The notes under the pieces: model-generated | The model's input: only the letters and a program-made list of their open reading frames with translations | Databases searched by the model: none | Told to the model about the DNA's origin: nothing | Position numbers and translations under genes: made by a program | Shown here: in pieces, positions 1 to 64,000 of the stretch | Numbering within the stretch: position 1 is the stretch's first letter | How the letters are laid out: each line of letters starts with the position of its first letter | From: an uncultured bacterium | GTDB taxonomy: Bacteria; Bacillota; Clostridia; Lachnospirales; Lachnospiraceae | NCBI GenBank assembly: GCA_947574055.1 | Contig: CANPIC010000002.1 | Span: 1-64,000, forward strand | Direction: 5' to 3' | Length of the DNA stretch: 64,000 nt

Positions 1-2
1 TC

Positions 3-149
3 TACTGGGACGGGGCGTGCAGTGCGGATAAGATACGGGAGTTTGCGCCCAAGGGGGTGAGAGGCTTTGTACTGGGCACGACCCTGCTCTTTGGGCAGAA
101 CGGGTCTTATGAGGAGACCTTGCATAATATACGGGAACTGAAATTCTGA
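3..149 (+). CDS. 3' end of a truncated CDS, product unknown
   Basis: Open frame from the window edge, ...YWDGACSADKIREFAPKGVRGFVLGTTLLFGQNGSYEETLHNIRELKF*, stop at 147-149. Confidence 0.6.
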   Translation, partial: YWDGACSADKIREFAPKGVRGFVLGTTLLFGQNGSYEETLHNIRELKF

Positions 150-427
150 TTGTATGCTTGTGCAAACTCGTCTTTCTGATCAATTCTGCGGTTTCTCATA
201 TACCAAAGAGTGAGCCGCCGGGATCGTATGTCTCTGCCAGAAGGTATTAAGGTATTTGCCTACATATTTGTTCAACTTGTATTCTGCTGCATGTAAGAGA
301 GATTCCTCGTTTATTCATTTCTGTCTTTGTCGTGCCCCATGGTAATGCATATTCCCATCCGCCATAAAATAGTGTATAATAGCAACAGAATCCATTTCTC
401 AAAACAAATCTCAAAAGGAGAACAGAG

Positions 428-1141
428 ATGATTACAGCACTGGTTTTGTCTGGCGGTACAGGTGCGCGTATGGGGGGAGATATCCCGAAACAATACAGGG
501 AGGTAAACGGACGGACGGTCCTGTCTTACTGCATCGAGCGGCTGTATACGCACCCGGGGATTGATGCGATACGGATTGTGGCTGCCAGGGACTGGCGGGA
601 TCAGATCGTGGAATGGCTGCACCGGGAAGGCTGGGATGAGAAGTTTGCGGGATTTTCTGAGCCCGGGGAGAACAGACAGCTTTCGATTTTTAACGGCCTT
701 ACGGATATCAGGGTCCATGGGCATGAGGATGACTATGTGTTTATTCATGACGCCGCCCGTCCGCTTTTGACAGAGCAGTTGATTTCGGCCTGTCTGCAAG
801 CTGTTACAGGTCATGACGGGGTGTTACCGGTACTGCGGATGAAAGATACTGTTTATGAGAGCCGGGACGGCAGAACCATTACCTCACTATTGGAGCGAAG
901 CAGCCTGTTTGCCGGACAGGCGCCGGAAGTGTTTCGGCTGGGCAGCTATTATGAAGCAAATAAGAGACTGCTGCCGGATGCAATCTTAAAAATCAATGGT
1001 TCTACGGAACCTGCCGTGATGGCAGGGCTGGATATGGTAATGATTCCCGGGGACGAGAACAACTTCAAGATCACGACCAAGGCCGATCTGGAACGGTTTG
1101 GCAGGATTGTGGAGCAGGGATTGAGACCGGAAATGCCATAA
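428..1141 (+). CDS. IspD/TarI-family cytidylyltransferase (MEP or ribitol-5-phosphate cytidylyltransferase)
   Basis: N-terminal LSGGTGARMGGDIPKQY nucleotidyltransferase motif; FIHDAARPL motif. Confidence 0.85.
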   Translation: MITALVLSGGTGARMGGDIPKQYREVNGRTVLSYCIERLYTHPGIDAIRIVAARDWRDQIVEWLHREGWDEKFAGFSEPGENRQLSIFNGLTDIRVHGHEDDYVFIHDAARPLLTEQLISACLQAVTGHDGVLPVLRMKDTVYESRDGRTITSLLERSSLFAGQAPEVFRLGSYYEANKRLLPDAILKINGSTEPAVMAGLDMVMIPGDENNFKITTKADLERFGRIVEQGLRPEMP

Positions 1142-1209
1142 GGGAAAGCACCAGCGTTATGACACTGTGGGTTTCAGATAATGAAAAACTGGAAGAGAGA
1201 GCATAAAAG

Positions 1210-2256
1210 ATGAAGGCATGGGTATTACATAATATAGGCAGTATCAGGCTGGAAGAGGCGAAGCGGCCCGAACCGGCGGAAGGGGAAGCACTGGTAAAGG
1301 TGGGGGCGGCAGGTATTTGCGGTTCCGATATACCAAGGATATATCAATCGGGTGCATATTTTTACCCGCTGATTCCCGGACATGAATTTTCCGGGACTGT
1401 GGCAGAGACAGGGCCCGGTGTGGACAGTTCGTGGGGGCAGGCACGGGTCGGCATTTTTCCGCTGATTCCCTGCCGCGATTGTCTGCCCTGCCGGAAAAGC
1501 CAGTACGAGATGTGCAGGCGTTACAGCTATCTGGGTTCCCGCCGGGACGGTGGGTTTGCACAGTATGTTTCTGTACCTGCCGATAATTTGCTGCGTTTGC
1601 CGGACAACGTCTCTTTTGAAGAGGCGGCCATGCTGGAGCCTATGGCCGTGGCAGTACATGCCATGCGCAGGCACAGGCCGGAGAAAACAGAGCGCGTAGT
1701 CATCTGCGGGATGGGTACCATCGGTTCTTTGTTGCTGCTGTTTTTACGGGAAGCAGGCGTGGAACATATTTTTGTCATCGGCAATAAAGATCTGCAGAGA
1801 CAGACTGCCCTGCAGACAGGTCTGCCCGCCGACTGCTACTGCGACAGCAGGACAGAAGACACCACAGCCTGGGTACTGGATCATACGGACGGTGCAGGCG
1901 CGGATCATTATTTTGAATGTGTGGGAAAAAACGAAACCATTGCGCAGGCCGTCACCCTGACAGCGCCGGGAGGCCGGATCACACTGGTAGGCAATCCTGC
2001 TTCGGATATCGGCCTGCCAAAGGATATTTACTGGAAGATCCTGCGCAACCAGCTTATCGTTTCCGGAACCTGGAATTCCTCCTTTACCCATGATCCGTCC
2101 GATGACTGGCATTATGTCCTGCAGCGACTGGCACAGAAAAAGATTACGCCGGCGCCACTGATTTCGCACAGATTTTCGCTGGATGAGGCGGAAACAGGAT
2201 TTTTGCTGATGCGTGATAAGAAAGAAGAATATGAGAAAATTATGATCGGACTTTGA
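1210..2256 (+). CDS. Zinc-dependent MDR alcohol/polyol dehydrogenase
   Basis: GICGSDIPRIY, PGHEFSGTV and the CRDCLPCRKSQYEMC structural zinc cysteines. Confidence 0.9.
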   Translation: MKAWVLHNIGSIRLEEAKRPEPAEGEALVKVGAAGICGSDIPRIYQSGAYFYPLIPGHEFSGTVAETGPGVDSSWGQARVGIFPLIPCRDCLPCRKSQYEMCRRYSYLGSRRDGGFAQYVSVPADNLLRLPDNVSFEEAAMLEPMAVAVHAMRRHRPEKTERVVICGMGTIGSLLLLFLREAGVEHIFVIGNKDLQRQTALQTGLPADCYCDSRTEDTTAWVLDHTDGAGADHYFECVGKNETIAQAVTLTAPGGRITLVGNPASDIGLPKDIYWKILRNQLIVSGTWNSSFTHDPSDDWHYVLQRLAQKKITPAPLISHRFSLDEAETGFLLMRDKKEEYEKIMIGL

Positions 2257-2332
2257 GCGGTTATGATGCCTAATTCCATATACCCCTGCATACATATATA
2301 GGTAAGAAAAGTAAGGCGGGATAAGACGGAAT

Positions 2333-3133
2333 ATGGTAAAAGAATATAAGGTACTGGCCAGGATCGGACTGTTGTTTGTGATGATGTATATGATCGGGGC
2401 CGGTCTGGCAGGAGGTGTCAATGTCTGGAAAGAGACTTCTGCGATTGCCCATGAGACCAGAGACTGGGGCCTGGGGTTTGGTGAGAGCGGACAGAAGCCG
2501 ACCGGCAATACCAGTGCGGAGGAACTGGCGGAATATGATGCCTATTATGTGGGCGCCGCACAGGAAAAAGTGATCTATCTTACGTTTGATGCGGGATTTG
2601 AGAACGGAAATACACCGGCAATACTGGATGCCCTGAAAAAGCATCAGGTATCTGCCACTTTTTTTGTCGTGGGCAATTATCTGGAGACCAGTCCGGAACT
2701 GGTGAAGCGTATGGCGGCAGAAGGCCATACGGTGGGCAACCATTCTTATCATCACCCGGATATGACGGCCAAAAGTGATGCGGAATTTGAAGAGGAAATT
2801 CATCTGCTGGAAGAAAAATATAAAGAGATCACCGGCTGTGAACTGACAAAGTTTTACCGGCCGCCGCAGGGCAAATACAGCGCGGCTACGCTCAAACATG
2901 CCAAAGCCATGGGATACCGCACTTTCTTCTGGAGTCTGGCCTATGTGGACTGGCTGGAAAATGATCAGCCCACCAAAGAAGAAGCCTTTGATAAGCTCCT
3001 TGGCAGAATCCATCCGGGAGCTATCGTGCTCTTACATAGCACATCTGCCACAAACGGCCAGATATTGGATGAACTTCTGACCGAATGGGAGAAGATGGGA
3101 TATCGGGTGCGGCCACTGACGGAGATCTCATAA
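2333..3133 (+). CDS. Polysaccharide deacetylase, PdaA-like
   Basis: YLTFDAGFENGNTPAILDALK, HTVGNHSYHHPDMT and FYRPPQGKYS NodB-fold motifs. Confidence 0.88.
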   Translation: MVKEYKVLARIGLLFVMMYMIGAGLAGGVNVWKETSAIAHETRDWGLGFGESGQKPTGNTSAEELAEYDAYYVGAAQEKVIYLTFDAGFENGNTPAILDALKKHQVSATFFVVGNYLETSPELVKRMAAEGHTVGNHSYHHPDMTAKSDAEFEEEIHLLEEKYKEITGCELTKFYRPPQGKYSAATLKHAKAMGYRTFFWSLAYVDWLENDQPTKEEAFDKLLGRIHPGAIVLLHSTSATNGQILDELLTEWEKMGYRVRPLTEIS

Positions 3134-3152
3134 AAGGGTGACGCTGCCTTTT

Positions 3153-4598
3153 TTATTTCTTTCGTTCCCGTTTCCATACATGACTTGGCTGGGCCATATA
3201 GGTGGGTTTACGGCGCAGTAAGGTGGAGAGGGCTTCCCGGTTAAACGGATAAAGCGGCCAGAAAAAACTCTTTCCCGCGAAGGAAGGGGTGGTCAGCACG
3301 GAAAGCAGAACAAGAAGACAGCCGGCAAGAAATCCCCATAGTCCGAGCAATCCGGTCATAAGCAGCAGGAAGATACGATAGCAGCGCAGCCCCTCAGAAA
3401 AAGCGGTGCTGGACAGGGCAAGACTGGCCAGCATGGTCGCAGCCGCATAGAACATCACTTCCAGAGATACCCAGTGGAGGTCGATGGCTGCGTCACTGAG
3501 GATCAGGCCGCCTACGATGGAAAGGGCGCCCGAGTAGGAAGAGGGGCTGTGTGAGGCGGAGTACTGGAAGAGATCCAGGGCCAGTTCCGCGAAAAGGATG
3601 TAGATAAGCAGTCTGCCGCATCCCGGATGCTCAATGGGAAAGAGCGAGAGATTATCGGCCATGGCCGGGAAATAGGAACCCAGCAGCAGAAAGGCCGGGA
3701 GCAGCAGCAGACTGATAAAAACACAGAAAAAGCGCAGCAGGCGGCTATAACTGCCTACCAGGGGACTCTTATAGTAATCCTCCGGACTCTGGGTAAACTG
3801 GAAAATCGTGCTGGGAAGGATCAGGGCCAGCGGCGAATTGTCCACGAGCAGCAAGATATTGCCCTCCAGCAGGTAACTACAGGCCACATCCGGGCGCTGG
3901 GTCTGCTGGATGCTGGGCAGGGGATGATACCATCTTTTGGGGACAAGCAGTTCTTCCAGACTTTTGGCGCCCATGGTCAGAGAGGTTACATGCAGGCTGT
4001 CCAGTGTTTTATGGATCTGTTCCAGCAGCGCCTGGTCAACATAGCCGTCGATATAGGCGATCGCTATATCGGTACGACTGTCTGTTCCCACATGGCTGAC
4101 GGCGAATGTCAGGTGGGGATCACGGATTCTGCGGCGGATCAGGTTGGTATTGAACAGCATCGTCTCCACAAAGCCGTCGCGCGCGCCCATTGTGACACGT
4201 TCTGTTTCCGGCTCAGAGATACTTCTGGCAGGATAGGTGCGAGTATCGAGCAGGATAGCCTGGGCAAAACCGTCTACAAAGAGAACGGAAGGGCCGCTTA
4301 AAACATTGGAAATGATGCTGTCCCACTCATCTGTCAGTTCTGCCTGGGCATAACCGATTTTGGCTGCCATATAATGAGAAATGTCCTCAATGGAACGATT
4401 TTCCGTATAGACGGGATTTTGCAGATCGGAAAAGATTTCCTGCAATACCTCAGTCCGGCACATGCCGTTGATGCCCAGAAACCATGCCCGGGTCTTCCCC
4501 AGGTACAGATCTCTGAAAATCAGATCAAAACTTTTCCCCACAGGAAATATTTTATATGCCTGCTCCTTATTTTGGTCAAGAGAAGCGGATATTTTCAT
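3153..4598 (-). CDS. GerA/SpoVAF-family spore germination protein
   Basis: GerA-family soluble domain (LFVDGFAQAILLDTRTYPARSISEPETE) plus C-terminal TM segments. Confidence 0.85.
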   Translation of the reverse strand: MKISASLDQNKEQAYKIFPVGKSFDLIFRDLYLGKTRAWFLGINGMCRTEVLQEIFSDLQNPVYTENRSIEDISHYMAAKIGYAQAELTDEWDSIISNVLSGPSVLFVDGFAQAILLDTRTYPARSISEPETERVTMGARDGFVETMLFNTNLIRRRIRDPHLTFAVSHVGTDSRTDIAIAYIDGYVDQALLEQIHKTLDSLHVTSLTMGAKSLEELLVPKRWYHPLPSIQQTQRPDVACSYLLEGNILLLVDNSPLALILPSTIFQFTQSPEDYYKSPLVGSYSRLLRFFCVFISLLLLPAFLLLGSYFPAMADNLSLFPIEHPGCGRLLIYILFAELALDLFQYSASHSPSSYSGALSIVGGLILSDAAIDLHWVSLEVMFYAAATMLASLALSSTAFSEGLRCYRIFLLLMTGLLGLWGFLAGCLLVLLSVLTTPSFAGKSFFWPLYPFNREALSTLLRRKPTYMAQPSHVWKRERKK

Positions 4599-4794
4599 AG
4601 ACAGATCCTTTCTTTGGCTGTGGTCTTATGTCCGGCCGGTGACTGTATGGAAAGGAAAAGCCTACCCGCCGAAAATGATACATAGTGTCTGCCCAAAGTG
4701 CAGGTTTTATACAGAAAAGAGCAAGTATATGCAGGTTGCACAAAAAACAAAACTGTTTTCAGGGGGAAGCATAAAGAAATGCATAAAAAATATA

Positions 4795-4823
4795 TTGACA
4801 GAAATGGTTTGGGTTGGTATAAT
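4795..4823 (+). promoter_or_regulatory. Consensus sigma-A promoter upstream of licT
   Basis: TTGACA (4795-4800), 17 bp spacer, TATAAT (4818-4823). Confidence 0.85.
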
Positions 4824-4846
4824 GGTACCAGTTGAACAGAATGTAT

Positions 4847-4873
4847 GGATTGTTACTGGAAACAGGCAAAACC
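4847..4873 (+). promoter_or_regulatory. Ribonucleic antiterminator (RAT) for a LicT/BglG-type protein
   Basis: GGATTGTTACTGGAAACAGGCAAAACC closely resembles LicT RAT sites; 24 nt downstream of a consensus -10. Confidence 0.88.
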
Positions 4874-4930
4874 GGATTTTATAAATGGATCAGTAGATGG
4901 TCGTTTTGTAAAATTTGGTTTTTCTTTTTC
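4868..4930 (+). terminator. Conditional terminator overlapping the RAT 3' arm
   Basis: AAAACCGGATTTTA (4868-4881) pairs with TAAAATTTGGTTTT (4909-4922), two G-U pairs, followed by T-rich TTTCTTTTTC; 5' arm shared with RAT. Confidence 0.75.
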
Positions 4931-5108
4931 TATTGTTGTACATTTAAAAATTTGTCTGATGAATTTATAGGGATCTGTATATACAGTGTGTTGGACAGGT
5001 AAGTGCGTCTGAGGGGAAGCAAAAAAATTCTTTTTCATAACGGAAATGCACGGATGCGAAAAGCACACTTTGTTTCTGGCGGCATGAGAGATTTGAAAGG
5101 GATAGAAA

Positions 5109-5945
5109 TTGTTAATCGAGCGAATTATAAACAATAATGTCATCAGTGCGTTGGATGAAGACGGCAAAGAGATTGTCGCCATGGGAAACGGCATCGGCTT
5201 TGGCAAAAAGAAAGGGCAGGAATGTGATGAAAGCCGAATCGACAAGATCTTTCGCATAGAGGATGAGGCAGCGCTGGGACGGTTCAGAGATCTGCTTGCC
5301 AAACTTCCGCTGGAATATATACAGGTATCCAATGACATTATTTCGTACGCGAAGAAAGAACTGAGCGTTTCGCTGAACCAGAATGTGTATATTACATTGA
5401 CCGATCATATCAGTTTTGCACTGGAGCGGTTTCAGAATAATATGAATTTTGCCAACGCCCTGCATAGCGAGATCAGAAGATTCTACCCGGCGGAGTATTC
5501 CGTAGGGATTCATGCTCTGCAGCTGATCGCAGAAAAGACCGGTGTCCTGCTTCCGGAAGATGAGGCTTCCACCATTGCCCTTCATCTGGTTAACGCGGAA
5601 TTGAATCTGCGCGTCAGAGATATATGGGCACTGACGGAGATTATGGGCAGGATTATGGAGCAGATAACGACATTTATGCCGATATTGAAGGCAGAGAGCC
5701 TGGAAATGGACTGGCTTTTGTCGGATCTGAAATTTATTTTGTGCAGAGTATTGACGTTAAAACCTCTGAAAGAAAATGGTGATCCTGCATTACTGGCCTT
5801 TATGCAGGACTGTTGCCCGGAACTGATCAGACTGGTGACAGACATTGCGGTACTTTTGCAGAAAGAGTATAACTGCCATATGACAAAAGAAGAGCAGCTA
5901 TACCTGGTGGTAAGCCTGAAACGAATCAAAGATTTGTATCAATAA
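5109..5945 (+). CDS. licT: LicT/BglG-family transcriptional antiterminator (CAT + PRD domains), TTG start
   Basis: N-terminal INNNVISALDEDGKEIVAMGNGIGFGKKKG CAT domain; PRD sequences including ISFALERFQNNMNFANALHSEIRRFYPAEY. Confidence 0.93.
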   Translation: MLIERIINNNVISALDEDGKEIVAMGNGIGFGKKKGQECDESRIDKIFRIEDEAALGRFRDLLAKLPLEYIQVSNDIISYAKKELSVSLNQNVYITLTDHISFALERFQNNMNFANALHSEIRRFYPAEYSVGIHALQLIAEKTGVLLPEDEASTIALHLVNAELNLRVRDIWALTEIMGRIMEQITTFMPILKAESLEMDWLLSDLKFILCRVLTLKPLKENGDPALLAFMQDCCPELIRLVTDIAVLLQKEYNCHMTKEEQLYLVVSLKRIKDLYQ

Positions 5946-5952
5946 AATCAAA

Positions 5953-6157
5953 TAACAGCATCAGCCCGTAAGGCGCATGGATAAAAATACGGACGCAAAG
6001 CGGACGGAATTTTATCCGGTGAAGGGGCGCATGGAGGGCGGATGCGGAACAAAACAGACTAACAGCATCAGCCCGTAAGGCGCATGGATAAAAATACGGA
6101 CGCAAAGCGGACGGAATTTTATCCGGTGAAGGGGCGCATGGAGGGCGGATGCGGAAC
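5953..6157 (+). repeat. Tandem structured leader repeat upstream of crr (two identical 98 bp copies, period 107)
   Basis: Identical 98 bp at 5953-6050 and 6060-6157; each folds as GCATCAGCCC/GGGCGGATGC outer stem, GCGC/GCGC and GGATAAAA/TTTTATCC inner stems. Confidence 0.9.
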
Positions 6158-6179
6158 TATAAATAGAGAGGAGAGAGAA

Positions 6180-6665
6180 ATGGGATTTTTAAGCGGGGTT
6201 TTCAAGAAAAAAGAAGTGGAGATTGCATCTCCTGCTTCCGGCAGATGCGTCAGCATCAAAGAAGTGCCTGATCCTACCTTCAGTGAAGAGATTCTGGGAA
6301 AAGGCGTGGCAGTCAGGCCGGCGGAAGGAAAGTTTTACGCACCGGCAGACGGCAAGATCAACACACTGTTTCCCACGAAGCATGCAATCGGCATCACCAC
6401 ACCGGAAGGCGTGGAGATACTGCTGCACGTAGGGCTGGATACGGTGAATCTGAAGGGCGAACATTTCACGGCGCATGTGGAGGAAGGCGCATCTGTGAAG
6501 AAAGGGGATCTTTTGCTGGAAGCTGATCTGCAGGCAATACAGGATGCGGGTTATCAGACAATCACACCGGTTCTGGTCTGCAACACCGGAGATTTTGCCG
6601 ATGTGATTCCTGCGGCAGAAGGAGATGTGGCTCCGGGTGACAATATACTTCGAATTAAATTATAG
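6180..6665 (+). CDS. crr: PTS glucose-type IIA component
   Basis: EIASPASGRCVSIKEVPDPTFSEEILGKGVAV, ILLHVGLDTVNLKGEHF active-site region; RBS GAGAGGAGAGAG before ATG 6180. Confidence 0.94.
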   Translation: MGFLSGVFKKKEVEIASPASGRCVSIKEVPDPTFSEEILGKGVAVRPAEGKFYAPADGKINTLFPTKHAIGITTPEGVEILLHVGLDTVNLKGEHFTAHVEEGASVKKGDLLLEADLQAIQDAGYQTITPVLVCNTGDFADVIPAAEGDVAPGDNILRIKL

Positions 6666-6679
6666 GAAGGTCGGATGAT

Positions 6680-8299
6680 ATGGAAATTTTTCATGGAAAA
6701 AGCGTATTACAGGGAATTGCCATCGGCAGTCTGTATGTGATGGAAAAAAAGGAGAGTACCTGGACCAAGCATATGATTGACAATACCGATGAAGAGGTGG
6801 CAAGATTTCAGAAAGCCAGAGAACAGGCGATAGCCGAACTGGATGAACTGTATGAAGAGGCCCTTGACCAGGTCGGTGAAGAAAATGCCATGATCTTCGA
6901 TGTGCATAAGATGATGCTGGAAGATATGGATTATCTGGAAGCCATCGAGAATCTGATCCGGACAGAGAAAGTCAACGCAGAATATGCCGTGACGGTAACC
7001 GGAGAAGAGTTTTCTGCTATGTTTTCCGCTATGGAAGATGACTATATGAGAGCCAGAGCGGCAGATGTGCTGGATATTTCCGGCAGAGTGGTGAGAGTTT
7101 TGGAGGGAAGGGAAGAGCCGGGGCTCCATTCCAGAGAACCGGTGATTATTCTGGCGGATGATCTGACTCCCAGTGAGACCATTGCCATGGATAAGACAAA
7201 GATCCTGGCTTTTGTCACGAAACATGGCTCTGCCAATTCCCATACGGCGATTCTGGCCCGTTCCCTGAATATCCCGTCCCTTGTCAATACAGATGTGGAG
7301 ATTTCCAAGGAATATCACGGGAAAGAAGCTGTTGTGGATGGTGTGACCGGTACATTGTTCATTGAGCCGGATGCACCGACACTGGAAGCAAAACAGAAAG
7401 AACAGGTTCAGATCCGGGAGAAAAACGAGAAACTGAAACTTCTGATCGGACAGGATAATGTTACCAAAGACGGCAGGCGCATCAATCTGTATGCCAACAT
7501 GGGCAATGTGGAAGATGTGGAAAAGGTATTGGCAAACGATGCAGGCGGCATTGGCCTGTTCAGGAGCGAATTCCTTTACCTGGGCCGTGATACGTTCCCC
7601 ACGGAAGAAGAACAGTTTGAAGCGTATAAAGAAGTCGTTTCCCGGATGGGTGGTAAGAAGGTTATTATCCGTACACTGGATATCGGCGCTGACAAAAAAG
7701 CGGATTACTTCGGGCTGGATCCGGAGGAGAATCCCGCGCTGGGGTACAGGGCTATCCGTATCTGCCTGACACAGAGGGAAGTGTTCCGCACCCAGCTGCG
7801 TGCCATCTATAAGGCATCCGCCTTTGGCACTGTGTCCATTATGTTCCCGATGATTATTTCCGTCGAAGAGATCAGAAAGATCAAAGCCTTTGTGGAAGAG
7901 ATCAAGGCGGAACTGAAAGCGGAAGGGGTAGCCTTTGGAGAAGTGGAACTGGGTATTATGATCGAAACCCCTGCAGCAGCCCTTGTAAGCGGTGAACTGG
8001 CCAAAGAAGTGGAGTTCTTCAGCATCGGTACAAACGATCTGACCCAATATACACTTGCTATCGACAGACAGAACCAGAAGCTGGAAGAGTTTTATGATTC
8101 TCACCATCCGGCAGTGCTGAAACTGATCGAAATGACCATCCAGAACGGTCACAAAGAAGGCATCTGGGTAGGGATCTGCGGCGAACTGGCAGCAGATGAT
8201 ACCCTGACCGAAACCTTCCTGAATATGGGACTGGACGAATTGTCCGTGTCTCCCACCTACATTCTTAAACTTCGCGACAAAATCCGTAACATCGGCTGA
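6680..8299 (+). CDS. ptsI: Phosphoenolpyruvate-protein phosphotransferase (Enzyme I)
   Basis: GSANSHTAILARSLNIPSLV phospho-His region, GIGLFRSEFLYLGRDTFPTEEEQF. Confidence 0.97.
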   Translation: MEIFHGKSVLQGIAIGSLYVMEKKESTWTKHMIDNTDEEVARFQKAREQAIAELDELYEEALDQVGEENAMIFDVHKMMLEDMDYLEAIENLIRTEKVNAEYAVTVTGEEFSAMFSAMEDDYMRARAADVLDISGRVVRVLEGREEPGLHSREPVIILADDLTPSETIAMDKTKILAFVTKHGSANSHTAILARSLNIPSLVNTDVEISKEYHGKEAVVDGVTGTLFIEPDAPTLEAKQKEQVQIREKNEKLKLLIGQDNVTKDGRRINLYANMGNVEDVEKVLANDAGGIGLFRSEFLYLGRDTFPTEEEQFEAYKEVVSRMGGKKVIIRTLDIGADKKADYFGLDPEENPALGYRAIRICLTQREVFRTQLRAIYKASAFGTVSIMFPMIISVEEIRKIKAFVEEIKAELKAEGVAFGEVELGIMIETPAAALVSGELAKEVEFFSIGTNDLTQYTLAIDRQNQKLEEFYDSHHPAVLKLIEMTIQNGHKEGIWVGICGELAADDTLTETFLNMGLDELSVSPTYILKLRDKIRNIG

Positions 8300-8331
8300 A
8301 AGTCGCAAAAAAGTAACCCCATAACCAAAAT

Positions 8332-8512
8332 CCGCAAGAGCGTCAGCCCAGGCAGCTGGGAAACAATCCGGTGGAAGAGGCACTGGGAGGACGAGTGCGG
8401 AACTTAAAACAGCAATCGTCAGGACAGTGCCTGGATTGGTTGACAGATGCAGCAGGCAGCTGGGAAACAATCCGGTGGAAGAGGCACTGGGAGGACGAGT
8501 GCGGAACTTAAA
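8332..8512 (+). repeat. Tandem structured leader repeat upstream of ptsH (60 bp identical core, period 104; upstream copy partial)
   Basis: Identical CAGGCAGCTGGG...GCGGAACTTAAA at 8349-8408 and 8453-8512; downstream copy folds GCAATCGTC/GACGAGTGC, AGTGCC/GGCACT, GGATTG/CAATCC. Confidence 0.88.
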
Positions 8513-8531
8513 TAAAAAGGAGAGATTAAAT

Positions 8532-8795
8532 ATGAAAACATTAGAGTATGTCATCACAGACCCGGTAGGACTGCACGCAAGACCGGCAGGTCTTTTTGTA
8601 AAAAAGGCAGCTTCCTATGAGAGCAGCATCACCGTGAAAAATATGGAAAACGGTAAGAGTGCGGATGCCAAACGTATTATGGCTGTTATGTCCCTGGGCG
8701 TAAAACAGGGCAATAAGATCGAACTGACCATGGAAGGCGGCGATGAAGAGACCGCCGAGACAGAATTGATGGCATTTCTGAAAGAAAACCTGTAA
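8532..8795 (+). CDS. ptsH: Phosphocarrier protein HPr
   Basis: VGLHARPAGLFVKKAASYESSITV and a regulatory-Ser region IMAVMSLGVKQG. Confidence 0.97.
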   Translation: MKTLEYVITDPVGLHARPAGLFVKKAASYESSITVKNMENGKSADAKRIMAVMSLGVKQGNKIELTMEGGDEETAETELMAFLKENL

Positions 8796-8864
8796 GAGGG
8801 TGATCTTTTTTTACAAAATATATATCTGGTAATGTAAAATTGCCATTTATATAGATGCAAGAAA

Positions 8865-8886
8865 CACTCTGTGCCAGGTCAGAGTG
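8865..8886 (+). promoter_or_regulatory. Stem-loop in ptsH-ptsG intergenic leader
   Basis: CACTCTG-TGCCAGGT-CAGAGTG just upstream of the ptsG RBS. Confidence 0.5.
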
Positions 8887-8908
8887 ATAAAAGAAAGGGG
8901 TAGTAATT

Positions 8909-10357
8909 ATGATGAAGTATTTGCAGAAGTTAGGTAAATCCCTGATGCTCCCGGTAGCCTGCTTACCTGTCTGTGGTATTCTTATGGGTATCGGATATGC
9001 TTTATCGCCGAACGCTATGCAGGGCGGCGACATCACAGGTTTTGCAGCGATTGTTGGTTTCTTCCTGATCAAAGCAGGGGGTGCTTTGATCGACAATATG
9101 TCATGGCTGTTTGCCATCGGCGTGGCATTTGGCATGTCCGATGACAATGACGGCGCTGCAGGTCTTGCAGGTCTTGTATCATGGCTGATGATCATCAACC
9201 TGCTGTCCTCCGGCGTAATCAGTACAATCACAGGCGGTGAAGCCGATGTGGCATTTGGCAAGATCCAGAACCAGTTTATTGGTATCCTTGCCGGTGTGAT
9301 CGGTTCCACATGCTATAACAAATTTAAGAGTACAAAACTTCCGGATGCACTTTCCTTCTTTTCCGGTAAGAGATGCGTTGCTATCATAACAGCAGTGGTA
9401 TCTATCGTGGTAGCGGGTGTTCTGTTCTTTGTATGGCCTGTTGTTTATTCTGGTCTGGTAGCTCTTGGCTCCGGCATCCAGGGTATGGGCGCAATCGGCT
9501 CCGGTATTTATGCTTTCCTGAACCGTCTGCTCATTCCGTTTGGTCTGCACCATGCACTGAACTCCGTATTCTGGTTTGACGCCATCGGCATCAATGACCT
9601 GGGTAACTTCTGGGGCAATACTGGTGTGGCAGGTGAGACCGGTATGTACATGGCAGGTTTCTTCCCGTCCATGATGTTTGGTCTTCCCGCGGCAGCACTG
9701 GCAGTTATTCACTGTTCCAAACCGGAAAGAAAAAAGACAACAGCAGGTATCATGGGCGCTGCAGCTCTCTGCGCATTTATCTGCGGCGTAACAGAGCCTT
9801 TTGAGTTCGCATTTATGTTCCTGGCTCCCGCTTTGTATGTTGTATATGCAGTCCTTTATGGTATTTTTGCAGGAATTTCCGTTGCACTGGGCTTCCGTGC
9901 AGGGTTCTCTTTCTCCGCAGGTTTGACTGACCTGATCTTCTCTTCCCAGCTTCCGCTGGCGCAGAAAGTATGGTTGATCATCCCTCTGGGAATCGCAGCA
10001 GCAGTTGTATTCTATGCAATGTTCCGTTTCACGATCACGAAATTTGATCTCAAGACACCAGGACGTGAAGATGACGATGCAGGCGATGATGAGATGAAAG
10101 CTGTTCTTGCAAACAATGATTTCACAAAGGTAGCACAGATCATTCTGGAAGGTCTTGGCGGAAAAGCCAATGTGTCCTCACTCGATAACTGTGTGACGAG
10201 ACTTCGTCTCGAAGTAAAAGATTATGTGGCGGTAGATGAAGCCAAAATCAAATCTGCAGGTGTTGCAGGCGTGATCCGGCCCAGCAAAAATGCCGTTCAG
10301 GTAATCGTGGGAACAAAAGTTCAGTTTGTAGCTGATGAAATGAAGAAAATGCTGTAA
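8909..10357 (+). CDS. ptsG: PTS glucose/N-acetylglucosamine-type IICB permease
   Basis: LGKSLMLPVACLPVCGILMGIGYAL; PFGLHHALNSVFWF; C-terminal IIB DNCVTRLRLEV active Cys motif. Confidence 0.94.
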   Translation: MMKYLQKLGKSLMLPVACLPVCGILMGIGYALSPNAMQGGDITGFAAIVGFFLIKAGGALIDNMSWLFAIGVAFGMSDDNDGAAGLAGLVSWLMIINLLSSGVISTITGGEADVAFGKIQNQFIGILAGVIGSTCYNKFKSTKLPDALSFFSGKRCVAIITAVVSIVVAGVLFFVWPVVYSGLVALGSGIQGMGAIGSGIYAFLNRLLIPFGLHHALNSVFWFDAIGINDLGNFWGNTGVAGETGMYMAGFFPSMMFGLPAAALAVIHCSKPERKKTTAGIMGAAALCAFICGVTEPFEFAFMFLAPALYVVYAVLYGIFAGISVALGFRAGFSFSAGLTDLIFSSQLPLAQKVWLIIPLGIAAAVVFYAMFRFTITKFDLKTPGREDDDAGDDEMKAVLANNDFTKVAQIILEGLGGKANVSSLDNCVTRLRLEVKDYVAVDEAKIKSAGVAGVIRPSKNAVQVIVGTKVQFVADEMKKML

Positions 10358-10392
10358 AATCTGAATTGGTAACAGAATTGAAAAACCTGGCA

Positions 10393-10423
10393 GGAGAGAG
10401 GGCAACCTCTCTCCTTATATTTT
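10393..10423 (+). terminator. Rho-independent terminator after the PTS operon
   Basis: GGAGAGAGG-GCAA-CCTCTCTCC followed by TTATATTTT. Confidence 0.8.
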
Positions 10424-10530
10424 CAGGGAACCCTTGTGAAGCATCGGCAAACAGAGGTTCTTTTGGATCTGACTGCTATTGCCGGCCTATAAGTTTTGGC
10501 TTTCCAAAATATGCAATCTGGTGTATAATC

Positions 10531-10568
10531 GTAACAGTTCAGGCAGGCAGATCTGCCGGAACTGTTAC
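10531..10568 (+). promoter_or_regulatory. Long dyad immediately downstream of a -10 element
   Basis: GTAACAGTTC (10531-10540) / GAACTGTTAC (10559-10568) perfect inverted repeat enclosing GGCAG/CTGCC; TATAAT at 10524-10529. Confidence 0.75.
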
Positions 10569-10622
10569 ATATATTTTCGGAGAATATGACGCAGGAAACA
10601 CATGTATTTTGTGGGAGGCTGT

Positions 10623-10946
10623 ATGGATTGTAAGGAAACCCGGAAGAATATATATAAATTTATAGAGGACGGACTGGACGGAAAAGAACTGCAGAGTTTT
10701 ATGAGGCATGTCAGTGAATGTGGGGAATGTATGGAAGAACTTGCAATCCAGTATCTTGTAACAGAAGGGATGCAGCATCTGGAAACGGAGAGTGCTTTTG
10801 ACCTGCAAAACCAGTTGGATAAAAAGATGGAAAGAGCCAGGAAGAAGATCCGTGCCAGAAAGAGAGTTATATGGTTTATGTATTTTATTGAGACTCTGGC
10901 TATTTTGGCGGTGATTCTGATGACGGTATTGGTGATTATCAAATGA
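10623..10946 (+). CDS. Small zf-HC2/anti-sigma-like membrane protein
   Basis: HVSECGECMEEL zinc-finger-like motif and one C-terminal TM helix; overlaps the polA start. Confidence 0.65.
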   Translation: MDCKETRKNIYKFIEDGLDGKELQSFMRHVSECGECMEELAIQYLVTEGMQHLETESAFDLQNQLDKKMERARKKIRARKRVIWFMYFIETLAILAVILMTVLVIIK

Positions 10947-13585
10947 ATGAAAAAATTGTTTTGATTGACGGACACAGTATTCTGAACAGGGCCTTTTATG
11001 GCGTTCCCGTGCTGAGCAATGCCAGAGGACTTCATACCAATGGGATATTTGGCTTTTTGAATATTATGTTTCGTATCCTGGAAGAAGAAAAACCGCATTA
11101 TCTGACGGTGGCGTTTGATGTGGGTGCACCCACGTTCCGCCATGAGATGTATGAGGACTATAAAGGGACCAGAAAACCCATGCCGCAGGAACTGTATGAA
11201 CAGGTGCCGGTACTGAAAGAAGTATTACAGGCCATGGGGATACAGATCTGCGAGCAGGCAGGGCTGGAAGCAGACGATATCCTGGGGACGCTGGCCAGAC
11301 GCAGTGAGAACAAGGGACTGGAAGTGACACTGGTATCCGGGGACAGGGATCTTCTGCAGATTGCGTCGCAGCATATCCGTATCAGGATTCCCAAAACAAA
11401 AGGCGGCAGGACAGAGATTGAGAACTATTATGCGGAGGATGTCAAAGCCCGTTATGGTGTTACCCCACTGCAATTTATTGAACTGAAAGCACTGATGGGA
11501 GATGCCTCTGATAATATTCCGGGTGTTCCCAAAGTGGGGGAGAAGACGGCTATGGCGCTGATGGCGGCATATGGCTCCATAGACGCTATTTATGCTGCCT
11601 GTGAAGATCCGCAGGCGACGATTAAAAAATCTGTCCGCGAATCTCTTCTGGCCAACAGACACCTAGCCGATTTGAGCAGGGAACTGGCCACGATCCGCAC
11701 GGATGCAGAATTTTCTTTTACGTTTGAAGCGGCGCTGCTCCATGATCTCTATACGCCAAAGGCATATCAGTTATTTCAGGAACTGGAATTTAAGAACCTG
11801 CTGGGACGCTTTGACAGGCAGGAGTCAGAAGATACAAAAGAAGCCGCATTTCGCCTGATCACGGATCTGGCAGAGGCGCAAGCGGCATTCGATGCCTGCC
11901 GGCAGGCGGATAAAGCCGGTGTCTTTTTACTGAGTGACAAAGCGACAGGGATAGCGGGACTGGGACTGTGCTGGTCGGAAAACGACATATGTGTCATAAA
12001 ATGCCAGGGGTTTGTGACGGATGCGTATCTCAGCGACCAGCTTGGCGGATTACAGGGCCAGACGCAGTTATGTGGCTTTTTCCTGAAAGGAATTTATCCT
12101 TATTTCTTATCCGATGATGTGTCGCAGTGTTTTGATATTCAGCTTGCCGCTTATTTGCTCAACCCGCTGAAAAGTGATTATACCATAGATGATGTGGCCA
12201 GAGAGCATCTGGGACTGTCGATGCCGGCCTACGTGCAGTGCTTTGGCAAGAAGTCCATGGCAGAGGCGGCGGAAGATGAGCCCGGCTTTGTCTCCTATGG
12301 CTGCTATGGGGCTTATACGGCGAGGGCGGCTTCTTTCATTCTGGAGGAAAAACTCAGCGAGACCGATATGGCCCGGCTTTTTCATGAGATTGAGATGCCG
12401 CTTTCCTATGTACTCTATGATATGGAGCGGGAGGGCATCCGGGCGGAGGCGCAGGAATTGCACCGATATGGGGAAGCGCTGATCGGAAGGATTGCCCAGC
12501 TGGAGAAAAGTATTCATGAAAAGGCAGGGGAAGTATTTAATATCAATTCTCCCAAGCAGCTGGGGGAGATTTTATTCGGGAAACTGGGGATTCCCGGCGG
12601 AAAAAAGACCAAAACCGGCTATTCTACAGCTGCGGACATATTAGAGAAGCTGGCTCCGGCGTATCCGATTATCAATGAGATATTAGAATACAGAGGGCTT
12701 GCCAAACTGAAATCCACTTATGCAGACGGATTGTCCGCCTTTATCGGAGAGGACGGAAAGATACACACCAATTTCAACCAGACCATTACCGCTACGGGCC
12801 GCATCAGTTCCACAGAACCCAATCTGCAGAACATTCCCATGCGGATGGAGCTGGGACGGCTGATCCGGAAAGTATTCGTGCCGGGCGAGGGCCATATTTT
12901 TACAGATGCGGACTATTCTCAGATTGAACTGCGGATTCTGGCGCATATGTCGGGCGATGAACAACTGATCGAAGCCTACCGGATGGAGGAGGACATTCAC
13001 CGCATTACGGCGGCGAAAGTATTCCACACACCCTTTGAAGAAGTGACACCTCTGCAAAGGCGCAATGCAAAGGCGGTTAACTTTGGGATCGTATATGGGA
13101 TCAGTTCGTTTGGACTCAGTCAGGATCTGAGTATTTCCAAAAAAGAAGCGGAAGCCTATATCCAGGAATATTTTGCCACTTATCCGGGGGTCAAGGCGTT
13201 TCTGGACCGGATGGTGGAGCAGGCCAGGGAAAAAGGCTATGTCACGACCCTGTTTGGGCGCAGACGCCCGGTGCCGGAACTGTCCAGCGGCAATTTCATG
13301 CAGCGTTCCTTCGGGGAGCGGGTAGCAATGAATTCCCCTATCCAGGGAACGGCGGCAGATGTGATCAAAATTGCCATGATCCGGGTGTACAGGGCTTTAA
13401 AAGCGGCCGGCTGCCGGTCCAGGCTGATTTTGCAGGTGCATGATGAATTACTGATTGAGACAGCTGTGGAAGAGGCGGCGCAGGTAGAAAAGATTTTGCG
13501 CGAAGAGATGACGCATGCCGCGGAACTGGCGGTGACACTGGAAGTGGACCTTCATACCGGGACAGACTGGTATGAGGCAAAATAA
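10943..13585 (+). CDS. polA: DNA polymerase I
   Basis: 5' nuclease domain at N-terminus; DADYSQIELRILAHMS, RRNAKAVNFGIVYGIS and LILQVHDELLIE polymerase motifs. Confidence 0.97.
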   Translation: MNEKIVLIDGHSILNRAFYGVPVLSNARGLHTNGIFGFLNIMFRILEEEKPHYLTVAFDVGAPTFRHEMYEDYKGTRKPMPQELYEQVPVLKEVLQAMGIQICEQAGLEADDILGTLARRSENKGLEVTLVSGDRDLLQIASQHIRIRIPKTKGGRTEIENYYAEDVKARYGVTPLQFIELKALMGDASDNIPGVPKVGEKTAMALMAAYGSIDAIYAACEDPQATIKKSVRESLLANRHLADLSRELATIRTDAEFSFTFEAALLHDLYTPKAYQLFQELEFKNLLGRFDRQESEDTKEAAFRLITDLAEAQAAFDACRQADKAGVFLLSDKATGIAGLGLCWSENDICVIKCQGFVTDAYLSDQLGGLQGQTQLCGFFLKGIYPYFLSDDVSQCFDIQLAAYLLNPLKSDYTIDDVAREHLGLSMPAYVQCFGKKSMAEAAEDEPGFVSYGCYGAYTARAASFILEEKLSETDMARLFHEIEMPLSYVLYDMEREGIRAEAQELHRYGEALIGRIAQLEKSIHEKAGEVFNINSPKQLGEILFGKLGIPGGKKTKTGYSTAADILEKLAPAYPIINEILEYRGLAKLKSTYADGLSAFIGEDGKIHTNFNQTITATGRISSTEPNLQNIPMRMELGRLIRKVFVPGEGHIFTDADYSQIELRILAHMSGDEQLIEAYRMEEDIHRITAAKVFHTPFEEVTPLQRRNAKAVNFGIVYGISSFGLSQDLSISKKEAEAYIQEYFATYPGVKAFLDRMVEQAREKGYVTTLFGRRRPVPELSSGNFMQRSFGERVAMNSPIQGTAADVIKIAMIRVYRALKAAGCRSRLILQVHDELLIETAVEEAAQVEKILREEMTHAAELAVTLEVDLHTGTDWYEAK

Positions 13586-13668
13586 GACAGCGGTATAAAT
13601 TTCTACGAGATAAGATGGGTATCAAAATGGCGCCGGCTATATGGAAGAAAGTACAGGGTGAGGGATAG

Positions 13669-14274
13669 ATGAAAATAATCGGCATAACCGGCGGAGTGGG
13701 CTCCGGAAAGACAGAACTGCTGCATTATCTGGAAAAAAATTATAAGTGCCGGATTTTGCTGGCGGACCGGGCGGCTCTTTTGTTACAGGAGCCGGGCGGC
13801 GTATGTCATAAGCAGGTGGTGGCTCTGCTGGGCCGGGAGATTTTACTGGCGGACGGCTCTATCGACCGGGCGGCCATGGCAGCCAGAATCTTTCGCGACA
13901 GGGCTCTTCTGGAAGCGGTAAATGCCATTGTCCATCCGGCTGTGAAAGAGTATATCCTGCTGCAGATCCGGCAGGAAGCACAGAAGAAAGAGGCCGGCTT
14001 CTTTTTTCTGGAGGCGGCCCTTCTGATTGAGGAGGGCTATGGACAGATCGTGGATGAGATGTGGTATGTCTATGCGGATGCGGATGTCCGCAGAAAGCGG
14101 CTGAAAGAGGGGCGTCAGTATACGGACAGCAAAATAGACAGCATTTTGCAGGCACAGCTTTCCGATGAGACATATCGGGCTCACTGCAATTTTGTCATTG
14201 ACAACAGCAGGGACATTACATATGCTTATGAGCAGATTGACAAAAAGATGGGGGAATATCTGTGGAAGAAGTAA
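13669..14274 (+). CDS. coaE: Dephospho-CoA kinase
   Basis: IIGITGGVGSGKTELLHYLE P-loop at N-terminus; ADVRRKRLKEG. Confidence 0.92.
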   Translation: MKIIGITGGVGSGKTELLHYLEKNYKCRILLADRAALLLQEPGGVCHKQVVALLGREILLADGSIDRAAMAARIFRDRALLEAVNAIVHPAVKEYILLQIRQEAQKKEAGFFFLEAALLIEEGYGQIVDEMWYVYADADVRRKRLKEGRQYTDSKIDSILQAQLSDETYRAHCNFVIDNSRDITYAYEQIDKKMGEYLWKK

Positions 14275-16400
14275 AAAAATACCCGGGGAAGCTGGTATTC
14301 GGACTTGATATCGGAACAAGGAGTATCGTCGGGACGGTAGGATACAAAACGGGGGATCAGTTTTACGTGGTGGCGCAGCGCGTGCGGGAACACGAGACAA
14401 GAGCTATGCTGGACGGGCAGATTCACGATATTGGCAGAGTCAGTATGACAATATCTCAGGTAAAGAGCGAACTGGAAGCAACTGTCGGCACCCGGCTGAC
14501 CGATGTATGTATTGCCGCCGCCGGCCGCGTATTAAAGACTGTTACCATACATACGGAAACAGCCTTTGAAGAGGAAAAGGAAATCACGGAAGAGGATATC
14601 TATGCACTGGATTCCAAGGGGATCGAAGCCGCGTATGAAGAGTTTAACCGTGAAAATCACTCTGATGTCACCTTCTACTGCGTGGGATATTCCGTTGTCC
14701 GTTATTATATGAACAATTATGTCATTGGCAATCTGGAAAGCCATAAAGCCAGAATGATCGGGGTTGATCTGATCGCTACTTTTCTGCCCGAGGATGTGGT
14801 GGACGGCCTGTATAAAGCGGTGGGGCAGGCTGGCCTGGAAGTGGTCAATCTGACGCTGGAGCCGATTGCGGCCATACAGGTCGCCATCCCGGAGATGTAC
14901 CGGATGCTGAACATAGCCCTGGTGGATGTGGGCGCCGGTACATCCGATATTTCCATCACCCAGGGCGGCAGTATCGTGGCTTATGGGATGATTCCCATGG
15001 CGGGAGATGCCCTGACGGAAGCGGTGGCGCAGCATTGTCTGGTCGATTTTGTCACGGCAGAGCAGATCAAAAGGGAATGTGGCGAAAAGGAAACCATTGC
15101 CTATCGGGATATCATGGGACTGGATCAGACCGTAAAGCGGGACGAACTGCTGGAAGTGATGAAGCCGGCTGTTGAGTCGATGACAAAACAGGTAGCGGAT
15201 AAGATCAAAGAACTAAACGGTGAGAAGTCTGTCAGCGCTGTCTTTGTGGTGGGCGGCGGTGGCAAGATTCCCGGCTATACGGACAAACTGGCGGCAGAAC
15301 TTGGTATTCAGCCGGAGCGGGTGGCGCTGCGCGGCGAGGAAGTGATGCAGAAGATCCAATTTCTGGAAAAGGAGACAAAAAAAGACTCTCTGCTTGTGAC
15401 ACCCATCGGCATCTGTCTTTCCTTTTATGAACAGAGCAATTCTTTTGTCTTTGTCACTTTTAATAATAACAGGATCAAGCTGTATGATACATCCAGACTG
15501 GCAGTGGTGGATGCCGCCCTGCAGGCTGATTTTCCAAATGAGAGTCTCTTCCCCAGGCGTGGAGCGGCCCTGCATTTTATGGTGGACGGACATGCGCGTA
15601 TGATCCGGGGCCAGCTGGGGGAGGCGTCGGTGATCACGGTCAATGGCAGTCCGGCCGATATTCATACCCCCATTCATGCCAATGATATTATTCATGTACA
15701 GGAGTCCACAGCAGGGGCCGATGCGTCGATGGAGATCGGCCGGCTGCCGGAATACAATGCCATTATCCGGGTGGAAGTCAATGAGAAGAAGATCGACCTG
15801 CCCAAGTTTGCCTGTGTCAACGGCCAGCTGCAGTCCGCTTTTTATGATATCCGGGAAAACGACAGAATTGAGATGTTAAATTTTTATACCGTACGTCAGA
15901 TCGTCGAGTTTATGGATGTGATTCTTGATCAAAAGATGAACATTTATGTCAACAATAAACTGGCGGATCTGGAGACAAAAGTCTATGAAAATTTTTCTGT
16001 CATATGGACAATGGAGCAGTTGCAGCTCTCCGATGTGGAACAGTATGAAAACAGGTCAGCCATAGAAGCAGCTACTTATGCAGACCTGCCCGATGGCGCA
16101 GAGGAAAGCGAAGATCAGGCGGTACCGGGGCGGGAAGCGCCAGATGCCCGGGAAGATAGAAAAACCGCCGAAAAGACAGAAGACAAAGGGATTGCCATGG
16201 ATATTTTTGTCAATGGCATGCCGGTGACACTGCATGGAAAACAGTCCTATATCTTTGTCGATTTGTTTGACTTTTATGCCTTTGATCTGACGCCGCGTCC
16301 GGGGAAGCGGATTACGACAAAACGGAACAAAAGAGATGCACAGTATATGGAACCGCTTGCGGCCGGAGACATGATAGAGATATACTGGAGGGATAATTGA
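14262..16400 (+). CDS. FtsA-type actin-fold protein with long C-terminal extension
   Basis: VFGLDIGTRSIVGTVGYK, IALVDVGAGTSDISITQGG, FVVGGGGKIPGY actin-like ATPase motifs; 712 aa. Confidence 0.82.
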   Translation: MEEVKKYPGKLVFGLDIGTRSIVGTVGYKTGDQFYVVAQRVREHETRAMLDGQIHDIGRVSMTISQVKSELEATVGTRLTDVCIAAAGRVLKTVTIHTETAFEEEKEITEEDIYALDSKGIEAAYEEFNRENHSDVTFYCVGYSVVRYYMNNYVIGNLESHKARMIGVDLIATFLPEDVVDGLYKAVGQAGLEVVNLTLEPIAAIQVAIPEMYRMLNIALVDVGAGTSDISITQGGSIVAYGMIPMAGDALTEAVAQHCLVDFVTAEQIKRECGEKETIAYRDIMGLDQTVKRDELLEVMKPAVESMTKQVADKIKELNGEKSVSAVFVVGGGGKIPGYTDKLAAELGIQPERVALRGEEVMQKIQFLEKETKKDSLLVTPIGICLSFYEQSNSFVFVTFNNNRIKLYDTSRLAVVDAALQADFPNESLFPRRGAALHFMVDGHARMIRGQLGEASVITVNGSPADIHTPIHANDIIHVQESTAGADASMEIGRLPEYNAIIRVEVNEKKIDLPKFACVNGQLQSAFYDIRENDRIEMLNFYTVRQIVEFMDVILDQKMNIYVNNKLADLETKVYENFSVIWTMEQLQLSDVEQYENRSAIEAATYADLPDGAEESEDQAVPGREAPDAREDRKTAEKTEDKGIAMDIFVNGMPVTLHGKQSYIFVDLFDFYAFDLTPRPGKRITTKRNKRDAQYMEPLAAGDMIEIYWRDN

Positions 16401-16401
16401 G

Positions 16402-17199
16402 ATGAGAATGTGCAGCATCGCCAGCGGCAGCAGTGGTAACTGTGTCTATGTGGGTTCTGACGCCACGCATCTTTTGGTGGATACGGGAATCAGCAGAAAA
16501 CGGATTGAAGATGGACTAAAAGCACTGGATCTGTCCGTGCAGGACCTGGATGGTATCCTCATCACGCATGAACATTCCGATCATATCAGCGGGCTGGGCG
16601 TCTTGATCCGCAGACGGGAAATCCCCATTTATGCCACCAAGGGCACCATCCGCAAGATGCGTGCAATGGAATCTCTGCGGCACATACCGGCGGATCTGTT
16701 TCAGGAAGTGCGTGAAGAAGAACATTTTACGATCAAGGACGTGATGGTGGCGCCGATGCAGATTTCCCATGATGCGGCCCAGCCTGCGGCTTATCGTTTC
16801 CGACATGATAAAAAGTGGGTGGGTATCATCACGGATCTGGGCGTTTACAATGACGATACCGTGGAATGTATGCGGGGGATGGATGCCATACTTCTGGAAG
16901 CAAACCACGATGTAAGAATGTTGGAAACGGGGCCTTACCCCTACTATCTCAAACGCCGGATACTGGGTGAACGGGGGCATCTGTCCAACGAATTGTCAGG
17001 CCGATTTCTTTCCCGTATTTTGCACGATCAATTAAAAACGGTGATACTGGGACACCTCAGTAAGGAAAATAACCTGGCGGAACTGGCCTATGAGACGGTG
17101 CGCCTAGAGATTACCATGGCGGACAATGAGTTTAAGGGAACTGATTTTCCGATTATGGTGGCCAAGAGAAGCGAAGTGTCGGAGGTTGTTGCGATTTAA
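16402..17199 (+). CDS. MBL-fold metallo-hydrolase (WalJ/YycJ-like)
   Basis: HEHSDHISGLGVL metal motif; VDTGISRKRIEDGLKAL. Confidence 0.88.
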   Translation: MRMCSIASGSSGNCVYVGSDATHLLVDTGISRKRIEDGLKALDLSVQDLDGILITHEHSDHISGLGVLIRRREIPIYATKGTIRKMRAMESLRHIPADLFQEVREEEHFTIKDVMVAPMQISHDAAQPAAYRFRHDKKWVGIITDLGVYNDDTVECMRGMDAILLEANHDVRMLETGPYPYYLKRRILGERGHLSNELSGRFLSRILHDQLKTVILGHLSKENNLAELAYETVRLEITMADNEFKGTDFPIMVAKRSEVSEVVAI

Positions 17200-17277
17200 A
17201 GGACAGCCAGGCGCAGAGCGGGAATCATAGCTGGAACTGGAATATAAATATGCGGAGCTGGAATAGGAGTTATTCAT

Positions 17278-17550
17278 ATGAAAAAGACGATCATAACGGT
17301 AGTGGGTAAGGATACGGTAGGAATTATTGCCGGGGTTTGCAGTTATCTGGCGGACAATGGGATTAATATTCTGGATATTTCGCAGACGATTGTCCAGGGG
17401 TATTTTAATATGATGATGGTTGTGGATACTTCCGGGGCGGTCAAGTCTCACAATGAGATGACAGATGAGTTAAAGAAGCTGGGTGAGAAGATCGGTGTGA
17501 TCATCCGCTGTCAGCGGGAAGAGATTTTTCAGAGTATGCACAGGATATAG
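17278..17550 (+). CDS. ACT domain protein, UPF0237 family
   Basis: ITVVGKDTVGIIAGVCSYLADNGINILDISQTIVQGYFNMMM. Confidence 0.92.
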   Translation: MKKTIITVVGKDTVGIIAGVCSYLADNGINILDISQTIVQGYFNMMMVVDTSGAVKSHNEMTDELKKLGEKIGVIIRCQREEIFQSMHRI

Positions 17551-17561
17551 GGGGATAAGGT

Positions 17562-18926
17562 ATGCTGAACATATTTGAGGTGTCGGAAACCAACAAGATG
17601 ATTGAGAAGGAAAATCTGGATGTGCGTACGATCACTTTGGGGATTTCTCTGCTGGATTGTATCTCTGCTGATCTTGGGAACTGCAATCAGAACGTTTATG
17701 AAAAGATTACAAAGGCGGCAGAGCATCTGGTAGCCGTGGGGGAAGAAATCGAAAAAGAGTTCGGGATTCCCATTGTGAATAAGCGCATTTCAGTTACGCC
17801 GATGGCTCTGGTAGGCGCCAGTGCCTGCAGAGGGGCGGAAGACTTTGTGACGCTGGCGCATACGATGGACCGGGCGGCAAAGGCAGTGGGCGTCAATTTG
17901 ATCGGCGGGTATTCGGCACTTGTCTCTAAAGGTATGACACAGGCAGATGAATGGCTGATTCATTCTATCCCACAGGCTCTGGCAGAGACGGAGCGGGTAT
18001 GCAGTTCGGTAAATCTGGGCTCTACAAAGACAGGGATCAACATGGACGGCGTGCGTCTGATGGGGCAGATCATCAAAGAGACGGCGGAACTGACAAAGGA
18101 ACAGGACAGTGCGGCCTGCATGAAGCTGGTGGTATTTTGCAATGCGCCGGATGACAATCCTTTTATGGCAGGTGCCTTCCATGGCGTGACAGAGAGTGAT
18201 ATGGTCATCAATGTGGGGGTCAGCGGCCCGGGTGTGGTCAAGACAGCTCTGGAAAAGGTGCGGGGCGAGAGTTTTGAAGTGTTGTGTGAGACGATTAAGA
18301 AAACAGCTTTCAAAGTGACAAGGGTCGGACAGCTGGTGGCGCAGGAAGCGTCCCGGATGCTGGATATTCCGTTTGGGATTGTGGATCTGTCCCTTGCCCC
18401 CACGCCTGCCGTGGGTGACAGTGTGGCGGATATTTTGTGTGAGATCGGCCTGGAATATGCAGGTGCGCCGGGAACGACTGCCGCCCTGGCTCTTTTGAAC
18501 GACCAGGTGAAAAAGGGGGGTGTCATGGCATCTTCTTATGTGGGCGGCCTGAGCGGCGCCTTTATTCCGGTATCGGAAGATCAGGGGATGATTGATGCCG
18601 TCACTGCGGGCGCCCTGACTCTGGAAAAACTGGAGGCCATGACCTGCGTCTGCTCCGTGGGCCTTGATATGATCGCGATTCCGGGCAAAACGCCGGCGTC
18701 CACAATCTCGGGCATCATAGCGGATGAGATGGCTATCGGTATGGTCAATCAAAAGACAACGGCTGTCAGGGTGATTCCGGCCATTGGCAAAGACGTGGGA
18801 GAGCAGGTGGAGTTTGGCGGCCTGTTCGGCTATGCACCGGTTATGCCGGTGAACGGCTATTCCTGCGAAGCCTTTATCAACAGAAAGGGCAGGATACCGG
18901 CGCCCATACACAGTTTTAAAAATTAA
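17562..18926 (+). CDS. PFL/UPF0210 family protein
   Basis: [51 protein letters not shown]. Confidence 0.92.
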
Positions 18927-18983
18927 TGGCGAGTGTGAACAGTAACAAAAATATACATTCTTTGGCAATGTTATCTGTGCAAA

Positions 18984-19012
18984 TTGACAAGATGTGACGT
19001 ATATTGTACAAT
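18984..19012 (+). promoter_or_regulatory. Promoter of the OPT transporter gene
   Basis: TTGACA (18984-18989), 17 bp, TACAAT (19007-19012). Confidence 0.65.
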
Positions 19013-19042
19013 AGTACCACTATACGAAAGGTGGTAAAACAA

Positions 19043-20941
19043 ATGGAAAACAAAAATGAGTTCAAACCGTTTATTCCGGCGGACAGGGTAGTGCCGGAAC
19101 TGACGGTTACGTCCATCATCATCGGCGCTTTGCTGGCCGTGATGTTTGGCGGTGCCAATGCGTATCTGGGTCTGCGCGTGGGCATGACGGTGTCGGCGTC
19201 TATCCCGGCGGCAGTTATTTCCATGGGGATTATCCGTGTGATTTTGAAACGGGACTCCATTCTGGAAAATAATATGGTACAAACCATCGGCTCTGCGGGT
19301 GAATCGGTGGCAGCCGGCGCGATCTTTACCATGCCTGCCCTGTTTATGTGGGCGACAGAGTCCGGCAGTGCCAATCCTTCTTTGCTGGAGATCTCGCTGA
19401 TTGCGCTCTGCGGCGGCGTGCTGGGCGTATTGTTTATGATTCCTCTGCGTTCTGCGCTGATCGTGGAGGAGCATGGGAAGCTCCCTTACCCGGAAGGACA
19501 GGCATGTGCGGAAGTACTGCTGGCCGGAGAAGAAGGCGGTGCCAAAGCCGGTACGGTATTTGCTGGGCTGGGCATTGCCGCAGCTTATAAGTTCATTGCG
19601 GATGGTCTGAAGCTGTTCCCCAGTGAAGTGGATTTCGAAATCAAAAGCTATAAAGGAGCCGGTATCGGCATGGATGTGCTCCCGGCATTGGCAGGTGTGG
19701 GTTACATCTGCGGTCCCAAAGTATCTTCCTATCTGCTGGCCGGCGGAACGGTGGGCTGGTTTGTGCTGATGCCCCTGATTGTGCTGTTTGGCGGCGATAT
19801 GATACTGTATCCTGCCACGGCGCCGGTGAGCGAACTGGGCACCTGGGGGATCTGGGGCGGATTCATCCGCTACATCGGTGCGGGCGCAGTGGCGGCCGGC
19901 GGTATCCTTTCGCTGATCAAGTCTCTGCCCATGATCCTGCGCACCTTTAAGCAGGCCATGGCCGTATATGGCAAAAAGTCTGCACAGAACAACCGTCTGA
20001 GCAAAGACTTGCCGATGAATATCGTGATGATCATTGTCGGTGTGATTGCCATTGCCATGTGGCTGATCCCGGCGATTCCGGTCAATCTGATAGGCGCTAT
20101 CATTATTATCGTGTTCGGGTTTTTCTTTGCCACGGTATCTTCCAGAATGGTGGGTATCGTAGGCAGTTCCAACAATCCGGTCTCCGGTATGGCCATTGCC
20201 ACACTGCTGATCGCCACCATGCTTTTAAAGGCCAGCGGTAATATTGGGATGCCGGGTATGATCGCTGCCATCACAATCGGTTCCATTATCTGTATCATTG
20301 CAGCTATCGCAGGTGATACCTCACAGGATTTAAAGACCGGTTTTATCGTAGGCGCGACACCCGTAAAACAGCAGATGGGTGAGCTGATCGGTGTGGTTGT
20401 ATCTGCCATTGCCATCGGCGGTGTACTTTATCTTCTGAGTACGGCGTGGGGGTATGGTTCCCAGGAACTGCCCGCTCCGCAGGCGACGCTGATGAAGATG
20501 GTAGTAGAAGGTGTCATGGGCGGCGAACTGCCATGGGCCCTGATTTTCTGCGGTGCGTTTATTGCGATCGTGGTGGAGATCCTGCAGATACCGGTGCTGC
20601 CTTTTGCTGTAGGATTGTATCTGCCGATTCACCTGAGTACTCCTATCATGGTAGGTGGCCTGATCCGGCTGTATTATGATAAAAAGAAAATGGATTCCGA
20701 AGAGGACAGAAAGCAGATGGTAGAAAACGGCGTTTTGTATTCTTCCGGTCTGATCGCAGGCGAAGGCCTGGTGGGCATCCTGCTGGCAGTATTTGCCATC
20801 ATTCCGTTTGGCGCGGGCACGCTGGGAGATTTCCTTGGCACCTGCCTTGGCATCAATTTAGGCAACTGGGGGGGGCTGTTTGTTTTCGCTCTTTTGTGTG
20901 CCACAATCATACTTTTTATCAGGAAAAAGAAAAAAGCGTAA
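19043..20941 (+). CDS. OPT family oligopeptide transporter
   Basis: ELTVTSIIIGALLAVMFGGANAYLGLRVGMTVSASIPAAV; many TM helices; ATG at 19043 after GAAAGGTGG. Confidence 0.92.
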   Translation: MENKNEFKPFIPADRVVPELTVTSIIIGALLAVMFGGANAYLGLRVGMTVSASIPAAVISMGIIRVILKRDSILENNMVQTIGSAGESVAAGAIFTMPALFMWATESGSANPSLLEISLIALCGGVLGVLFMIPLRSALIVEEHGKLPYPEGQACAEVLLAGEEGGAKAGTVFAGLGIAAAYKFIADGLKLFPSEVDFEIKSYKGAGIGMDVLPALAGVGYICGPKVSSYLLAGGTVGWFVLMPLIVLFGGDMILYPATAPVSELGTWGIWGGFIRYIGAGAVAAGGILSLIKSLPMILRTFKQAMAVYGKKSAQNNRLSKDLPMNIVMIIVGVIAIAMWLIPAIPVNLIGAIIIIVFGFFFATVSSRMVGIVGSSNNPVSGMAIATLLIATMLLKASGNIGMPGMIAAITIGSIICIIAAIAGDTSQDLKTGFIVGATPVKQQMGELIGVVVSAIAIGGVLYLLSTAWGYGSQELPAPQATLMKMVVEGVMGGELPWALIFCGAFIAIVVEILQIPVLPFAVGLYLPIHLSTPIMVGGLIRLYYDKKKMDSEEDRKQMVENGVLYSSGLIAGEGLVGILLAVFAIIPFGAGTLGDFLGTCLGINLGNWGGLFVFALLCATIILFIRKKKKA

Positions 20942-20951
20942 GCCCGGTAAT

Positions 20952-21311
20952 ATGTATATGAAAAAAAAGAAAGATAATTTTCTGGATTATATTCCCAAGC
21001 ATAACAGTCTGTTTCCCTTTGCGGAAAATGGAGACGGTAATGTGGAGATCATGAGAAAAAACCGGGGCCTGTTTAACCGGATTGCACAGATTTGTTTCAG
21101 GAAGCCGAAAGTGAGCAAGATTGAACTGGACAGGTTTGGCAGTTTTATCTGGCAACAGATTGACGGACAAAAAGATGTATATCAGATCGGCAGACTGGTA
21201 AAAGATAAGTTTGGGGAAGACGCAGAGCCGTTGTATGAGCGTCTGGCAAAGTTTCTTCATATATTGCGCAGCAATGATTTTATTGTATATGTAAATCTGC
21301 AGAAAAAGTGA
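20952..21311 (+). CDS. PqqD-like small protein
   Basis: ELDRFGSFIWQQIDGQKDVYQIGRLVKDKFGEDAEPLYERLAKFLHIL PqqD-fold pattern. Confidence 0.65.
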   Translation: MYMKKKKDNFLDYIPKHNSLFPFAENGDGNVEIMRKNRGLFNRIAQICFRKPKVSKIELDRFGSFIWQQIDGQKDVYQIGRLVKDKFGEDAEPLYERLAKFLHILRSNDFIVYVNLQKK

Positions 21312-21320
21312 GGCAAGGAC

Positions 21321-22766
21321 ATGGGCGTTTTATCAGATCTGGAACCTAAGAATGTGTTTGCATACTTCGAGGAAATATGCGGGATTCCGCATCCTTCCTA
21401 TCAGGAGAAGCAACTGAGTGACTATTGTGTGAAATTTGCCGAAAGCCGCGGGCTGGAGGTACACCAGGATTCTCTTGGAAATGTTATCATTATCAAGGAG
21501 GCCACAGCGGGCTATGAGTCGGTGGAGCCGCTGATTATCCAGGGACATCTGGATATGGTCTGTGAAAAGGAACCAGGCTGTGAGATCGACTTTGCAAAAG
21601 ACGGCCTGTGTCTGTATGTGGATGGAGATTATATCACTGCCCGGGGGACGACTCTGGGCGGTGATGACGGGATTGCCGTCGCTATGGCACTGGCTATTCT
21701 GGACAGTGACAGTCTGGAACATCCCCGCATGGAAATGGTCTTTACCGTCAGTGAGGAAGTGGGGATGGAAGGGGCATCGGCCATTGATCTGTCGATGTTA
21801 AAGGGCCATAAATTGCTGAACCTGGATTCCGAAGAAGAAGGGTATCTTCTGACAAGCTGTGCCGGGGGATGCCGGGCCAATATAGGCCTGCCTGCTGTCT
21901 ATGAAACAAAGCAGGGAAAGGGATATCATGTCTGTGTGAAAGGCCTGACCGGCGGACATTCCGGTGCGGAGATTGACAAGGGCCGGGCAAATGCCAATCT
22001 GGTACTGGGCCGACTCTTGCTGACGCTGGAAAAGGCGGTGCCTTATGGGATCGTGTCTATGGCCGGTGGCCTGAAAGACAATGCCATTCCCCGGGAATCC
22101 GCCGCATATCTGCTTGTGGATGAGGCAGAAGAAGAAAAGTTCAGGACACTGGTGTCGGAAACAGAGCGGGTGATTCGCACTGAATATGCGGTCACCGAAC
22201 CGGATCTGCATATTACGGCAGAAGCGGATGGCATGGCAGAGGCCAAAGTGCTGACGGCCGGGAGCCACAGGGCAGTGCTCACACTGCTTAACCTGCTGCC
22301 AAACGGAATCCAGTCCATGAGCGCCGATATCAAGGGTCTGGTGGAGACCTCGCTCAATCTGGGGATTCTGAAGTTAGGGGAGACGGAGCTGGAACTGCAC
22401 TATGCAGTCAGAAGTTCCGTGCAGACTGCGAAAGAATTTCTGGTGGAGAAGCTCCGCTGCCTGACGGAGATGCTGGGCGGCAGGCTGACTCTGGAGGGTG
22501 TGTATCCGGCATGGGAGTACAGAAAAGATTCCGTACTGCGGGATGATATGGTGCGGATCTACCAAGAGATGTTTGGGAAAGAGCCGGTGATTCAGGCAAT
22601 CCACGCGGGCCTGGAATGTGGGCTGCTGGCCGGCAAAATTGAAAATCTGGATGCGGTTTCCATCGGCCCGGATATGGTCGGCATCCATACGACAGAAGAG
22701 AAACTGAGCATATCTTCTACCAAAAGATTATGGGAATATGTGACAGAGATCATTAGACAGAAATAA
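21321..22766 (+). CDS. pepD: Aminoacyl-histidine dipeptidase (M20)
   Basis: IQGHLDMVCEK, TLGGDDGIAVAMALAIL, GHSGAEIDKGRANAN. Confidence 0.95.
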   Translation: MGVLSDLEPKNVFAYFEEICGIPHPSYQEKQLSDYCVKFAESRGLEVHQDSLGNVIIIKEATAGYESVEPLIIQGHLDMVCEKEPGCEIDFAKDGLCLYVDGDYITARGTTLGGDDGIAVAMALAILDSDSLEHPRMEMVFTVSEEVGMEGASAIDLSMLKGHKLLNLDSEEEGYLLTSCAGGCRANIGLPAVYETKQGKGYHVCVKGLTGGHSGAEIDKGRANANLVLGRLLLTLEKAVPYGIVSMAGGLKDNAIPRESAAYLLVDEAEEEKFRTLVSETERVIRTEYAVTEPDLHITAEADGMAEAKVLTAGSHRAVLTLLNLLPNGIQSMSADIKGLVETSLNLGILKLGETELELHYAVRSSVQTAKEFLVEKLRCLTEMLGGRLTLEGVYPAWEYRKDSVLRDDMVRIYQEMFGKEPVIQAIHAGLECGLLAGKIENLDAVSIGPDMVGIHTTEEKLSISSTKRLWEYVTEIIRQK

Positions 22767-22801
22767 GATATGACTGATATCCGCAGGTAAAGCGGAAGTG
22801 A

Positions 22802-22845
22802 ACAGCTGACAGAGGCGCCGGAGAGCGTTCTGCCAGCTGTTTTTG
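22802..22845 (+). terminator. Rho-independent terminator after pepD
   Basis: ACAGCTG...CAGCTGT stem with inner CAGA/TCTG, then TTTTTG. Confidence 0.75.
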
Positions 22846-22903
22846 TCTGCTATGGTCTATATTCCCGCTATTTGCCAAAACAGCCAGATCAATAAAATAA
22901 GTC

Positions 22904-22932
22904 TTGACTTTTGATTCTTTTGATATTATCAT
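22904..22932 (+). promoter_or_regulatory. Promoter of the SPFH gene cluster
   Basis: TTGACT (22904-22909), 17 bp, TATCAT (22927-22932). Confidence 0.55.
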
Positions 22933-22980
22933 ATAAATATAAAGAACGATGATCAAGTACAGAAGGCAGGAGGAGAGGAT

Positions 22981-24000
22981 ATGGCAATCAGGTACAGAAA
23001 ATTTCAACCGACGGATTATGTGATCAAGGTAAGACAGGGCAGAGTCATTGAGGAAGGGCCGGGCCTTTCCTGTCTGTATAATACAATGACCACGAGTCTG
23101 ATGGTTTTACCGGCTACGGCTTTTGACAGTGGATTTGCGTTTGACGACATGATGACGGCAGATTTCCAGAAGATCAATGTGCAGGGAGATATTTCTTATA
23201 TCATAGCGGATTATGGCCGGGCTTCCCGGATGGTCAATTTTTCCTATGGAGACAGAGGCGGGGCATATGAAATGGTACTGAATGAAGCGCGGCTGCGGAT
23301 GGCAAAGCGCATTATGAGTCTGACTAAGGTATATACGGCCACCTACCTCAGTGCCAAAACGGTGAAGGAAGCCGTCAAATCTGCCAATGAACTGGCCGGA
23401 GCATTGCGGCAGGCGCTGCGGGCAGATGAGACAATCAAGGATTTTGGGCTGGAAATCCTGGCGGTTTCGATCCTTGGCATTATGCCGCAGCCGGATACAA
23501 GGAAAGCACTGGAGGCTGCCACGCGGGAAGAGATATTAAAACAGCAGGATGATGCGATTTATAAGAGGCGTAACGCAGCCATCGAGCAGGAACGGGCCAT
23601 TAAAGAGAATGAACTGAATACAGAGATTCGGATAGCGGAAAAGGCAAGAGAGAAAAAGGAAAGAGAGATGGAGACAAAGCGTATGCTGCAGGAGAAGCAG
23701 GCGCAGCTGGACGCAGGCAGGATCGAAAAGGAGATTGAACTGGAGGAGGAGCGGCGCAGGCTGGTGGATCTGCAGACAGAGAACGAGAGGAAAAAATCTG
23801 ATGCCAGAGCGTATGATTCGCAGGTACTGCTGCATACTCTGGCAGGAGTGGACGCGGAGATCGTCAAAGCACTCACAGTCAGTGGTATGGACAGCCGGGC
23901 CCTGATTGCCAAAGCATTTGCCGAAATCGGAGATAAAGCGGATAAGATAGGTGTGCTCAATGTATCACCGGATCTGCTGGAAACATTGTCCAGAGCATAG
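22981..24000 (+). CDS. SPFH/band-7 domain protein with Glu/Arg-rich coiled coil
   Basis: SPFH-like N-terminal half then AIEQERAIKENELNTEIRIAEKAREKKEREMETKRMLQEKQ. Confidence 0.82.
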   Translation: MAIRYRKFQPTDYVIKVRQGRVIEEGPGLSCLYNTMTTSLMVLPATAFDSGFAFDDMMTADFQKINVQGDISYIIADYGRASRMVNFSYGDRGGAYEMVLNEARLRMAKRIMSLTKVYTATYLSAKTVKEAVKSANELAGALRQALRADETIKDFGLEILAVSILGIMPQPDTRKALEAATREEILKQQDDAIYKRRNAAIEQERAIKENELNTEIRIAEKAREKKEREMETKRMLQEKQAQLDAGRIEKEIELEEERRRLVDLQTENERKKSDARAYDSQVLLHTLAGVDAEIVKALTVSGMDSRALIAKAFAEIGDKADKIGVLNVSPDLLETLSRA

Positions 24001-24019
24001 GAGAGAACGGAGGAAGGGT

Positions 24020-24964
24020 ATGAGGGATCGGGAGACGGAGAGAGGCCTGCATAAAATTGTACTCGTAACGAGAAAAACCAGACTGGCAGAACTGGTTGGC
24101 AGATACAATACATTGGAACAGGCCCGGTTTTATCTGGAACATCTGGGCGCGGACTTTTCTGATTATCAGAAAGAAGAGGAGAATTACAGACTGGCAGTGA
24201 AGACTGTTTTACAGACGGCTTTGCGTTTTGCACGGGTGCAGGAAATCGACCGGGAATTTGTCCCTGGTATGATCTTTGGCAAAGAGGATATCGTGATCGC
24301 TGTGGGGCAGGACGGTCTGGTGGCCAATGTGATGAAATACCTGGATGGCCAGCCCCTTATCGGTGTCAATCCGGATATCCGGCGATGGGACGGAGTATTG
24401 CTTCCTTTTGAGGCCGGCGCACTGGCAGCGCTTTTGCCCCGGGTGATAACCGGGGAGTATACGACAAGAGAAGTCACGATGGCAAAGGCCCGGACCGGAG
24501 ACGGCCAATGTATGCTGGCAGTGAATGATTTGTTCATTGGCTGCCGCTCCCATGCCTCTGCCCGTTATGATGTGATCTGGAACGATGACAGAGAGAAGCA
24601 GTCATCAAGCGGCATCCTTGTCTCCACAGGGCTGGGAGCCACGGGCTGGTATCGGTCTGTGATGGCGCAGGCGGGCCGGATGGCGGCTCTGTTTGGCCTG
24701 GGTCATATCAGTGAACGTGTGCCCGGCTGGGATGAGGATCAGCTGATCTTTGTGGTACGGGAGCCTTACCCGAGCCGGTCCACCCAGGCCGGGATCGTAT
24801 ATGGGAAGATCGGTGCCAAGGACAACTTTCAGGTCATTTCTCAAATGGCCCGGGGCGGTGTCGTCTTTTCCGATGGGATGGAACAGGATACTCTGGAGTT
24901 TCATGCAGGCAGCCGGGTCACTGTCAGCATCGCGGAAAGAAAAGGCAGACTGGTGACGGCATAA
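24020..24964 (+). CDS. NAD(H)-kinase-like (ATP-NAD kinase fold) protein
   Basis: IVIAVGQDGLVANVMKYLDGQPLIGVNPD and SSSGILVSTGLGATGWYRSVM resemble NAD kinase GGDGT and STPTGSTAY-type motifs. Confidence 0.75.
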   Translation: MRDRETERGLHKIVLVTRKTRLAELVGRYNTLEQARFYLEHLGADFSDYQKEEENYRLAVKTVLQTALRFARVQEIDREFVPGMIFGKEDIVIAVGQDGLVANVMKYLDGQPLIGVNPDIRRWDGVLLPFEAGALAALLPRVITGEYTTREVTMAKARTGDGQCMLAVNDLFIGCRSHASARYDVIWNDDREKQSSSGILVSTGLGATGWYRSVMAQAGRMAALFGLGHISERVPGWDEDQLIFVVREPYPSRSTQAGIVYGKIGAKDNFQVISQMARGGVVFSDGMEQDTLEFHAGSRVTVSIAERKGRLVTA

Positions 24965-25187
24965 GAAAGGGCCGGCGGGCGGCGCAGATACAGGATATAA
25001 AGGTTTTATGAAGATTTTCTTATTTCTCTTGCGCTTTGACGGGAAAAAGATTATGCTGTTTAGTAAATATTGGCAGACAGGGGAAATAAGGGGAAAGGAA
25101 CGACCATGGTGCAGGCGGATCATAAGAAGTTTTTGGCTGTATCATCAGAAAACAGGTCTGTATTTTATGTCTGCATGAGGGGGCTGG

Positions 25188-26120
25188 ATGATGGAACATT
25201 TTCATGGATATGAGATGTCAGAAGAAGAGAAAACCTGGTTTGAAACATATGATATCAATGGTTTTGACAGACCGTCCGTTGCCACTGATATGGCTGTTTT
25301 TTCCATTATGGGGATGGATTCCGGGAACGGGGGACGCACCAATCACCGGAAAGACCCTGAAAAGAGACTGAAGCTGTTGCTGATCCGCAGAGCTTCTTAT
25401 CCTTACAGAGATTGCTGGGCACTGCCGGGCGGTTTTTGCAGGAGAGGAGAGACTACAGCGGAGACGGCCAGCCGGGAATTACAGGAAGAGACCGGCGTGC
25501 GGGATGCTTATCTGCAGCCATTTGCCATTTTCAGCAAGGCAGGGCGTGATCCCCGGGGCTGGATTATCTCACATGCGTTTCTGACGCTGATTGACGGTGA
25601 AAAATATCAGGTTCATGAAGGGACGGATGCCTGGGAGGCTCAGTGGTTTTGCCTGGATATTGAGAAAGAGCAGACGGACCGGCTGGTAGATGCTTTTCAC
25701 GCCAGTGTTACGAACAGATATCATCTGCGTCTCTCCTGTACTGCGCATGAGGAACTCCAACTGACTGCACTGGTCAATGAGCGGAAAGAATTTGTCCGTT
25801 TTCATGAGAAAGCAGATTATGAGATTGTAAGCAGTGCAGGGCTCGCTTTTGACCATGCCCAGATTATTCTGCGTGCATTTCTGCATTTGCAGGATCAGGT
25901 GGAGAGTGGCGGAAAAATGGTCTTTGATCTGATGCCGGAGTATTTTACGCTGTCAGAACTGCAAAAGGCCTATGAATCCGTACTTGGCAGAGCACTTGTC
26001 GCGACCAATTTCCGCAGAAAGATTGCAGATTATGTGACCGAGACGGAGCAGGTTCTGGAAGGCGCGGGGCACAGACCGGCCAGACTGTTCCGCAGAAATC
26101 TGGAGGCATTTTACCGTTAA
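25188..26120 (+). CDS. Nudix hydrolase with C-terminal winged-helix, NrtR-like
   Basis: GGFCRRGETTAETASRELQEETGV Nudix box; C-terminal FTLSELQKAYESVLGRALVATNFRRKI. Confidence 0.85.
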   Translation: MMEHFHGYEMSEEEKTWFETYDINGFDRPSVATDMAVFSIMGMDSGNGGRTNHRKDPEKRLKLLLIRRASYPYRDCWALPGGFCRRGETTAETASRELQEETGVRDAYLQPFAIFSKAGRDPRGWIISHAFLTLIDGEKYQVHEGTDAWEAQWFCLDIEKEQTDRLVDAFHASVTNRYHLRLSCTAHEELQLTALVNERKEFVRFHEKADYEIVSSAGLAFDHAQIILRAFLHLQDQVESGGKMVFDLMPEYFTLSELQKAYESVLGRALVATNFRRKIADYVTETEQVLEGAGHRPARLFRRNLEAFYR

Positions 26121-26121
26121 G

Positions 26122-26814
26122 ATGACAGGCGGGAAAGGAAAAGAGCATGGCAGTGAAAGGGTCACTGGCAGAAGGGAGGAACTGGTTACGGGCAGGAAAA
26201 AGTATTTGCGCATGGCAGGGATGTTGTGCCTGGCTGCCTTTTTGGTGCTGTATCTTTTTTATGGCAGAGGCGGAAAAGGGATAAGGCTTTGTCCGGTCCG
26301 GGAAATCAGCCCTCAGGATGTGGTTTATTTTTGCCAGCAGGATGAGCGGTGGGCGAATGAGCATCTGGGCAGCGCCAGTGATACGATGGCATCCTCCGGC
26401 TGCCTTGTCTGTGCTCTGGCTTCGGGGCTGGATATGCAGGCCGCCGCGTCGGATTCTGACTTTTACATCACAGCAGGCGCATTGAATCAGGCTCTGTCCG
26501 AAGCGGGTGCCTATACGGAGGGCGGCGCCGTGATCTGGGACCGTATTTCCCTGGCAGTGCCGGGAACGGTGAGTTATGTGGCCGATGAGGTGGACAGAGA
26601 GGAGATCGACCGGTTTCTGGAGCAGGGGATCTGTCCGGCAGTCAGGGTACGCATCAAGGGGGTCGGCTCCTGGCACTGGGTATTGCTGATTGGTGCCGAT
26701 CAGGATGGATATCTTTGTATGGACCCCATGTCGTCTGCAGAACAGCCGGTTTCTCTGCGCGCGTTCGGAAACCGGGTGTATGCTATGCGTGCCGTCTATT
26801 TTATGGATAACTAA
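26122..26814 (+). CDS. Membrane-anchored papain-like (C39-like) protein
   Basis: N-terminal TM; QQDERWANEHLGS...SSGCLVCALASGLD and SWHWVLLIGADQDGYLCMDP. Confidence 0.7.
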   Translation: MTGGKGKEHGSERVTGRREELVTGRKKYLRMAGMLCLAAFLVLYLFYGRGGKGIRLCPVREISPQDVVYFCQQDERWANEHLGSASDTMASSGCLVCALASGLDMQAAASDSDFYITAGALNQALSEAGAYTEGGAVIWDRISLAVPGTVSYVADEVDREEIDRFLEQGICPAVRVRIKGVGSWHWVLLIGADQDGYLCMDPMSSAEQPVSLRAFGNRVYAMRAVYFMDN

Positions 26815-26825
26815 AACTGTTTGTG

Positions 26826-26852
26826 GCAGCCTGTGACAGGGCTGCTTTTTGT
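26826..26852 (+). terminator. Rho-independent terminator
   Basis: GCAGCC-TGTGACAG-GGCTGC followed by TTTTTG. Confidence 0.8.
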
Positions 26853-26934
26853 TTTCTTCTGCTGTACATGATTGCCTAAATGCCACCGGGATGATATGAT
26901 AGAGCAATATAATGATGCAAAGGAGGTCAATGAA

Positions 26935-28332
26935 ATGAAAGATGACGGAAATACGGCCAATCATCCGCACGAGGGAAAGACGCGCAGCAGCTTTTCCGGA
27001 AAGCTGGGCTATGTCCTGGCGGTGGCCGGATCAGCGGTGGGGCTTGGTAATATCTGGCGTTTTCCCTATCTGGCGGCGAAATATGGCGGGGGTATATTTT
27101 TGCTGGTGTATCTGGTTTTGATGCTGACGTTCGGTTATGCCCTGATCGTATCAGAAACTGCCCTGGGGAGGATGACAAAGCGCAGTCCGGTAGGGGCTTT
27201 TCAGACGTTTGGCAAAGGGCTGCCTTTTCGGCTGGGAGGCTGGATCAATGCGGTGATTCCCATGCTGATCGTACCATATTACAGCGTAATCGGAGGCTGG
27301 GTGACAAAGTATCTGTTTGAGTATCTGCGGGGAAGTACACAGTCTCTGGCATCGGATGACTATTTTTCCGGCTTTATTGCAGATGGGATGGGGGCCGGAT
27401 TCTGGTTCCTGATCTTTGCCCTGATGGTGGTGGCTGTTTTGTTTGGCGGAGTAAAACAGGGCGTGGAACGGGTTTCCAAGGTGATGATGCCGCTGCTGGT
27501 ATTGCTGGCTGTGTTCGTAGCCGGGTATTCCATGACCAGACCAGGGGCATGGGAAGGCGTGAAATATTTCCTGGTTCCCAATGTGGAGAATTTTTCCTGG
27601 ATGACAGTGGTTGCTGCCATGGGGCAGATGTTTTATTCTCTGTCTATTGCCATGGGTATCCTCTATACGTATGGTTCCTATATTAAAAAAGAAGTGGATA
27701 TCGAGAAATCCACCACGCAGGTGGAACTCTTTGATACGGCTATCGCCATGCTGGCCGGTCTGATGATCATCCCGGCGGTTTTTGCTTTTTCTGGCGGTGA
27801 TCCCAATACCCTGAAGGCAGGTCCCTCGCTGATGTTTATTACCATTCCCAAAGTATTTGCAAGTATGGGATTTGGCACTGGGGCCGGTGTGATGTTTTTC
27901 CTGCTGGTACTGCTTGCGGCACTGACAAGCGCCATCTCCCTGGCGGAATCCGGTGTTTCCACGTTTGAGGACCAGCTGGGGCTTAACCGCAGTCGCTCCG
28001 TGTTGTTGATGGGAGCTGTCATTGTTGTGTTTGGCCTGGCTTCCGCCCTGGGCTTTGGTGTGCTTGACTTTGTTACGATCCTGGGCATGTCCATTCTGGA
28101 CTTCTTTGATTTTATGACCAATTCCCTGATGATGCCCGTTGCGGCTCTGGCTACCTGTTTTCTGATTACCCGTGTGGTAGGGCTTGACAAAATCGCCGGC
28201 GAAGTGGAGCAGTCTTCGGCTTTTAAACGCAAAAAAATGTACAACCTGTTTATGAAATACCTGGCGCCTGTCTGTATTGCGGTCATTTTGCTTAGTTCTG
28301 TTGCCAATGTGCTGGGATGGATTTCCATGTGA
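26935..28332 (+). CDS. Sodium-dependent transporter, NSS family
   Basis: SFSGKLGYVLAVAGSAVGLGNIWRFPYLAAKYGGGIFLLVYL; AGGAGGT RBS. Confidence 0.95.
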   Translation: MKDDGNTANHPHEGKTRSSFSGKLGYVLAVAGSAVGLGNIWRFPYLAAKYGGGIFLLVYLVLMLTFGYALIVSETALGRMTKRSPVGAFQTFGKGLPFRLGGWINAVIPMLIVPYYSVIGGWVTKYLFEYLRGSTQSLASDDYFSGFIADGMGAGFWFLIFALMVVAVLFGGVKQGVERVSKVMMPLLVLLAVFVAGYSMTRPGAWEGVKYFLVPNVENFSWMTVVAAMGQMFYSLSIAMGILYTYGSYIKKEVDIEKSTTQVELFDTAIAMLAGLMIIPAVFAFSGGDPNTLKAGPSLMFITIPKVFASMGFGTGAGVMFFLLVLLAALTSAISLAESGVSTFEDQLGLNRSRSVLLMGAVIVVFGLASALGFGVLDFVTILGMSILDFFDFMTNSLMMPVAALATCFLITRVVGLDKIAGEVEQSSAFKRKKMYNLFMKYLAPVCIAVILLSSVANVLGWISM

Positions 28333-28392
28333 CAAACATCGGCCATGAAAGCGGTCCTGTTCCTTCTATTTTAAGAAACTGTACAGAAAATA

Positions 28393-28421
28393 TTGGTATT
28401 TTGTGCAAAGAGTTGTATAAT
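28393..28421 (+). promoter_or_regulatory. Promoter of the Hsp90-like operon
   Basis: TTGGTA (28393-28398), 17 bp, TATAAT (28416-28421). Confidence 0.6.
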
Positions 28422-28552
28422 ATCCATAAGCAGCAAGAGTAAGTCAGATTGTAGCAACATAAAAGTGGACTAAAATGAGCCCGAACGGGAGAGATGGGGA
28501 TCGGCAGCTGAGGAGGATTCCGCCCATGGGCAGGGAAATGAGGGGAAGAAGG

Positions 28553-30382
28553 ATGAAAGATTATCGTTTTCAGGTGAATTTAGGCGGTATGATCGAGATA
28601 TTGTCAGATCATTTATACAGCAGCCCTGATGTCTATATAAGGGAATTGTTGCAAAATGGTGTGGATGCCATAACCGGGCGTATGATTCGGGAAAAAGAGG
28701 AGAAAGAAGCAGGGCGGCAGGCTTCGGAAATTGCGGGCAGGATTGTTTTGGAGATTGAGGAGGGCAGACAGCTTATTTTTTCCGATAACGGCCAGGGGTT
28801 AACGGAGGAGGAGATTCACCAGTTTCTGGCGATTATCGGTGAGTCCTCCAAGCGTAATCCGGCTGACGGGCGGATACGGACAGACTATATCGGACGGTTC
28901 GGGATCGGTCTTTTATCCTGTTTCATGGTGTCAGATCATATCCGGATGCTGACCAGATCTGCCGGTAAAGAGGCACCGGTTCTTGAATGGCAGGGCAGAC
29001 CCGATGGGACATATACAATCCGCCGGATGGAACAGGAGCAGGTCGGCAAAGGGGATATGGCTTTCGGGACGCAGGTCATTCTCTCGGCAAAGCCGGGCAG
29101 GGAAGACTATTTCACGGAGAAGGTTATCCGCAGGCTGCTCACCTACTATGGGATGCTGCTGCCGTTTCCGATTCTTGTCCGTGTGCATGGAAAAGAAGAG
29201 CAGATCAACCCTATTTATCTGCCCTGGGACGGCAGAGAGACGAATAAACAGGAACTGATGCTGTTTGGGCAGATGATGTTTGAAGAGCAGTTTATGGATT
29301 GTGTTCCCCTGCGCAGTGAGTCGGGAAATGTATCCGGCGTGGCCTATATTATCAAATATCCGGTTTTACCATCGGCAAAGGGGAGTCACCGTATCTATCT
29401 GAAAAATATGCTGTTGACGGAAAAGGGTGACAATCTGATCCCTGACTGGGCAGTGTTTACCAAATGCATCATCAATGCCACTGATCTGCGTCCCACGGCT
29501 TCCAGAGAAGGGTTTTATGTGGACGAAGTGCTGGAGAGCGCCAGGGACGCCATTGAAGATGCCTTGATAGACTATATTGCAGGGATCGCGGAGGATGAGA
29601 GAGAAGTCTTTGACCACTTTTTCCATATCCACAAACTCACCCTGATGTCACTTGCGCTGGCCGCACCCAAACTGTTTGGGATACTGGTGGATTACTGTGA
29701 GTTTGAGACAACACGGGGACTGCAGACCGGCTATGATCTGCGGACCTGCGCAGAGCCGCTTGTCTATGCGCCCACGGAAGCAAAATATAAGCAGCTTTCC
29801 CAGCTTTTCTTTGCCCAGGATAAGATGCTGATCAATGTATCCTATGTACATTCGCTGGAACTTCTCATGCGACTGGGACAACTCTACGGTCTGGAAGTAC
29901 ATCCGGTCGATGACTGGAGCGTGGAAGATCTGATGGAAGATCTGACACCGGATGATCAGGACGACAGTTTCGCCTTTCAGAAAGCGGCCAACCGGATCTT
30001 AAAGGCCTATGACTGCCGGGCGGAACTGAAATATTTTTCGCCGTATAATCAGCCCACTTTTTATCTGATGGATGAAAAAATACTGCTCAAGCGCCAGATT
30101 GAGGCTTCCCGTTCGCAGGCGGACTCCATGTTCTTTCAGATGCTGGATGCCTTTACGGCGGAGATTCCCGGCGATACGGCGGCAGTGCTGTATTTTAATT
30201 ACAACAATCCTCTTGTAAAGAAACTGACAGAGAGGGAGGCGGAAGCGGATCTGAAGATACTGGTGGAGATTTTGTATGTACAGGCCCTGCAGATCGGTGG
30301 TTTTACGCTGCATAACAACGAACTGGGAATGTTGAACCGCAATATTCTGACACTGATGGAAAGGGGCCTTTCCGATGAATGA
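28553..30382 (+). CDS. Non-canonical HtpG/Hsp90-family GHKL ATPase
   Basis: MIEILSDHLYSSPDVYIRELLQNGVDAI, FSDNGQGLTEEEI, YIGRFGIGLLSCFMV, and NATDLRPTASREGF in the Hsp90 middle domain. Confidence 0.88.
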   Translation: MKDYRFQVNLGGMIEILSDHLYSSPDVYIRELLQNGVDAITGRMIREKEEKEAGRQASEIAGRIVLEIEEGRQLIFSDNGQGLTEEEIHQFLAIIGESSKRNPADGRIRTDYIGRFGIGLLSCFMVSDHIRMLTRSAGKEAPVLEWQGRPDGTYTIRRMEQEQVGKGDMAFGTQVILSAKPGREDYFTEKVIRRLLTYYGMLLPFPILVRVHGKEEQINPIYLPWDGRETNKQELMLFGQMMFEEQFMDCVPLRSESGNVSGVAYIIKYPVLPSAKGSHRIYLKNMLLTEKGDNLIPDWAVFTKCIINATDLRPTASREGFYVDEVLESARDAIEDALIDYIAGIAEDEREVFDHFFHIHKLTLMSLALAAPKLFGILVDYCEFETTRGLQTGYDLRTCAEPLVYAPTEAKYKQLSQLFFAQDKMLINVSYVHSLELLMRLGQLYGLEVHPVDDWSVEDLMEDLTPDDQDDSFAFQKAANRILKAYDCRAELKYFSPYNQPTFYLMDEKILLKRQIEASRSQADSMFFQMLDAFTAEIPGDTAAVLYFNYNNPLVKKLTEREAEADLKILVEILYVQALQIGGFTLHNNELGMLNRNILTLMERGLSDE

Positions 30383-31499
30383 GAAATATACGGCAGATGG
30401 CTACTTCCCGGAAGAGATAAAAAGAGCCTTCGAGGCGCTGGAACACGGAAACGCCAAAATAGCGGCAATTCGCAGTGCCATAGAAGCGGCAGATGCCAGC
30501 GACGACACGCCTTTCCGGATCTATTTCCGGCTGGAATTGTGCCGGGAATCCTGTTTCTACGGCGACTGTATGGATATGATGGTGATCTTTCCCCAGGTGC
30601 TGGCCATTGCAGACCGGTATCCCGATACACCGGCTACCTGTTATGAGCCCGGTTATCTGGACGCTATGGATCATGTGTTATGGGTGTATAAGTGGATCCT
30701 GGAAGAGTGCTGCAATTTTTACCAGGTTCCCATGGCAGACTGTTTGAAGTTTTTTGAAGACTTTAGACGGCGTAGCCTGGCATATGGATACAATCTGCGC
30801 CCTTACTATTATTATCTGTATCTTTTTTATGAAAAAATCGATCCGGTGAAGTCACGGGAAGCCTTTCATATGTTTGAACAGATTCCCCGGGATGATAACT
30901 GCGACTGCAGGGCTTGTGAACGTAATACCATCATTGATTTCTATCTGCAGCAGGGACAGATGGAACGGGCAAAGGAATTGTCGGCGGAGATTGAGAACTT
31001 TGACCTGACCTGCGGACATGACAAAAAGGAGGCCTGGCTGCGGTTAAAACGCCATTATATGCAGCATTATCTGGGGCGACGGGAATTTGAGGAAGCAGAA
31101 ACCTACTGCCATATTCTGGAGCGCCAGCGGATGAAGGATACGGAATTTCAGAGATGGGATGATTTCCTGTACTGCTATGCCTACCTGAACATGGGAAAAG
31201 CGCTGCGGATTTACAAAGCGCACTGGAAGGAATGGCTGGAAGAGAGACATCCTTCGACCATTTTTTCTGTCAATAGAAATATCACCTGTTTTTTTAAGAA
31301 ATTGCAGCAGGAGAGAAAACAGGCGACGATCAAACTTTCCCTTGATCCGGCCTTTCCTCTGTATGAGGAGAGCGGACAGTACAGCATTGCCAGTCTGTAC
31401 CGGTTTTATTATAAGCGGGCCAGGGAGGTGGCGGAGCGTTTTGATGAAAGAAACGGCTCGCATTATTATTGCAATCAGTTGACAGAAGTATTGTCATAA
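30375..31499 (+). CDS. Uncharacterised protein, paralog A, with Cys cluster
   Basis: Long ORF overlapping the Hsp90-like stop by 8 bp; DTPFRIYFRLELCRESCFYGDCMDMMVIFPQVLAIADRYPDTP; CDCRACERN and CGHDKKEAWLRL. Confidence 0.85.
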   Translation: MNEKYTADGYFPEEIKRAFEALEHGNAKIAAIRSAIEAADASDDTPFRIYFRLELCRESCFYGDCMDMMVIFPQVLAIADRYPDTPATCYEPGYLDAMDHVLWVYKWILEECCNFYQVPMADCLKFFEDFRRRSLAYGYNLRPYYYYLYLFYEKIDPVKSREAFHMFEQIPRDDNCDCRACERNTIIDFYLQQGQMERAKELSAEIENFDLTCGHDKKEAWLRLKRHYMQHYLGRREFEEAETYCHILERQRMKDTEFQRWDDFLYCYAYLNMGKALRIYKAHWKEWLEERHPSTIFSVNRNITCFFKKLQQERKQATIKLSLDPAFPLYEESGQYSIASLYRFYYKRAREVAERFDERNGSHYYCNQLTEVLS

Positions 31500-31583
31500 A
31501 CAGGCAGGGTGCTTTGTATCTGCAGGAGGCTTTTCCGTACGGAGTACCGGCCGGGCGTATTTGAGAAAGGAGCCGGATTAACC

Positions 31584-32726
31584 ATGAAAGACCAACAGGG
31601 AGAGCGTCTTTACGAACCGGAAAAACTCAAACAGCTTTGTGATCGTGCAGAGCACGGGATCGCCAGAAGGGAAGCGCTTCGTGAGGCCATTGCCCAGGCG
31701 GATGCCCACAACGACACTCCCTTTCGCATCTATTTTCGACTGGAACTGTGTCAGGAGTCCAATTTTTATGGGGACAGTTTGGATATGATGGTGATTTTTC
31801 CCGAGGCGCTGGCCATCGCCGACCGTTATCCGGATACGCCCTGTACGAGATATAATAACAGGATTTTTCAAAACTGTATGGGCCATATTTTATGGGTTTA
31901 TAAATGGATTCTGAGCTGCTGTGATGAATTTTATCAGATTCCGATGGCGGTCTGTGAGAAATTTTTTGAGGATTTCAAACGGCGCAGTCTGGCTTACGGA
32001 TTCAATCTGCGCGCCTATTATCTGTACCGTTATTATTTTTATAATTCCATGGATCTGGAAGAGGAGGCGAGAGCAGCATTTTATGCGTATGAAAGTCTGC
32101 CCAGGGACAGCAACTGCGACTGCAAAGCCTGTGAGCGTAACGTCAGTGTCAATTTCTACCTGGATATGGATGATTGGGAAAAGGCGAAAGAACTGGCGGC
32201 GGATATCGAGAATCATTCTCTTCGCTGCGGACATGACCGGATGGCGGCCTGGCTGCGCCTCCAGCGCCATTATATGAATTATTATCTGAGCTCGCAGCGG
32301 CGCAATTTTGCTGAAGGGGAGAAATACTGCAAACTGATCGAGCGCCATATGATCAGCGCCATCGAGTATCAGGAATGGGACAGCTTCGTATACTGCTATG
32401 CGCATACGAATCTAGGCAAAGCTCTGCAAATATATAAGAATCACTGGAAAGACTGGGAAAAGGAACGCAATCCCTCCAGCGAATACTATAGCTGTAAAAA
32501 TATCATGCGTTTTTTTAAGAAGCTGGGTGAAGTGAGGAAAAGTAAGACCGTGAAATTGCAGATGGAGCCTTCTTTTCCTCTGTATCAGAAAAATGGTCAG
32601 TATGAAATCAACGGCCTGTACCAGTATTATTATAACAGAGCCAGAAAGGTTGCGGAACTTTTTGATGCCCGCAATGGCACGGATTGCTTCTGTCACTGGC
32701 TGGAAAGAGCCGCGGAGGAAGGGTGA
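31584..32726 (+). CDS. Uncharacterised protein, paralog B, with Cys cluster
   Basis: Collinear with paralog A: DTPFRIYFRLELCQESNFYGDSLDMMVIFPEALAIADRYPDTP; CDCKACERN and CGHDRMAAWLRL. Confidence 0.85.
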   Translation: MKDQQGERLYEPEKLKQLCDRAEHGIARREALREAIAQADAHNDTPFRIYFRLELCQESNFYGDSLDMMVIFPEALAIADRYPDTPCTRYNNRIFQNCMGHILWVYKWILSCCDEFYQIPMAVCEKFFEDFKRRSLAYGFNLRAYYLYRYYFYNSMDLEEEARAAFYAYESLPRDSNCDCKACERNVSVNFYLDMDDWEKAKELAADIENHSLRCGHDRMAAWLRLQRHYMNYYLSSQRRNFAEGEKYCKLIERHMISAIEYQEWDSFVYCYAHTNLGKALQIYKNHWKDWEKERNPSSEYYSCKNIMRFFKKLGEVRKSKTVKLQMEPSFPLYQKNGQYEINGLYQYYYNRARKVAELFDARNGTDCFCHWLERAAEEG

Positions 32727-32836
32727 GCCGGTTTTGACCGGGGGACCTGCCGGGGATGCCCTGGCCTGCCTGTTGACGATTACGAAAATTTTTCTAAAAA
32801 ATGTCGAAAAGAAATCATTTTTTCGCTCCGGCATGA

Positions 32837-32842
32837 TATAAT
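32837..32842 (+). promoter_or_regulatory. Extended -10 promoter element of the Fe-ADH gene
   Basis: TGATATAAT (TGn extended -10). Confidence 0.55.
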
Positions 32843-32860
32843 GAAAGACATCAACATACA

Positions 32861-32900
32861 AACAGCATCCTTTCTATCTTCGGGAAGAAAGATGCGGAAC
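32861..32900 (+). promoter_or_regulatory. Leader hairpin of the Fe-ADH gene, minimal member of the GCGGAAC leader family
   Basis: AACAGCATC-C-TTTCT-AT-cUUCGg-GA-AGAAA-GATGCGGAAC. Confidence 0.8.
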
Positions 32901-32925
32901 TTATAAGCAGGAGGTATACATAAAT

Positions 32926-34143
32926 ATGGCAAGATTTACATTACCGCGTGACCTGTACCACGGCAAAGGTGCACTGGAAGCACTGAAATCCTTTCAGGGC
33001 AAAAAGGCAATGATCTGTGTGGGTGGCGGTTCCATGAAACGGTTCGGTTTTCTGGACCGTGCAAAGGAGTATCTGCAGGAAGCCGGAATGGAAGTGGAAC
33101 TCTTTGAAGGCATCGAGCCCGATCCGTCTGTCGAGACAGTTATGAAAGGCGCCGAGGCGATGGCCAAATTTGAACCGGACTGGATTGTTGCCATGGGAGG
33201 CGGTTCTCCCATCGACGCGGCAAAAGCCATGTGGATCAAATACGAGTATCCGGAGATTACATTTGAGGATATGTGTAAAGTATTCGGTATCCCCAGCCTG
33301 AGAAAGAAAGCACATTTCTGTGCGATCTCCTCTACTTCGGGCACGGCTACCGAGGTGACGGCCTTTTCTATCATTACCGATTATCAGAAAGGGATCAAAT
33401 ATCCCATCGCTGATTTTGAGATTACGCCAGATGTGGCGATCGTTGACCCGGATCTGGCGCAGACCATGCCACAGAAGCTGGTGGCACATACCGGTATGGA
33501 TGCCATGACACATTCTGTGGAGGCCTATGTTTCCACAGCCAACTGTGATTTTACAGACCCGCTTGCGTTACATTCCATTAAGATGATTCAGAATGATCTG
33601 GTGGCTTCCTATAACGGAGATACCGAAAAACGTTCTTCCATGCACAATGCGCAGTGTCTGGCAGGTATGGCATTTTCCAATGCACTGCTGGGAATCGTTC
33701 ATTCAATGGCGCACAAGACAGGGGCCGCTTTTGCGGACTATGGCGCACATATCATACATGGAGCAGCCAATGCCATGTATCTGCCCAAGGTTATCGCTTT
33801 TAATGCCAAGGATGAGACTGCATGCAAACGTTATGGCGAGATTGCAGACTTTATGGGGCTGGGTGGAAATACTCCCGAAGAGAAGGTAGATCTGCTGATC
33901 GGCTATCTGCGGAAGATGAATGATGATCTGAATATTCCGCACTGTATCGCACATTATGGCACTGACAGCTATCCCGCAGAGCAGGGGTTTGTGCCGGAAG
34001 AGGTATTTTTGGAGAGGCTTCCCGAGATCGCAGCCAATGCGATCGGAGATGCATGTACCGGTTCCAATCCCCGCCAGCCGAGTCAGGAGGAGATGGAGAA
34101 GCTGCTGAAATGCTGCTATTATGACACAGAAGTAGATTTCTGA
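32926..34143 (+). CDS. Iron-containing alcohol dehydrogenase
   Basis: VAMGGGSPIDAAKAMWIKYEYPE, HTGMDAMTHSVEAYVS, GIVHSMAHKTGAAF metal/NAD motifs. Confidence 0.95.
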   Translation: MARFTLPRDLYHGKGALEALKSFQGKKAMICVGGGSMKRFGFLDRAKEYLQEAGMEVELFEGIEPDPSVETVMKGAEAMAKFEPDWIVAMGGGSPIDAAKAMWIKYEYPEITFEDMCKVFGIPSLRKKAHFCAISSTSGTATEVTAFSIITDYQKGIKYPIADFEITPDVAIVDPDLAQTMPQKLVAHTGMDAMTHSVEAYVSTANCDFTDPLALHSIKMIQNDLVASYNGDTEKRSSMHNAQCLAGMAFSNALLGIVHSMAHKTGAAFADYGAHIIHGAANAMYLPKVIAFNAKDETACKRYGEIADFMGLGGNTPEEKVDLLIGYLRKMNDDLNIPHCIAHYGTDSYPAEQGFVPEEVFLERLPEIAANAIGDACTGSNPRQPSQEEMEKLLKCCYYDTEVDF

Positions 34144-34216
34144 CAGAGATCGAAAATAGGGGTATGTAACCGGAGGGCCGACGGGACACAGGCCGCCGTT
34201 TGACAGATATGCCGTG

Positions 34217-34268
34217 GGGCAGGAGTCAGTCTGGAGCGCAGAGCGCAGACAGATTCCTGCCCTTTTTT
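34217..34268 (+). terminator. Rho-independent terminator after Fe-ADH
   Basis: GGGCAGGA...TCCTGCCC long stem followed by TTTTTT. Confidence 0.85.
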
Positions 34269-34272
34269 GATG

Positions 34273-35613
34273 TCAGAAATGGTCCGCCGGCAGAGATATG
34301 GTAAAGACAGCGCCGCCGCCGGGGGCATCTGTCACCTGGATGGTGCCATGATGGGCCTCGATGATCTCTCTGGCTATGGCAAGTCCCAGTCCGAAATGTG
34401 CTTTGTCATGATGGGAACGTTCGCTCCGGTAAAAGCGGTCAAATATTTTTTCTTTTTCGGCATCGGGGACCCCGGGGCCGCTGTCGGAGACAGAGAGGGC
34501 GAAGCGGCTTTGGCCGCCATGTTCCCGGCGGTATTGAAGCATGACGATTATGTTACCGCCCGCCGGTGTATAGCTGACGGCATTGTGCAGAAGGATGTTT
34601 ACTGCCTGTCTGATGCGTTCTTTGTCACACTGGCACTGCGGCAGTGTCTGCGCCGGCAAAATAGGGCGTAGCCGGATGTCCTTTGTCCGGGCCATATGTT
34701 CATACGTTTCACAGGTATCGAGAATGAGGGTATCCAGTTCCACCGGCGCTTTTCGCAGGGAAAGGCGACCGGCGTCCCGGCTGACAAGGGTCAGCATATC
34801 GCCCAGCAGAGAAGACATATGTATGGCTTCCTCCCTGACTGTTTCCAGTTCCGCTGCAAGCGAAGCAAAGGAGCGGACCGGACCGGTATTTGCGCCGCTG
34901 CTTATGTGAAGTTTTTCCAGCATCGCTTCTGTGCAGGATAAGATAACGGCCAGCGGTGTGCGCAGTTCATGAGAGGCATCGGCCAGGAAACGGCGCTGCC
35001 GGATACGGTTTTCTTCAATGGGGAAGAGCAGCTTTCCGGTAAAAAACCAGGCAAATGCCCAGAGTCCCAGAAGCGCCGGCAGGATAATGGACAAAAAGAG
35101 GATACGCTGCTGTACGAGTGAGGATCTGAGGCCGGAAAGCGGCAGCATAAGAAGCATTTCCAGCGTGGCTTCTTTCTTTGTCACTTCTATTACAAAACAG
35201 TGGAAAGATTCTTTTCCGGGCACGACAAAGTCCCGGTATAAGCATTGCCGGGAAAGGGGATGTTTCGTAAAAGACAGCTTGTTTTTCTGATAGTATTGCC
35301 AGGCCGTCTCCAGGGAAGCGGTAGCTTCTTGCGTATGGGAGAGGCGATTGTACAAAAACGGACTGCCGTTGTCAAAGACAGCGATCAGGCCATTCTCCTT
35401 TTTTTCCAGTCCGGCCAGCCAGGCGGCAGTAAGAGACTGCTGTCCGCCAAGGCCGGAGGCGATCAATGTGATATCATTTTGCCAGGAGATGATTTTGCTC
35501 TGTAACAGATTCTGTTCGGATACATAGAGGTATCCCAGTGTCATACAGACCAGGATCAGGGTGCTGATACCGCCCCAGAGCAGAGTCAGCCGCAGTCGTA
35601 CCTTTTTAAACAT
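34273..35613 (-). CDS. Sensor histidine kinase
   Basis: DASHELRTPLAVILS H-box; DSGPGVPDAEKEKIFDRFYR and FGLGLAIAREIIEAHHG. Confidence 0.95.
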   Translation of the reverse strand: MFKKVRLRLTLLWGGISTLILVCMTLGYLYVSEQNLLQSKIISWQNDITLIASGLGGQQSLTAAWLAGLEKKENGLIAVFDNGSPFLYNRLSHTQEATASLETAWQYYQKNKLSFTKHPLSRQCLYRDFVVPGKESFHCFVIEVTKKEATLEMLLMLPLSGLRSSLVQQRILFLSIILPALLGLWAFAWFFTGKLLFPIEENRIRQRRFLADASHELRTPLAVILSCTEAMLEKLHISSGANTGPVRSFASLAAELETVREEAIHMSSLLGDMLTLVSRDAGRLSLRKAPVELDTLILDTCETYEHMARTKDIRLRPILPAQTLPQCQCDKERIRQAVNILLHNAVSYTPAGGNIIVMLQYRREHGGQSRFALSVSDSGPGVPDAEKEKIFDRFYRSERSHHDKAHFGLGLAIAREIIEAHHGTIQVTDAPGGGAVFTISLPADHF

Positions 35614-36313
35614 CTCTTTGCTCCTTTTCTTTTCCCACGCTGTCTCCTGTCAGCATATAGCCGATCCCCCGGATGGTTTTAAGCAGTATGGCACTGCCGC
35701 TTGCCTGCAGACGCCTTCGCAGGAAATGGATGTAATTATCCAGATTGCCTTCTTCCACATCACTGTCAGGTCCCCAGACTTTTAGCAGGAGAGTGGAGCG
35801 TGACAGGATCTGTCCGGGATTGCGGAGGAAGATTTCCAGCAGTGTGCTTTCCCTGTTGGAGAGCGTACAGGAGCCGGCCGGTCCTGTCAGGAGCCCGTTT
35901 TCCCTGTCATAACGGATATCCTGTACCTGCAGGACGGCAGACATTTGCAGCGCAGGAGAACGCCTTGTGACGCAGCAAATGCGCGCTAACAACTCTTCAA
36001 AGGCAAACGGCTTTACCAGATAATCGTCGGCTCCCAGATTCAGCCCGGTCACCTTGTCCTTCAGGGAACCCAGTGCAGTGATCATAATGACCGGTGTGGC
36101 AATGCCCTTATCCCGCAGGCATTTGAGGACAGCAGGGCCGGACAGCAGAGGAAGCATGGAGTCCAGCAGTATGATATCGTGGATATTCTGCTCTGCGTAA
36201 TAAAGAGCTTCTTCCCCGTCCATGCAGGAATCCACATCAAATCCCTTTTCCGTAAGACGACTGCTGAGTGAATGATTCAGATTTTTATTATCTTCTGCAA
36301 GTAAGATGCGCAT
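35606..36313 (-). CDS. OmpR-family response regulator
   Basis: ILLAEDNKNLNHSL, ILLDSMLPLLSG, ALGSLKDKVTGLNLGADDYLVKPFAFEELLARI; C-terminal winged helix. Confidence 0.95.
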   Translation of the reverse strand: MRILLAEDNKNLNHSLSSRLTEKGFDVDSCMDGEEALYYAEQNIHDIILLDSMLPLLSGPAVLKCLRDKGIATPVIMITALGSLKDKVTGLNLGADDYLVKPFAFEELLARICCVTRRSPALQMSAVLQVQDIRYDRENGLLTGPAGSCTLSNRESTLLEIFLRNPGQILSRSTLLLKVWGPDSDVEEGNLDNYIHFLRRRLQASGSAILLKTIRGIGYMLTGDSVGKEKEQRDV

Positions 36314-36366
36314 GGTGATACCCCTTTCAAAGGCATTTTATTACCCTTATTATTTTAGCACAAAAT

Positions 36367-36452
36367 TCTCTAAACAGTCTCTAAATGCTGTGCAATCAGA
36401 TGCCTGCCAATAAAAAGGGGCGTTTGTGTGAGTTTTAGAGGTTATTTAGAGA
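36367..36452. promoter_or_regulatory. Two divergent pairs of TTTAGAG(A) direct repeats, probable response regulator boxes
   Basis: TCTCTAAA at 36367-36374 and 36378-36385; TTTAGAG at 36434-36440 and 36445-36451; 11 bp period in each pair. Confidence 0.75.
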
Positions 36453-36540
36453 CTGTCGTGGTAGAGTAAAGGAAAACAGTCAGTTGTATGACGCCGGATA
36501 GCATGGGGATGGGCCGGTAAGAGATCAGGAAAGGAGATTG

Positions 36541-38883
36541 GATATGAGAAAGAACAGGGCAGGGAGACGGATTTTGGCACTGCTTCTGGCATTGCTGCTC
36601 GCTCTGGCCGTGACGGCCTGTGGAGGGACGGCGGCAAAAATCGAAGAAGGCGGGGCGGCGCAGGCCACACCACCAGATAGCGGGGAAGAGGGAGATAAGA
36701 CTGCAGAGGCAGAGGGACAAAACGCGCAGGGGCGATACAGAGAAGAAACGGTATGGGAGATGAAACTGGCAGACAATGCACAGGCGGGGCTCTCTGATGA
36801 GGGCGACTTTGTCTTTCTGAATTGTCCTACCAGTCAGATCCTCGTGTCCGGGGACGGCGGGTATACATGGGAAAATCGGGCGGATGAAGCCTTTACAGCT
36901 TTTACGGAGGAAAATTATGCGGTGGCCGCTGCATGCTCCGGTGATGGCAGGATAGCCATGGTTACCATGCATAGAGAGGCAGAGGATGGTGAGGAATGCA
37001 CATACCGGCTGTATCTGTATGATACAGACCGGACCGTACGGGAAATTCCTTTCACACCTCCGGAGCCAGGCAGCAGGCCCGCCGCTCTGCTCTTTGACGA
37101 GAGTGGCCGGCTGTATGTAAGCACAAGTGGCAGTTACGCCGTTTTTGAGGTTTCCGTTACGGATGGCAGTGCCAGGAAGCTGGCTGATGTTCCCGGTATG
37201 GTGCAGACAATGGACTGCACGGGCAGCACGCTTATGTGGGCCACAGGTTCTACGGTATATTTCTATGATTTGGAGACGGGGAGCCTGACAGAAGATCCGA
37301 TGCTGAATGATTTTATCAGGGAAACTTATGGCAATATGGAATGGTTTGGCGGCGGTTTTCACGCTCTGCCTTTTCTGGGCGGGGACGATGTGGTATACCT
37401 TGCGGGGGAGCAGGGACTGCACCGCCATGTGATCGGGGGCAGCACGATGGAACAGCTGATCGAAGGCTCTCTTTCTTCGTTTGGCGATCCTTCTCATAGC
37501 ATTATGGCCATGCAAAGAAACGGAGAATCCGGCTTTCTGGCCCTGTTTGGCGACGGCAAAATTGTCATGTTTACTTACGATGCATCCGCGGCCTGCGTAC
37601 CGGCTGGTGAAGTGACTGTCTACAGCCTGTATGCGGATGATAACATCAAACAGACGATATCCACATTCCAGGCGGCCTGGCCAGATCTGTATGTGCATTA
37701 TGAGGTGGGTATGGAAGAAAGCGGAGTGACCAGGGAAGATGCACTGAAAAAGCTAAACACCAGACTGCTGGCCGGGGAAGGGCCTGATGTGCTGATTCTG
37801 GATGGTATGGATATTGCGGCGTATGCAGAAAAAGGCGTTCTGGCCGATCTGTCCGGTCTTGCAGAGGAGATCGGGCAAAAGGAGGGCCTGTTTGAGAACC
37901 TGCTACAACCTTTTTATCAGGGAGAGCGTCTTTGCGCTTTGCCGGCCGGATTTGGGATACCGGTGATCGCCGGCCGCGCGGACTGTATCAGTGGAGTCTG
38001 TGATTACGAGACTTTTGCCGATCTGGTGACGGCAGCAAGAGAAGAGAACCCACAGACTGATCTGCTCAGTGTCTGTTCCGGGAGCGGGATGATCAGACGT
38101 CTGCTCCCTGTCTGCGCACCGTCCTGGAAAACCGCAGATGGCAGTACGGATCTGCAACGGATCAGAGAATTTCTGGAACAGACAAAACGGATCTATGATG
38201 CCCAGATGAATGGCACGCCGCAGACAATGATCGAGATGTATCGCCAGGGTATGGAAAAGAGCGGTGAGTTTAGCGAAGAGAGTCTTTATTTTAAAGGCCT
38301 TTCCCTGAATAACTATTATTTAGGGGAGTGTAGTTTCGGGTTTGGGGAGATGCTTTGGCGTGACAATTATCTGGAGCTGCTTTCCGCACCGGGCATCAAA
38401 GGATTAGAAGATACGATCTGGCAGGAGATGGAAGGACAGAGTGACCATGTGTATCATCCCCTGACCATAGCCGCTGTCAATAGCGGTGCTCAGAACCCGG
38501 ACGGTGCCAAAGAACTACTGCGCACGATGAGCAGTCAGGCAGTCCAGGATGTACTGCCGGTCGGATTCCCCATCAACAGAAAGGCTCTGGCCGCACAGTT
38601 TGCGTATGAGGAAAGCAGTCTGGGCGAAGATGGCGGCCTGCAATATATCGGGATGTCCACACCGGATGGCATCTATTTTGAACACACAATCTACCCTGCA
38701 TCCCCGCAAGCGGTCAGGGATCTGGAAAAACGGATCGAAGGATTGAATACTCCTTATCTTTGCGACGCTGTACTGGAGCAGGCAGTGACACAGCAGGGGG
38801 CGAGGTATCTGAGCGGGGAACTGGATTTGGAAACAGCCATCAAGGCTATTGACAGCGCCGTATCGATTTATATGGCTGAGTAG
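36541..38883 (+). CDS. Lipoprotein: N-terminal propeller-like region plus ABC solute-binding domain
   Basis: Lipobox LAVTAC; extracellular solute-binding pattern VTVYSLYADDNIKQTISTFQAAWPDLYVHYE...LLAGEGPDVLILDGMDIAAYAEKGVLADLS. Confidence 0.8.
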   Translation, partial: DMRKNRAGRRILALLLALLLALAVTACGGTAAKIEEGGAAQATPPDSGEEGDKTAEAEGQNAQGRYREETVWEMKLADNAQAGLSDEGDFVFLNCPTSQILVSGDGGYTWENRADEAFTAFTEENYAVAAACSGDGRIAMVTMHREAEDGEECTYRLYLYDTDRTVREIPFTPPEPGSRPAALLFDESGRLYVSTSGSYAVFEVSVTDGSARKLADVPGMVQTMDCTGSTLMWATGSTVYFYDLETGSLTEDPMLNDFIRETYGNMEWFGGGFHALPFLGGDDVVYLAGEQGLHRHVIGGSTMEQLIEGSLSSFGDPSHSIMAMQRNGESGFLALFGDGKIVMFTYDASAACVPAGEVTVYSLYADDNIKQTISTFQAAWPDLYVHYEVGMEESGVTREDALKKLNTRLLAGEGPDVLILDGMDIAAYAEKGVLADLSGLAEEIGQKEGLFENLLQPFYQGERLCALPAGFGIPVIAGRADCISGVCDYETFADLVTAAREENPQTDLLSVCSGSGMIRRLLPVCAPSWKTADGSTDLQRIREFLEQTKRIYDAQMNGTPQTMIEMYRQGMEKSGEFSEESLYFKGLSLNNYYLGECSFGFGEMLWRDNYLELLSAPGIKGLEDTIWQEMEGQSDHVYHPLTIAAVNSGAQNPDGAKELLRTMSSQAVQDVLPVGFPINRKALAAQFAYEESSLGEDGGLQYIGMSTPDGIYFEHTIYPASPQAVRDLEKRIEGLNTPYLCDAVLEQAVTQQGARYLSGELDLETAIKAIDSAVSIYMAE

Positions 38884-39661
38884 TATGCGCGGAAGAAAAA
38901 GGAAAGAAAGCCGATATTTTCTGGGATTTCTTGTCAGCAGTCTCACAGGGGTGGCAGTCTTTGTCCTGCTCCCCTTCGGGGATGTGGTAAGAAGATCATT
39001 TCTGACAGTAATGTCAGGAGAATACGTAGGACTGAACAATTACAGGGCTGTCCTGCATAACCAGGCCTTTCGACTGGCAGTGAAAAATACCATATGTTTC
39101 TCAGTTACGGCCATTGTGCTGGTAACGGGGCTGGGGCTGGCGGCAGCGCTCCTGCTCAGCAGGCTGCAAAGGATCCGTCTGATCAAGAGCCTGTATCTTT
39201 TTCCACTGGCGATCCCTGCGGCGGCAGTGGTGATTGTCTGGCATATGTTCTTTTATCGCAGGGATTTTGGCAGCCTGACAGCCGCTTATCTGTGGAAATA
39301 CAGTGGCTATACCATTGTGCTGTGGCTGGCGGGCATTGCCGCCATTTCGCGACAACTGACAGAAGCGGCCAGGGTGGACGGTGCGGACAGGCTGCAGGTC
39401 TTTTTGTTTGTGGAACTTCCCTGTCTGCGGGGCAGCCTGTATACGATTATCATTCTTTCTTTTTTAAATTCCCTGAAGATATACAGGGAGGTGTATCTGG
39501 CAGCCGGTGCCTATCCGGGAGAAGATATTTATATGCTGCAGCATCTTTTCCATAACTGGTATGTCAGTCTGGAATTTGACAAAATGGCGGCGGCAACCGT
39601 ACTCACGGCGGGGGCATTGCTTGGTGCCTTACTGTTTTTTCCGGCTCTGTGGCGGAAATAA
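38884..39661 (+). CDS. ABC sugar-type permease (MalF-like)
   Basis: TM protein with EAARVDGADRLQVFLFVELP EAA loop. Confidence 0.88.
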
Positions 39662-40569
39662 AGGTGGGTTGGCGTCGTCTGACGGGGATACGAGCGATGA
39701 GGAAGCTAGGAAAAAAAGGGAGGGGCTTGCTGTACAGAGTGTTGGTGCGGTTTGTTTTTACGATTCTGGGTGTCCTGCTCTGTCTGCCTGTTTGTTTCAT
39801 GATAACGGGCTCTGTCATGGGGGAGGATGATCTGTTTGCGTATCTTTTACCGGTGTTTGAAGACAGGACGGGATTTGCAGGCTGGAAGCTGATTCCCACA
39901 TATCCTACGTTTGTGCATTACAAACGGCTGTTATTGTATGCGCCGGAGTTTTTTGTGCTGTTTTGGAATGTGGTCAAACTGACCGTGCTGATTCTGGCGG
40001 GACAGATGGCAGTGGGGGTACCGGCAGCCTGGGCGTTTGCCGTCTACCGTGTGCGGGGCAGAAGATTTTTGTTTGCGGTCTATGTGGTGCTGATGTTGCT
40101 GCCATTCCAGGTGACTATGCTTTCGTCTTATCTGTCGCTGAGCCGACTGTCGCTGCTCAATACCCATTGGGCTGTCATACTCCCGGCTGTGTTTCATACC
40201 TTTCCGGTCTTTGTCATCTATGGGGGATTCCGGGATATCCCACGTTCCCTGATCGAAGCGGCCAGAATCGACGGTGCGGGCGAGGGCAGGATTTTTGTCA
40301 CGCTCGGGCTGGGTCTTGGCAGGAGTGGCATGATGTCTGCGCTGGTGCTGGGATTTTTAGATTACTGGAATATGTTGGAACAGCCCTATGCGTTTTTGGA
40401 AGACCGTTCTTTATGGCCATTGTCACTGTATCTGCCGGAGATTGCATGGCAGGAGGCGGGGTTTGCCTTTGCCGCTTCCCTGGTGATGCTGCTTCCCGCC
40501 GGCTTCGTGTTTGCTATGGGACAGGATTATCTTGAACAGGGAATTGTCTATTCCGGTATCAAAGGCTGA
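39649..40569 (+). CDS. ABC sugar-type permease (MalG-like)
   Basis: EAARIDGAGEGRIFVTLGLG EAA loop; TM helices; start may be 39697. Confidence 0.88.
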   Translation: MAEIKVGWRRLTGIRAMRKLGKKGRGLLYRVLVRFVFTILGVLLCLPVCFMITGSVMGEDDLFAYLLPVFEDRTGFAGWKLIPTYPTFVHYKRLLLYAPEFFVLFWNVVKLTVLILAGQMAVGVPAAWAFAVYRVRGRRFLFAVYVVLMLLPFQVTMLSSYLSLSRLSLLNTHWAVILPAVFHTFPVFVIYGGFRDIPRSLIEAARIDGAGEGRIFVTLGLGLGRSGMMSALVLGFLDYWNMLEQPYAFLEDRSLWPLSLYLPEIAWQEAGFAFAASLVMLLPAGFVFAMGQDYLEQGIVYSGIKG

Positions 40570-40609
40570 CCGCAAAAGACCGGGCTGACAGGGGAGGTAT
40601 CTGGATAAA

Positions 40610-42298
40610 ATGGAAAGAGGAGAAAATACGGCCCAGTGGCAGAAGATGGGCAGATGGGGGATCTGTCTGCTGCTGTTTCTGGCATTTATGTGGATCTGTA
40701 CGATACTCTCTAAGAGCATCTATGTGTCTGCACTGCCGCGGGTACAGGCGCAGACGATGGAGGAAAAATTCATCGAACATATAATAGAGGTGCAGGGAAT
40801 CATTGAGGCCGGGGGCAACCGGGCCGTGCATACACTGCCGGGACTGCGTGTGGAGAGCCTCTGTGTACAGGAGGGGGAACGGGTGGAGAGCGGCAGTCTG
40901 CTTTTGACCATTGACCTTGGTGACCTGGCATCCCTGATTGAAACAAAGGAAGCCCAACTGACAAGGCAGAGGCTTGACCTGTCAGACAGACAGGCCCGGC
41001 AGCTGCGCGGTTCTCTGGAGCGGGAAGTGGCGGTTCTCTGGGCTACGGAAGATTATGAGGCGGCGGACCGGGACGCCGCTTTGGCGGTGCAGCGTGCCCG
41101 GGAAGCACTGGAACGGGCCGAAAAAGATCTGGAAGCACATCTGGCGCAGGAAGTGCCCAGAACGGATGACAGTGAGCGGGAAGAGGCGTGGGACGCCTAT
41201 CATGACTGGAAGGATAAGAGATATGATATGGAAGATAAGATCAGAGAGAAGGAGCGGGAAATCGCATCTCTGACGGCAGACTGGAAAGAACTTGATGAAA
41301 AGATCAGGCAGGCGGAGGCGGAAGGGGCAGAGCAGGGGATGCAGGAGACGGAAGGATCCGCACAGGAGCAGGCCCGTGATGAAGCGGAGCGTGCGCTGAA
41401 GCAGGCCGAAAAAGAACTGCAAAGTCTGCAGGACAGACATACGCAGCACGAAAGGGCTGCTGTTGAAAGGCCGGACTATACCACAGAAGAAGCAGAATAT
41501 GACAACTGGCAGGCAAAAAAGGAAGAATTGGAAGATGCCCTGCGGGAAGCCAAAGAGGCACTGGAAGATGCAGACTGTGCCAGGGAACATATCCTCAGGG
41601 AGAAAATGCGGGAGATTGCCTCCGCGCAGCTTGAACCGGTACCCGACTCCGGGATCACAGTCTGCGAACTGGAAATCCAACTTCTGGAAAAAGAACTGCA
41701 TGACCTGTATGCGCTGCGCGAAGCAGGGGGAAAGATATGGGCCGAAAACGGCGGTTTTGTATCCCAAATACAAATACAGACAGGAGAGCGCACCGGGGAC
41801 AGTGCGGCTCTGCTGCTGACAGATGAGAACAGACCCTGTCAGTTTACAGGCAGCATAACGAAAGAAGAGGGCAGATATTTGCATCGCGGCGACAGGGTGG
41901 AACTGAAACTCGGCACTGCCAGACTGGAAGTCACTGCCGATTATCTGACAGAAAATGCATCCGGGGGATATGATATCGTCTGCCGTCTGCCGGAGGGGGT
42001 GGGGTATCCGGGCATGGGTGGTACCATCCGCAGGGCTGTACAGGGAGAAGCGTATCAGACTGTCATACCAGTGGAAGCTGTTGTCACCGAAAAGGAGTCC
42101 TGCTATGTCTATACCCTGCATGAAAAGAGCGGTATTCTCGGTCCGGAGCTATATGTGGAAAAGATAAAAGTACGGGTGCTTGATCAGAATGAAACATTCG
42201 CGGCCCTTGTGCCGGGCAGTCTCAGCGCGGACACCAGGATTGTCACCTTTACCTCCAAAGAACTCAAACAAGGGGAGACTGTGCGCGAGGGAAAGTGA
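40610..42298 (+). CDS. HlyD-like membrane-fusion protein with long coiled coil
   Basis: N-terminal TM; GLRVESLCVQEGERVESGSLLLTIDLGDLASLI lipoyl-like motif; ~300 aa Glu/Lys/Arg-rich coiled coil. Confidence 0.75.
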   Translation: MERGENTAQWQKMGRWGICLLLFLAFMWICTILSKSIYVSALPRVQAQTMEEKFIEHIIEVQGIIEAGGNRAVHTLPGLRVESLCVQEGERVESGSLLLTIDLGDLASLIETKEAQLTRQRLDLSDRQARQLRGSLEREVAVLWATEDYEAADRDAALAVQRAREALERAEKDLEAHLAQEVPRTDDSEREEAWDAYHDWKDKRYDMEDKIREKEREIASLTADWKELDEKIRQAEAEGAEQGMQETEGSAQEQARDEAERALKQAEKELQSLQDRHTQHERAAVERPDYTTEEAEYDNWQAKKEELEDALREAKEALEDADCAREHILREKMREIASAQLEPVPDSGITVCELEIQLLEKELHDLYALREAGGKIWAENGGFVSQIQIQTGERTGDSAALLLTDENRPCQFTGSITKEEGRYLHRGDRVELKLGTARLEVTADYLTENASGGYDIVCRLPEGVGYPGMGGTIRRAVQGEAYQTVIPVEAVVTEKESCYVYTLHEKSGILGPELYVEKIKVRVLDQNETFAALVPGSLSADTRIVTFTSKELKQGETVREGK

Positions 42299-42423
42299 AA
42301 TGTACGCGGCACACAGAGAGAAGAATCTGTCCGAAAAAGAACTTGTGTTCGTATATCGGATATGGTATGATGGCTGTACAGACACAGGATCAGTTATATG
42401 TTGGGAAGAGGAGGCAGATAAGA

Positions 42424-42981
42424 ATGGGATTATTTTTACAGACAGCAGTGATACCGGATTGTACGGAGACAATGGCGAGAGAAGCTCTGGAGCGGGTGGC
42501 CCGTCGGCAGCCGTCAAATGAATGTGACATGGAACTGCATCCGGATGCGTGCAGATTTGCGGTGCATGGCACGGGCGTGAGTATCCTGTTTGAAGAAGAC
42601 TTTGCCGGCTTTGAGGATATAGCAGGTACCCTGTCGACGGAGACAGGCCGTCCGGTGCTGCTTTTGTATATTTATGATGGAGATTTCTGGGGGTATTTCC
42701 TTTGTGATAAGGGCGAGGTCGTGGATGCCTTCAGTCCCATGCCGGATTACTTTGACGAAATATCGGAGGAAATGCAGGAGCAGATGAAGGGAAACGCCGC
42801 GCTGATTGCACAATATTTCCATGTCGAGGTATCTTCCATTGACAGATACCTGATCTTCTGGACGGAGGATGTATTTGAGGAAGAGGAAAAGAAAGCCTAC
42901 GAAGACGATGAATTTGTCATTGGAGAGGACTGGCAGATGGCAGATTTCATGAGAAAACTGGGATATCCTTATGAATGGTGA
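42424..42981 (+). CDS. Hypothetical protein
   Basis: ORF with RBS GGGAAGAGGAGG; MGLFLQTAVIPDCTETMAREALERVARRQ. Confidence 0.7.
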   Translation: MGLFLQTAVIPDCTETMAREALERVARRQPSNECDMELHPDACRFAVHGTGVSILFEEDFAGFEDIAGTLSTETGRPVLLLYIYDGDFWGYFLCDKGEVVDAFSPMPDYFDEISEEMQEQMKGNAALIAQYFHVEVSSIDRYLIFWTEDVFEEEEKKAYEDDEFVIGEDWQMADFMRKLGYPYEW

Positions 42982-43122
42982 CAGTGACAGACAAAGACCG
43001 GTGCTGTGCACGTAAGCGGTTCCGATATTGTATTTCCTTTCCGGATCATGTATAATTATAAAGACATGTCTAATTTGCAGAGGGAATGTCCAATTACAGG
43101 AACAGGAGAGGGGATCAGGATC

Positions 43123-44316
43123 ATGACAGAAATACACGGTTACGGCAGGAGGACACGGAGAGCCGCGGGCACGGCTGCGGCGACAGCACTTTTAACGGCG
43201 CTGTTGTGCAGTATGCCGCTGACGGCGCATGCCGAAGAAGTACCTTACGGTGTACCCTATGGAACGACGATCGGAGAATTAAAAGCGGCAATCCCGGCGC
43301 AGCGTCTGATCATAAAGGTACAGGGATATACATTTGAGAAGATGATGGCAGAACTGGGAGAGACTGCCGTCGTGGTACAGGATAACGGGGACGGTACGAG
43401 ACTGTGTCATATTCCTGATACGTCGCAGCTGGATTCTTTTGTGGCAGATATCAATGCGGCTCTGGCAGGAGTGCCGACAGAGGACGGGGCATTTTATTAT
43501 TATGATACAGCCACCAATTCCATACAGACGTATCCCGGGGTGTCCTATTATCAGATCAATGCGGCGGGAAAAGAGCGTATTTATGTGACTCTGCTGCAGA
43601 TCCTGGCAGGCAGTGGCATCGAGGATCAGACGGTGGAGCTGGGAGAAGCAGATGTGGAACTGACAAACGGTGAGATACCACAAGAAATTGCGCTGAACAA
43701 ATATTCCCTGGAAGGAAGCTGTACCACCAGTTTCCGGGGCAGTTCTTCCAACCGGATTCAGAATATCCGGGTGGCTTCCGGCAACCTCAATCAGACTGTA
43801 CTCTATCCCGGGGAAGTGATCTCCATGAACCGGGCGTTTCTGCCCAGAACATATGCCAACGGTTACCGGGAAGCGGGTGCCTATTCAGGTGGTAAAGTGG
43901 TTCCGGCGATAGGCGGCGGCATCTGTCAGGTCAGTTCCACGGTGTACAATGCGGTGATGAACAGCGGCCTCACCGTGCTGGAGCGGCATGCGCACAGTAT
44001 GCCGGTCAGCTACCTGCCGCTTGGGATGGACGCGGCGATCGCCAGTGGCAGCAAAGATCTGAGAGTACGCAATGACTATCCGTTCCCTGTCTTGTTTGAG
44101 GCCTATACGGAAGGAAAGAATCTGACGGTCAATGTCTATACCAACGAGCTTATGACGGCAGGCACATCCTACAGGCTGCATGCGGTGAGAAAAGGCGGAC
44201 TGGCCGCAGCTGCTTATCTCGAAGTGACAGTAGACGGTGTGGTGACTGAGGACAGGTCTCTGGGAACTTCCAGGTACAGCCCCATGCGTAAAGACAACGG
44301 TGCGGAAGAAGACTGA
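43123..44316 (+). CDS. VanW-family protein, secreted
   Basis: Signal peptide; GGGICQVSSTVYNAVMNSGLTVLERHAHSMPVSYLPLGMDAAIASGSKDLRVRNDYPFPVLF. Confidence 0.92.
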   Translation: MTEIHGYGRRTRRAAGTAAATALLTALLCSMPLTAHAEEVPYGVPYGTTIGELKAAIPAQRLIIKVQGYTFEKMMAELGETAVVVQDNGDGTRLCHIPDTSQLDSFVADINAALAGVPTEDGAFYYYDTATNSIQTYPGVSYYQINAAGKERIYVTLLQILAGSGIEDQTVELGEADVELTNGEIPQEIALNKYSLEGSCTTSFRGSSSNRIQNIRVASGNLNQTVLYPGEVISMNRAFLPRTYANGYREAGAYSGGKVVPAIGGGICQVSSTVYNAVMNSGLTVLERHAHSMPVSYLPLGMDAAIASGSKDLRVRNDYPFPVLFEAYTEGKNLTVNVYTNELMTAGTSYRLHAVRKGGLAAAAYLEVTVDGVVTEDRSLGTSRYSPMRKDNGAEED

Positions 44317-44360
44317 AAAAAGGAGTCATAACCATTTGCTGCGCCTGCATATATTGCAGT

Positions 44361-44684
44361 ATGATCAGGAAGAATAAGCGCAATCACAACAACAGAGCCG
44401 TCAGAGACGGAGTAAATGAGCCTGTTACCAGAAAAGAACAGGTGGTGGATTCTCTGAAGCTCCCAAAAGATCTGCTTTTGGGAGCTTCTATTGTCACACT
44501 GACAGGAAACAGAGAAGCCTGGATCGAAAATTATAAAGGCATCATAGAATACTGCGATACGTTTGTACTTTTGCAGGGCAAGACCTGTCAGATCTGTATT
44601 TCAGGCAAGGGGCTGTCCATTGATTATTATACCAATGAGGATATGAAGATCAGCGGATGCATTGAATGTGTGAAATATGAATGA
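44361..44684 (+). CDS. yqfC: Sporulation protein YqfC
   Basis: LKLPKDLLLGASIVTLTGNREAWIENYKGIIEYCDTFVLLQ; adjacent to yqfD. Confidence 0.88.
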   Translation: MIRKNKRNHNNRAVRDGVNEPVTRKEQVVDSLKLPKDLLLGASIVTLTGNREAWIENYKGIIEYCDTFVLLQGKTCQICISGKGLSIDYYTNEDMKISGCIECVKYE

Positions 44685-44699
44685 CGGGAGGCTGCTGCA

Positions 44700-45944
44700 A
44701 TGGAAAAGACCGTTCATTATCTGCGGGGATATGTGAGGATAAAGGTGTGGGGATACTCTCCGGAGCGCTTTATCAATCTGTGCGGAAATCGGGACATTCT
44801 TTTATGGGATATCGAAAATCACGGAACCTGTTATACGATGTGCATCAGTATCCGGGGATTTCTCAGTCTGAAACCAATCACACGAAAAACAAAGACAAGG
44901 GTAGCCATTTTGCAAAGATATGGCCTGCCCTTTTTTGTTCCCCGGATGAAAAAACGCAGCATCTTTGTGATTGGCCTTTTGGGATGTCTGCTCTTTCTCC
45001 ACGGTATGTCACGCTACGTATGGGCGATTGAGATTACGGGTAACAGCAGCCTGACTACGGATGTGTTGATGGATTTTCTGGAGGAGGGAGGGATCGCCTG
45101 CGGCAGCAGAAAGAAAGATCTGGATATAGATGCGCTGGAAAAGGCGATCCGGCGGGAATTTGACGTAGTCACATGGACTTCGGCCCGTCTGGACGGGACA
45201 AAACTTGTCATCCAGATTAAGGAAAACAGCCGGGAGATACCGGAGACAGAAGAGACGGCGGAGCAGGGTATGGATCTGGAGGCCACAAAAAGCGGCCGCA
45301 TCGTGAGAATGGTTACAAGAAGCGGTGTCCCTTTGGTCGGTGTGGAGGATGAGGTGGAGGCAGGGGAGACCCTTGTCAGTGGTGCGGTGCCAGTATATGG
45401 AGAGGACGCTGCCATTAAGGATTATCTTTTCTGCCGTGCGGATGCCGACATTTATCTGGAGTGCGGATACCAGTATAAAGAGAAACTGCCTGTCGCCTAT
45501 CAGAGCAAGGTTTACACCGGCAGGGAGCACAGGATCCCCTACCTCAGAATCGGGGACCGGGAACTGCATTTTAATGTCAGGAACACGGAATTTTCCAGAA
45601 GCGACTGTGTGGTCAATGAGAACCGTCTGCAGCTGCTGAAGGATTTTTATCTGCCCGTTACGTATGGCGATTATTGTTACCGGGAATATACATTGTCAGA
45701 AAAAACATATACCAAAGAAGAAGCAAAGCGTATCTGTGAGGAAAAGCTGGAGCGTCTTATGAAAACTTTAGAGGAAAAAGGGGTAGAAATTATCCGAAAA
45801 GATGTTAAAATAGTAAAAGATTCTAAATATTATGTACTACAGGCTGATTTTACGGTAGTGGAAAAGACAGGGACACTTGTCAGTACAAAAACCGAGAGCC
45901 CGCATGAGGAAAACGGGTTGCAGGCGACAAAGGAGCAGCAATAG
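44700..45944 (+). CDS. yqfD: Sporulation protein YqfD
   Basis: GYVRIKVWGYSPERFINLC...TKTRVAILQRYGLPFFVPRMKKRSIF; synteny with yqfC/phoH. Confidence 0.9.
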   Translation: MEKTVHYLRGYVRIKVWGYSPERFINLCGNRDILLWDIENHGTCYTMCISIRGFLSLKPITRKTKTRVAILQRYGLPFFVPRMKKRSIFVIGLLGCLLFLHGMSRYVWAIEITGNSSLTTDVLMDFLEEGGIACGSRKKDLDIDALEKAIRREFDVVTWTSARLDGTKLVIQIKENSREIPETEETAEQGMDLEATKSGRIVRMVTRSGVPLVGVEDEVEAGETLVSGAVPVYGEDAAIKDYLFCRADADIYLECGYQYKEKLPVAYQSKVYTGREHRIPYLRIGDRELHFNVRNTEFSRSDCVVNENRLQLLKDFYLPVTYGDYCYREYTLSEKTYTKEEAKRICEEKLERLMKTLEEKGVEIIRKDVKIVKDSKYYVLQADFTVVEKTGTLVSTKTESPHEENGLQATKEQQ

Positions 45945-46967
45945 ATGGATGAATTTACGATCAGGCTGTCGCTTCCGGCAGAGCATATGCAGAATGTGTT
46001 CGGAGAATATGACAGCTATGTCAGAAAAATAGAAAAAGAACTGTCAGTTACCATTGTCAACCGGGACGACGGCATCAAGATCACAGGCCGGGAAGCGGAT
46101 GTCAATCAGGCAAGAAGCGTGCTGGAAAACCTTACCGCATTATCGAGGCGCGGAAATATCATACAGGAGCAGAATGTGGATTATACACTGGAGATGAGTT
46201 ATGCGCACCGGGAAGATGCGCTGGTGGAAATGGATGGTGAAGTGATCTGCCATACCACAGGCGGGAAACCGGTCAAGCCAAAGACACTGGGGCAGAAACA
46301 GTATGTGGACGCCATCAGAGACCATATGATTACGTTTGGCCTGGGGCCTGCCGGGACGGGAAAGACTTATCTGGCCATGGCGATGGCCATCACGGCATTT
46401 AAGAATGATCAGGTGGGACGGATCATTCTGACACGTCCTGCCATAGAAGCCGGGGAGAAGCTGGGATTTCTGCCCGGTGATCTGCAGAGCAAGGTAGATC
46501 CGTATCTGCGTCCCCTTTACGACGCCCTGTATCAGATTATGGGCGCGGAGAGTTTTGCCAGAAATACGGAAAAGGGGCTGATTGAGGTAGCGCCCCTGGC
46601 CTATATGCGGGGACGCACGCTGGATAACGCCTATATCATATTGGATGAGGCACAAAACACCACACCTGCCCAGATGAAGATGTTTCTGACGCGGATCGGA
46701 TTCGGGTCCAAGGTGGTTGTGACAGGAGATGCAACGCAGAAAGATCTCTCACCGGATGCACAGTCCGGTCTGGATGTGGCACTGCGGGTGCTTGGCAGTG
46801 TGGAGGATATCGCGTTTTGTCATCTGACAAGCAGCGATGTGGTGCGCCATCCGCTTGTGCAGAAGATTGTCAAGGCTTACGAGGCATATGAGTCAAAAGC
46901 CGCCCTGCGTCAGAAAAACAAAGGACAGAAGATGCGTCATGCAAAAGAGTATGGAAACAGAAGATAA
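45945..46967 (+). CDS. PhoH-family ATPase
   Basis: FGLGPAGTGKTYLAMAMAI Walker A; AYIILDEAQNTTPAQMKMFLTRIGFGSKVVVTGD. Confidence 0.95.
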   Translation: MDEFTIRLSLPAEHMQNVFGEYDSYVRKIEKELSVTIVNRDDGIKITGREADVNQARSVLENLTALSRRGNIIQEQNVDYTLEMSYAHREDALVEMDGEVICHTTGGKPVKPKTLGQKQYVDAIRDHMITFGLGPAGTGKTYLAMAMAITAFKNDQVGRIILTRPAIEAGEKLGFLPGDLQSKVDPYLRPLYDALYQIMGAESFARNTEKGLIEVAPLAYMRGRTLDNAYIILDEAQNTTPAQMKMFLTRIGFGSKVVVTGDATQKDLSPDAQSGLDVALRVLGSVEDIAFCHLTSSDVVRHPLVQKIVKAYEAYESKAALRQKNKGQKMRHAKEYGNRR

Positions 46968-48495
46968 GGGAACGGAAAAAAACGAAAGCAGGCAGATCCA
47001 AAGCGGACAAGAGGCGGCAAAAGAGATTATAACAAAGAAGACAGCCGCACAAACCGCCGCTGCGGTCCTGTGGGCGTTGATGCTTGTTCTGCTGCCCGGG
47101 TTTCTTATGGCAGGGTGCGGCTATTATTACAGCATACCCGTGCAGGAACTGCTCCGCAATCTGGTTATGCTGGAGGCGGGGATATGCAATCTTGCATTTG
47201 CGTGGTTTTTTTGTGAACAAAACGGCACGCTGGATTATGACAACAGCTGCCATCGCGGGCGTTTTCTTTTGTTTTTCACCGCCGGGATGCTGCTGTGCTG
47301 TCTGCTCCCTTATTTCCCGCATCAGGCCTGGCCGCTGCTGCCCTTTGCGGTGGCATTGTCACTGGCAGGTAATGTGTTTCTTGGCCTGTTTGCCTATGGA
47401 ATTTTGGTCATGTCTGCCGTCTTTGTCGCGGGCAGTTCCGTAACTGTCTTTTTCCTTTATTTTATCTGCGGCGGCGTAGCGGCCTTGTTGTTTATGCGGC
47501 CGGAAGCGGCCCGCAGAACCGGGATTCCCGTGCTGACGACACTGCTTTATTTTTTTGCGGCGCAAACGGTATCTGCTGCCCTTTTTGACAGCGGTGGGCT
47601 GTCTGGTGAGACATTTGTCCTGCCGGGTATCAATCTGTTTGTGACAGCGCTGTTGCTGTTTTTGGTAGTTCGCAGTTTTCGCACTTCCTTCGGGAAACAA
47701 GCCGGAAATGAACAGATCATTCAATGCGATGGGGCCGGACAGCAGGCAGAGGAGGCGCAAGTGGAAGAGCAGGCAGAGGAGCCGCGTAATGATCCGGCTG
47801 TCTGGATTGAGGAGATGGAACGGCGCCAGCAAATGATCTGTCTGGAAGAGGAGGACGAAACACCCGGGGATGGCGGCGAAGAGCAGGCAGACATCGTTTC
47901 GGGCGGCGCGCAAAAGGCGGCGCGATATGCTGCGACAGTCCGGGAACTGACAATAACAGACGGCAGGGATGGGGAAAGGAATCTAAGGATGAGTTTTTAT
48001 GTGGAAAATGATACGGAAGTGGAATTTCCCTTTTCCGTGGAAGAGATTGTGGAAGTGATCACAAAGGAGATACTGACCAGCGAGGCCTGTCCCTATGAGA
48101 CACATGTCAATGTCCTGTTGACGGACAATGAAGGGATCAGACAGTACAACAGGGATTACCGGGAAATCGACCGCCCTACGGACGTGCTCTCTTTTCCCAA
48201 TCTGGATTTTGAGACCCCCGGTGATTTTTCCGAGGCGCAAAAGCACAAGGCGTTGTATTTCGATATGGACACCGGGAAACTGATGCTGGGAGATATTATC
48301 ATTTCTGTGGACAAGGTAAAAGAGCAGGCACAGGCTTTTGGCCATTCCGAAAAAAGGGAATTTGCTTTTCTTGTGGCCCATAGTATGCTACACTTATGTG
48401 GATATGACCATATGGAAAAAGAGGAGGCTGCCGTTATGAAGCAAAAACAGATAACGGCTCTGATCAAGATCGGCATTACAAGAGATTACAGATAG
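46951..48495 (+). CDS. ybeY: N-terminal multi-TM domain fused to YbeY endoribonuclease
   Basis: Single ORF: ~7 hydrophobic segments, acidic linker, then YbeY with DVLSFPNLDFE and HSMLHLCGYDH motif. Confidence 0.88.
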   Translation: METEDKGTEKNESRQIQSGQEAAKEIITKKTAAQTAAAVLWALMLVLLPGFLMAGCGYYYSIPVQELLRNLVMLEAGICNLAFAWFFCEQNGTLDYDNSCHRGRFLLFFTAGMLLCCLLPYFPHQAWPLLPFAVALSLAGNVFLGLFAYGILVMSAVFVAGSSVTVFFLYFICGGVAALLFMRPEAARRTGIPVLTTLLYFFAAQTVSAALFDSGGLSGETFVLPGINLFVTALLLFLVVRSFRTSFGKQAGNEQIIQCDGAGQQAEEAQVEEQAEEPRNDPAVWIEEMERRQQMICLEEEDETPGDGGEEQADIVSGGAQKAARYAATVRELTITDGRDGERNLRMSFYVENDTEVEFPFSVEEIVEVITKEILTSEACPYETHVNVLLTDNEGIRQYNRDYREIDRPTDVLSFPNLDFETPGDFSEAQKHKALYFDMDTGKLMLGDIIISVDKVKEQAQAFGHSEKREFAFLVAHSMLHLCGYDHMEKEEAAVMKQKQITALIKIGITRDYR

Positions 48496-48507
48496 GATTC
48501 GGTACTT

Positions 48508-50163
48508 ATGGATAAACGCAGAAACAGCAGAAAACAGAGGAATCTGATCGCGCAGGGAGGCATGATGGCAGGCATGACACTCCTTGTAAATGCCTGTCTT
48601 GTGCTGCGCCGGATTCCCCTGACCGTAATCTGGAGTGATGAAGGAAACGGTATTTACAGTGCTGCGTATGGGCTCTTTACCTTATGCTGGCTGCTCTGTT
48701 CCTACTGTCTGCCCATGACATTGCCCGGCCTGCTGCGGCCAGGCATCCGAAAAGGACACTACCGGGGAACGGGCCGTATGCTGCGCATTGCTTTTTTGTA
48801 TGCCGGGATTCTGGGAGGCGGCCTGGGGGCATTTTTATTTCTCGGTAGTGATTTGCTGACCCGCTATGTGTTGTCTGAACCGCTTGCCATGCTGCCGCTG
48901 ATGATTATGGCGCCGGCTCTGTTTTTTATGGCGCTTTGCGGCGTCTTTCGGGGATTCTTTCTCAGCAATGGAGCCGGCTTTCCGGTCATGATCTCCTGGC
49001 TGATCGAACAGGCAGCTGCCTTGGCCGGCGGTCTTGTGCTGACCCATATACAGAGAGACTATGGCATCATGGTGGGGGAACTTTTGCAAAATGATGCGTT
49101 TGAGAATGTATTTGCCGTCATGGGATTTGCCGGCGGGATTCTGGCCGGTGCATTGCTTTCGTTTTTGTTTTTGCTCTGTATCTATCTCTTGTCCCATGGA
49201 TACTACGGAAAGAAGGGGCGTAAGAGCACGGCAGAGCGGAAAGAGGGATTTCCGCGGATGCTGGGCCGGTTTCTGGTCACGCTGCTGCCTGTCTTTTTTT
49301 ATGGATTTTTGACAAGAGGATATGTCGCGGTACAACAGATCTGTTTCCGCCTGTTTGCGCAGGATAATATGGCAGCGGCAGCCATCACCAGACAGTGGGG
49401 CGTGTATGAGGGAAAGTATAAGGTATTTACCATGATTCCGCTTATCCTGGCCGCCGCCATGGGAATGACACTCTATGGCAGGGTATCTTCCCTGCGGCGC
49501 AAAGAGGAATGGGCCCATATCCGTGATCTGACACGGACTGCGCTGAAGGCGGCTATGGTTATTGTCATTCCGTTGTCCGTGATGGCAGGTACCCTGGCTG
49601 TTCCCATCCTGGAAGCCCTTTTTCCCGGGCAGGATACAAAGACCGGCTCGATGTTGCTTCTTTATGGCTTTGTGACGGCGATTTTCCTTTCCGCTGCCTG
49701 CCTGCTGGCGCAGGCACTGCTGGGACTGGAAGAGACATTGCTCGTTCTGTCATGCGGGGCCGGTGCTTTTGCCGTTCATGTGGTGTCCCTGTATGTTTTG
49801 CTTAAAATTCTGCTGCTTGATATATCCGGTGTACTCTATGCGGATATTATCTATGCTTTCTGCCTGCTGCTTCTGACAGGCAGCGCTGCCCGCAGGAAAT
49901 GCGGGTTCCGTTACAGCCTGCTGCGCAGTATGGCGGCGCCCCTGGCAGCATCCGGTGTGATGGGGGTTATCTTATACTTTCTGGCCAAAGCCCTGGCCGA
50001 AGTCGTGGCACCGGTCATCCTGGCGTCTGTTCTGGCAGTGGCAGGCGTGGTGATTTATACTATCCTTTTGCTGCTGCTGCGCGGTGTGTCAGAGAAAGAA
50101 CTAAGGCTCGCGCCCGGCGGCACTTTGCTCCTGGCAGCCGGGAAGGCGATGCGGATGCTGTAA
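48508..50163 (+). CDS. Polysaccharide biosynthesis/flippase protein, SpoVB-like
   Basis: MATE/MurJ-like multi-TM protein; GGMMAGMTLLVNACLVLRRIPLTVIWSDEGNGIYSAAYGLF. Confidence 0.8.
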   Translation: MDKRRNSRKQRNLIAQGGMMAGMTLLVNACLVLRRIPLTVIWSDEGNGIYSAAYGLFTLCWLLCSYCLPMTLPGLLRPGIRKGHYRGTGRMLRIAFLYAGILGGGLGAFLFLGSDLLTRYVLSEPLAMLPLMIMAPALFFMALCGVFRGFFLSNGAGFPVMISWLIEQAAALAGGLVLTHIQRDYGIMVGELLQNDAFENVFAVMGFAGGILAGALLSFLFLLCIYLLSHGYYGKKGRKSTAERKEGFPRMLGRFLVTLLPVFFYGFLTRGYVAVQQICFRLFAQDNMAAAAITRQWGVYEGKYKVFTMIPLILAAAMGMTLYGRVSSLRRKEEWAHIRDLTRTALKAAMVIVIPLSVMAGTLAVPILEALFPGQDTKTGSMLLLYGFVTAIFLSAACLLAQALLGLEETLLVLSCGAGAFAVHVVSLYVLLKILLLDISGVLYADIIYAFCLLLLTGSAARRKCGFRYSLLRSMAAPLAASGVMGVILYFLAKALAEVVAPVILASVLAVAGVVIYTILLLLLRGVSEKELRLAPGGTLLLAAGKAMRML

Positions 50164-50241
50164 AGACGGCAACAGAAAATACATGCGGGTGTAAGAATAA
50201 AAGTCAAAAATAAGCTGATACTAAGATAAAAGGAGTATGTC

Positions 50242-50907
50242 ATGAAATTTATCGGTAGAGTCAGCTTATTTTGTATCATAGGGCTGCTTGGCTTTGCGGC
50301 AGGTATCGCTTCTAATTCCGTATATATGCACCTGTTTTATCCAAACTGGGGGGAAAGCCGGGAATTTGAGCCTTATTCACAGGAATTTAAAGACGGCACG
50401 CTGCCCGGGGAAGAGGCGGATAGCGGCGACAGTCTGCTCACGGACAGCAGGAATCCGGATATTATTACCTGCGATACCGTATTTTCCATTGAGGAATATG
50501 ACAGGAATACGGACAGTACGGCCGAGCATGAGGAGGCGATTCCGGGCAAATATATCGGCATGGACCGGCCCGGATTCATCGACGCCATGGCGGCTTATGA
50601 ACTTTCTCCGCCGCTGGAAGAACAGCAGCGGGGGCTGATCTCTGTAGAAGTGTTGGCTTTTTCCGCAGAACGGGTACGGATACGGAAAAATTATCAGATG
50701 ATTGAAGAACCGGCGCAGGAACTCTTTTATCTGGTGGCAGAAAATCATTATATTACCGTATACCGGGAGGATATGCAGAGTGTCTATCTGTATACGGATA
50801 TCTGTGTGGAGAATCTGCCGGTCTATCTGCAGGAAGAGATCATACAGCGGAAACTGATCAGCGGGGAAAGCACCCTGTATCACTTTTTGGAATCTTATTC
50901 CAGTTAA
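50242..50907 (+). CDS. BofC C-terminal-domain-like membrane-anchored protein
   Basis: N-terminal TM; C-terminal VAENHYITVYREDMQSVYLYTDICVENLPVYLQEEI. Confidence 0.55.
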   Translation: MKFIGRVSLFCIIGLLGFAAGIASNSVYMHLFYPNWGESREFEPYSQEFKDGTLPGEEADSGDSLLTDSRNPDIITCDTVFSIEEYDRNTDSTAEHEEAIPGKYIGMDRPGFIDAMAAYELSPPLEEQQRGLISVEVLAFSAERVRIRKNYQMIEEPAQELFYLVAENHYITVYREDMQSVYLYTDICVENLPVYLQEEIIQRKLISGESTLYHFLESYSS

Positions 50908-50937
50908 GAGATGCAGACATAAGAGAAGGAAGCACAT

Positions 50938-52203
50938 ATGAAGATAGGAATCATCGGCGGCGGTGCGTCAGGCATGGCCGCCGCGATTACAGCCTCTTCC
51001 CTGGGGGCGGCTGTTACCATACTGGAAAAAAAGGAACGGGTGGGCAGCAAGATTCTGGCTACCGGCAACGGTAAGTGTAATCTCTCCAATCAGCAAATAG
51101 GGCCGGATTGTTATCATAGTGAAGACCCTTCCCTTATCGCTTCTATACTGGAACGGTTTTCCGTGCGGGAGGTACTGGATTTTTTTCAGGCCCTCGGTCT
51201 GATGGTGCGAGTGAGAAACGGGGGGTTTTATCCGGCCTGCGAGCAGGCGTCTGCAGTTTTGGATGTGCTGCGTTTTGCCCTGGCGCGCGGCGGGATTGCT
51301 GTGGAGACCGGTTGCCTGGCCGTTCATGCGGCCTGTCAGCAGGGAACGTTTTTGGTACATACGGAAGGGATGGCCGGGAAACGGGTTTTTTCCTTTGACA
51401 GACTGATCCTTGCCTGTGGAAGCAGTGCCGGACTGGGCACGAAGGAGGCAGATAACGGCCTGAAACTGGCGGGAGAGTTCTCCCTGAAGCGGATTCCTTT
51501 TTCCCCGGCGCTGGTACAGCTCTGTTGCCGGGAAACCTGCTGCCGGGCTATGGCCGGTGTGCGTTGTCAGGCAGAGGTGACACTGCGGGCGGCGGGAACG
51601 GACTACCGGGAGCAGGGAGAAGTGCAGATGACAGACTATGGCATTTCCGGGATACCGGTCTTTCAGATCAGCCGCCACGCCTCCGCTGCGCTGAAGCAGC
51701 AGCGGGAACTTGCCGTTTTTCTGGATTTTCTGCCCGGGATGGAAACCGGCAGCTGGCAGGAACTGCTAAAAGACAGAGTCAGAACGCTGGGGCAGGAATC
51801 GGCGGAGCGGTTTTTTACGGGCACGGTGCACAAAAAGATAATAGCCGTGATTCTCAAAGAATGTGGGATCTCTCCCGGTGAGATCATCAGGCATATACCA
51901 CAGGAAAAACTGACCGCCGCAGGGGAGAAGATAAAGCACTTTCCGCTTACCGTGACAGGAACGAATCCTTTTTCCAAAGCGCAGGTCTGTGCCGGCGGTG
52001 TGCGTCTGAGCGAGGTGACGGGCAATCTGGAGGCAAAAGGGTGTAAGGGCCTGTATATCACCGGCGAACTGCTGGATGCGGACGGCAGATGCGGCGGCTA
52101 CAATCTGCACTGGGCATGGGCTACCGGTGTACTGGCCGGCCGGGCAGCGGCTGAGGAAAGGCCGGCTCGTCAGGCAGGCCGGGAGCGGTTTCACCGCCCG
52201 TAA
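50938..52203 (+). CDS. HI0933/BaiN-type FAD-dependent oxidoreductase
   Basis: IIGGGASGMAAAITASSLG; GSKILATGNGKCNLSN; DADGRCGGYNLHWAWATG. Confidence 0.93.
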   Translation: MKIGIIGGGASGMAAAITASSLGAAVTILEKKERVGSKILATGNGKCNLSNQQIGPDCYHSEDPSLIASILERFSVREVLDFFQALGLMVRVRNGGFYPACEQASAVLDVLRFALARGGIAVETGCLAVHAACQQGTFLVHTEGMAGKRVFSFDRLILACGSSAGLGTKEADNGLKLAGEFSLKRIPFSPALVQLCCRETCCRAMAGVRCQAEVTLRAAGTDYREQGEVQMTDYGISGIPVFQISRHASAALKQQRELAVFLDFLPGMETGSWQELLKDRVRTLGQESAERFFTGTVHKKIIAVILKECGISPGEIIRHIPQEKLTAAGEKIKHFPLTVTGTNPFSKAQVCAGGVRLSEVTGNLEAKGCKGLYITGELLDADGRCGGYNLHWAWATGVLAGRAAAEERPARQAGRERFHRP

Positions 52204-52234
52204 TGATGCACAGAGAAGTGACGGAGAAAACACC

Positions 52235-53947
52235 ATGATAAGGATACAGCAGCTGACATTACAGACAGAACATACCAGAGGGGAACTGGAAGCGCGGATC
52301 AGGCGGGAACTGCGGATCGGGCCAGGGGAGTCTATTTCCTGGGAGATCAGAAGACGTTCCCTTGATGCAAGGAAGAAGCCGAAGCTGATGTTTAGCTATA
52401 CGATAGATGTCAGTGCAAGTGCCCGGCTGGAACGCAAAATATGTGACCGCGCCGATGGCAGGCGGGTGTCTCTGGTAAAAGAACAGGTGTATTCTTTTCC
52501 GGAGGCGGGCAATCATATACTGAATCATCCGCCGGTGATCATCGGAACCGGGCCGGCGGGCCTGTTCTGCGGCCTTATGCTGGCCAGATATGGATATCAG
52601 CCCATCCTTCTGGAACAGGGGATGGATGTGGACCGCCGGTGCAGAGATGTAGAGACATTCTGGAAGAGCGGACAGCTGCATCCATATTCCAATGTACAGT
52701 TCGGAGAAGGCGGTGCCGGTACCTTTTCCGATGGCAAACTCAATACGCTGGTCAGGGACAGCGAGGGACGCAACCGGGAAGTGCTGCGGCTCTTTGTGGA
52801 AGCGGGGGCGGATCCGTCTATCCTCTATGACAGCAAGCCTCATATCGGGACGGATAAACTGGTAGAGATCGTAAAAACGATCAGAAAACAGATCGAAGCC
52901 TGCGGCGGTGTCGTGCGGTTTGGAGCCAAAGTCACAGGGTTTGTGAGAGAACAAAACAAGATAACGGGCGTTATCATAAATGAAACGGAGCAGCTACCGT
53001 GTGAGGCGGCAGTGCTGGCGATCGGTCACAGTGCCAGAGATACCTTTCAGACTCTGTATGAGCAGAATCTGCAGATGGAAGCCAAGGAATTTGCCGTGGG
53101 CCTGCGCGTGGAGCATAGCCAGGAGGCTATTAATCTGTCTCAGTACGGAAAGGCCGACCCCGGCTCCCTGGGAGCCGCTTCTTATAAGGTGACGGCAAAA
53201 GCAGCAGATGGCAGAGGGGTATATTCTTTTTGCATGTGCCCTGGCGGCTATGTCGTCAATGCCTCTTCGGAGGAAGGGCATCTGGCAATTAACGGGATGA
53301 GTTACAGCGGCCGTTCCGGTACCCATGCCAACAGTGCCATTGTCGTAACGGTGAAAAAGAGTGACTTCCCCTCAGACCATCCTCTGGCCGGCATTGCCTT
53401 TCAGCGGCAGATAGAAGAAGCGGCCTGGCAGGCGGGAAACGGAAAGATTCCAGTGCAGAGGCTGGGAGATTTCCGGGATGTCTTTACCAGGCGGACAAAT
53501 AGCGGTGTCCGCGTCTCACGGACAGAGGATTGCAATATTTCCTGCAAAAGGACAGAAAGCAGCGATATAACAGCAGCGGGAAAGGCTGGCAGCCTCACAC
53601 CATCTGTCAAGGGGGCATATGTGGCAGCAGATCTCACGCAAATCCTGCCCGAAAAAATAACGACTGCTTTTTTAGAGGGGATGGAGCAGTTTTCCCGGAT
53701 GATAAAAGGCTTTGCTGACAGAGATACCCTGTTGTCGGCAGTGGAAAGCCGCACCTCATCGCCGGTGAGGATTCTGCGGGATGCGTCTTTCCAGAGCAGT
53801 CTGAGAGGGCTCTATCCCTGCGGCGAGGGAGCGGGCTATGCGGGGGGCATCACTTCCGCCGCTATGGACGGTATGCGCACTGCGGAAGCGATCCGCACAT
53901 GTTACAGGCCATTGGCTGAGAAGAAGGAGAGGAATATAGAAGCATGA
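52235..53947 (+). CDS. FAD-dependent oxidoreductase
   Basis: PPVIIGTGPAGLFCGLMLARYGYQPILLEQG; YPCGEGAGYAGGITSAAMDGMRTAEAI. Confidence 0.92.
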   Translation: MIRIQQLTLQTEHTRGELEARIRRELRIGPGESISWEIRRRSLDARKKPKLMFSYTIDVSASARLERKICDRADGRRVSLVKEQVYSFPEAGNHILNHPPVIIGTGPAGLFCGLMLARYGYQPILLEQGMDVDRRCRDVETFWKSGQLHPYSNVQFGEGGAGTFSDGKLNTLVRDSEGRNREVLRLFVEAGADPSILYDSKPHIGTDKLVEIVKTIRKQIEACGGVVRFGAKVTGFVREQNKITGVIINETEQLPCEAAVLAIGHSARDTFQTLYEQNLQMEAKEFAVGLRVEHSQEAINLSQYGKADPGSLGAASYKVTAKAADGRGVYSFCMCPGGYVVNASSEEGHLAINGMSYSGRSGTHANSAIVVTVKKSDFPSDHPLAGIAFQRQIEEAAWQAGNGKIPVQRLGDFRDVFTRRTNSGVRVSRTEDCNISCKRTESSDITAAGKAGSLTPSVKGAYVAADLTQILPEKITTAFLEGMEQFSRMIKGFADRDTLLSAVESRTSSPVRILRDASFQSSLRGLYPCGEGAGYAGGITSAAMDGMRTAEAIRTCYRPLAEKKERNIEA

Positions 53948-54807
53948 AAGAGAATATCAGAGCACGTCTGAAAGATAAAAAAAGGATTGTCGTCAAAATC
54001 GGCTCTTCTTCCTTGCAGCATCCGGAAACCGGGGATCTGGATTACATCCGTATGGAAGTGCTGATCCGGGAATTGTGTGATCTGCGCAACCAGGGAAAGG
54101 ATGTGGTGCTGGTCAGTTCCGGTGCCATTGCCGCCGGACGCAAAGCCGTACATATCAGGGATATCAACAAAGAGCACGGGGAAAATCATATAGCGGTCAA
54201 GCAGGCATGTGCCGCTATCGGACAGGCCAGGCTGATGATGACCTATCAGAAGATATTTGCGGAATACAATCAGGTGACGGCCCAGATCCTGATGACAAAG
54301 AATACCATTGTCGATCATCTCAACCGTTACAATGCGCACAATACCTTTTCCGAACTGCTGAAAATGGGTGTGATCCCCATTGTAAATGAAAATGATACCA
54401 TAGCCACATACGAGATTGAAATCGGCGATAACGATACCCTTTCCGCGGTAGTGGCGGCACTGATCGGTGCTGACCTGCTTATCCTGCTGTCCGATATCGA
54501 CGGCCTGTATACGGATGATCCGCGAAAAAACGAACAGGCACGGTTTATCGATACCGTGGAGCATATCGACGATGATCTGATGCGTATGGGCAAAGAGAGT
54601 ACCGGCAGCAGCGTAGGCACCGGCGGTATGAATACAAAACTGATCGCAGCCCGTATCGCCACGAGTATGGGGGCAGACATGGTGATTGCAGACAGCGAGG
54701 ATATCCGTATTATCCACCGCATTATGGATGGCCGCAACCTCGGTACTTTTTTCTGCGCGGACCGGAATGAAAAATTTGACCTGCTTGATTTTATTGCCGA
54801 TTATTAA
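53944..54807 (+). CDS. proB: Glutamate 5-kinase
   Basis: RIVVKIGSSSLQHPE; DVVLVSSGAIAAGRKAV; LLSDIDGLYTDDPR. Confidence 0.96.
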   Translation: MKENIRARLKDKKRIVVKIGSSSLQHPETGDLDYIRMEVLIRELCDLRNQGKDVVLVSSGAIAAGRKAVHIRDINKEHGENHIAVKQACAAIGQARLMMTYQKIFAEYNQVTAQILMTKNTIVDHLNRYNAHNTFSELLKMGVIPIVNENDTIATYEIEIGDNDTLSAVVAALIGADLLILLSDIDGLYTDDPRKNEQARFIDTVEHIDDDLMRMGKESTGSSVGTGGMNTKLIAARIATSMGADMVIADSEDIRIIHRIMDGRNLGTFFCADRNEKFDLLDFIADY

Positions 54808-54874
54808 AATAGATCTGTATGTTGGATTGGTCACAGATACGATGTCCGGCGGCCGGGACTTGGGAGGGATTTTT

Positions 54875-55435
54875 TTGCATAGGGATAAGAGAACACTGCG
54901 CAGGGAGGTGCTGGCAGTCAGGGATACACTTGCCGGGGAGATCCGGGCAGAGAAGAGTGCTTCTATCCGGAGCCGGTTACAGGCCCATCCGGCCTATTTA
55001 CAGGCAGATTGTGTGTTCTGCTATGCCAGTTATGGATCAGAAGTGGAGACACTCCCCTTTCTTGCACAATGCCGCAAGGATAAAAAGACGGTTTGCTGCC
55101 CCCGGGTCAGGGGCAAAGAGATGGAATTTTACCGGATCGACAGCCTTTCGGATCTGCAAGCCGGTTTTCACGGCATTCCGGAACCGCCGGCACGTGCCGG
55201 ATACCTGCACCGCCCCTGCAAGGGGACACTGATGGTGATGCCGGGCGTGGTTTTTGACAGAGACAGGCACCGCATCGGATACGGCGGCGGCTACTATGAC
55301 AGATATTTGCAGGAAGGGCAGGGGATTGCTACCATAGCCCTGGCGTTTTCCTGTCAGATCAGAGAAACGATTCCCGCCGATCCTCACGACATCCGGCCGC
55401 AAAGCATACTGACAGAAGATGAAACAATCATATGA
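54875..55435 (+). CDS. 5-formyltetrahydrofolate cyclo-ligase
   Basis: KGTLMVMPGVVFDRDRHRIGYGGGYYDRYL; likely TTG start with GGGAGG RBS (alternative ATG 54842). Confidence 0.9.
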   Translation: MHRDKRTLRREVLAVRDTLAGEIRAEKSASIRSRLQAHPAYLQADCVFCYASYGSEVETLPFLAQCRKDKKTVCCPRVRGKEMEFYRIDSLSDLQAGFHGIPEPPARAGYLHRPCKGTLMVMPGVVFDRDRHRIGYGGGYYDRYLQEGQGIATIALAFSCQIRETIPADPHDIRPQSILTEDETII

Positions 55436-55529
55436 CAGAAACATATAAAACGAAACGCTAGCAACCCGCAAAGCGCCCGAACGGGACACGGACCGGGGCT
55501 GTTGCGCAACTGGAATAGGAGCCAAAAAC

Positions 55530-56777
55530 ATGACAAATCTGGATGAAATGGGAAAAAAGGCGGTCACAGCCAAATACATAGTACAGACGCTGTCCGCGGA
55601 AGAAAAAAATGCGGCACTGTCTGCGGCGGCAGACGGACTTTTGGCAGATACGGCGGCAATTCTGGCCGCCAACGAAAAAGACATGCAGGCCGGTCGGGAG
55701 AACGGTATGCATGAGGGACTGCTGGACCGGCTGAAGCTGGACGGGGCCAGGATCGAAGCGATGGCCCTGGGGCTGCGGCAGGTTGCGGACCTGCCCGATC
55801 CGGTGGGTAAGGTTCTGGAAGCATGGGAGCGTCCAAACGGGCTGCGCCTGCAAAAAGTGTCTGTTCCGCTGGGGGTGATCGGTATCATCTATGAATCCCG
55901 TCCCAATGTAACAGCGGATGCCTTTGCACTTTGTTTTAAGGCAGGAAATGCGGCGATCCTCAAAGGGGGAAGCGATGCGATTCATTCCAATATGGCTATC
56001 GCAGCTTCTTTGCGCAAATCACTGAAAAAAAACGGGCTGCCGGAAGATGCGGTACAGCTGATAGAAGACACGGACCGGGAGACAACGGCCGCCTTTATGA
56101 AATGCAGGGAATATATAGATGTTCTGATCCCGCGTGGGAGCGCCGGGCTGATCCGTGCCACAGTGGAAAACAGTACCATCCCCATCATCGAAACGGGAAC
56201 CGGCAACTGCCATATTTTTATTGATGAAACTGCCGATCTGACTGATGCAGTCAATATTGTGGTCAACGCCAAAACCCAGCGTATCGGCGTATGCAATGCC
56301 TGTGAGTCGCTGGTAATCCATGAAAAGATAGCGGCTGCCTTCCTGCCGGCATTAAAGGAAGGCCTGGCACGGGTACATGAAGTGGAAATCCGGGGAGACC
56401 GGCAGGTGTGCCAGATCCTCCCGGAAGTAAAACATGCCGCAGAGGAGGATTATGGTACAGAGTATCTGGACTATATTCTGTCCGCGGTGACTGTAAAAAA
56501 TATAGAAGAAGCGATTGCCCATATCAATCGCTACAGCACCCATCATTCCGATGCCATCCTGACACAGGATAACAGCCATGCGCAGCGGTTTACACAGGCC
56601 ATTGATTCCGCCTGCGTCTATGTCAATGCCTCCACCCGCTTTACGGACGGTTTTGAGTTTGGGTTTGGTGCGGAAATCGGCATCAGTACACAGAAACTGC
56701 ATGCAAGAGGTCCGATGGGGCTGCCCCAGCTGACCACCTATAAATATATCGTGGAGGGAAACGGACAGGTGAGATAA
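55530..56777 (+). CDS. proA: Gamma-glutamyl phosphate reductase
   Basis: VPLGVIGIIYESRPNVTADAFALCFKAGNAAILKGG; QRIGVCNACESLVIH. Confidence 0.97.
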   Translation: MTNLDEMGKKAVTAKYIVQTLSAEEKNAALSAAADGLLADTAAILAANEKDMQAGRENGMHEGLLDRLKLDGARIEAMALGLRQVADLPDPVGKVLEAWERPNGLRLQKVSVPLGVIGIIYESRPNVTADAFALCFKAGNAAILKGGSDAIHSNMAIAASLRKSLKKNGLPEDAVQLIEDTDRETTAAFMKCREYIDVLIPRGSAGLIRATVENSTIPIIETGTGNCHIFIDETADLTDAVNIVVNAKTQRIGVCNACESLVIHEKIAAAFLPALKEGLARVHEVEIRGDRQVCQILPEVKHAAEEDYGTEYLDYILSAVTVKNIEEAIAHINRYSTHHSDAILTQDNSHAQRFTQAIDSACVYVNASTRFTDGFEFGFGAEIGISTQKLHARGPMGLPQLTTYKYIVEGNGQVR

Positions 56778-56866
56778 CTGTGAAAGCAAATAGTAGCCCT
56801 GCCGATTTTTGATGACGATGGAGCAGTTTTGCGTTATATGACAGAAAGGGAGAAAAGTCAAAAGAA

Positions 56867-58321
56867 ATGTATCAGGAAATTGAGTTAGATAAAATAGACA
56901 TTCATGCAGAGCCGCCCACAGAGGAACCGGCCAGGCAATATTACTTCATGGCGAAATGCAGGCAGATTGTGCAGGCGGAAAGAGAACGCCTTGGCCGTCC
57001 ACTATATGCGTGTATACAGACATTCGGCTGTCAGATGAATGCAAGGGATTCGGAAAAACTGATCGGTATCCTGCTGGCGATAGGATATGAAGAAGCGGAG
57101 GAAGAAGGGGCAGATTTTGTCATTTACAATACCTGTACCGTCAGAGACAATGCCAATCAGAGGGTGTATGGGCGCCTGGGTGTGCTCCATGGATATAAGC
57201 GCAGAAGGCCGGGAATGAAGATCGCGCTCTGCGGCTGCATGATGCAGGAAGCATCTGTGATCGAAAAAATACGCAGAAGTTATCCTTTTGTGGATCTTGT
57301 GTTCGGGACACATAATCTGTTTCAATTTGCGGAACTTTTCTATACATGCCTTGTTTCCGAGCGAATGGTCGTTGCTATCTGGCAGGAGACGGATGCGGTA
57401 GTGGAGGACCTGCCCAGTGAGCGAAAGTATGCCTTTAAATCAGGCATCAATATTATGTTTGGCTGCAACAATTTCTGCAGTTATTGCATTGTTCCTTATG
57501 TGAGAGGGCGGGAGCGGAGCCGGGAAGCAGAGGATATCCTGCGGGAGATTGCAGCGCTTGCCCGGGACGGTGTCTCAGAGATCATGCTGCTGGGACAGAA
57601 TGTCAATTCCTATGGAAAGAATCTGCGCCAGCCCCTTTCCTTTGCCGGGCTTTTAGAAAAAGTGGAAGAGATCGAAGGCATCCGGCGTATCCGCTTTATG
57701 ACTTCGCATCCCAAGGATCTTTCGGATGATCTGATCCGGGTGATGAAACAGTCGGACAAGATCTGCCGCCATCTGCATCTGCCTTTGCAGTCCGGTTCCA
57801 CAAAGATATTAACGGCCATGAACCGGCGTTATACAAAGGAGCAGTATCTTTCCCTGGTGGATAAGATTCGCCGGGAGATACCGGACATTTCGATCACAAC
57901 TGATATTATTGTAGGATTCCCCGGGGAGACACCGGAGGACGTGTCAGAAACCATTGATGTGATTCAAAAGGCCGGTTTTGACAACGCCTTTACCTTTATT
58001 TATTCCAAACGTACCGGGACTCCGGCCGCCGCGATGGCGGAGCAGATTCCGCAGGAGCAGGTAAAAGCACAGTTTGACCGGGTGCTGCACACCGTTCAGG
58101 AGACGGCGAAGCAGCAGGCGGGTCGTTTGCTGGGAAGGACAGAGGAGGTGCTGGTGGAAGAGGTCAATGCGCATGATGAGAGCCTGATGACAGGCCGGCT
58201 GTCCTGTAATACGCTGGTGCATTTTCCCGGCGGCAAAGAGCTGCTGGGGCAATATGTCAGCGTGCGGCTGGATGAGTGCCGGGGTTTTTACTATATGGGA
58301 AAACAGGTGTACGGACCGTAA
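56867..58321 (+). CDS. miaB: tRNA-2-methylthio-N6-dimethylallyladenosine synthase
   Basis: QTFGCQMNARDSEKL; FGCNNFCSYCIVPYVRGRERSR radical-SAM CxxxCxxC; TRAM-like C-terminus. Confidence 0.96.
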   Translation: MYQEIELDKIDIHAEPPTEEPARQYYFMAKCRQIVQAERERLGRPLYACIQTFGCQMNARDSEKLIGILLAIGYEEAEEEGADFVIYNTCTVRDNANQRVYGRLGVLHGYKRRRPGMKIALCGCMMQEASVIEKIRRSYPFVDLVFGTHNLFQFAELFYTCLVSERMVVAIWQETDAVVEDLPSERKYAFKSGINIMFGCNNFCSYCIVPYVRGRERSREAEDILREIAALARDGVSEIMLLGQNVNSYGKNLRQPLSFAGLLEKVEEIEGIRRIRFMTSHPKDLSDDLIRVMKQSDKICRHLHLPLQSGSTKILTAMNRRYTKEQYLSLVDKIRREIPDISITTDIIVGFPGETPEDVSETIDVIQKAGFDNAFTFIYSKRTGTPAAAMAEQIPQEQVKAQFDRVLHTVQETAKQQAGRLLGRTEEVLVEEVNAHDESLMTGRLSCNTLVHFPGGKELLGQYVSVRLDECRGFYYMGKQVYGP

Positions 58322-58359
58322 AAATTAGGATTCAGTGTTTACCATGACAGGAGGGAAGC

Positions 58360-61017
58360 ATGGCAGAATTAACGCCAATGATGCAGCAGTACATAGAGAC
58401 AAAGAAGCAATATCAGGACTGTATTTTATTTTACAGACTGGGCGATTTTTATGAGATGTTTTATGAGGATGCCCTGACCGCATCCAAAGCGCTGGAAATC
58501 ACACTGACCGGAAAAAGCTGCGGACAGGAAGAAAAGGCGCCCATGTGCGGTGTACCTTATCATGCAGTGGAAAGCTATCTGAATAAACTGGTTTCCATGG
58601 GATATAAGGTGGCCATCTGTGAACAGGTGGAAGACCCCAAACAAACAAGAGGAATTATCCGCCGGGAGGTGGTGCGCATTGTCACCCCCGGCACCAATTT
58701 AAACATTCAGGCGCTCGATGACGGCAAAAACAATTACCTGATGAGCATTGTCTGGTCTCCGGGCCGCATCGGTGTCTCCATTGCCGATGTGACTACCGGC
58801 GATTATTTCCTGACCGAGATCGAAGACGGGAAAAAACTGATTGATGAGATCAATAAATATATGCCCTCCGAAATCATCTGCAACGATGCCTTTCTTGTGA
58901 GCAGTGTGGATACGGAGGATTTGAAAAACCGTCTGGGCATTACCATCTATGCGCTGGAGCCGGTTTATTTTGATGAGACAAACTGCCGCATATGCCTGCA
59001 AAAGCATTTCCATGTGGGCGCCCTTACCGGGCTGGGGATTGAAGACTTCCCCAATGGCATGATCGCGGCGGGCAGCCTTTTGCAGTACCTGTATGAAAAT
59101 CAGAAAACTTCACTGGAGCATTTTACCCATCTCTATCCCTATCTGACCAGCCGTTATATGCTGCTTGACAGTTCCACCAGACGGAATCTGGAACTGACGG
59201 AGACCCTGCGGGAGAAGCAAAAAAAAGGCTCTCTTTTATGGGTGCTGGATAAGACACGCACGGCGATGGGAGCCCGTATGCTGCGTACCTTTCTGGAACA
59301 GCCCCTGATTGATAAAAAGGGTATTGAGAGGCGGCTGGATGCTGTGGAGGCACTCTTTACCAATGCCATTGTGCGCGATGAAATCCGGGAATATCTCCGC
59401 TCCATCTACGATCTGGAACGACTCCTGGGCAAGGTCAGCTACCGGACGGCCAATCCGCGGGATTTTCTGGCGCTGCAGAGCTCTCTGTCCATGCTGCCCC
59501 ATATCAGGACGGTGATGGAGGAACTGGAACCGGATGCGCTGAAAAAAATCCGGGAAGAGATTGATGACCTGCAGGATATCAGTGAACTGATTGCCAGATC
59601 CATCGTGGAAGAGCCGCCGCTTTCCATCCGCGAAGGGGGCATCATCAAGGAGGGCTTTGACACCGATATTGATGAACTGCGCCGCGCCAGAACGGAAGGA
59701 AAGACCTGGCTGGCACAGCTGGAAGAAGAGGACAGGGCACGGACCGGCATCAAAAATCTGCGGATCAAATATAACAAAGTATTTGGTTATTATTTCGAAG
59801 TGACAAATTCTTACCAGAGTCTGGTGCCGGATGACTATATCAGGAAACAGACTCTGGCCAATGCCGAACGCTATACCACACCCCGTCTAAAAGAGCTGGA
59901 AGATATGATACTGCATGCGGAAGATAAGCTCAATACACTGGAGTATGATGCATTCTGCCGGATTCGGGAAGCGATCGCGCTGCAGATCGAGCGGATTCAG
60001 CGGACGGCCAAGGCCGTGGCCCGTCTGGATGTCTTTGCCTCACTGGCTCTGACGGCGGAACAAAACCGTTATGTCCGTCCGTCTCTGAATGAAAAGGGGA
60101 TTATTGATATCCGGGACGGCCGTCATCCGGTGGTGGAGCAGATGATACGTCATGATATGTTTATTGCCAATGACACTTACCTGGACAATAAGCGCCGCTG
60201 CATTTCCGTGATTACCGGCCCCAACATGGCCGGCAAATCCACCTATATGCGTCAGAGTGCCCTGATCGTGCTGCTGGCACAGATCGGTTCCTTTGTGCCG
60301 GCGGGAAAAGCGGATATCGGTATCGTGGACCGGATCTTTACAAGAGTGGGCGCCTCTGATGATCTGGCCAGCGGACAGAGTACCTTTATGGTGGAAATGA
60401 ATGAGGTAGCCAATATTTTGCGCAATGCCACCAAAAACAGCCTGCTGATCCTGGATGAGATCGGGCGCGGGACTTCCACGTTCGACGGCCTGTCCATCGC
60501 CTGGGCGGTGATCGAACATATCAGCAATAAAAAATTGCTGGGGGCCAAGACCCTGTTTGCCACCCACTATCATGAACTGACCGAACTGGAAGGCAAGATG
60601 AACAATGTCAACAATTACTGCATAGCTGTCAAGGAAAAAGGGGACGATATCGTATTCCTGCGCAAGATTATCAAAGGCGGCGCAGACAGAAGCTATGGGA
60701 TCCAGGTGGCGCGGCTGGCAGGGGTGCCGGATATCATCATCGACCGGGCCAAGGAGATCGCGGAACAGCTCAGTCATAATGATATCACGGAAAAGGTACA
60801 GCATATTGCGGCAGGTACGCCGGAAGAAAAGAAAAAAAGTGCCCATTATGACGAAGTGGATCTGACGCAGATGTCACTTTTTGAGACTGTCAGAGATGAG
60901 GATGTGTTAAGCGAACTCAAATCCATTGATATCAGCAATCTGACACCACTGGATGCACTTAACACACTCTACCGGCTGCAGAATCAGTTAAATAACAGGT
61001 GGCAGGGAAATGTGTAA
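58360..61017 (+). CDS. mutS: DNA mismatch repair protein MutS
   Basis: LTPMMQQYIETKKQYQDCILFYRLGDFYEMF; VITGPNMAGKSTYMRQ; DEIGRGTSTFDGLSIAWAV. Confidence 0.98.
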   Translation: MAELTPMMQQYIETKKQYQDCILFYRLGDFYEMFYEDALTASKALEITLTGKSCGQEEKAPMCGVPYHAVESYLNKLVSMGYKVAICEQVEDPKQTRGIIRREVVRIVTPGTNLNIQALDDGKNNYLMSIVWSPGRIGVSIADVTTGDYFLTEIEDGKKLIDEINKYMPSEIICNDAFLVSSVDTEDLKNRLGITIYALEPVYFDETNCRICLQKHFHVGALTGLGIEDFPNGMIAAGSLLQYLYENQKTSLEHFTHLYPYLTSRYMLLDSSTRRNLELTETLREKQKKGSLLWVLDKTRTAMGARMLRTFLEQPLIDKKGIERRLDAVEALFTNAIVRDEIREYLRSIYDLERLLGKVSYRTANPRDFLALQSSLSMLPHIRTVMEELEPDALKKIREEIDDLQDISELIARSIVEEPPLSIREGGIIKEGFDTDIDELRRARTEGKTWLAQLEEEDRARTGIKNLRIKYNKVFGYYFEVTNSYQSLVPDDYIRKQTLANAERYTTPRLKELEDMILHAEDKLNTLEYDAFCRIREAIALQIERIQRTAKAVARLDVFASLALTAEQNRYVRPSLNEKGIIDIRDGRHPVVEQMIRHDMFIANDTYLDNKRRCISVITGPNMAGKSTYMRQSALIVLLAQIGSFVPAGKADIGIVDRIFTRVGASDDLASGQSTFMVEMNEVANILRNATKNSLLILDEIGRGTSTFDGLSIAWAVIEHISNKKLLGAKTLFATHYHELTELEGKMNNVNNYCIAVKEKGDDIVFLRKIIKGGADRSYGIQVARLAGVPDIIIDRAKEIAEQLSHNDITEKVQHIAAGTPEEKKKSAHYDEVDLTQMSLFETVRDEDVLSELKSIDISNLTPLDALNTLYRLQNQLNNRWQGNV

Positions 61018-61047
61018 ATGTCCGGAAAGAAAGGAACAGGAAGCAAG

Positions 61048-62943
61048 ATGGAAATACGGATACTGGATGAAATCACCATAGACCGGATCGCTGCAGGGGA
61101 AGTGGTGGACCGGCCGGCCAGTGTGGTAAAAGAACTGGTGGAAAATGCCCTGGATTCGGGCACCGATGCTGTGACTGTGGAAGTCCGGGACGGTGGTATC
61201 TCCCTGATCCGCGTGACTGATAACGGTCAGGGGATTGCAAAAGACCAGGTCGCGAAAGCCTTTCTGCGCCATGCTACAAGCAAGATCCGTTCAGCGCTGG
61301 ATCTGCAGCAGCTCCATTCCCTCGGGTTTCGCGGAGAGGCGCTGTCCAGCATCTGCGCCGTGGCCCAGGTGGAGATGATCACAAAGGTAAAGGATGTACT
61401 CACAGGCGTACGTTACGTGATCGAAGGTGGTACGCAAAAAGAGCAGGAGGAGATCGGCGCCCCGGAAGGGACTACCATACTGGTGCGCAATCTCTTTTAC
61501 AATGTGCCCGCCCGCAGAAAATTTCTGAAAACGGGACAGACAGAAGGCGGCTATATCACCGATCTGATGGAACACCTGGCACTGTCCCATCCGGAAGTAT
61601 CCTTTAAATATGTGGCAGGGGGACAGGTCAGATTCCATACGGCCGGAGACGGCAATTTAAAAGAAGTCATCTATCGCATCTATGGCAAAGATATCGTAAG
61701 GGAACTGCTGTGGCTGGAAAGAGAAGAGGGTGGCCGCAGACTCACCGGCCTGATCGGCACTCCGGTGATCGGCCGGGCCAGCCGCAGCTTTGAAACCTGT
61801 TTTGTCAATGGCCGGTTCGTCAAAAGCCCGGTGATTGCCAGAGCCGCAGAAGAGGCCTACAAGCCATGGCTGATGCAGCATAAATTTCCTTTTTTTGTCC
61901 TTCATATGCAGCTGGAACCGGACGGGCTGGATGTCAATGTGCATCCGTCCAAAATGGAAATCCGCTTTCATAAAGAAAAGGAGATATCCGACTTTATTTA
62001 TGAAGCTGTCAAGGCTGTCCTGGCAGAAACGGAAATGCTGAAAGAGATCCGTCTGTCCCCCGCGGCCTCTCCCAGGGAGAACGTACAACAGTCCGTGCCC
62101 GAACCCTTTGAAGTACAGGCCCGCAGGCAGCAGGCAGAGAGCGGCAAGGGCCCTGTATCTGCTTTTGATCAGATTCCTGCGCCTGCCCCTTCCCTGGCCG
62201 CGGAAGAGCCCGTTTTCGGGCGTCTGCTTGGCGGAAAGGAGATGCCGGGCCATACGGATGCAGGCAGCAGGGGTTCCAATATTATCAAAAAGGATGCCCA
62301 TATCCTTGTGGAAAAACCGGTGCAGATGAATTTCTTTGAGGAAAAACTCCTGTCCCGTGATCTGCGGGAGGAATACCGGATTCTGGGACAGGTATTTGAT
62401 ACGTACTGGATTGTTGCCGTGCGGGATAAAATGCTGTTTATCGACCAGCATGCCGCCCATGAAAAGGTGAAATACGAACGGTTGTTGAAGCGGATTCGTG
62501 AAAAAGATGTCCTGTCCCAGCAGGTCAGTCCGCCCGTTATCCTGACCATGAGCGGCAGGGAGGAGAGTGTCTATCTGGAATATGAAGGATATTTCCGGGA
62601 TATGGGGTTTGAGATCGAGCCTTTTGGCGCCTCCTCCTATGCTGTGCGCAGTGTCCCCATGGATCTGTCCGGATATCCGGCGGGCGAGCTTTTGCCGCGC
62701 ATGCTGGACGAACTGGCAGACGGCCCGCTGCGGGGAGCACCGGAGATCATTGCGCAAAAGCTGGCTTCCATGGCCTGTAAGGCCGCAGTCAAAGGCAGGC
62801 AGGCCATGAACCGTAAAGAGGCCGAGAGTCTGATCGATGAGCTTTTGACACTGGAAAATCCCTACCACTGTCCGCATGGACGGCCTACCATCATCACCAT
62901 GAGCCAGTACGAACTGGAGAAAAAGTTTAACAGAATTTTGTAA
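61048..62943 (+). CDS. mutL: DNA mismatch repair protein MutL
   Basis: IDRIAAGEVVDRPASVVKELVENALDS; LGFRGEALSSI; C-terminal endonuclease-region sequence KAAVKGRQAMNRKEA. Confidence 0.97.
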   Translation: MEIRILDEITIDRIAAGEVVDRPASVVKELVENALDSGTDAVTVEVRDGGISLIRVTDNGQGIAKDQVAKAFLRHATSKIRSALDLQQLHSLGFRGEALSSICAVAQVEMITKVKDVLTGVRYVIEGGTQKEQEEIGAPEGTTILVRNLFYNVPARRKFLKTGQTEGGYITDLMEHLALSHPEVSFKYVAGGQVRFHTAGDGNLKEVIYRIYGKDIVRELLWLEREEGGRRLTGLIGTPVIGRASRSFETCFVNGRFVKSPVIARAAEEAYKPWLMQHKFPFFVLHMQLEPDGLDVNVHPSKMEIRFHKEKEISDFIYEAVKAVLAETEMLKEIRLSPAASPRENVQQSVPEPFEVQARRQQAESGKGPVSAFDQIPAPAPSLAAEEPVFGRLLGGKEMPGHTDAGSRGSNIIKKDAHILVEKPVQMNFFEEKLLSRDLREEYRILGQVFDTYWIVAVRDKMLFIDQHAAHEKVKYERLLKRIREKDVLSQQVSPPVILTMSGREESVYLEYEGYFRDMGFEIEPFGASSYAVRSVPMDLSGYPAGELLPRMLDELADGPLRGAPEIIAQKLASMACKAAVKGRQAMNRKEAESLIDELLTLENPYHCPHGRPTIITMSQYELEKKFNRIL

Positions 62944-62956
62944 AGCAAGAAAGGGT

Positions 62957-63925
62957 ATGTATGTTATGAAACAAAAACCGCCACTGCTTATCCTGACAGG
63001 GCCTACCGCTGCCGGCAAAACCAGACTTTCCGTCACACTTGCAAGGCAGATCGGCGGAGAAATCATCTCCGCTGATTCCATGCAGGTATATCGGCATATG
63101 GATATTGGTTCGGCCAAGATCAGGCCGGAAGAGATGCAGGGGGTGCCGCATTATATGATTGATATCGCAGATCCCCGGGAACCTTTTCATATCGTCCTGT
63201 TTCAGCAGTATGCGCGCCGGTTTATGCAGGATATCTACAGCCGGGGCCATATTCCCATCCTGGCAGGGGGCACCGGGTTTTACATTCAGGCGGTATTATA
63301 TGATATTGATTTTACACAGGAAGAGGGCGATCCGGGGTATCGGACGCAGCTGGAAGCGCTCTGCGCGCAAAAGGGTGAGGCATATCTCCACGATATGCTC
63401 AGAGCGTGTGATCCGGCATCGGCCGTGGCCATTCATCCTCATAACCGCAAGAGAGTCATCCGGGCGCTGGAGTATTACCGGCTGACCGGCAAACCGATTT
63501 CCGACCATAATGCCAGCATGCGGGCGAGGGAAAGCAGCTATAACGCATGTTATTTTGTGCTGACTGATGACAGAGCACGCCTTTATGAGCGGATCGACCA
63601 GCGGGTGGAAGAAATGATGGAAGAGGGCCTGGTGGAAGAGGTGCGCAGGCTCAAAGAGATGGGATGCCGGCAGGAGATGGTATCCATGCAGGGGCTGGGG
63701 TATCAGCAGATACTGCGGTATCTTTGCGGTGAGATGACGCTGGAAGAGGCCGTTCGTCTGATCAAACGGGATACCCGCCACTTTGCAAAACGCCAACTCA
63801 CCTGGTTTCGGCGGGAGAAGGATGTGATCTGGCTGGAACAAAACCGCTTCGGTTATGATCAGGAAAAGATACTGTCTTATATCAAAGAAAAAATGCAGGA
63901 GAAAGGAATGGCAGGAGAGAGATGA
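62957..63925 (+). CDS. miaA: tRNA dimethylallyltransferase
   Basis: LLILTGPTAAGKTRLSVTLARQIGGEIISADSMQVYRHMDIGSAK. Confidence 0.97.
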   Translation: MYVMKQKPPLLILTGPTAAGKTRLSVTLARQIGGEIISADSMQVYRHMDIGSAKIRPEEMQGVPHYMIDIADPREPFHIVLFQQYARRFMQDIYSRGHIPILAGGTGFYIQAVLYDIDFTQEEGDPGYRTQLEALCAQKGEAYLHDMLRACDPASAVAIHPHNRKRVIRALEYYRLTGKPISDHNASMRARESSYNACYFVLTDDRARLYERIDQRVEEMMEEGLVEEVRRLKEMGCRQEMVSMQGLGYQQILRYLCGEMTLEEAVRLIKRDTRHFAKRQLTWFRREKDVIWLEQNRFGYDQEKILSYIKEKMQEKGMAGER

Positions 63926-64000
63926 ATACGGAAAAGAAGAGGCCGGCAGGAGAGGATCTGGATGCCATGCAGCGCCGGATGTATGAAGCCATGGGTATCA
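63922..64000 (+). CDS. 5' end of a CDS truncated by the window edge
   Basis: ATGA overlap with the miaA stop; MNTEKKRPAGEDLDAMQRRMYEAMGI... Confidence 0.6.
   Translation, partial: MNTEKKRPAGEDLDAMQRRMYEAMGI

Follow-up and report, generated by a model that had tools for sequence, protein, structure and literature searches.

The tandem structured elements in front of crr, in the 64,000-nt stretch of Lachnospiraceae DNA analysed here (the window), belong to a dispersed, high-copy repeat family and are not a leader specific to pts genes. We consider it probable that this is a mobile family of structured repeats of some gut Lachnospiraceae, which docks at Shine-Dalgarno (SD) sites and whose fold acts in the mRNA. 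At the sequence level, our comparisons document the family itself, its fold and covariation, its position and orientation, its empty sites and independent gains, and its dispersal within genomes; a cis effect on the message is likely.

The family is apparently undescribed. Rfam 15 gave no match in the window at the gathering threshold, in agreement with the first-pass annotation, which had recognised no named class. Only non-credible, chance-level matches appeared at E <= 10, the best having E values of 0.7-3.6 (CRISPR-DR20, Clostridiales-3). The family is not described in the papers searched, a set that excluded most subscription journals and preprints. The units define an RNA family missing from Rfam.

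Repeat units in the window

The region before crr had been annotated as two identical 98-nt copies (5953-6050 and 6060-6157, period 107), and the sequence bears this out. Delimited as full units on the + strand, they span 5953..6053 (core ACAGC...GCGGAAC at 5955-6050; R2 91.2 bits) and 6060..6160 (core 6062-6157; R2 93.6 bits). The helices claimed for the second copy are exactly those of its minimum free energy (MFE) and centroid structure, at -38.2 kcal/mol against -23.0 +/- 2.9 for shuffled sequences (z = -5.2; none of 200 shuffles was equal). In this structure P1 pairs GCATC (6065-6069) with GATGC (6148-6152), the next helix pairs GCCC (6071-6074) with GGGC (6143-6146), and an inner helix pairs GCGC at 6080-6083 and 6134-6137. 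They are followed by a helix between GGATAAAA (6086-6093) and TTTTATCC (6117-6124) and by the apex CGC-AAA-GCG. The 3' linker (6158..6182, +) holds the crr SD (AGGAG, 6169-6173) and the start codon (6180-6182). This SD is probably native, judging from the resemblance of the downstream part of the linker to G001 and G006, two species in which the site is empty.

A like architecture had been noted before ptsH, and we recovered it there as one full and one internally deleted unit, both on the + strand. The deleted unit lies in the ptsI-ptsH gap (8335..8406; R2 22.9 bits, E 3e-4) and has a 60-nt repeat in common with the full unit that follows (8407..8510; R2 88.1 bits, fold z -3.3), after which come an SD (8518-8522) and the start codon (8532-8534). 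A further element on the same strand, at 32860..32903 (R2 27.2 bits, E 1.8e-5), is a mini unit made of the P1 hairpin only, with conserved ACAGC and GCGGAACT ends. It precedes an SD (AGGAGG, 32909-32914) and an ATG at 32926, and the ORF whose leader (32860-32914) contains it resembles an alcohol dehydrogenase. Elsewhere, P1-only minis are frequent 5' of full arrays (L012 3760-3801, L120 2754-2804, L121 2475-2512). This suggests that they arose by internal deletion of the hairpin.

The window also contains, 5' of the licT-like gene (4795-4873), a perfect sigma-70-type promoter (TTGACA-17-TATAAT with TG). On its 3' side are a LicT/SacY-type RAT-like sequence, GGATTGTTACTGGAAACAGGCAAAACC, and then a T-rich terminator-like stretch. 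Together these are probably the signals of a conventional antitermination mechanism by which the pts operon is autoregulated.

Fold, consensus and selection on structure

The unit is about 100 nt long and consists of AAACAGCA, an interrupted hairpin with four to five short helices, and TGCGGAACT. The hairpin has purine-rich conserved internal loops and a bulge of 8-9 nt on its 3' side. The consensus reads AAACAGCA - P1 - CC(C)G.A - P2 - P3 - TACGGACGC loop GCGGCCGGAAA - 8-9 nt bulge - GGA.GG - TGCGGAACT, and the outer ends are conserved at 93-100% at nearly all positions.

The first-pass annotation had argued from compensatory change inside the window, and the covariation extends far beyond it. 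When 23 units were aligned without reference to structure, 90.2% of the cells paired, relative to 69.9% when shuffled and 27-39% when the partners were slid. A larger alignment, A4, comprises 150 units (143 distinct) and leans towards the covariance model to which it was aligned; it gave 92.3%, with 67.0% for shuffled and 30-49% for slid partners. Its covariation score was 0.640, against 0.187 for the control, and two-sided changes were seen in 23 of the 24 pairs. G-U pairs are unusually rare in A4 for an RNA that covaries so well (about 3% of paired cells), which might reflect correction between the hairpin arms at the DNA level.

The cells that are not Watson-Crick pairs are biased by strand, with 102 G-U for 25 A-C, and the mismatches comprise 229 purine-purine and only 8 pyrimidine-pyrimidine cases. 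In 266 of 275 units the sense fold is more stable than the antisense fold. When neighbouring copies within arrays were compared, pairing survived in 54 changed pairs (33 by two-sided change, 21 via G-U) and was broken in 31; the alignment was model-fitted, and exchange between units may have raised the figure. The strand bias and the pairing kept within arrays argue for selection on the sense-strand fold, and these patterns suggest that it continued after duplication.

Copy number and position in the host genome

The assembly of the host genome, G000, has 2.85 Mb in 84 contigs and is 88% complete. A search with a single unit found 20 places. The covariance model R1, built from 23 units, raised this to some 80 units at E<=0.001, or 90 when the cut-off was relaxed to E<=0.1. 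Most arrays have one to three tandem units, and at most five. Several contigs end within units, which would follow from the repeats interrupting the assembly, and the lengths given for arrays are therefore lower bounds.

Units at different loci of G000 have a median identity of 0.59, so that much of the spread in this genome is not recent. Medians of 0.75-0.78 were obtained within G022, G208, and G197, from small samples. Dispersed near-copies are alike across the unit and divergent outside it, sometimes directly after GGAATAGGAGG; in one pair from G000 the divergence begins just past GGAACTGGAATAGGAGG.

We scored the sequence downstream of the 45 arrays of G000 that are followed by at least 150 nt. 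In 41 of these, an SD and a start codon lie in the sense orientation within 30 nt 3' of the array. The remaining four (L017, L109, L114, and L115) did not give a clean score; L017 continues into another mini or degenerate unit, and L109 and L114 apparently do so too. Across all sampled genomes 182 of 194 arrays have an SD and a start, a pooled figure that is partly pattern-selected since some loci were fetched by a pattern containing AGGAG, which leaves the G000 count as the unbiased one. The downstream genes are unrelated and include, with names read from the protein starts and not from a profile search, crr, ptsH, uppP, rsmD, rnfD, ilvD, argH, dnaG, infA, and gpsA. Upstream, a co-directional gene ends nearby in 29 of 39 arrays, which makes most units intercistronic. 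Known bacterial interspersed palindromes tend to sit where they are least harmful, for example between convergent genes. The bias in position could also come from selective loss of all other insertions, without any targeting.

These results change the reading of the element as a leader of pts genes. The host genome has about 80 units, they stand at the SDs of dozens of unrelated genes, and they are absent at crr and ptsH in sister species. The broader claim of a leader family held for a structured element in sense leader or intercistronic position; it found no support for an inherited riboswitch-like class, since the units are not orthologous between species that have them at the same gene.

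Sequestration or opening of the SD by the unit was considered and rejected. Accessibility of the SD is predicted to be 0.57 next to the unit, 0.64 next to a shuffled unit, and 0.70 when no unit is present. The unit does not raise it above the shuffled form, and neither a simple effect on translation nor a simple on/off occlusion is predicted.

Distribution among genomes

The search for homologues that had been proposed as a check, carried out with covariance-model and pattern scans, found units in other Lachnospiraceae. Among 41 genomes (G000 and its relatives), only G000 (78 units in this search), G001 (8), and G022 (94, from another genus) were positive. Within the genus of G000, eight genomes have no units and G001 has its 8, against the 78 of G000 under the same settings. 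A shallower scan of 397 genomes of the family gave eight positives including G000, i.e., 7 of the 396 others. Shallow scans, in which 10 candidates were scored per genome, found no other carrier among 398 genomes of the phylum or 391 of the order, many of the latter belonging to the same family. The same scan hit few genomes even within the family, so these negatives set only a loose bound. A pattern scan of named genomes returned at least 118 stretches, with about 40 assemblies among the matches listed. Nearly all of those listed are titled Lachnospiraceae or Clostridia, several from mice, and they include Acetatifactor muris DSM 23669. A match in Snodgrassella had no match to the model and was put down to chance.

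On a phage contig with terminase, portal, and protease-like ORFs (IMGVR_UViG_3300013414_000154), a tandem pair of units lies directly 3' of the large terminase gene (L289 3491-3703). These repeats can therefore enter phage genomes. Phage and plasmid records searched by blastn with the consensus unit gave no matches. In G001, which has hardly any other units, contig C45 starts with five non-identical units at a spacing of 114-132 nt (L134 2-602). This array could be a recent import or lie on a misbinned contig. The 507-aa neighbour of the array was considered as a mobiliser and set aside, being unlike a transposase or recombinase (judged by eye only).

Empty sites and independent gain

The gap before crr is about 35 nt long in both G001 and G006 and contains an SD but no unit; at ptsH the gap of G006 is about 20 nt, also without a unit. 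At 13 further loci (dnaG, xylB, ilvD, araA, yebC, greA, infA, uppP, rnfD, clpC-like, rsmD, gpsA, and argH), where the orthologues were located with a chimeric protein query, no unit is visible in front of the orthologues in G001, G002, and G006. Comparing filled with empty sites, the common part is the side of the SD. Between rnfC and rnfD, for example, the empty site reads AAGAAATAGGAGGTACCGTAATG and the filled one ...ATTAGGAGGAACTATAATG following two units. No clear target-site duplication was seen in the comparisons of filled and empty sites; P1 joins the unit ends.

Units in front of the same gene in two species have a median identity of 0.57 (18 comparisons), which is that of random pairs (0.57), even with protein starts 98% identical. 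As same-gene units are no more alike than random ones, while identity within genomes reaches 75-78%, the gains are independent, and by these sequence comparisons units are gained and not inherited by locus. L218 and L243 have protein starts that are 98% identical and preceding units that are only 52% identical. In such close relatives this points to separate insertions, or to fast replacement of the unit, at one and the same gene.

Proposed mobilization and alternative explanations

The high-copy dispersed copies with empty sites are what would be expected of BOX- or MITE-like elements. In the reading we favour, copying within the genome would bring a unit to new positions immediately before a strong AGGAGG-like SD, in sense orientation and often in the gap that separates an upstream stop codon from the next gene's SD. 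Local duplication would then produce one to three, and up to five, tandem copies. The mobilization itself would depend on some activity able to recognise the folded unit and to direct it to SD-like sequence. In the mRNA, the sense strand would form a hairpin platform about 10 nt 5' of the SD, which is apparently not sequestered. The fold would be kept for its activity in the message, most likely on mRNA stability or processing or on ribosome loading at the adjacent start; we favour such effects over action as a metabolite riboswitch.

In one alternative, the units would be a new class of cis-regulatory leaders, riboswitches or protein-binding leaders, that coordinate a large regulon via a ligand or a global regulator that binds RNA (CsrA, for example), with tandem units providing cooperativity. 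Their sense-only, SD-adjacent position, conserved loop nucleotides, strong covariation, and tandem copies would fit, as would the GGA motifs and the presence of CsrA in all 7 unit-bearing genomes tested. However, CsrA is equally encoded in unit-free genomes of the same genus, and it is not supported as a discriminating partner. What is expected of a riboswitch was found in part, as a covarying fold in leader position; there is no pathway or ligand linking the downstream genes, which have no common theme, and no retention at orthologous loci, with sister species lacking units there and same-gene units unrelated between species. Since no terminator or SD-sequestering alternative is evident either, we regard this explanation as unlikely.

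A role at the DNA level only is, in our judgement, quite unlikely. The units would be palindromes like those of REP/BIME, a Y1 transposase (RAYT) would move them as single-stranded hairpins, and SD adjacency would be a target preference only. This would account for the imperfect hairpin ending in CT, the dispersed and tandem copies, the patchy distribution, and a G-U frequency (3%) that is low for RNA. Yet Y1/REP transposases were found in none of three unit-rich genomes (G000, 88% complete, G022, and G305), which led us to reject a Y1/RAYT mobiliser, and the strand asymmetry and the pairing conserved within arrays point to the sense strand. A shared reverse transcriptase is not supported as mobiliser either, as none was found in the carriers G000 (88% complete), G022, and G197. 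We consider very improbable a mobile small ribozyme that cleaves itself or acts in processing as tandem units and has spread through leaders. The near-identical tandem units of about 100 nt, in which covarying stems connect conserved internal loops, would suit it, but there is no similarity to Rfam ribozymes even at E = 10, and a pseudoknot-free prediction yields one interrupted hairpin and no multi-branch core.

If the mobile SD-docking family has, as appears, a fold that is selected after insertion, it would be a natural mobile element acting as a translation leader. A bolder version, possible but in our view doubtful, is a structured RNA leader that spreads itself by homing to SDs, through which a mobile element would build and rewire a genome-wide post-transcriptional network. 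The network would include tens of genes in a genome and would have formed separately in every species. Sister species with the same operons and no units are a ready comparative system for the effects of insertion on expression.

Comparison with known systems

The unit ends, ACAGC and GCGGAAC, do not form the complementary core that we take to characterise integron attC sites. Riboswitches, including tandem ones (c-di-GMP, glycine), are also structured leader RNAs with covarying stems and conserved loops, but the units here lack a gene theme, an evident expression platform, and vertical inheritance by locus. REP/BIME elements with their RAYT are imperfect palindromes, tandem, intergenic, and of high copy number. 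REPs are far shorter, 20-40 bp (PMC3733652), whereas our units have about 100 nt, conserved internal loops, and a position 5' of starts, and several carriers have no Y1. The TAACTGA repeats of marine Beggiatoaceae occur in tandem just 5' of the start codons of unrelated genes, with a patchy distribution suggesting horizontal spread and a proposed post-transcriptional role (PMC4679880). The likeness is one of position only; these are heptamers mostly without an SD, while the units here are structured, 100 nt long, and keep the SD.

The BOX elements of Streptococcus pneumoniae are dispersed, modular, contain tandem repeats, fold if transcribed, can lie in leaders or operons, affect the expression of neighbouring genes, and were apparently once mobile (PMC3049150). 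Pneumococcal BOX, RUP, and SPRITE are over-represented between convergent genes (PMC3049150). The sequence and module layout of BOX are unlike those of our units, and no SD docking is described for BOX, whereas here nearly all units stand in sense arrays ending at an SD. In the way they work, the Lachnospiraceae units most resemble BOX-type repeats.

Follow-up and report, generated by a model that had tools for sequence, protein, structure and literature searches.

Pneumococcal BOX repeats, with RUP and SPRITE, are high-copy short repeats with predicted RNA folds, BOX having modular tandem boxB copies, and past proliferation and effects on co-transcribed genes have been proposed for them; some BOX repeats sit between convergent genes (PMC3049150). 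In surveys of bacterial noncoding RNAs, mobile or repeat candidates have been recognized by their inconsistent orientation and their links to transposases (PMC11109978). REP/BIME palindromes form many imperfect hairpins per genome in 3' or intergenic positions, and 5' mRNA stabilizer hairpins and cis-regulatory leader RNAs adjoin the ribosome-binding site of single genes or regulons. The RNA described here is high-copy and interspersed like BOX, RUP, and SPRITE, forms tandem copies like the boxB modules of BOX, occurs as many tandem or clustered imperfect hairpins like REP/BIME, is a structured motif with multiple copies per genome like the survey candidates (PMC11109978), and shares with the stabilizers and leader RNAs a 5'-UTR position adjoining the ribosome-binding site. 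It differs from BOX, with its varied gene contexts, in being sense-only and fixed to the Shine-Dalgarno (SD) sequence (the sequences were compared via Rfam only), from REP/BIME in lying in the 5' UTR, from the survey candidates (PMC11109978) in being always sense, and from the stabilizers and leader RNAs in preceding dozens of unrelated genes. The pneumococcal BOX repeats are its nearest analog in behavior.

No match to Rfam 15 at the gathering threshold was obtained over the whole 64,000-nt stretch of DNA that was analyzed (the window), and a permissive Rfam search (E up to 1), which covered positions 5800-8700 with the crr and ptsH units and eight loci taken from further arrays and genomes, placed nothing over a unit. 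No published description was found in the open-access literature searched. The family is apparently undescribed and would be of the interspersed-repeat or leader-RNA kind, with its function pending. A separate observation concerns locus L246 (473-641) of the Lachnospiraceae genome G423, which has a full-length match to Rfam V_AS7 (Vibrio RNA AS7) that is below threshold but strong (71 bits; gathering 90).

Results

A shortened copy of a larger RNA precedes the alcohol dehydrogenase gene

The hairpin AACAGCATCCTTTCTATCTTCGGGAAGAAAGATGCGGAACTTATAA lies exactly as a sequence-only reading of this DNA had quoted it, at positions 32861-32905, and the pattern of its flanking arms occurs once in the window versus 0 expected from shuffles. 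The inner stem is capped by UUCG (loop 32879-32882), an A32864.G32896 mismatch falls within the basal helix, and the hairpin also contains one bulged C and one A.A mismatch. Against the covariance model of the family (R1) it gave an end-to-end match of 22.7 bits with 62 inner positions deleted (E-value of 0.0077 per 64 kb). Its own fold barely beats shuffles (z of -1.5); the significance of the hairpin comes from this family match. The basal helix, the A.G mismatch, and the 3' GGAACU of the R1 family are all present; helices P3-P5 of the inner domain are absent, with the short UUCG stem in their place, and for this reason we term the unit a shortened derivative. Judged from the match to the model, the hairpin is an internally shortened copy of a structured RNA of ~97 nt and no self-contained minimal motif.

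The crr leader (AACAGCATC..GATGCGGAACTATAA) and the ptsH leader (AACAGCAATC..GAGTGCGGAACTTAAA), which end at 6158 and 8508, are as the sequence-only reading described them, and R1 matches at these two and at the ADH leader, in agreement with the proposal that the three form one family. In the crr leader, two full units follow each other in tandem at a distance of 107 nt; in that of ptsH, a truncated unit and a full one are 104 nt apart. The folds of the full units lie far beyond those of shuffles (z values in Table 1), with scores of 83-92 bits against R1. The region directly upstream of the ADH gene (28475-32726) holds an HSP90/HATPase-like ORF (635 aa) with weak similarity to TmtA defense models. 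Behind it come two ORFs, 30375-31499 and 31509-32726, that are paralogs with a 204-nt stretch in common (74%) and no Pfam family above cut-off in either; the three possibly make up an undescribed operon.

Table 1. Units of the RNA family and the genes that follow them in the window.
Feature	Coordinates	Strand	Remarks
Full unit 1 before crr	5956..6051	+	87.8 bits; near-identical 107-nt direct repeat
Full unit 2 before crr	6063..6158	+	91.6 bits; fold z -6.7
crr-like gene, 161 aa, ATG 6180	6180..6665	+	Named from the sequence-only reading and the PTS neighborhood
Truncated unit 1 before ptsH	8338..8404	+	21 bits; 60-nt direct repeat
Full unit 2 before ptsH	8410..8508	+	83.3 bits; fold z -5.7
ptsH (HPr, 87 aa)	8532..8795	+	
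Helix-less remnant GCTGGAACTGGAATATAAATATGCGGAGCTGGAATAGGAG	17226..17271	+	Directly upstream of a small ORF, ATG 17278
Short family unit with an internal deletion, before the ADH gene	32863..32901	+	Basal helix CAGCA/TGCGG, 3' GGAACT
Shine-Dalgarno AGGAGG of the ADH gene	32909..32914	+	7 nt past unit end
Iron-containing alcohol dehydrogenase (ADH), 405 aa	32926..34143	+	
Degenerate short unit AGCAAC..GTTGCGCAACTGGAATAGGAG	55466..55521	+	Weak, 11.6 bits; precedes an aldehyde-dehydrogenase-family ORF starting at 55530

The fold is maintained across the family

When the places with GCGGAACT followed by an SD and an ATG were read out, the unit proved to have a near-constant length of ~97 nt. Its short consensus is AAAA-CAGCA...UGCGGAACU-nnAAnAGGAGG; the full consensus runs AAAA-CAGCA-ncnGc-CCGGACAG-GGCC-CGGAAnGATTT-ACGGACGC-GAAA-GCGGCCGG-AAATcnTTCCGG-anAAg-GGGCnCTG-GGAGGGca-GATGCGGAACT, followed by nnAA and the SD. 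A single long stem with interruptions makes up the fold; its 3' loop is asymmetric and its cap often GNRA-like, the first internal loop has GGA on each side, and the three bases ahead of CAGC are A in ~90% of the copies. The A.G mismatch noticed earlier in the CAGCA/TGCGG helix is real and is invariant near the base of the stem (31/31 aligned full units).

For alignment A1, 31 units were aligned by sequence alone. Its consensus fold has 27 pairs, 23 of which show changes on both sides; once basal and P2 pairs had been added, 87.0% of the cells were paired versus 32-42% with the partners slid, and the covariation score was 0.466 versus 0.07-0.12. Alignment A2 (138 distinct units from 9 genomes), which was fitted to the model and hence leans towards it, gave 90.5% paired cells versus 34-49% and a covariation score of 0.586 versus 0.05-0.12. 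Among copies of the same array, change per site was ~2.4% in paired columns versus 5.7% in unpaired columns, which fits selection on the structure; this signal is modest within arrays, since pair-breaking single changes (20) exceed those that keep pairing (15). One unit of G022 (L195, 456-574) is 119 nt long and carries an extra insertion, which suggests that the fold tolerates inserts.

The strict form of the sequence-only reading, in which function resides in the basal helix and GGAACU and the inner domain is dispensable filler, can be judged from these alignments and from the short copies. Conservation in the element is indeed highest in the basal helix with its A.G mismatch and in the unpaired GGAACU next to the SD, the ends being the most conserved columns, and several short copies retain both. 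A conserved unit confined to these parts did not hold up: most copies have a full inner domain of near-constant length whose helices covary strongly, and helix-less remnants also persist beside the SD. In a site census, a full unit was present at 23 of 28 sites in the source genome and at 12 of 28 in G022, and the remaining sites ran from perfect short hairpins to bare GCGGAACTnnAATAGGAGG without a helix. Short copies adjoin full copies in the same arrays (L003, L010, L013, L015, and L026). This spectrum looks like a decay series, in which short copies such as that of the ADH leader would be internal-deletion derivatives, possibly with partial activity. With the short forms read in this way, the inner domain cannot securely be called dispensable, and we consider the strict form quite unlikely.

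Units are sense-only and fixed to the SD

The source genome (2.85 Mb in 84 contigs; G000) has the CAGCA..TGCGGAAC pattern at 27 places, about a dozen of which, on inspection, are in gene leaders. The GCGGAACT + SD + ATG pattern gave 29 matches there and 30 in G022, versus 0 for the reversed pattern in each genome, and at most 2 in any of the remaining 114 genomes. R1 found 78 matches in the source genome. On the basis of a profile search of loci retrieved from this genome, 75 distinct units were censused for placement, and every one (75/75) precedes another unit or a same-strand SD and start codon, or reaches a contig end; four rows scored "other" precede, on inspection, a further degenerate unit or repeat such a row. 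No antisense or out-of-place copy occurred among the 75, and the varied orientation and gene context expected of a BOX-type repeat or MITE was not seen. The distance from the last T of the unit to the SD core was 5-6 nt in 68 of 92 scored places and 7 nt for the ADH copy. The proposed check of placement against start codons was thereby run with both the pattern and the unit census, and the element is not randomly distributed relative to them.

Units within one array have a mean identity of 0.89, and the array linkers match the sequence separating the last unit from the SD. We conclude from these two features that the arrays arose by local tandem duplication. Eight contigs of the source genome (C1, C5, C18, C21, C23, C36, C50, and C56) end inside or beside unit arrays. 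Array lengths are lower bounds because contigs stop within arrays; the real arrays may be longer than assembled, and the repeat may fragment assemblies.

The distribution is patchy and the copies appear to be gains

Among 116 relatives, carriers were limited to the source genome, G001 (same genus), and G022 (another genus). The family sample had 8 carriers in 397 genomes and the class sample (391 genomes) only the source genome, counts from large scans with stricter filters that possibly missed few-copy or weak-copy carriers; no carrier was found outside the family Lachnospiraceae. A deeper search gave R1 match numbers of 140 for G333, 97 for G022, 78 for the source genome, 66 for G236, and 41 for G324, the largest of which may be low because 150 candidates were scored per genome. 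The low-copy carriers had 12 (G225), 8 (G001), 2 (G298), and 2 (G423) matches, and each of five congeners had 0 in the deeper search. The element is absent from the orthologous crr, ptsH, and ADH leaders of the congeners, and the leader of the ADH ortholog in G001, itself a carrier, is empty next to a gene that is 94% identical. Because these orthologous leaders are empty, the copies were probably gained in the source lineage, and we infer gain here rather than loss elsewhere. At crr and ptsH, the sequence around the SD is similar to that of the empty orthologs, so that the unit was seemingly placed upstream of a pre-existing SD. The two ends of a unit look like inverted repeats, and GGAACTnnAA direct repeats often flank the units; divergence of the empty sites was too great for a target-site duplication to be delimited.

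These features make a selfish interspersed repeat a serious rival and a possible reading of the family. Such a small mobile element, of DNA or of RNA copied back, would insert beside the purine-rich SD in a fixed orientation, its structure being kept for mobilization with little or no host function and its short forms being dead copies. The patchy, high-copy distribution, the genome-specific subfamilies (between-locus identities of 0.70-0.85 within G022, G236, G333, and G001 versus 0.56 between genomes), the empty orthologous sites in congeners, the apparent placement ahead of existing SDs at crr and ptsH, and the decay spectrum of the copies all speak for it, and the patchy spread together with the helix-less remnants also fits a repeat without host function. 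Against it, none of the 75 censused units is antisense or out of place, unlike BOX (PMC3049150), and the copies of the source genome are as different from one another (0.574) as from those of other genomes (0.563), yet their pairing is kept. The identity pattern points to recent bursts in some lineages and older, diversified copies in others. Mobilization of the REP/RAYT type was rejected, as the Y1 transposase is missing from 6 of 9 carriers (source genome, G001, G022, G298, G333, and G423), and a mobilizing enzyme was not found. A phage origin was likewise discarded: in 2.9 million viral contigs the 3' end was matched exactly only once, within a phage ORF that lacks the RNA, and these contigs gave no full unit pattern and no ADH relatives.

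The downstream genes have no common theme

By Pfam, the products encoded downstream of units in the source genome include TerD, argininosuccinate lyase, DNA primase, an RnfD-type subunit, a protein kinase, a sugar kinase, BacA/UppP, glycerol-3-phosphate dehydrogenase, IF-1, a Clp ATPase, GreA, YebC, ketol-acid reductoisomerase, an IlvD-type dehydratase, phosphofructokinase, and binding proteins, and no common theme or pathway is apparent among them. The link to abundant proteins that had been drawn from HPr and ADH is weak, the downstream genes being very mixed. Some unit-bearing genes recur: argH has a unit in both the source genome and G022, and dnaG, uppP, and a DUF4349 lipoprotein gene have units in both the source genome and G236. 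This sharing looks to exceed chance. G022 likewise has a glycerol-3-phosphate dehydrogenase start. Ancestral retention was rejected, since the units at argH, dnaG, uppP, gpsA, and the DUF4349 lipoprotein gene do not exceed background in their similarity. This suggests that they were gained independently, which also speaks for a selfish repeat.

Some riboswitches occur in tandem, and the structure, the conserved internal-loop nucleotides, the tandem arrangement, and the 5'-UTR position would suit a riboswitch-like aptamer for a general signal. We hold this to be very improbable given the lack of a consistent gene association or common pathway downstream, the patchy distribution within one genus, the absence of any apparent terminator or SD-sequestering platform, and the absence of an Rfam match even at the permissive threshold. 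We also weighed whether control of translation by CsrA might act through the many GGA motifs. GGA triplets are numerous, some lie in loops and one just ahead of the SD, and 8 of 9 carriers have a csrA gene. CsrA does not track the element, since 10 of 13 tested non-carriers also have it above cut-off, and GGA-rich internal loops are not the usual CsrA sites, which are in apical loops; this reading is extremely unlikely.

Insulation or occlusion of the SD was considered and rejected: the predicted accessibility of the SD did not differ between real units (0.596) and shuffled units (0.586), so that no folding-based effect on it is visible.

Discussion

The ADH hairpin leads to an RNA family with a real structure that has proliferated, in the sense orientation only, in 5' UTRs of some gut bacteria. 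We favor, with a probability of roughly one half, a cis-acting RNA that would influence translation initiation and/or the stability of the mRNA 5' end through a bound factor, because the structure is maintained and the placement with respect to the SD is tight. A protein site or stabilizer rather than a ligand aptamer, as the sequence-only reading had it, is plausible. The lack of a theme among the downstream genes and the equal predicted SD accessibility of real and shuffled units count against the cis-acting RNA.

The family has multiplied in a few Lachnospiraceae, its copies lying immediately upstream of an existing SD, always in the sense orientation, and then duplicating in tandem. In the mechanism that we propose, a putative factor, either a protein or a component of the ribosome, would recognize the basal helix with its A.G pair and the single-stranded GGAACU by the SD, and would set translation initiation and/or protect the 5' end of the mRNA, an effect on expression that tandem copies could tune. 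That the units act on expression, and that a trans factor exists, is what we infer from placement and covariation. In its fullest form the proposal is of a new proliferating RNA module that is copied precisely beside SDs in 5' UTRs and then duplicated in tandem. Unrelated genes, from dozens to more than 100 per genome, would thereby come under a single putative trans-acting factor for translation or stability, and a genome-wide regulon would be built anew time after time; we offer this form as a tentative and rather doubtful extension.

The family, with strong covariation and up to 140 model matches in one genome, is apparently undescribed, and what sets it apart from known bacterial repeats is that it lies in sense at a fixed 5-6 nt from the SD core. 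It raises the question of whether selfish elements have come to target ribosome-binding sites or whether genes are wired, by a fast-evolving route, into a single regulon at the post-transcriptional level. Whichever answer holds, it would shed light on the evolution of bacterial 5' UTRs.
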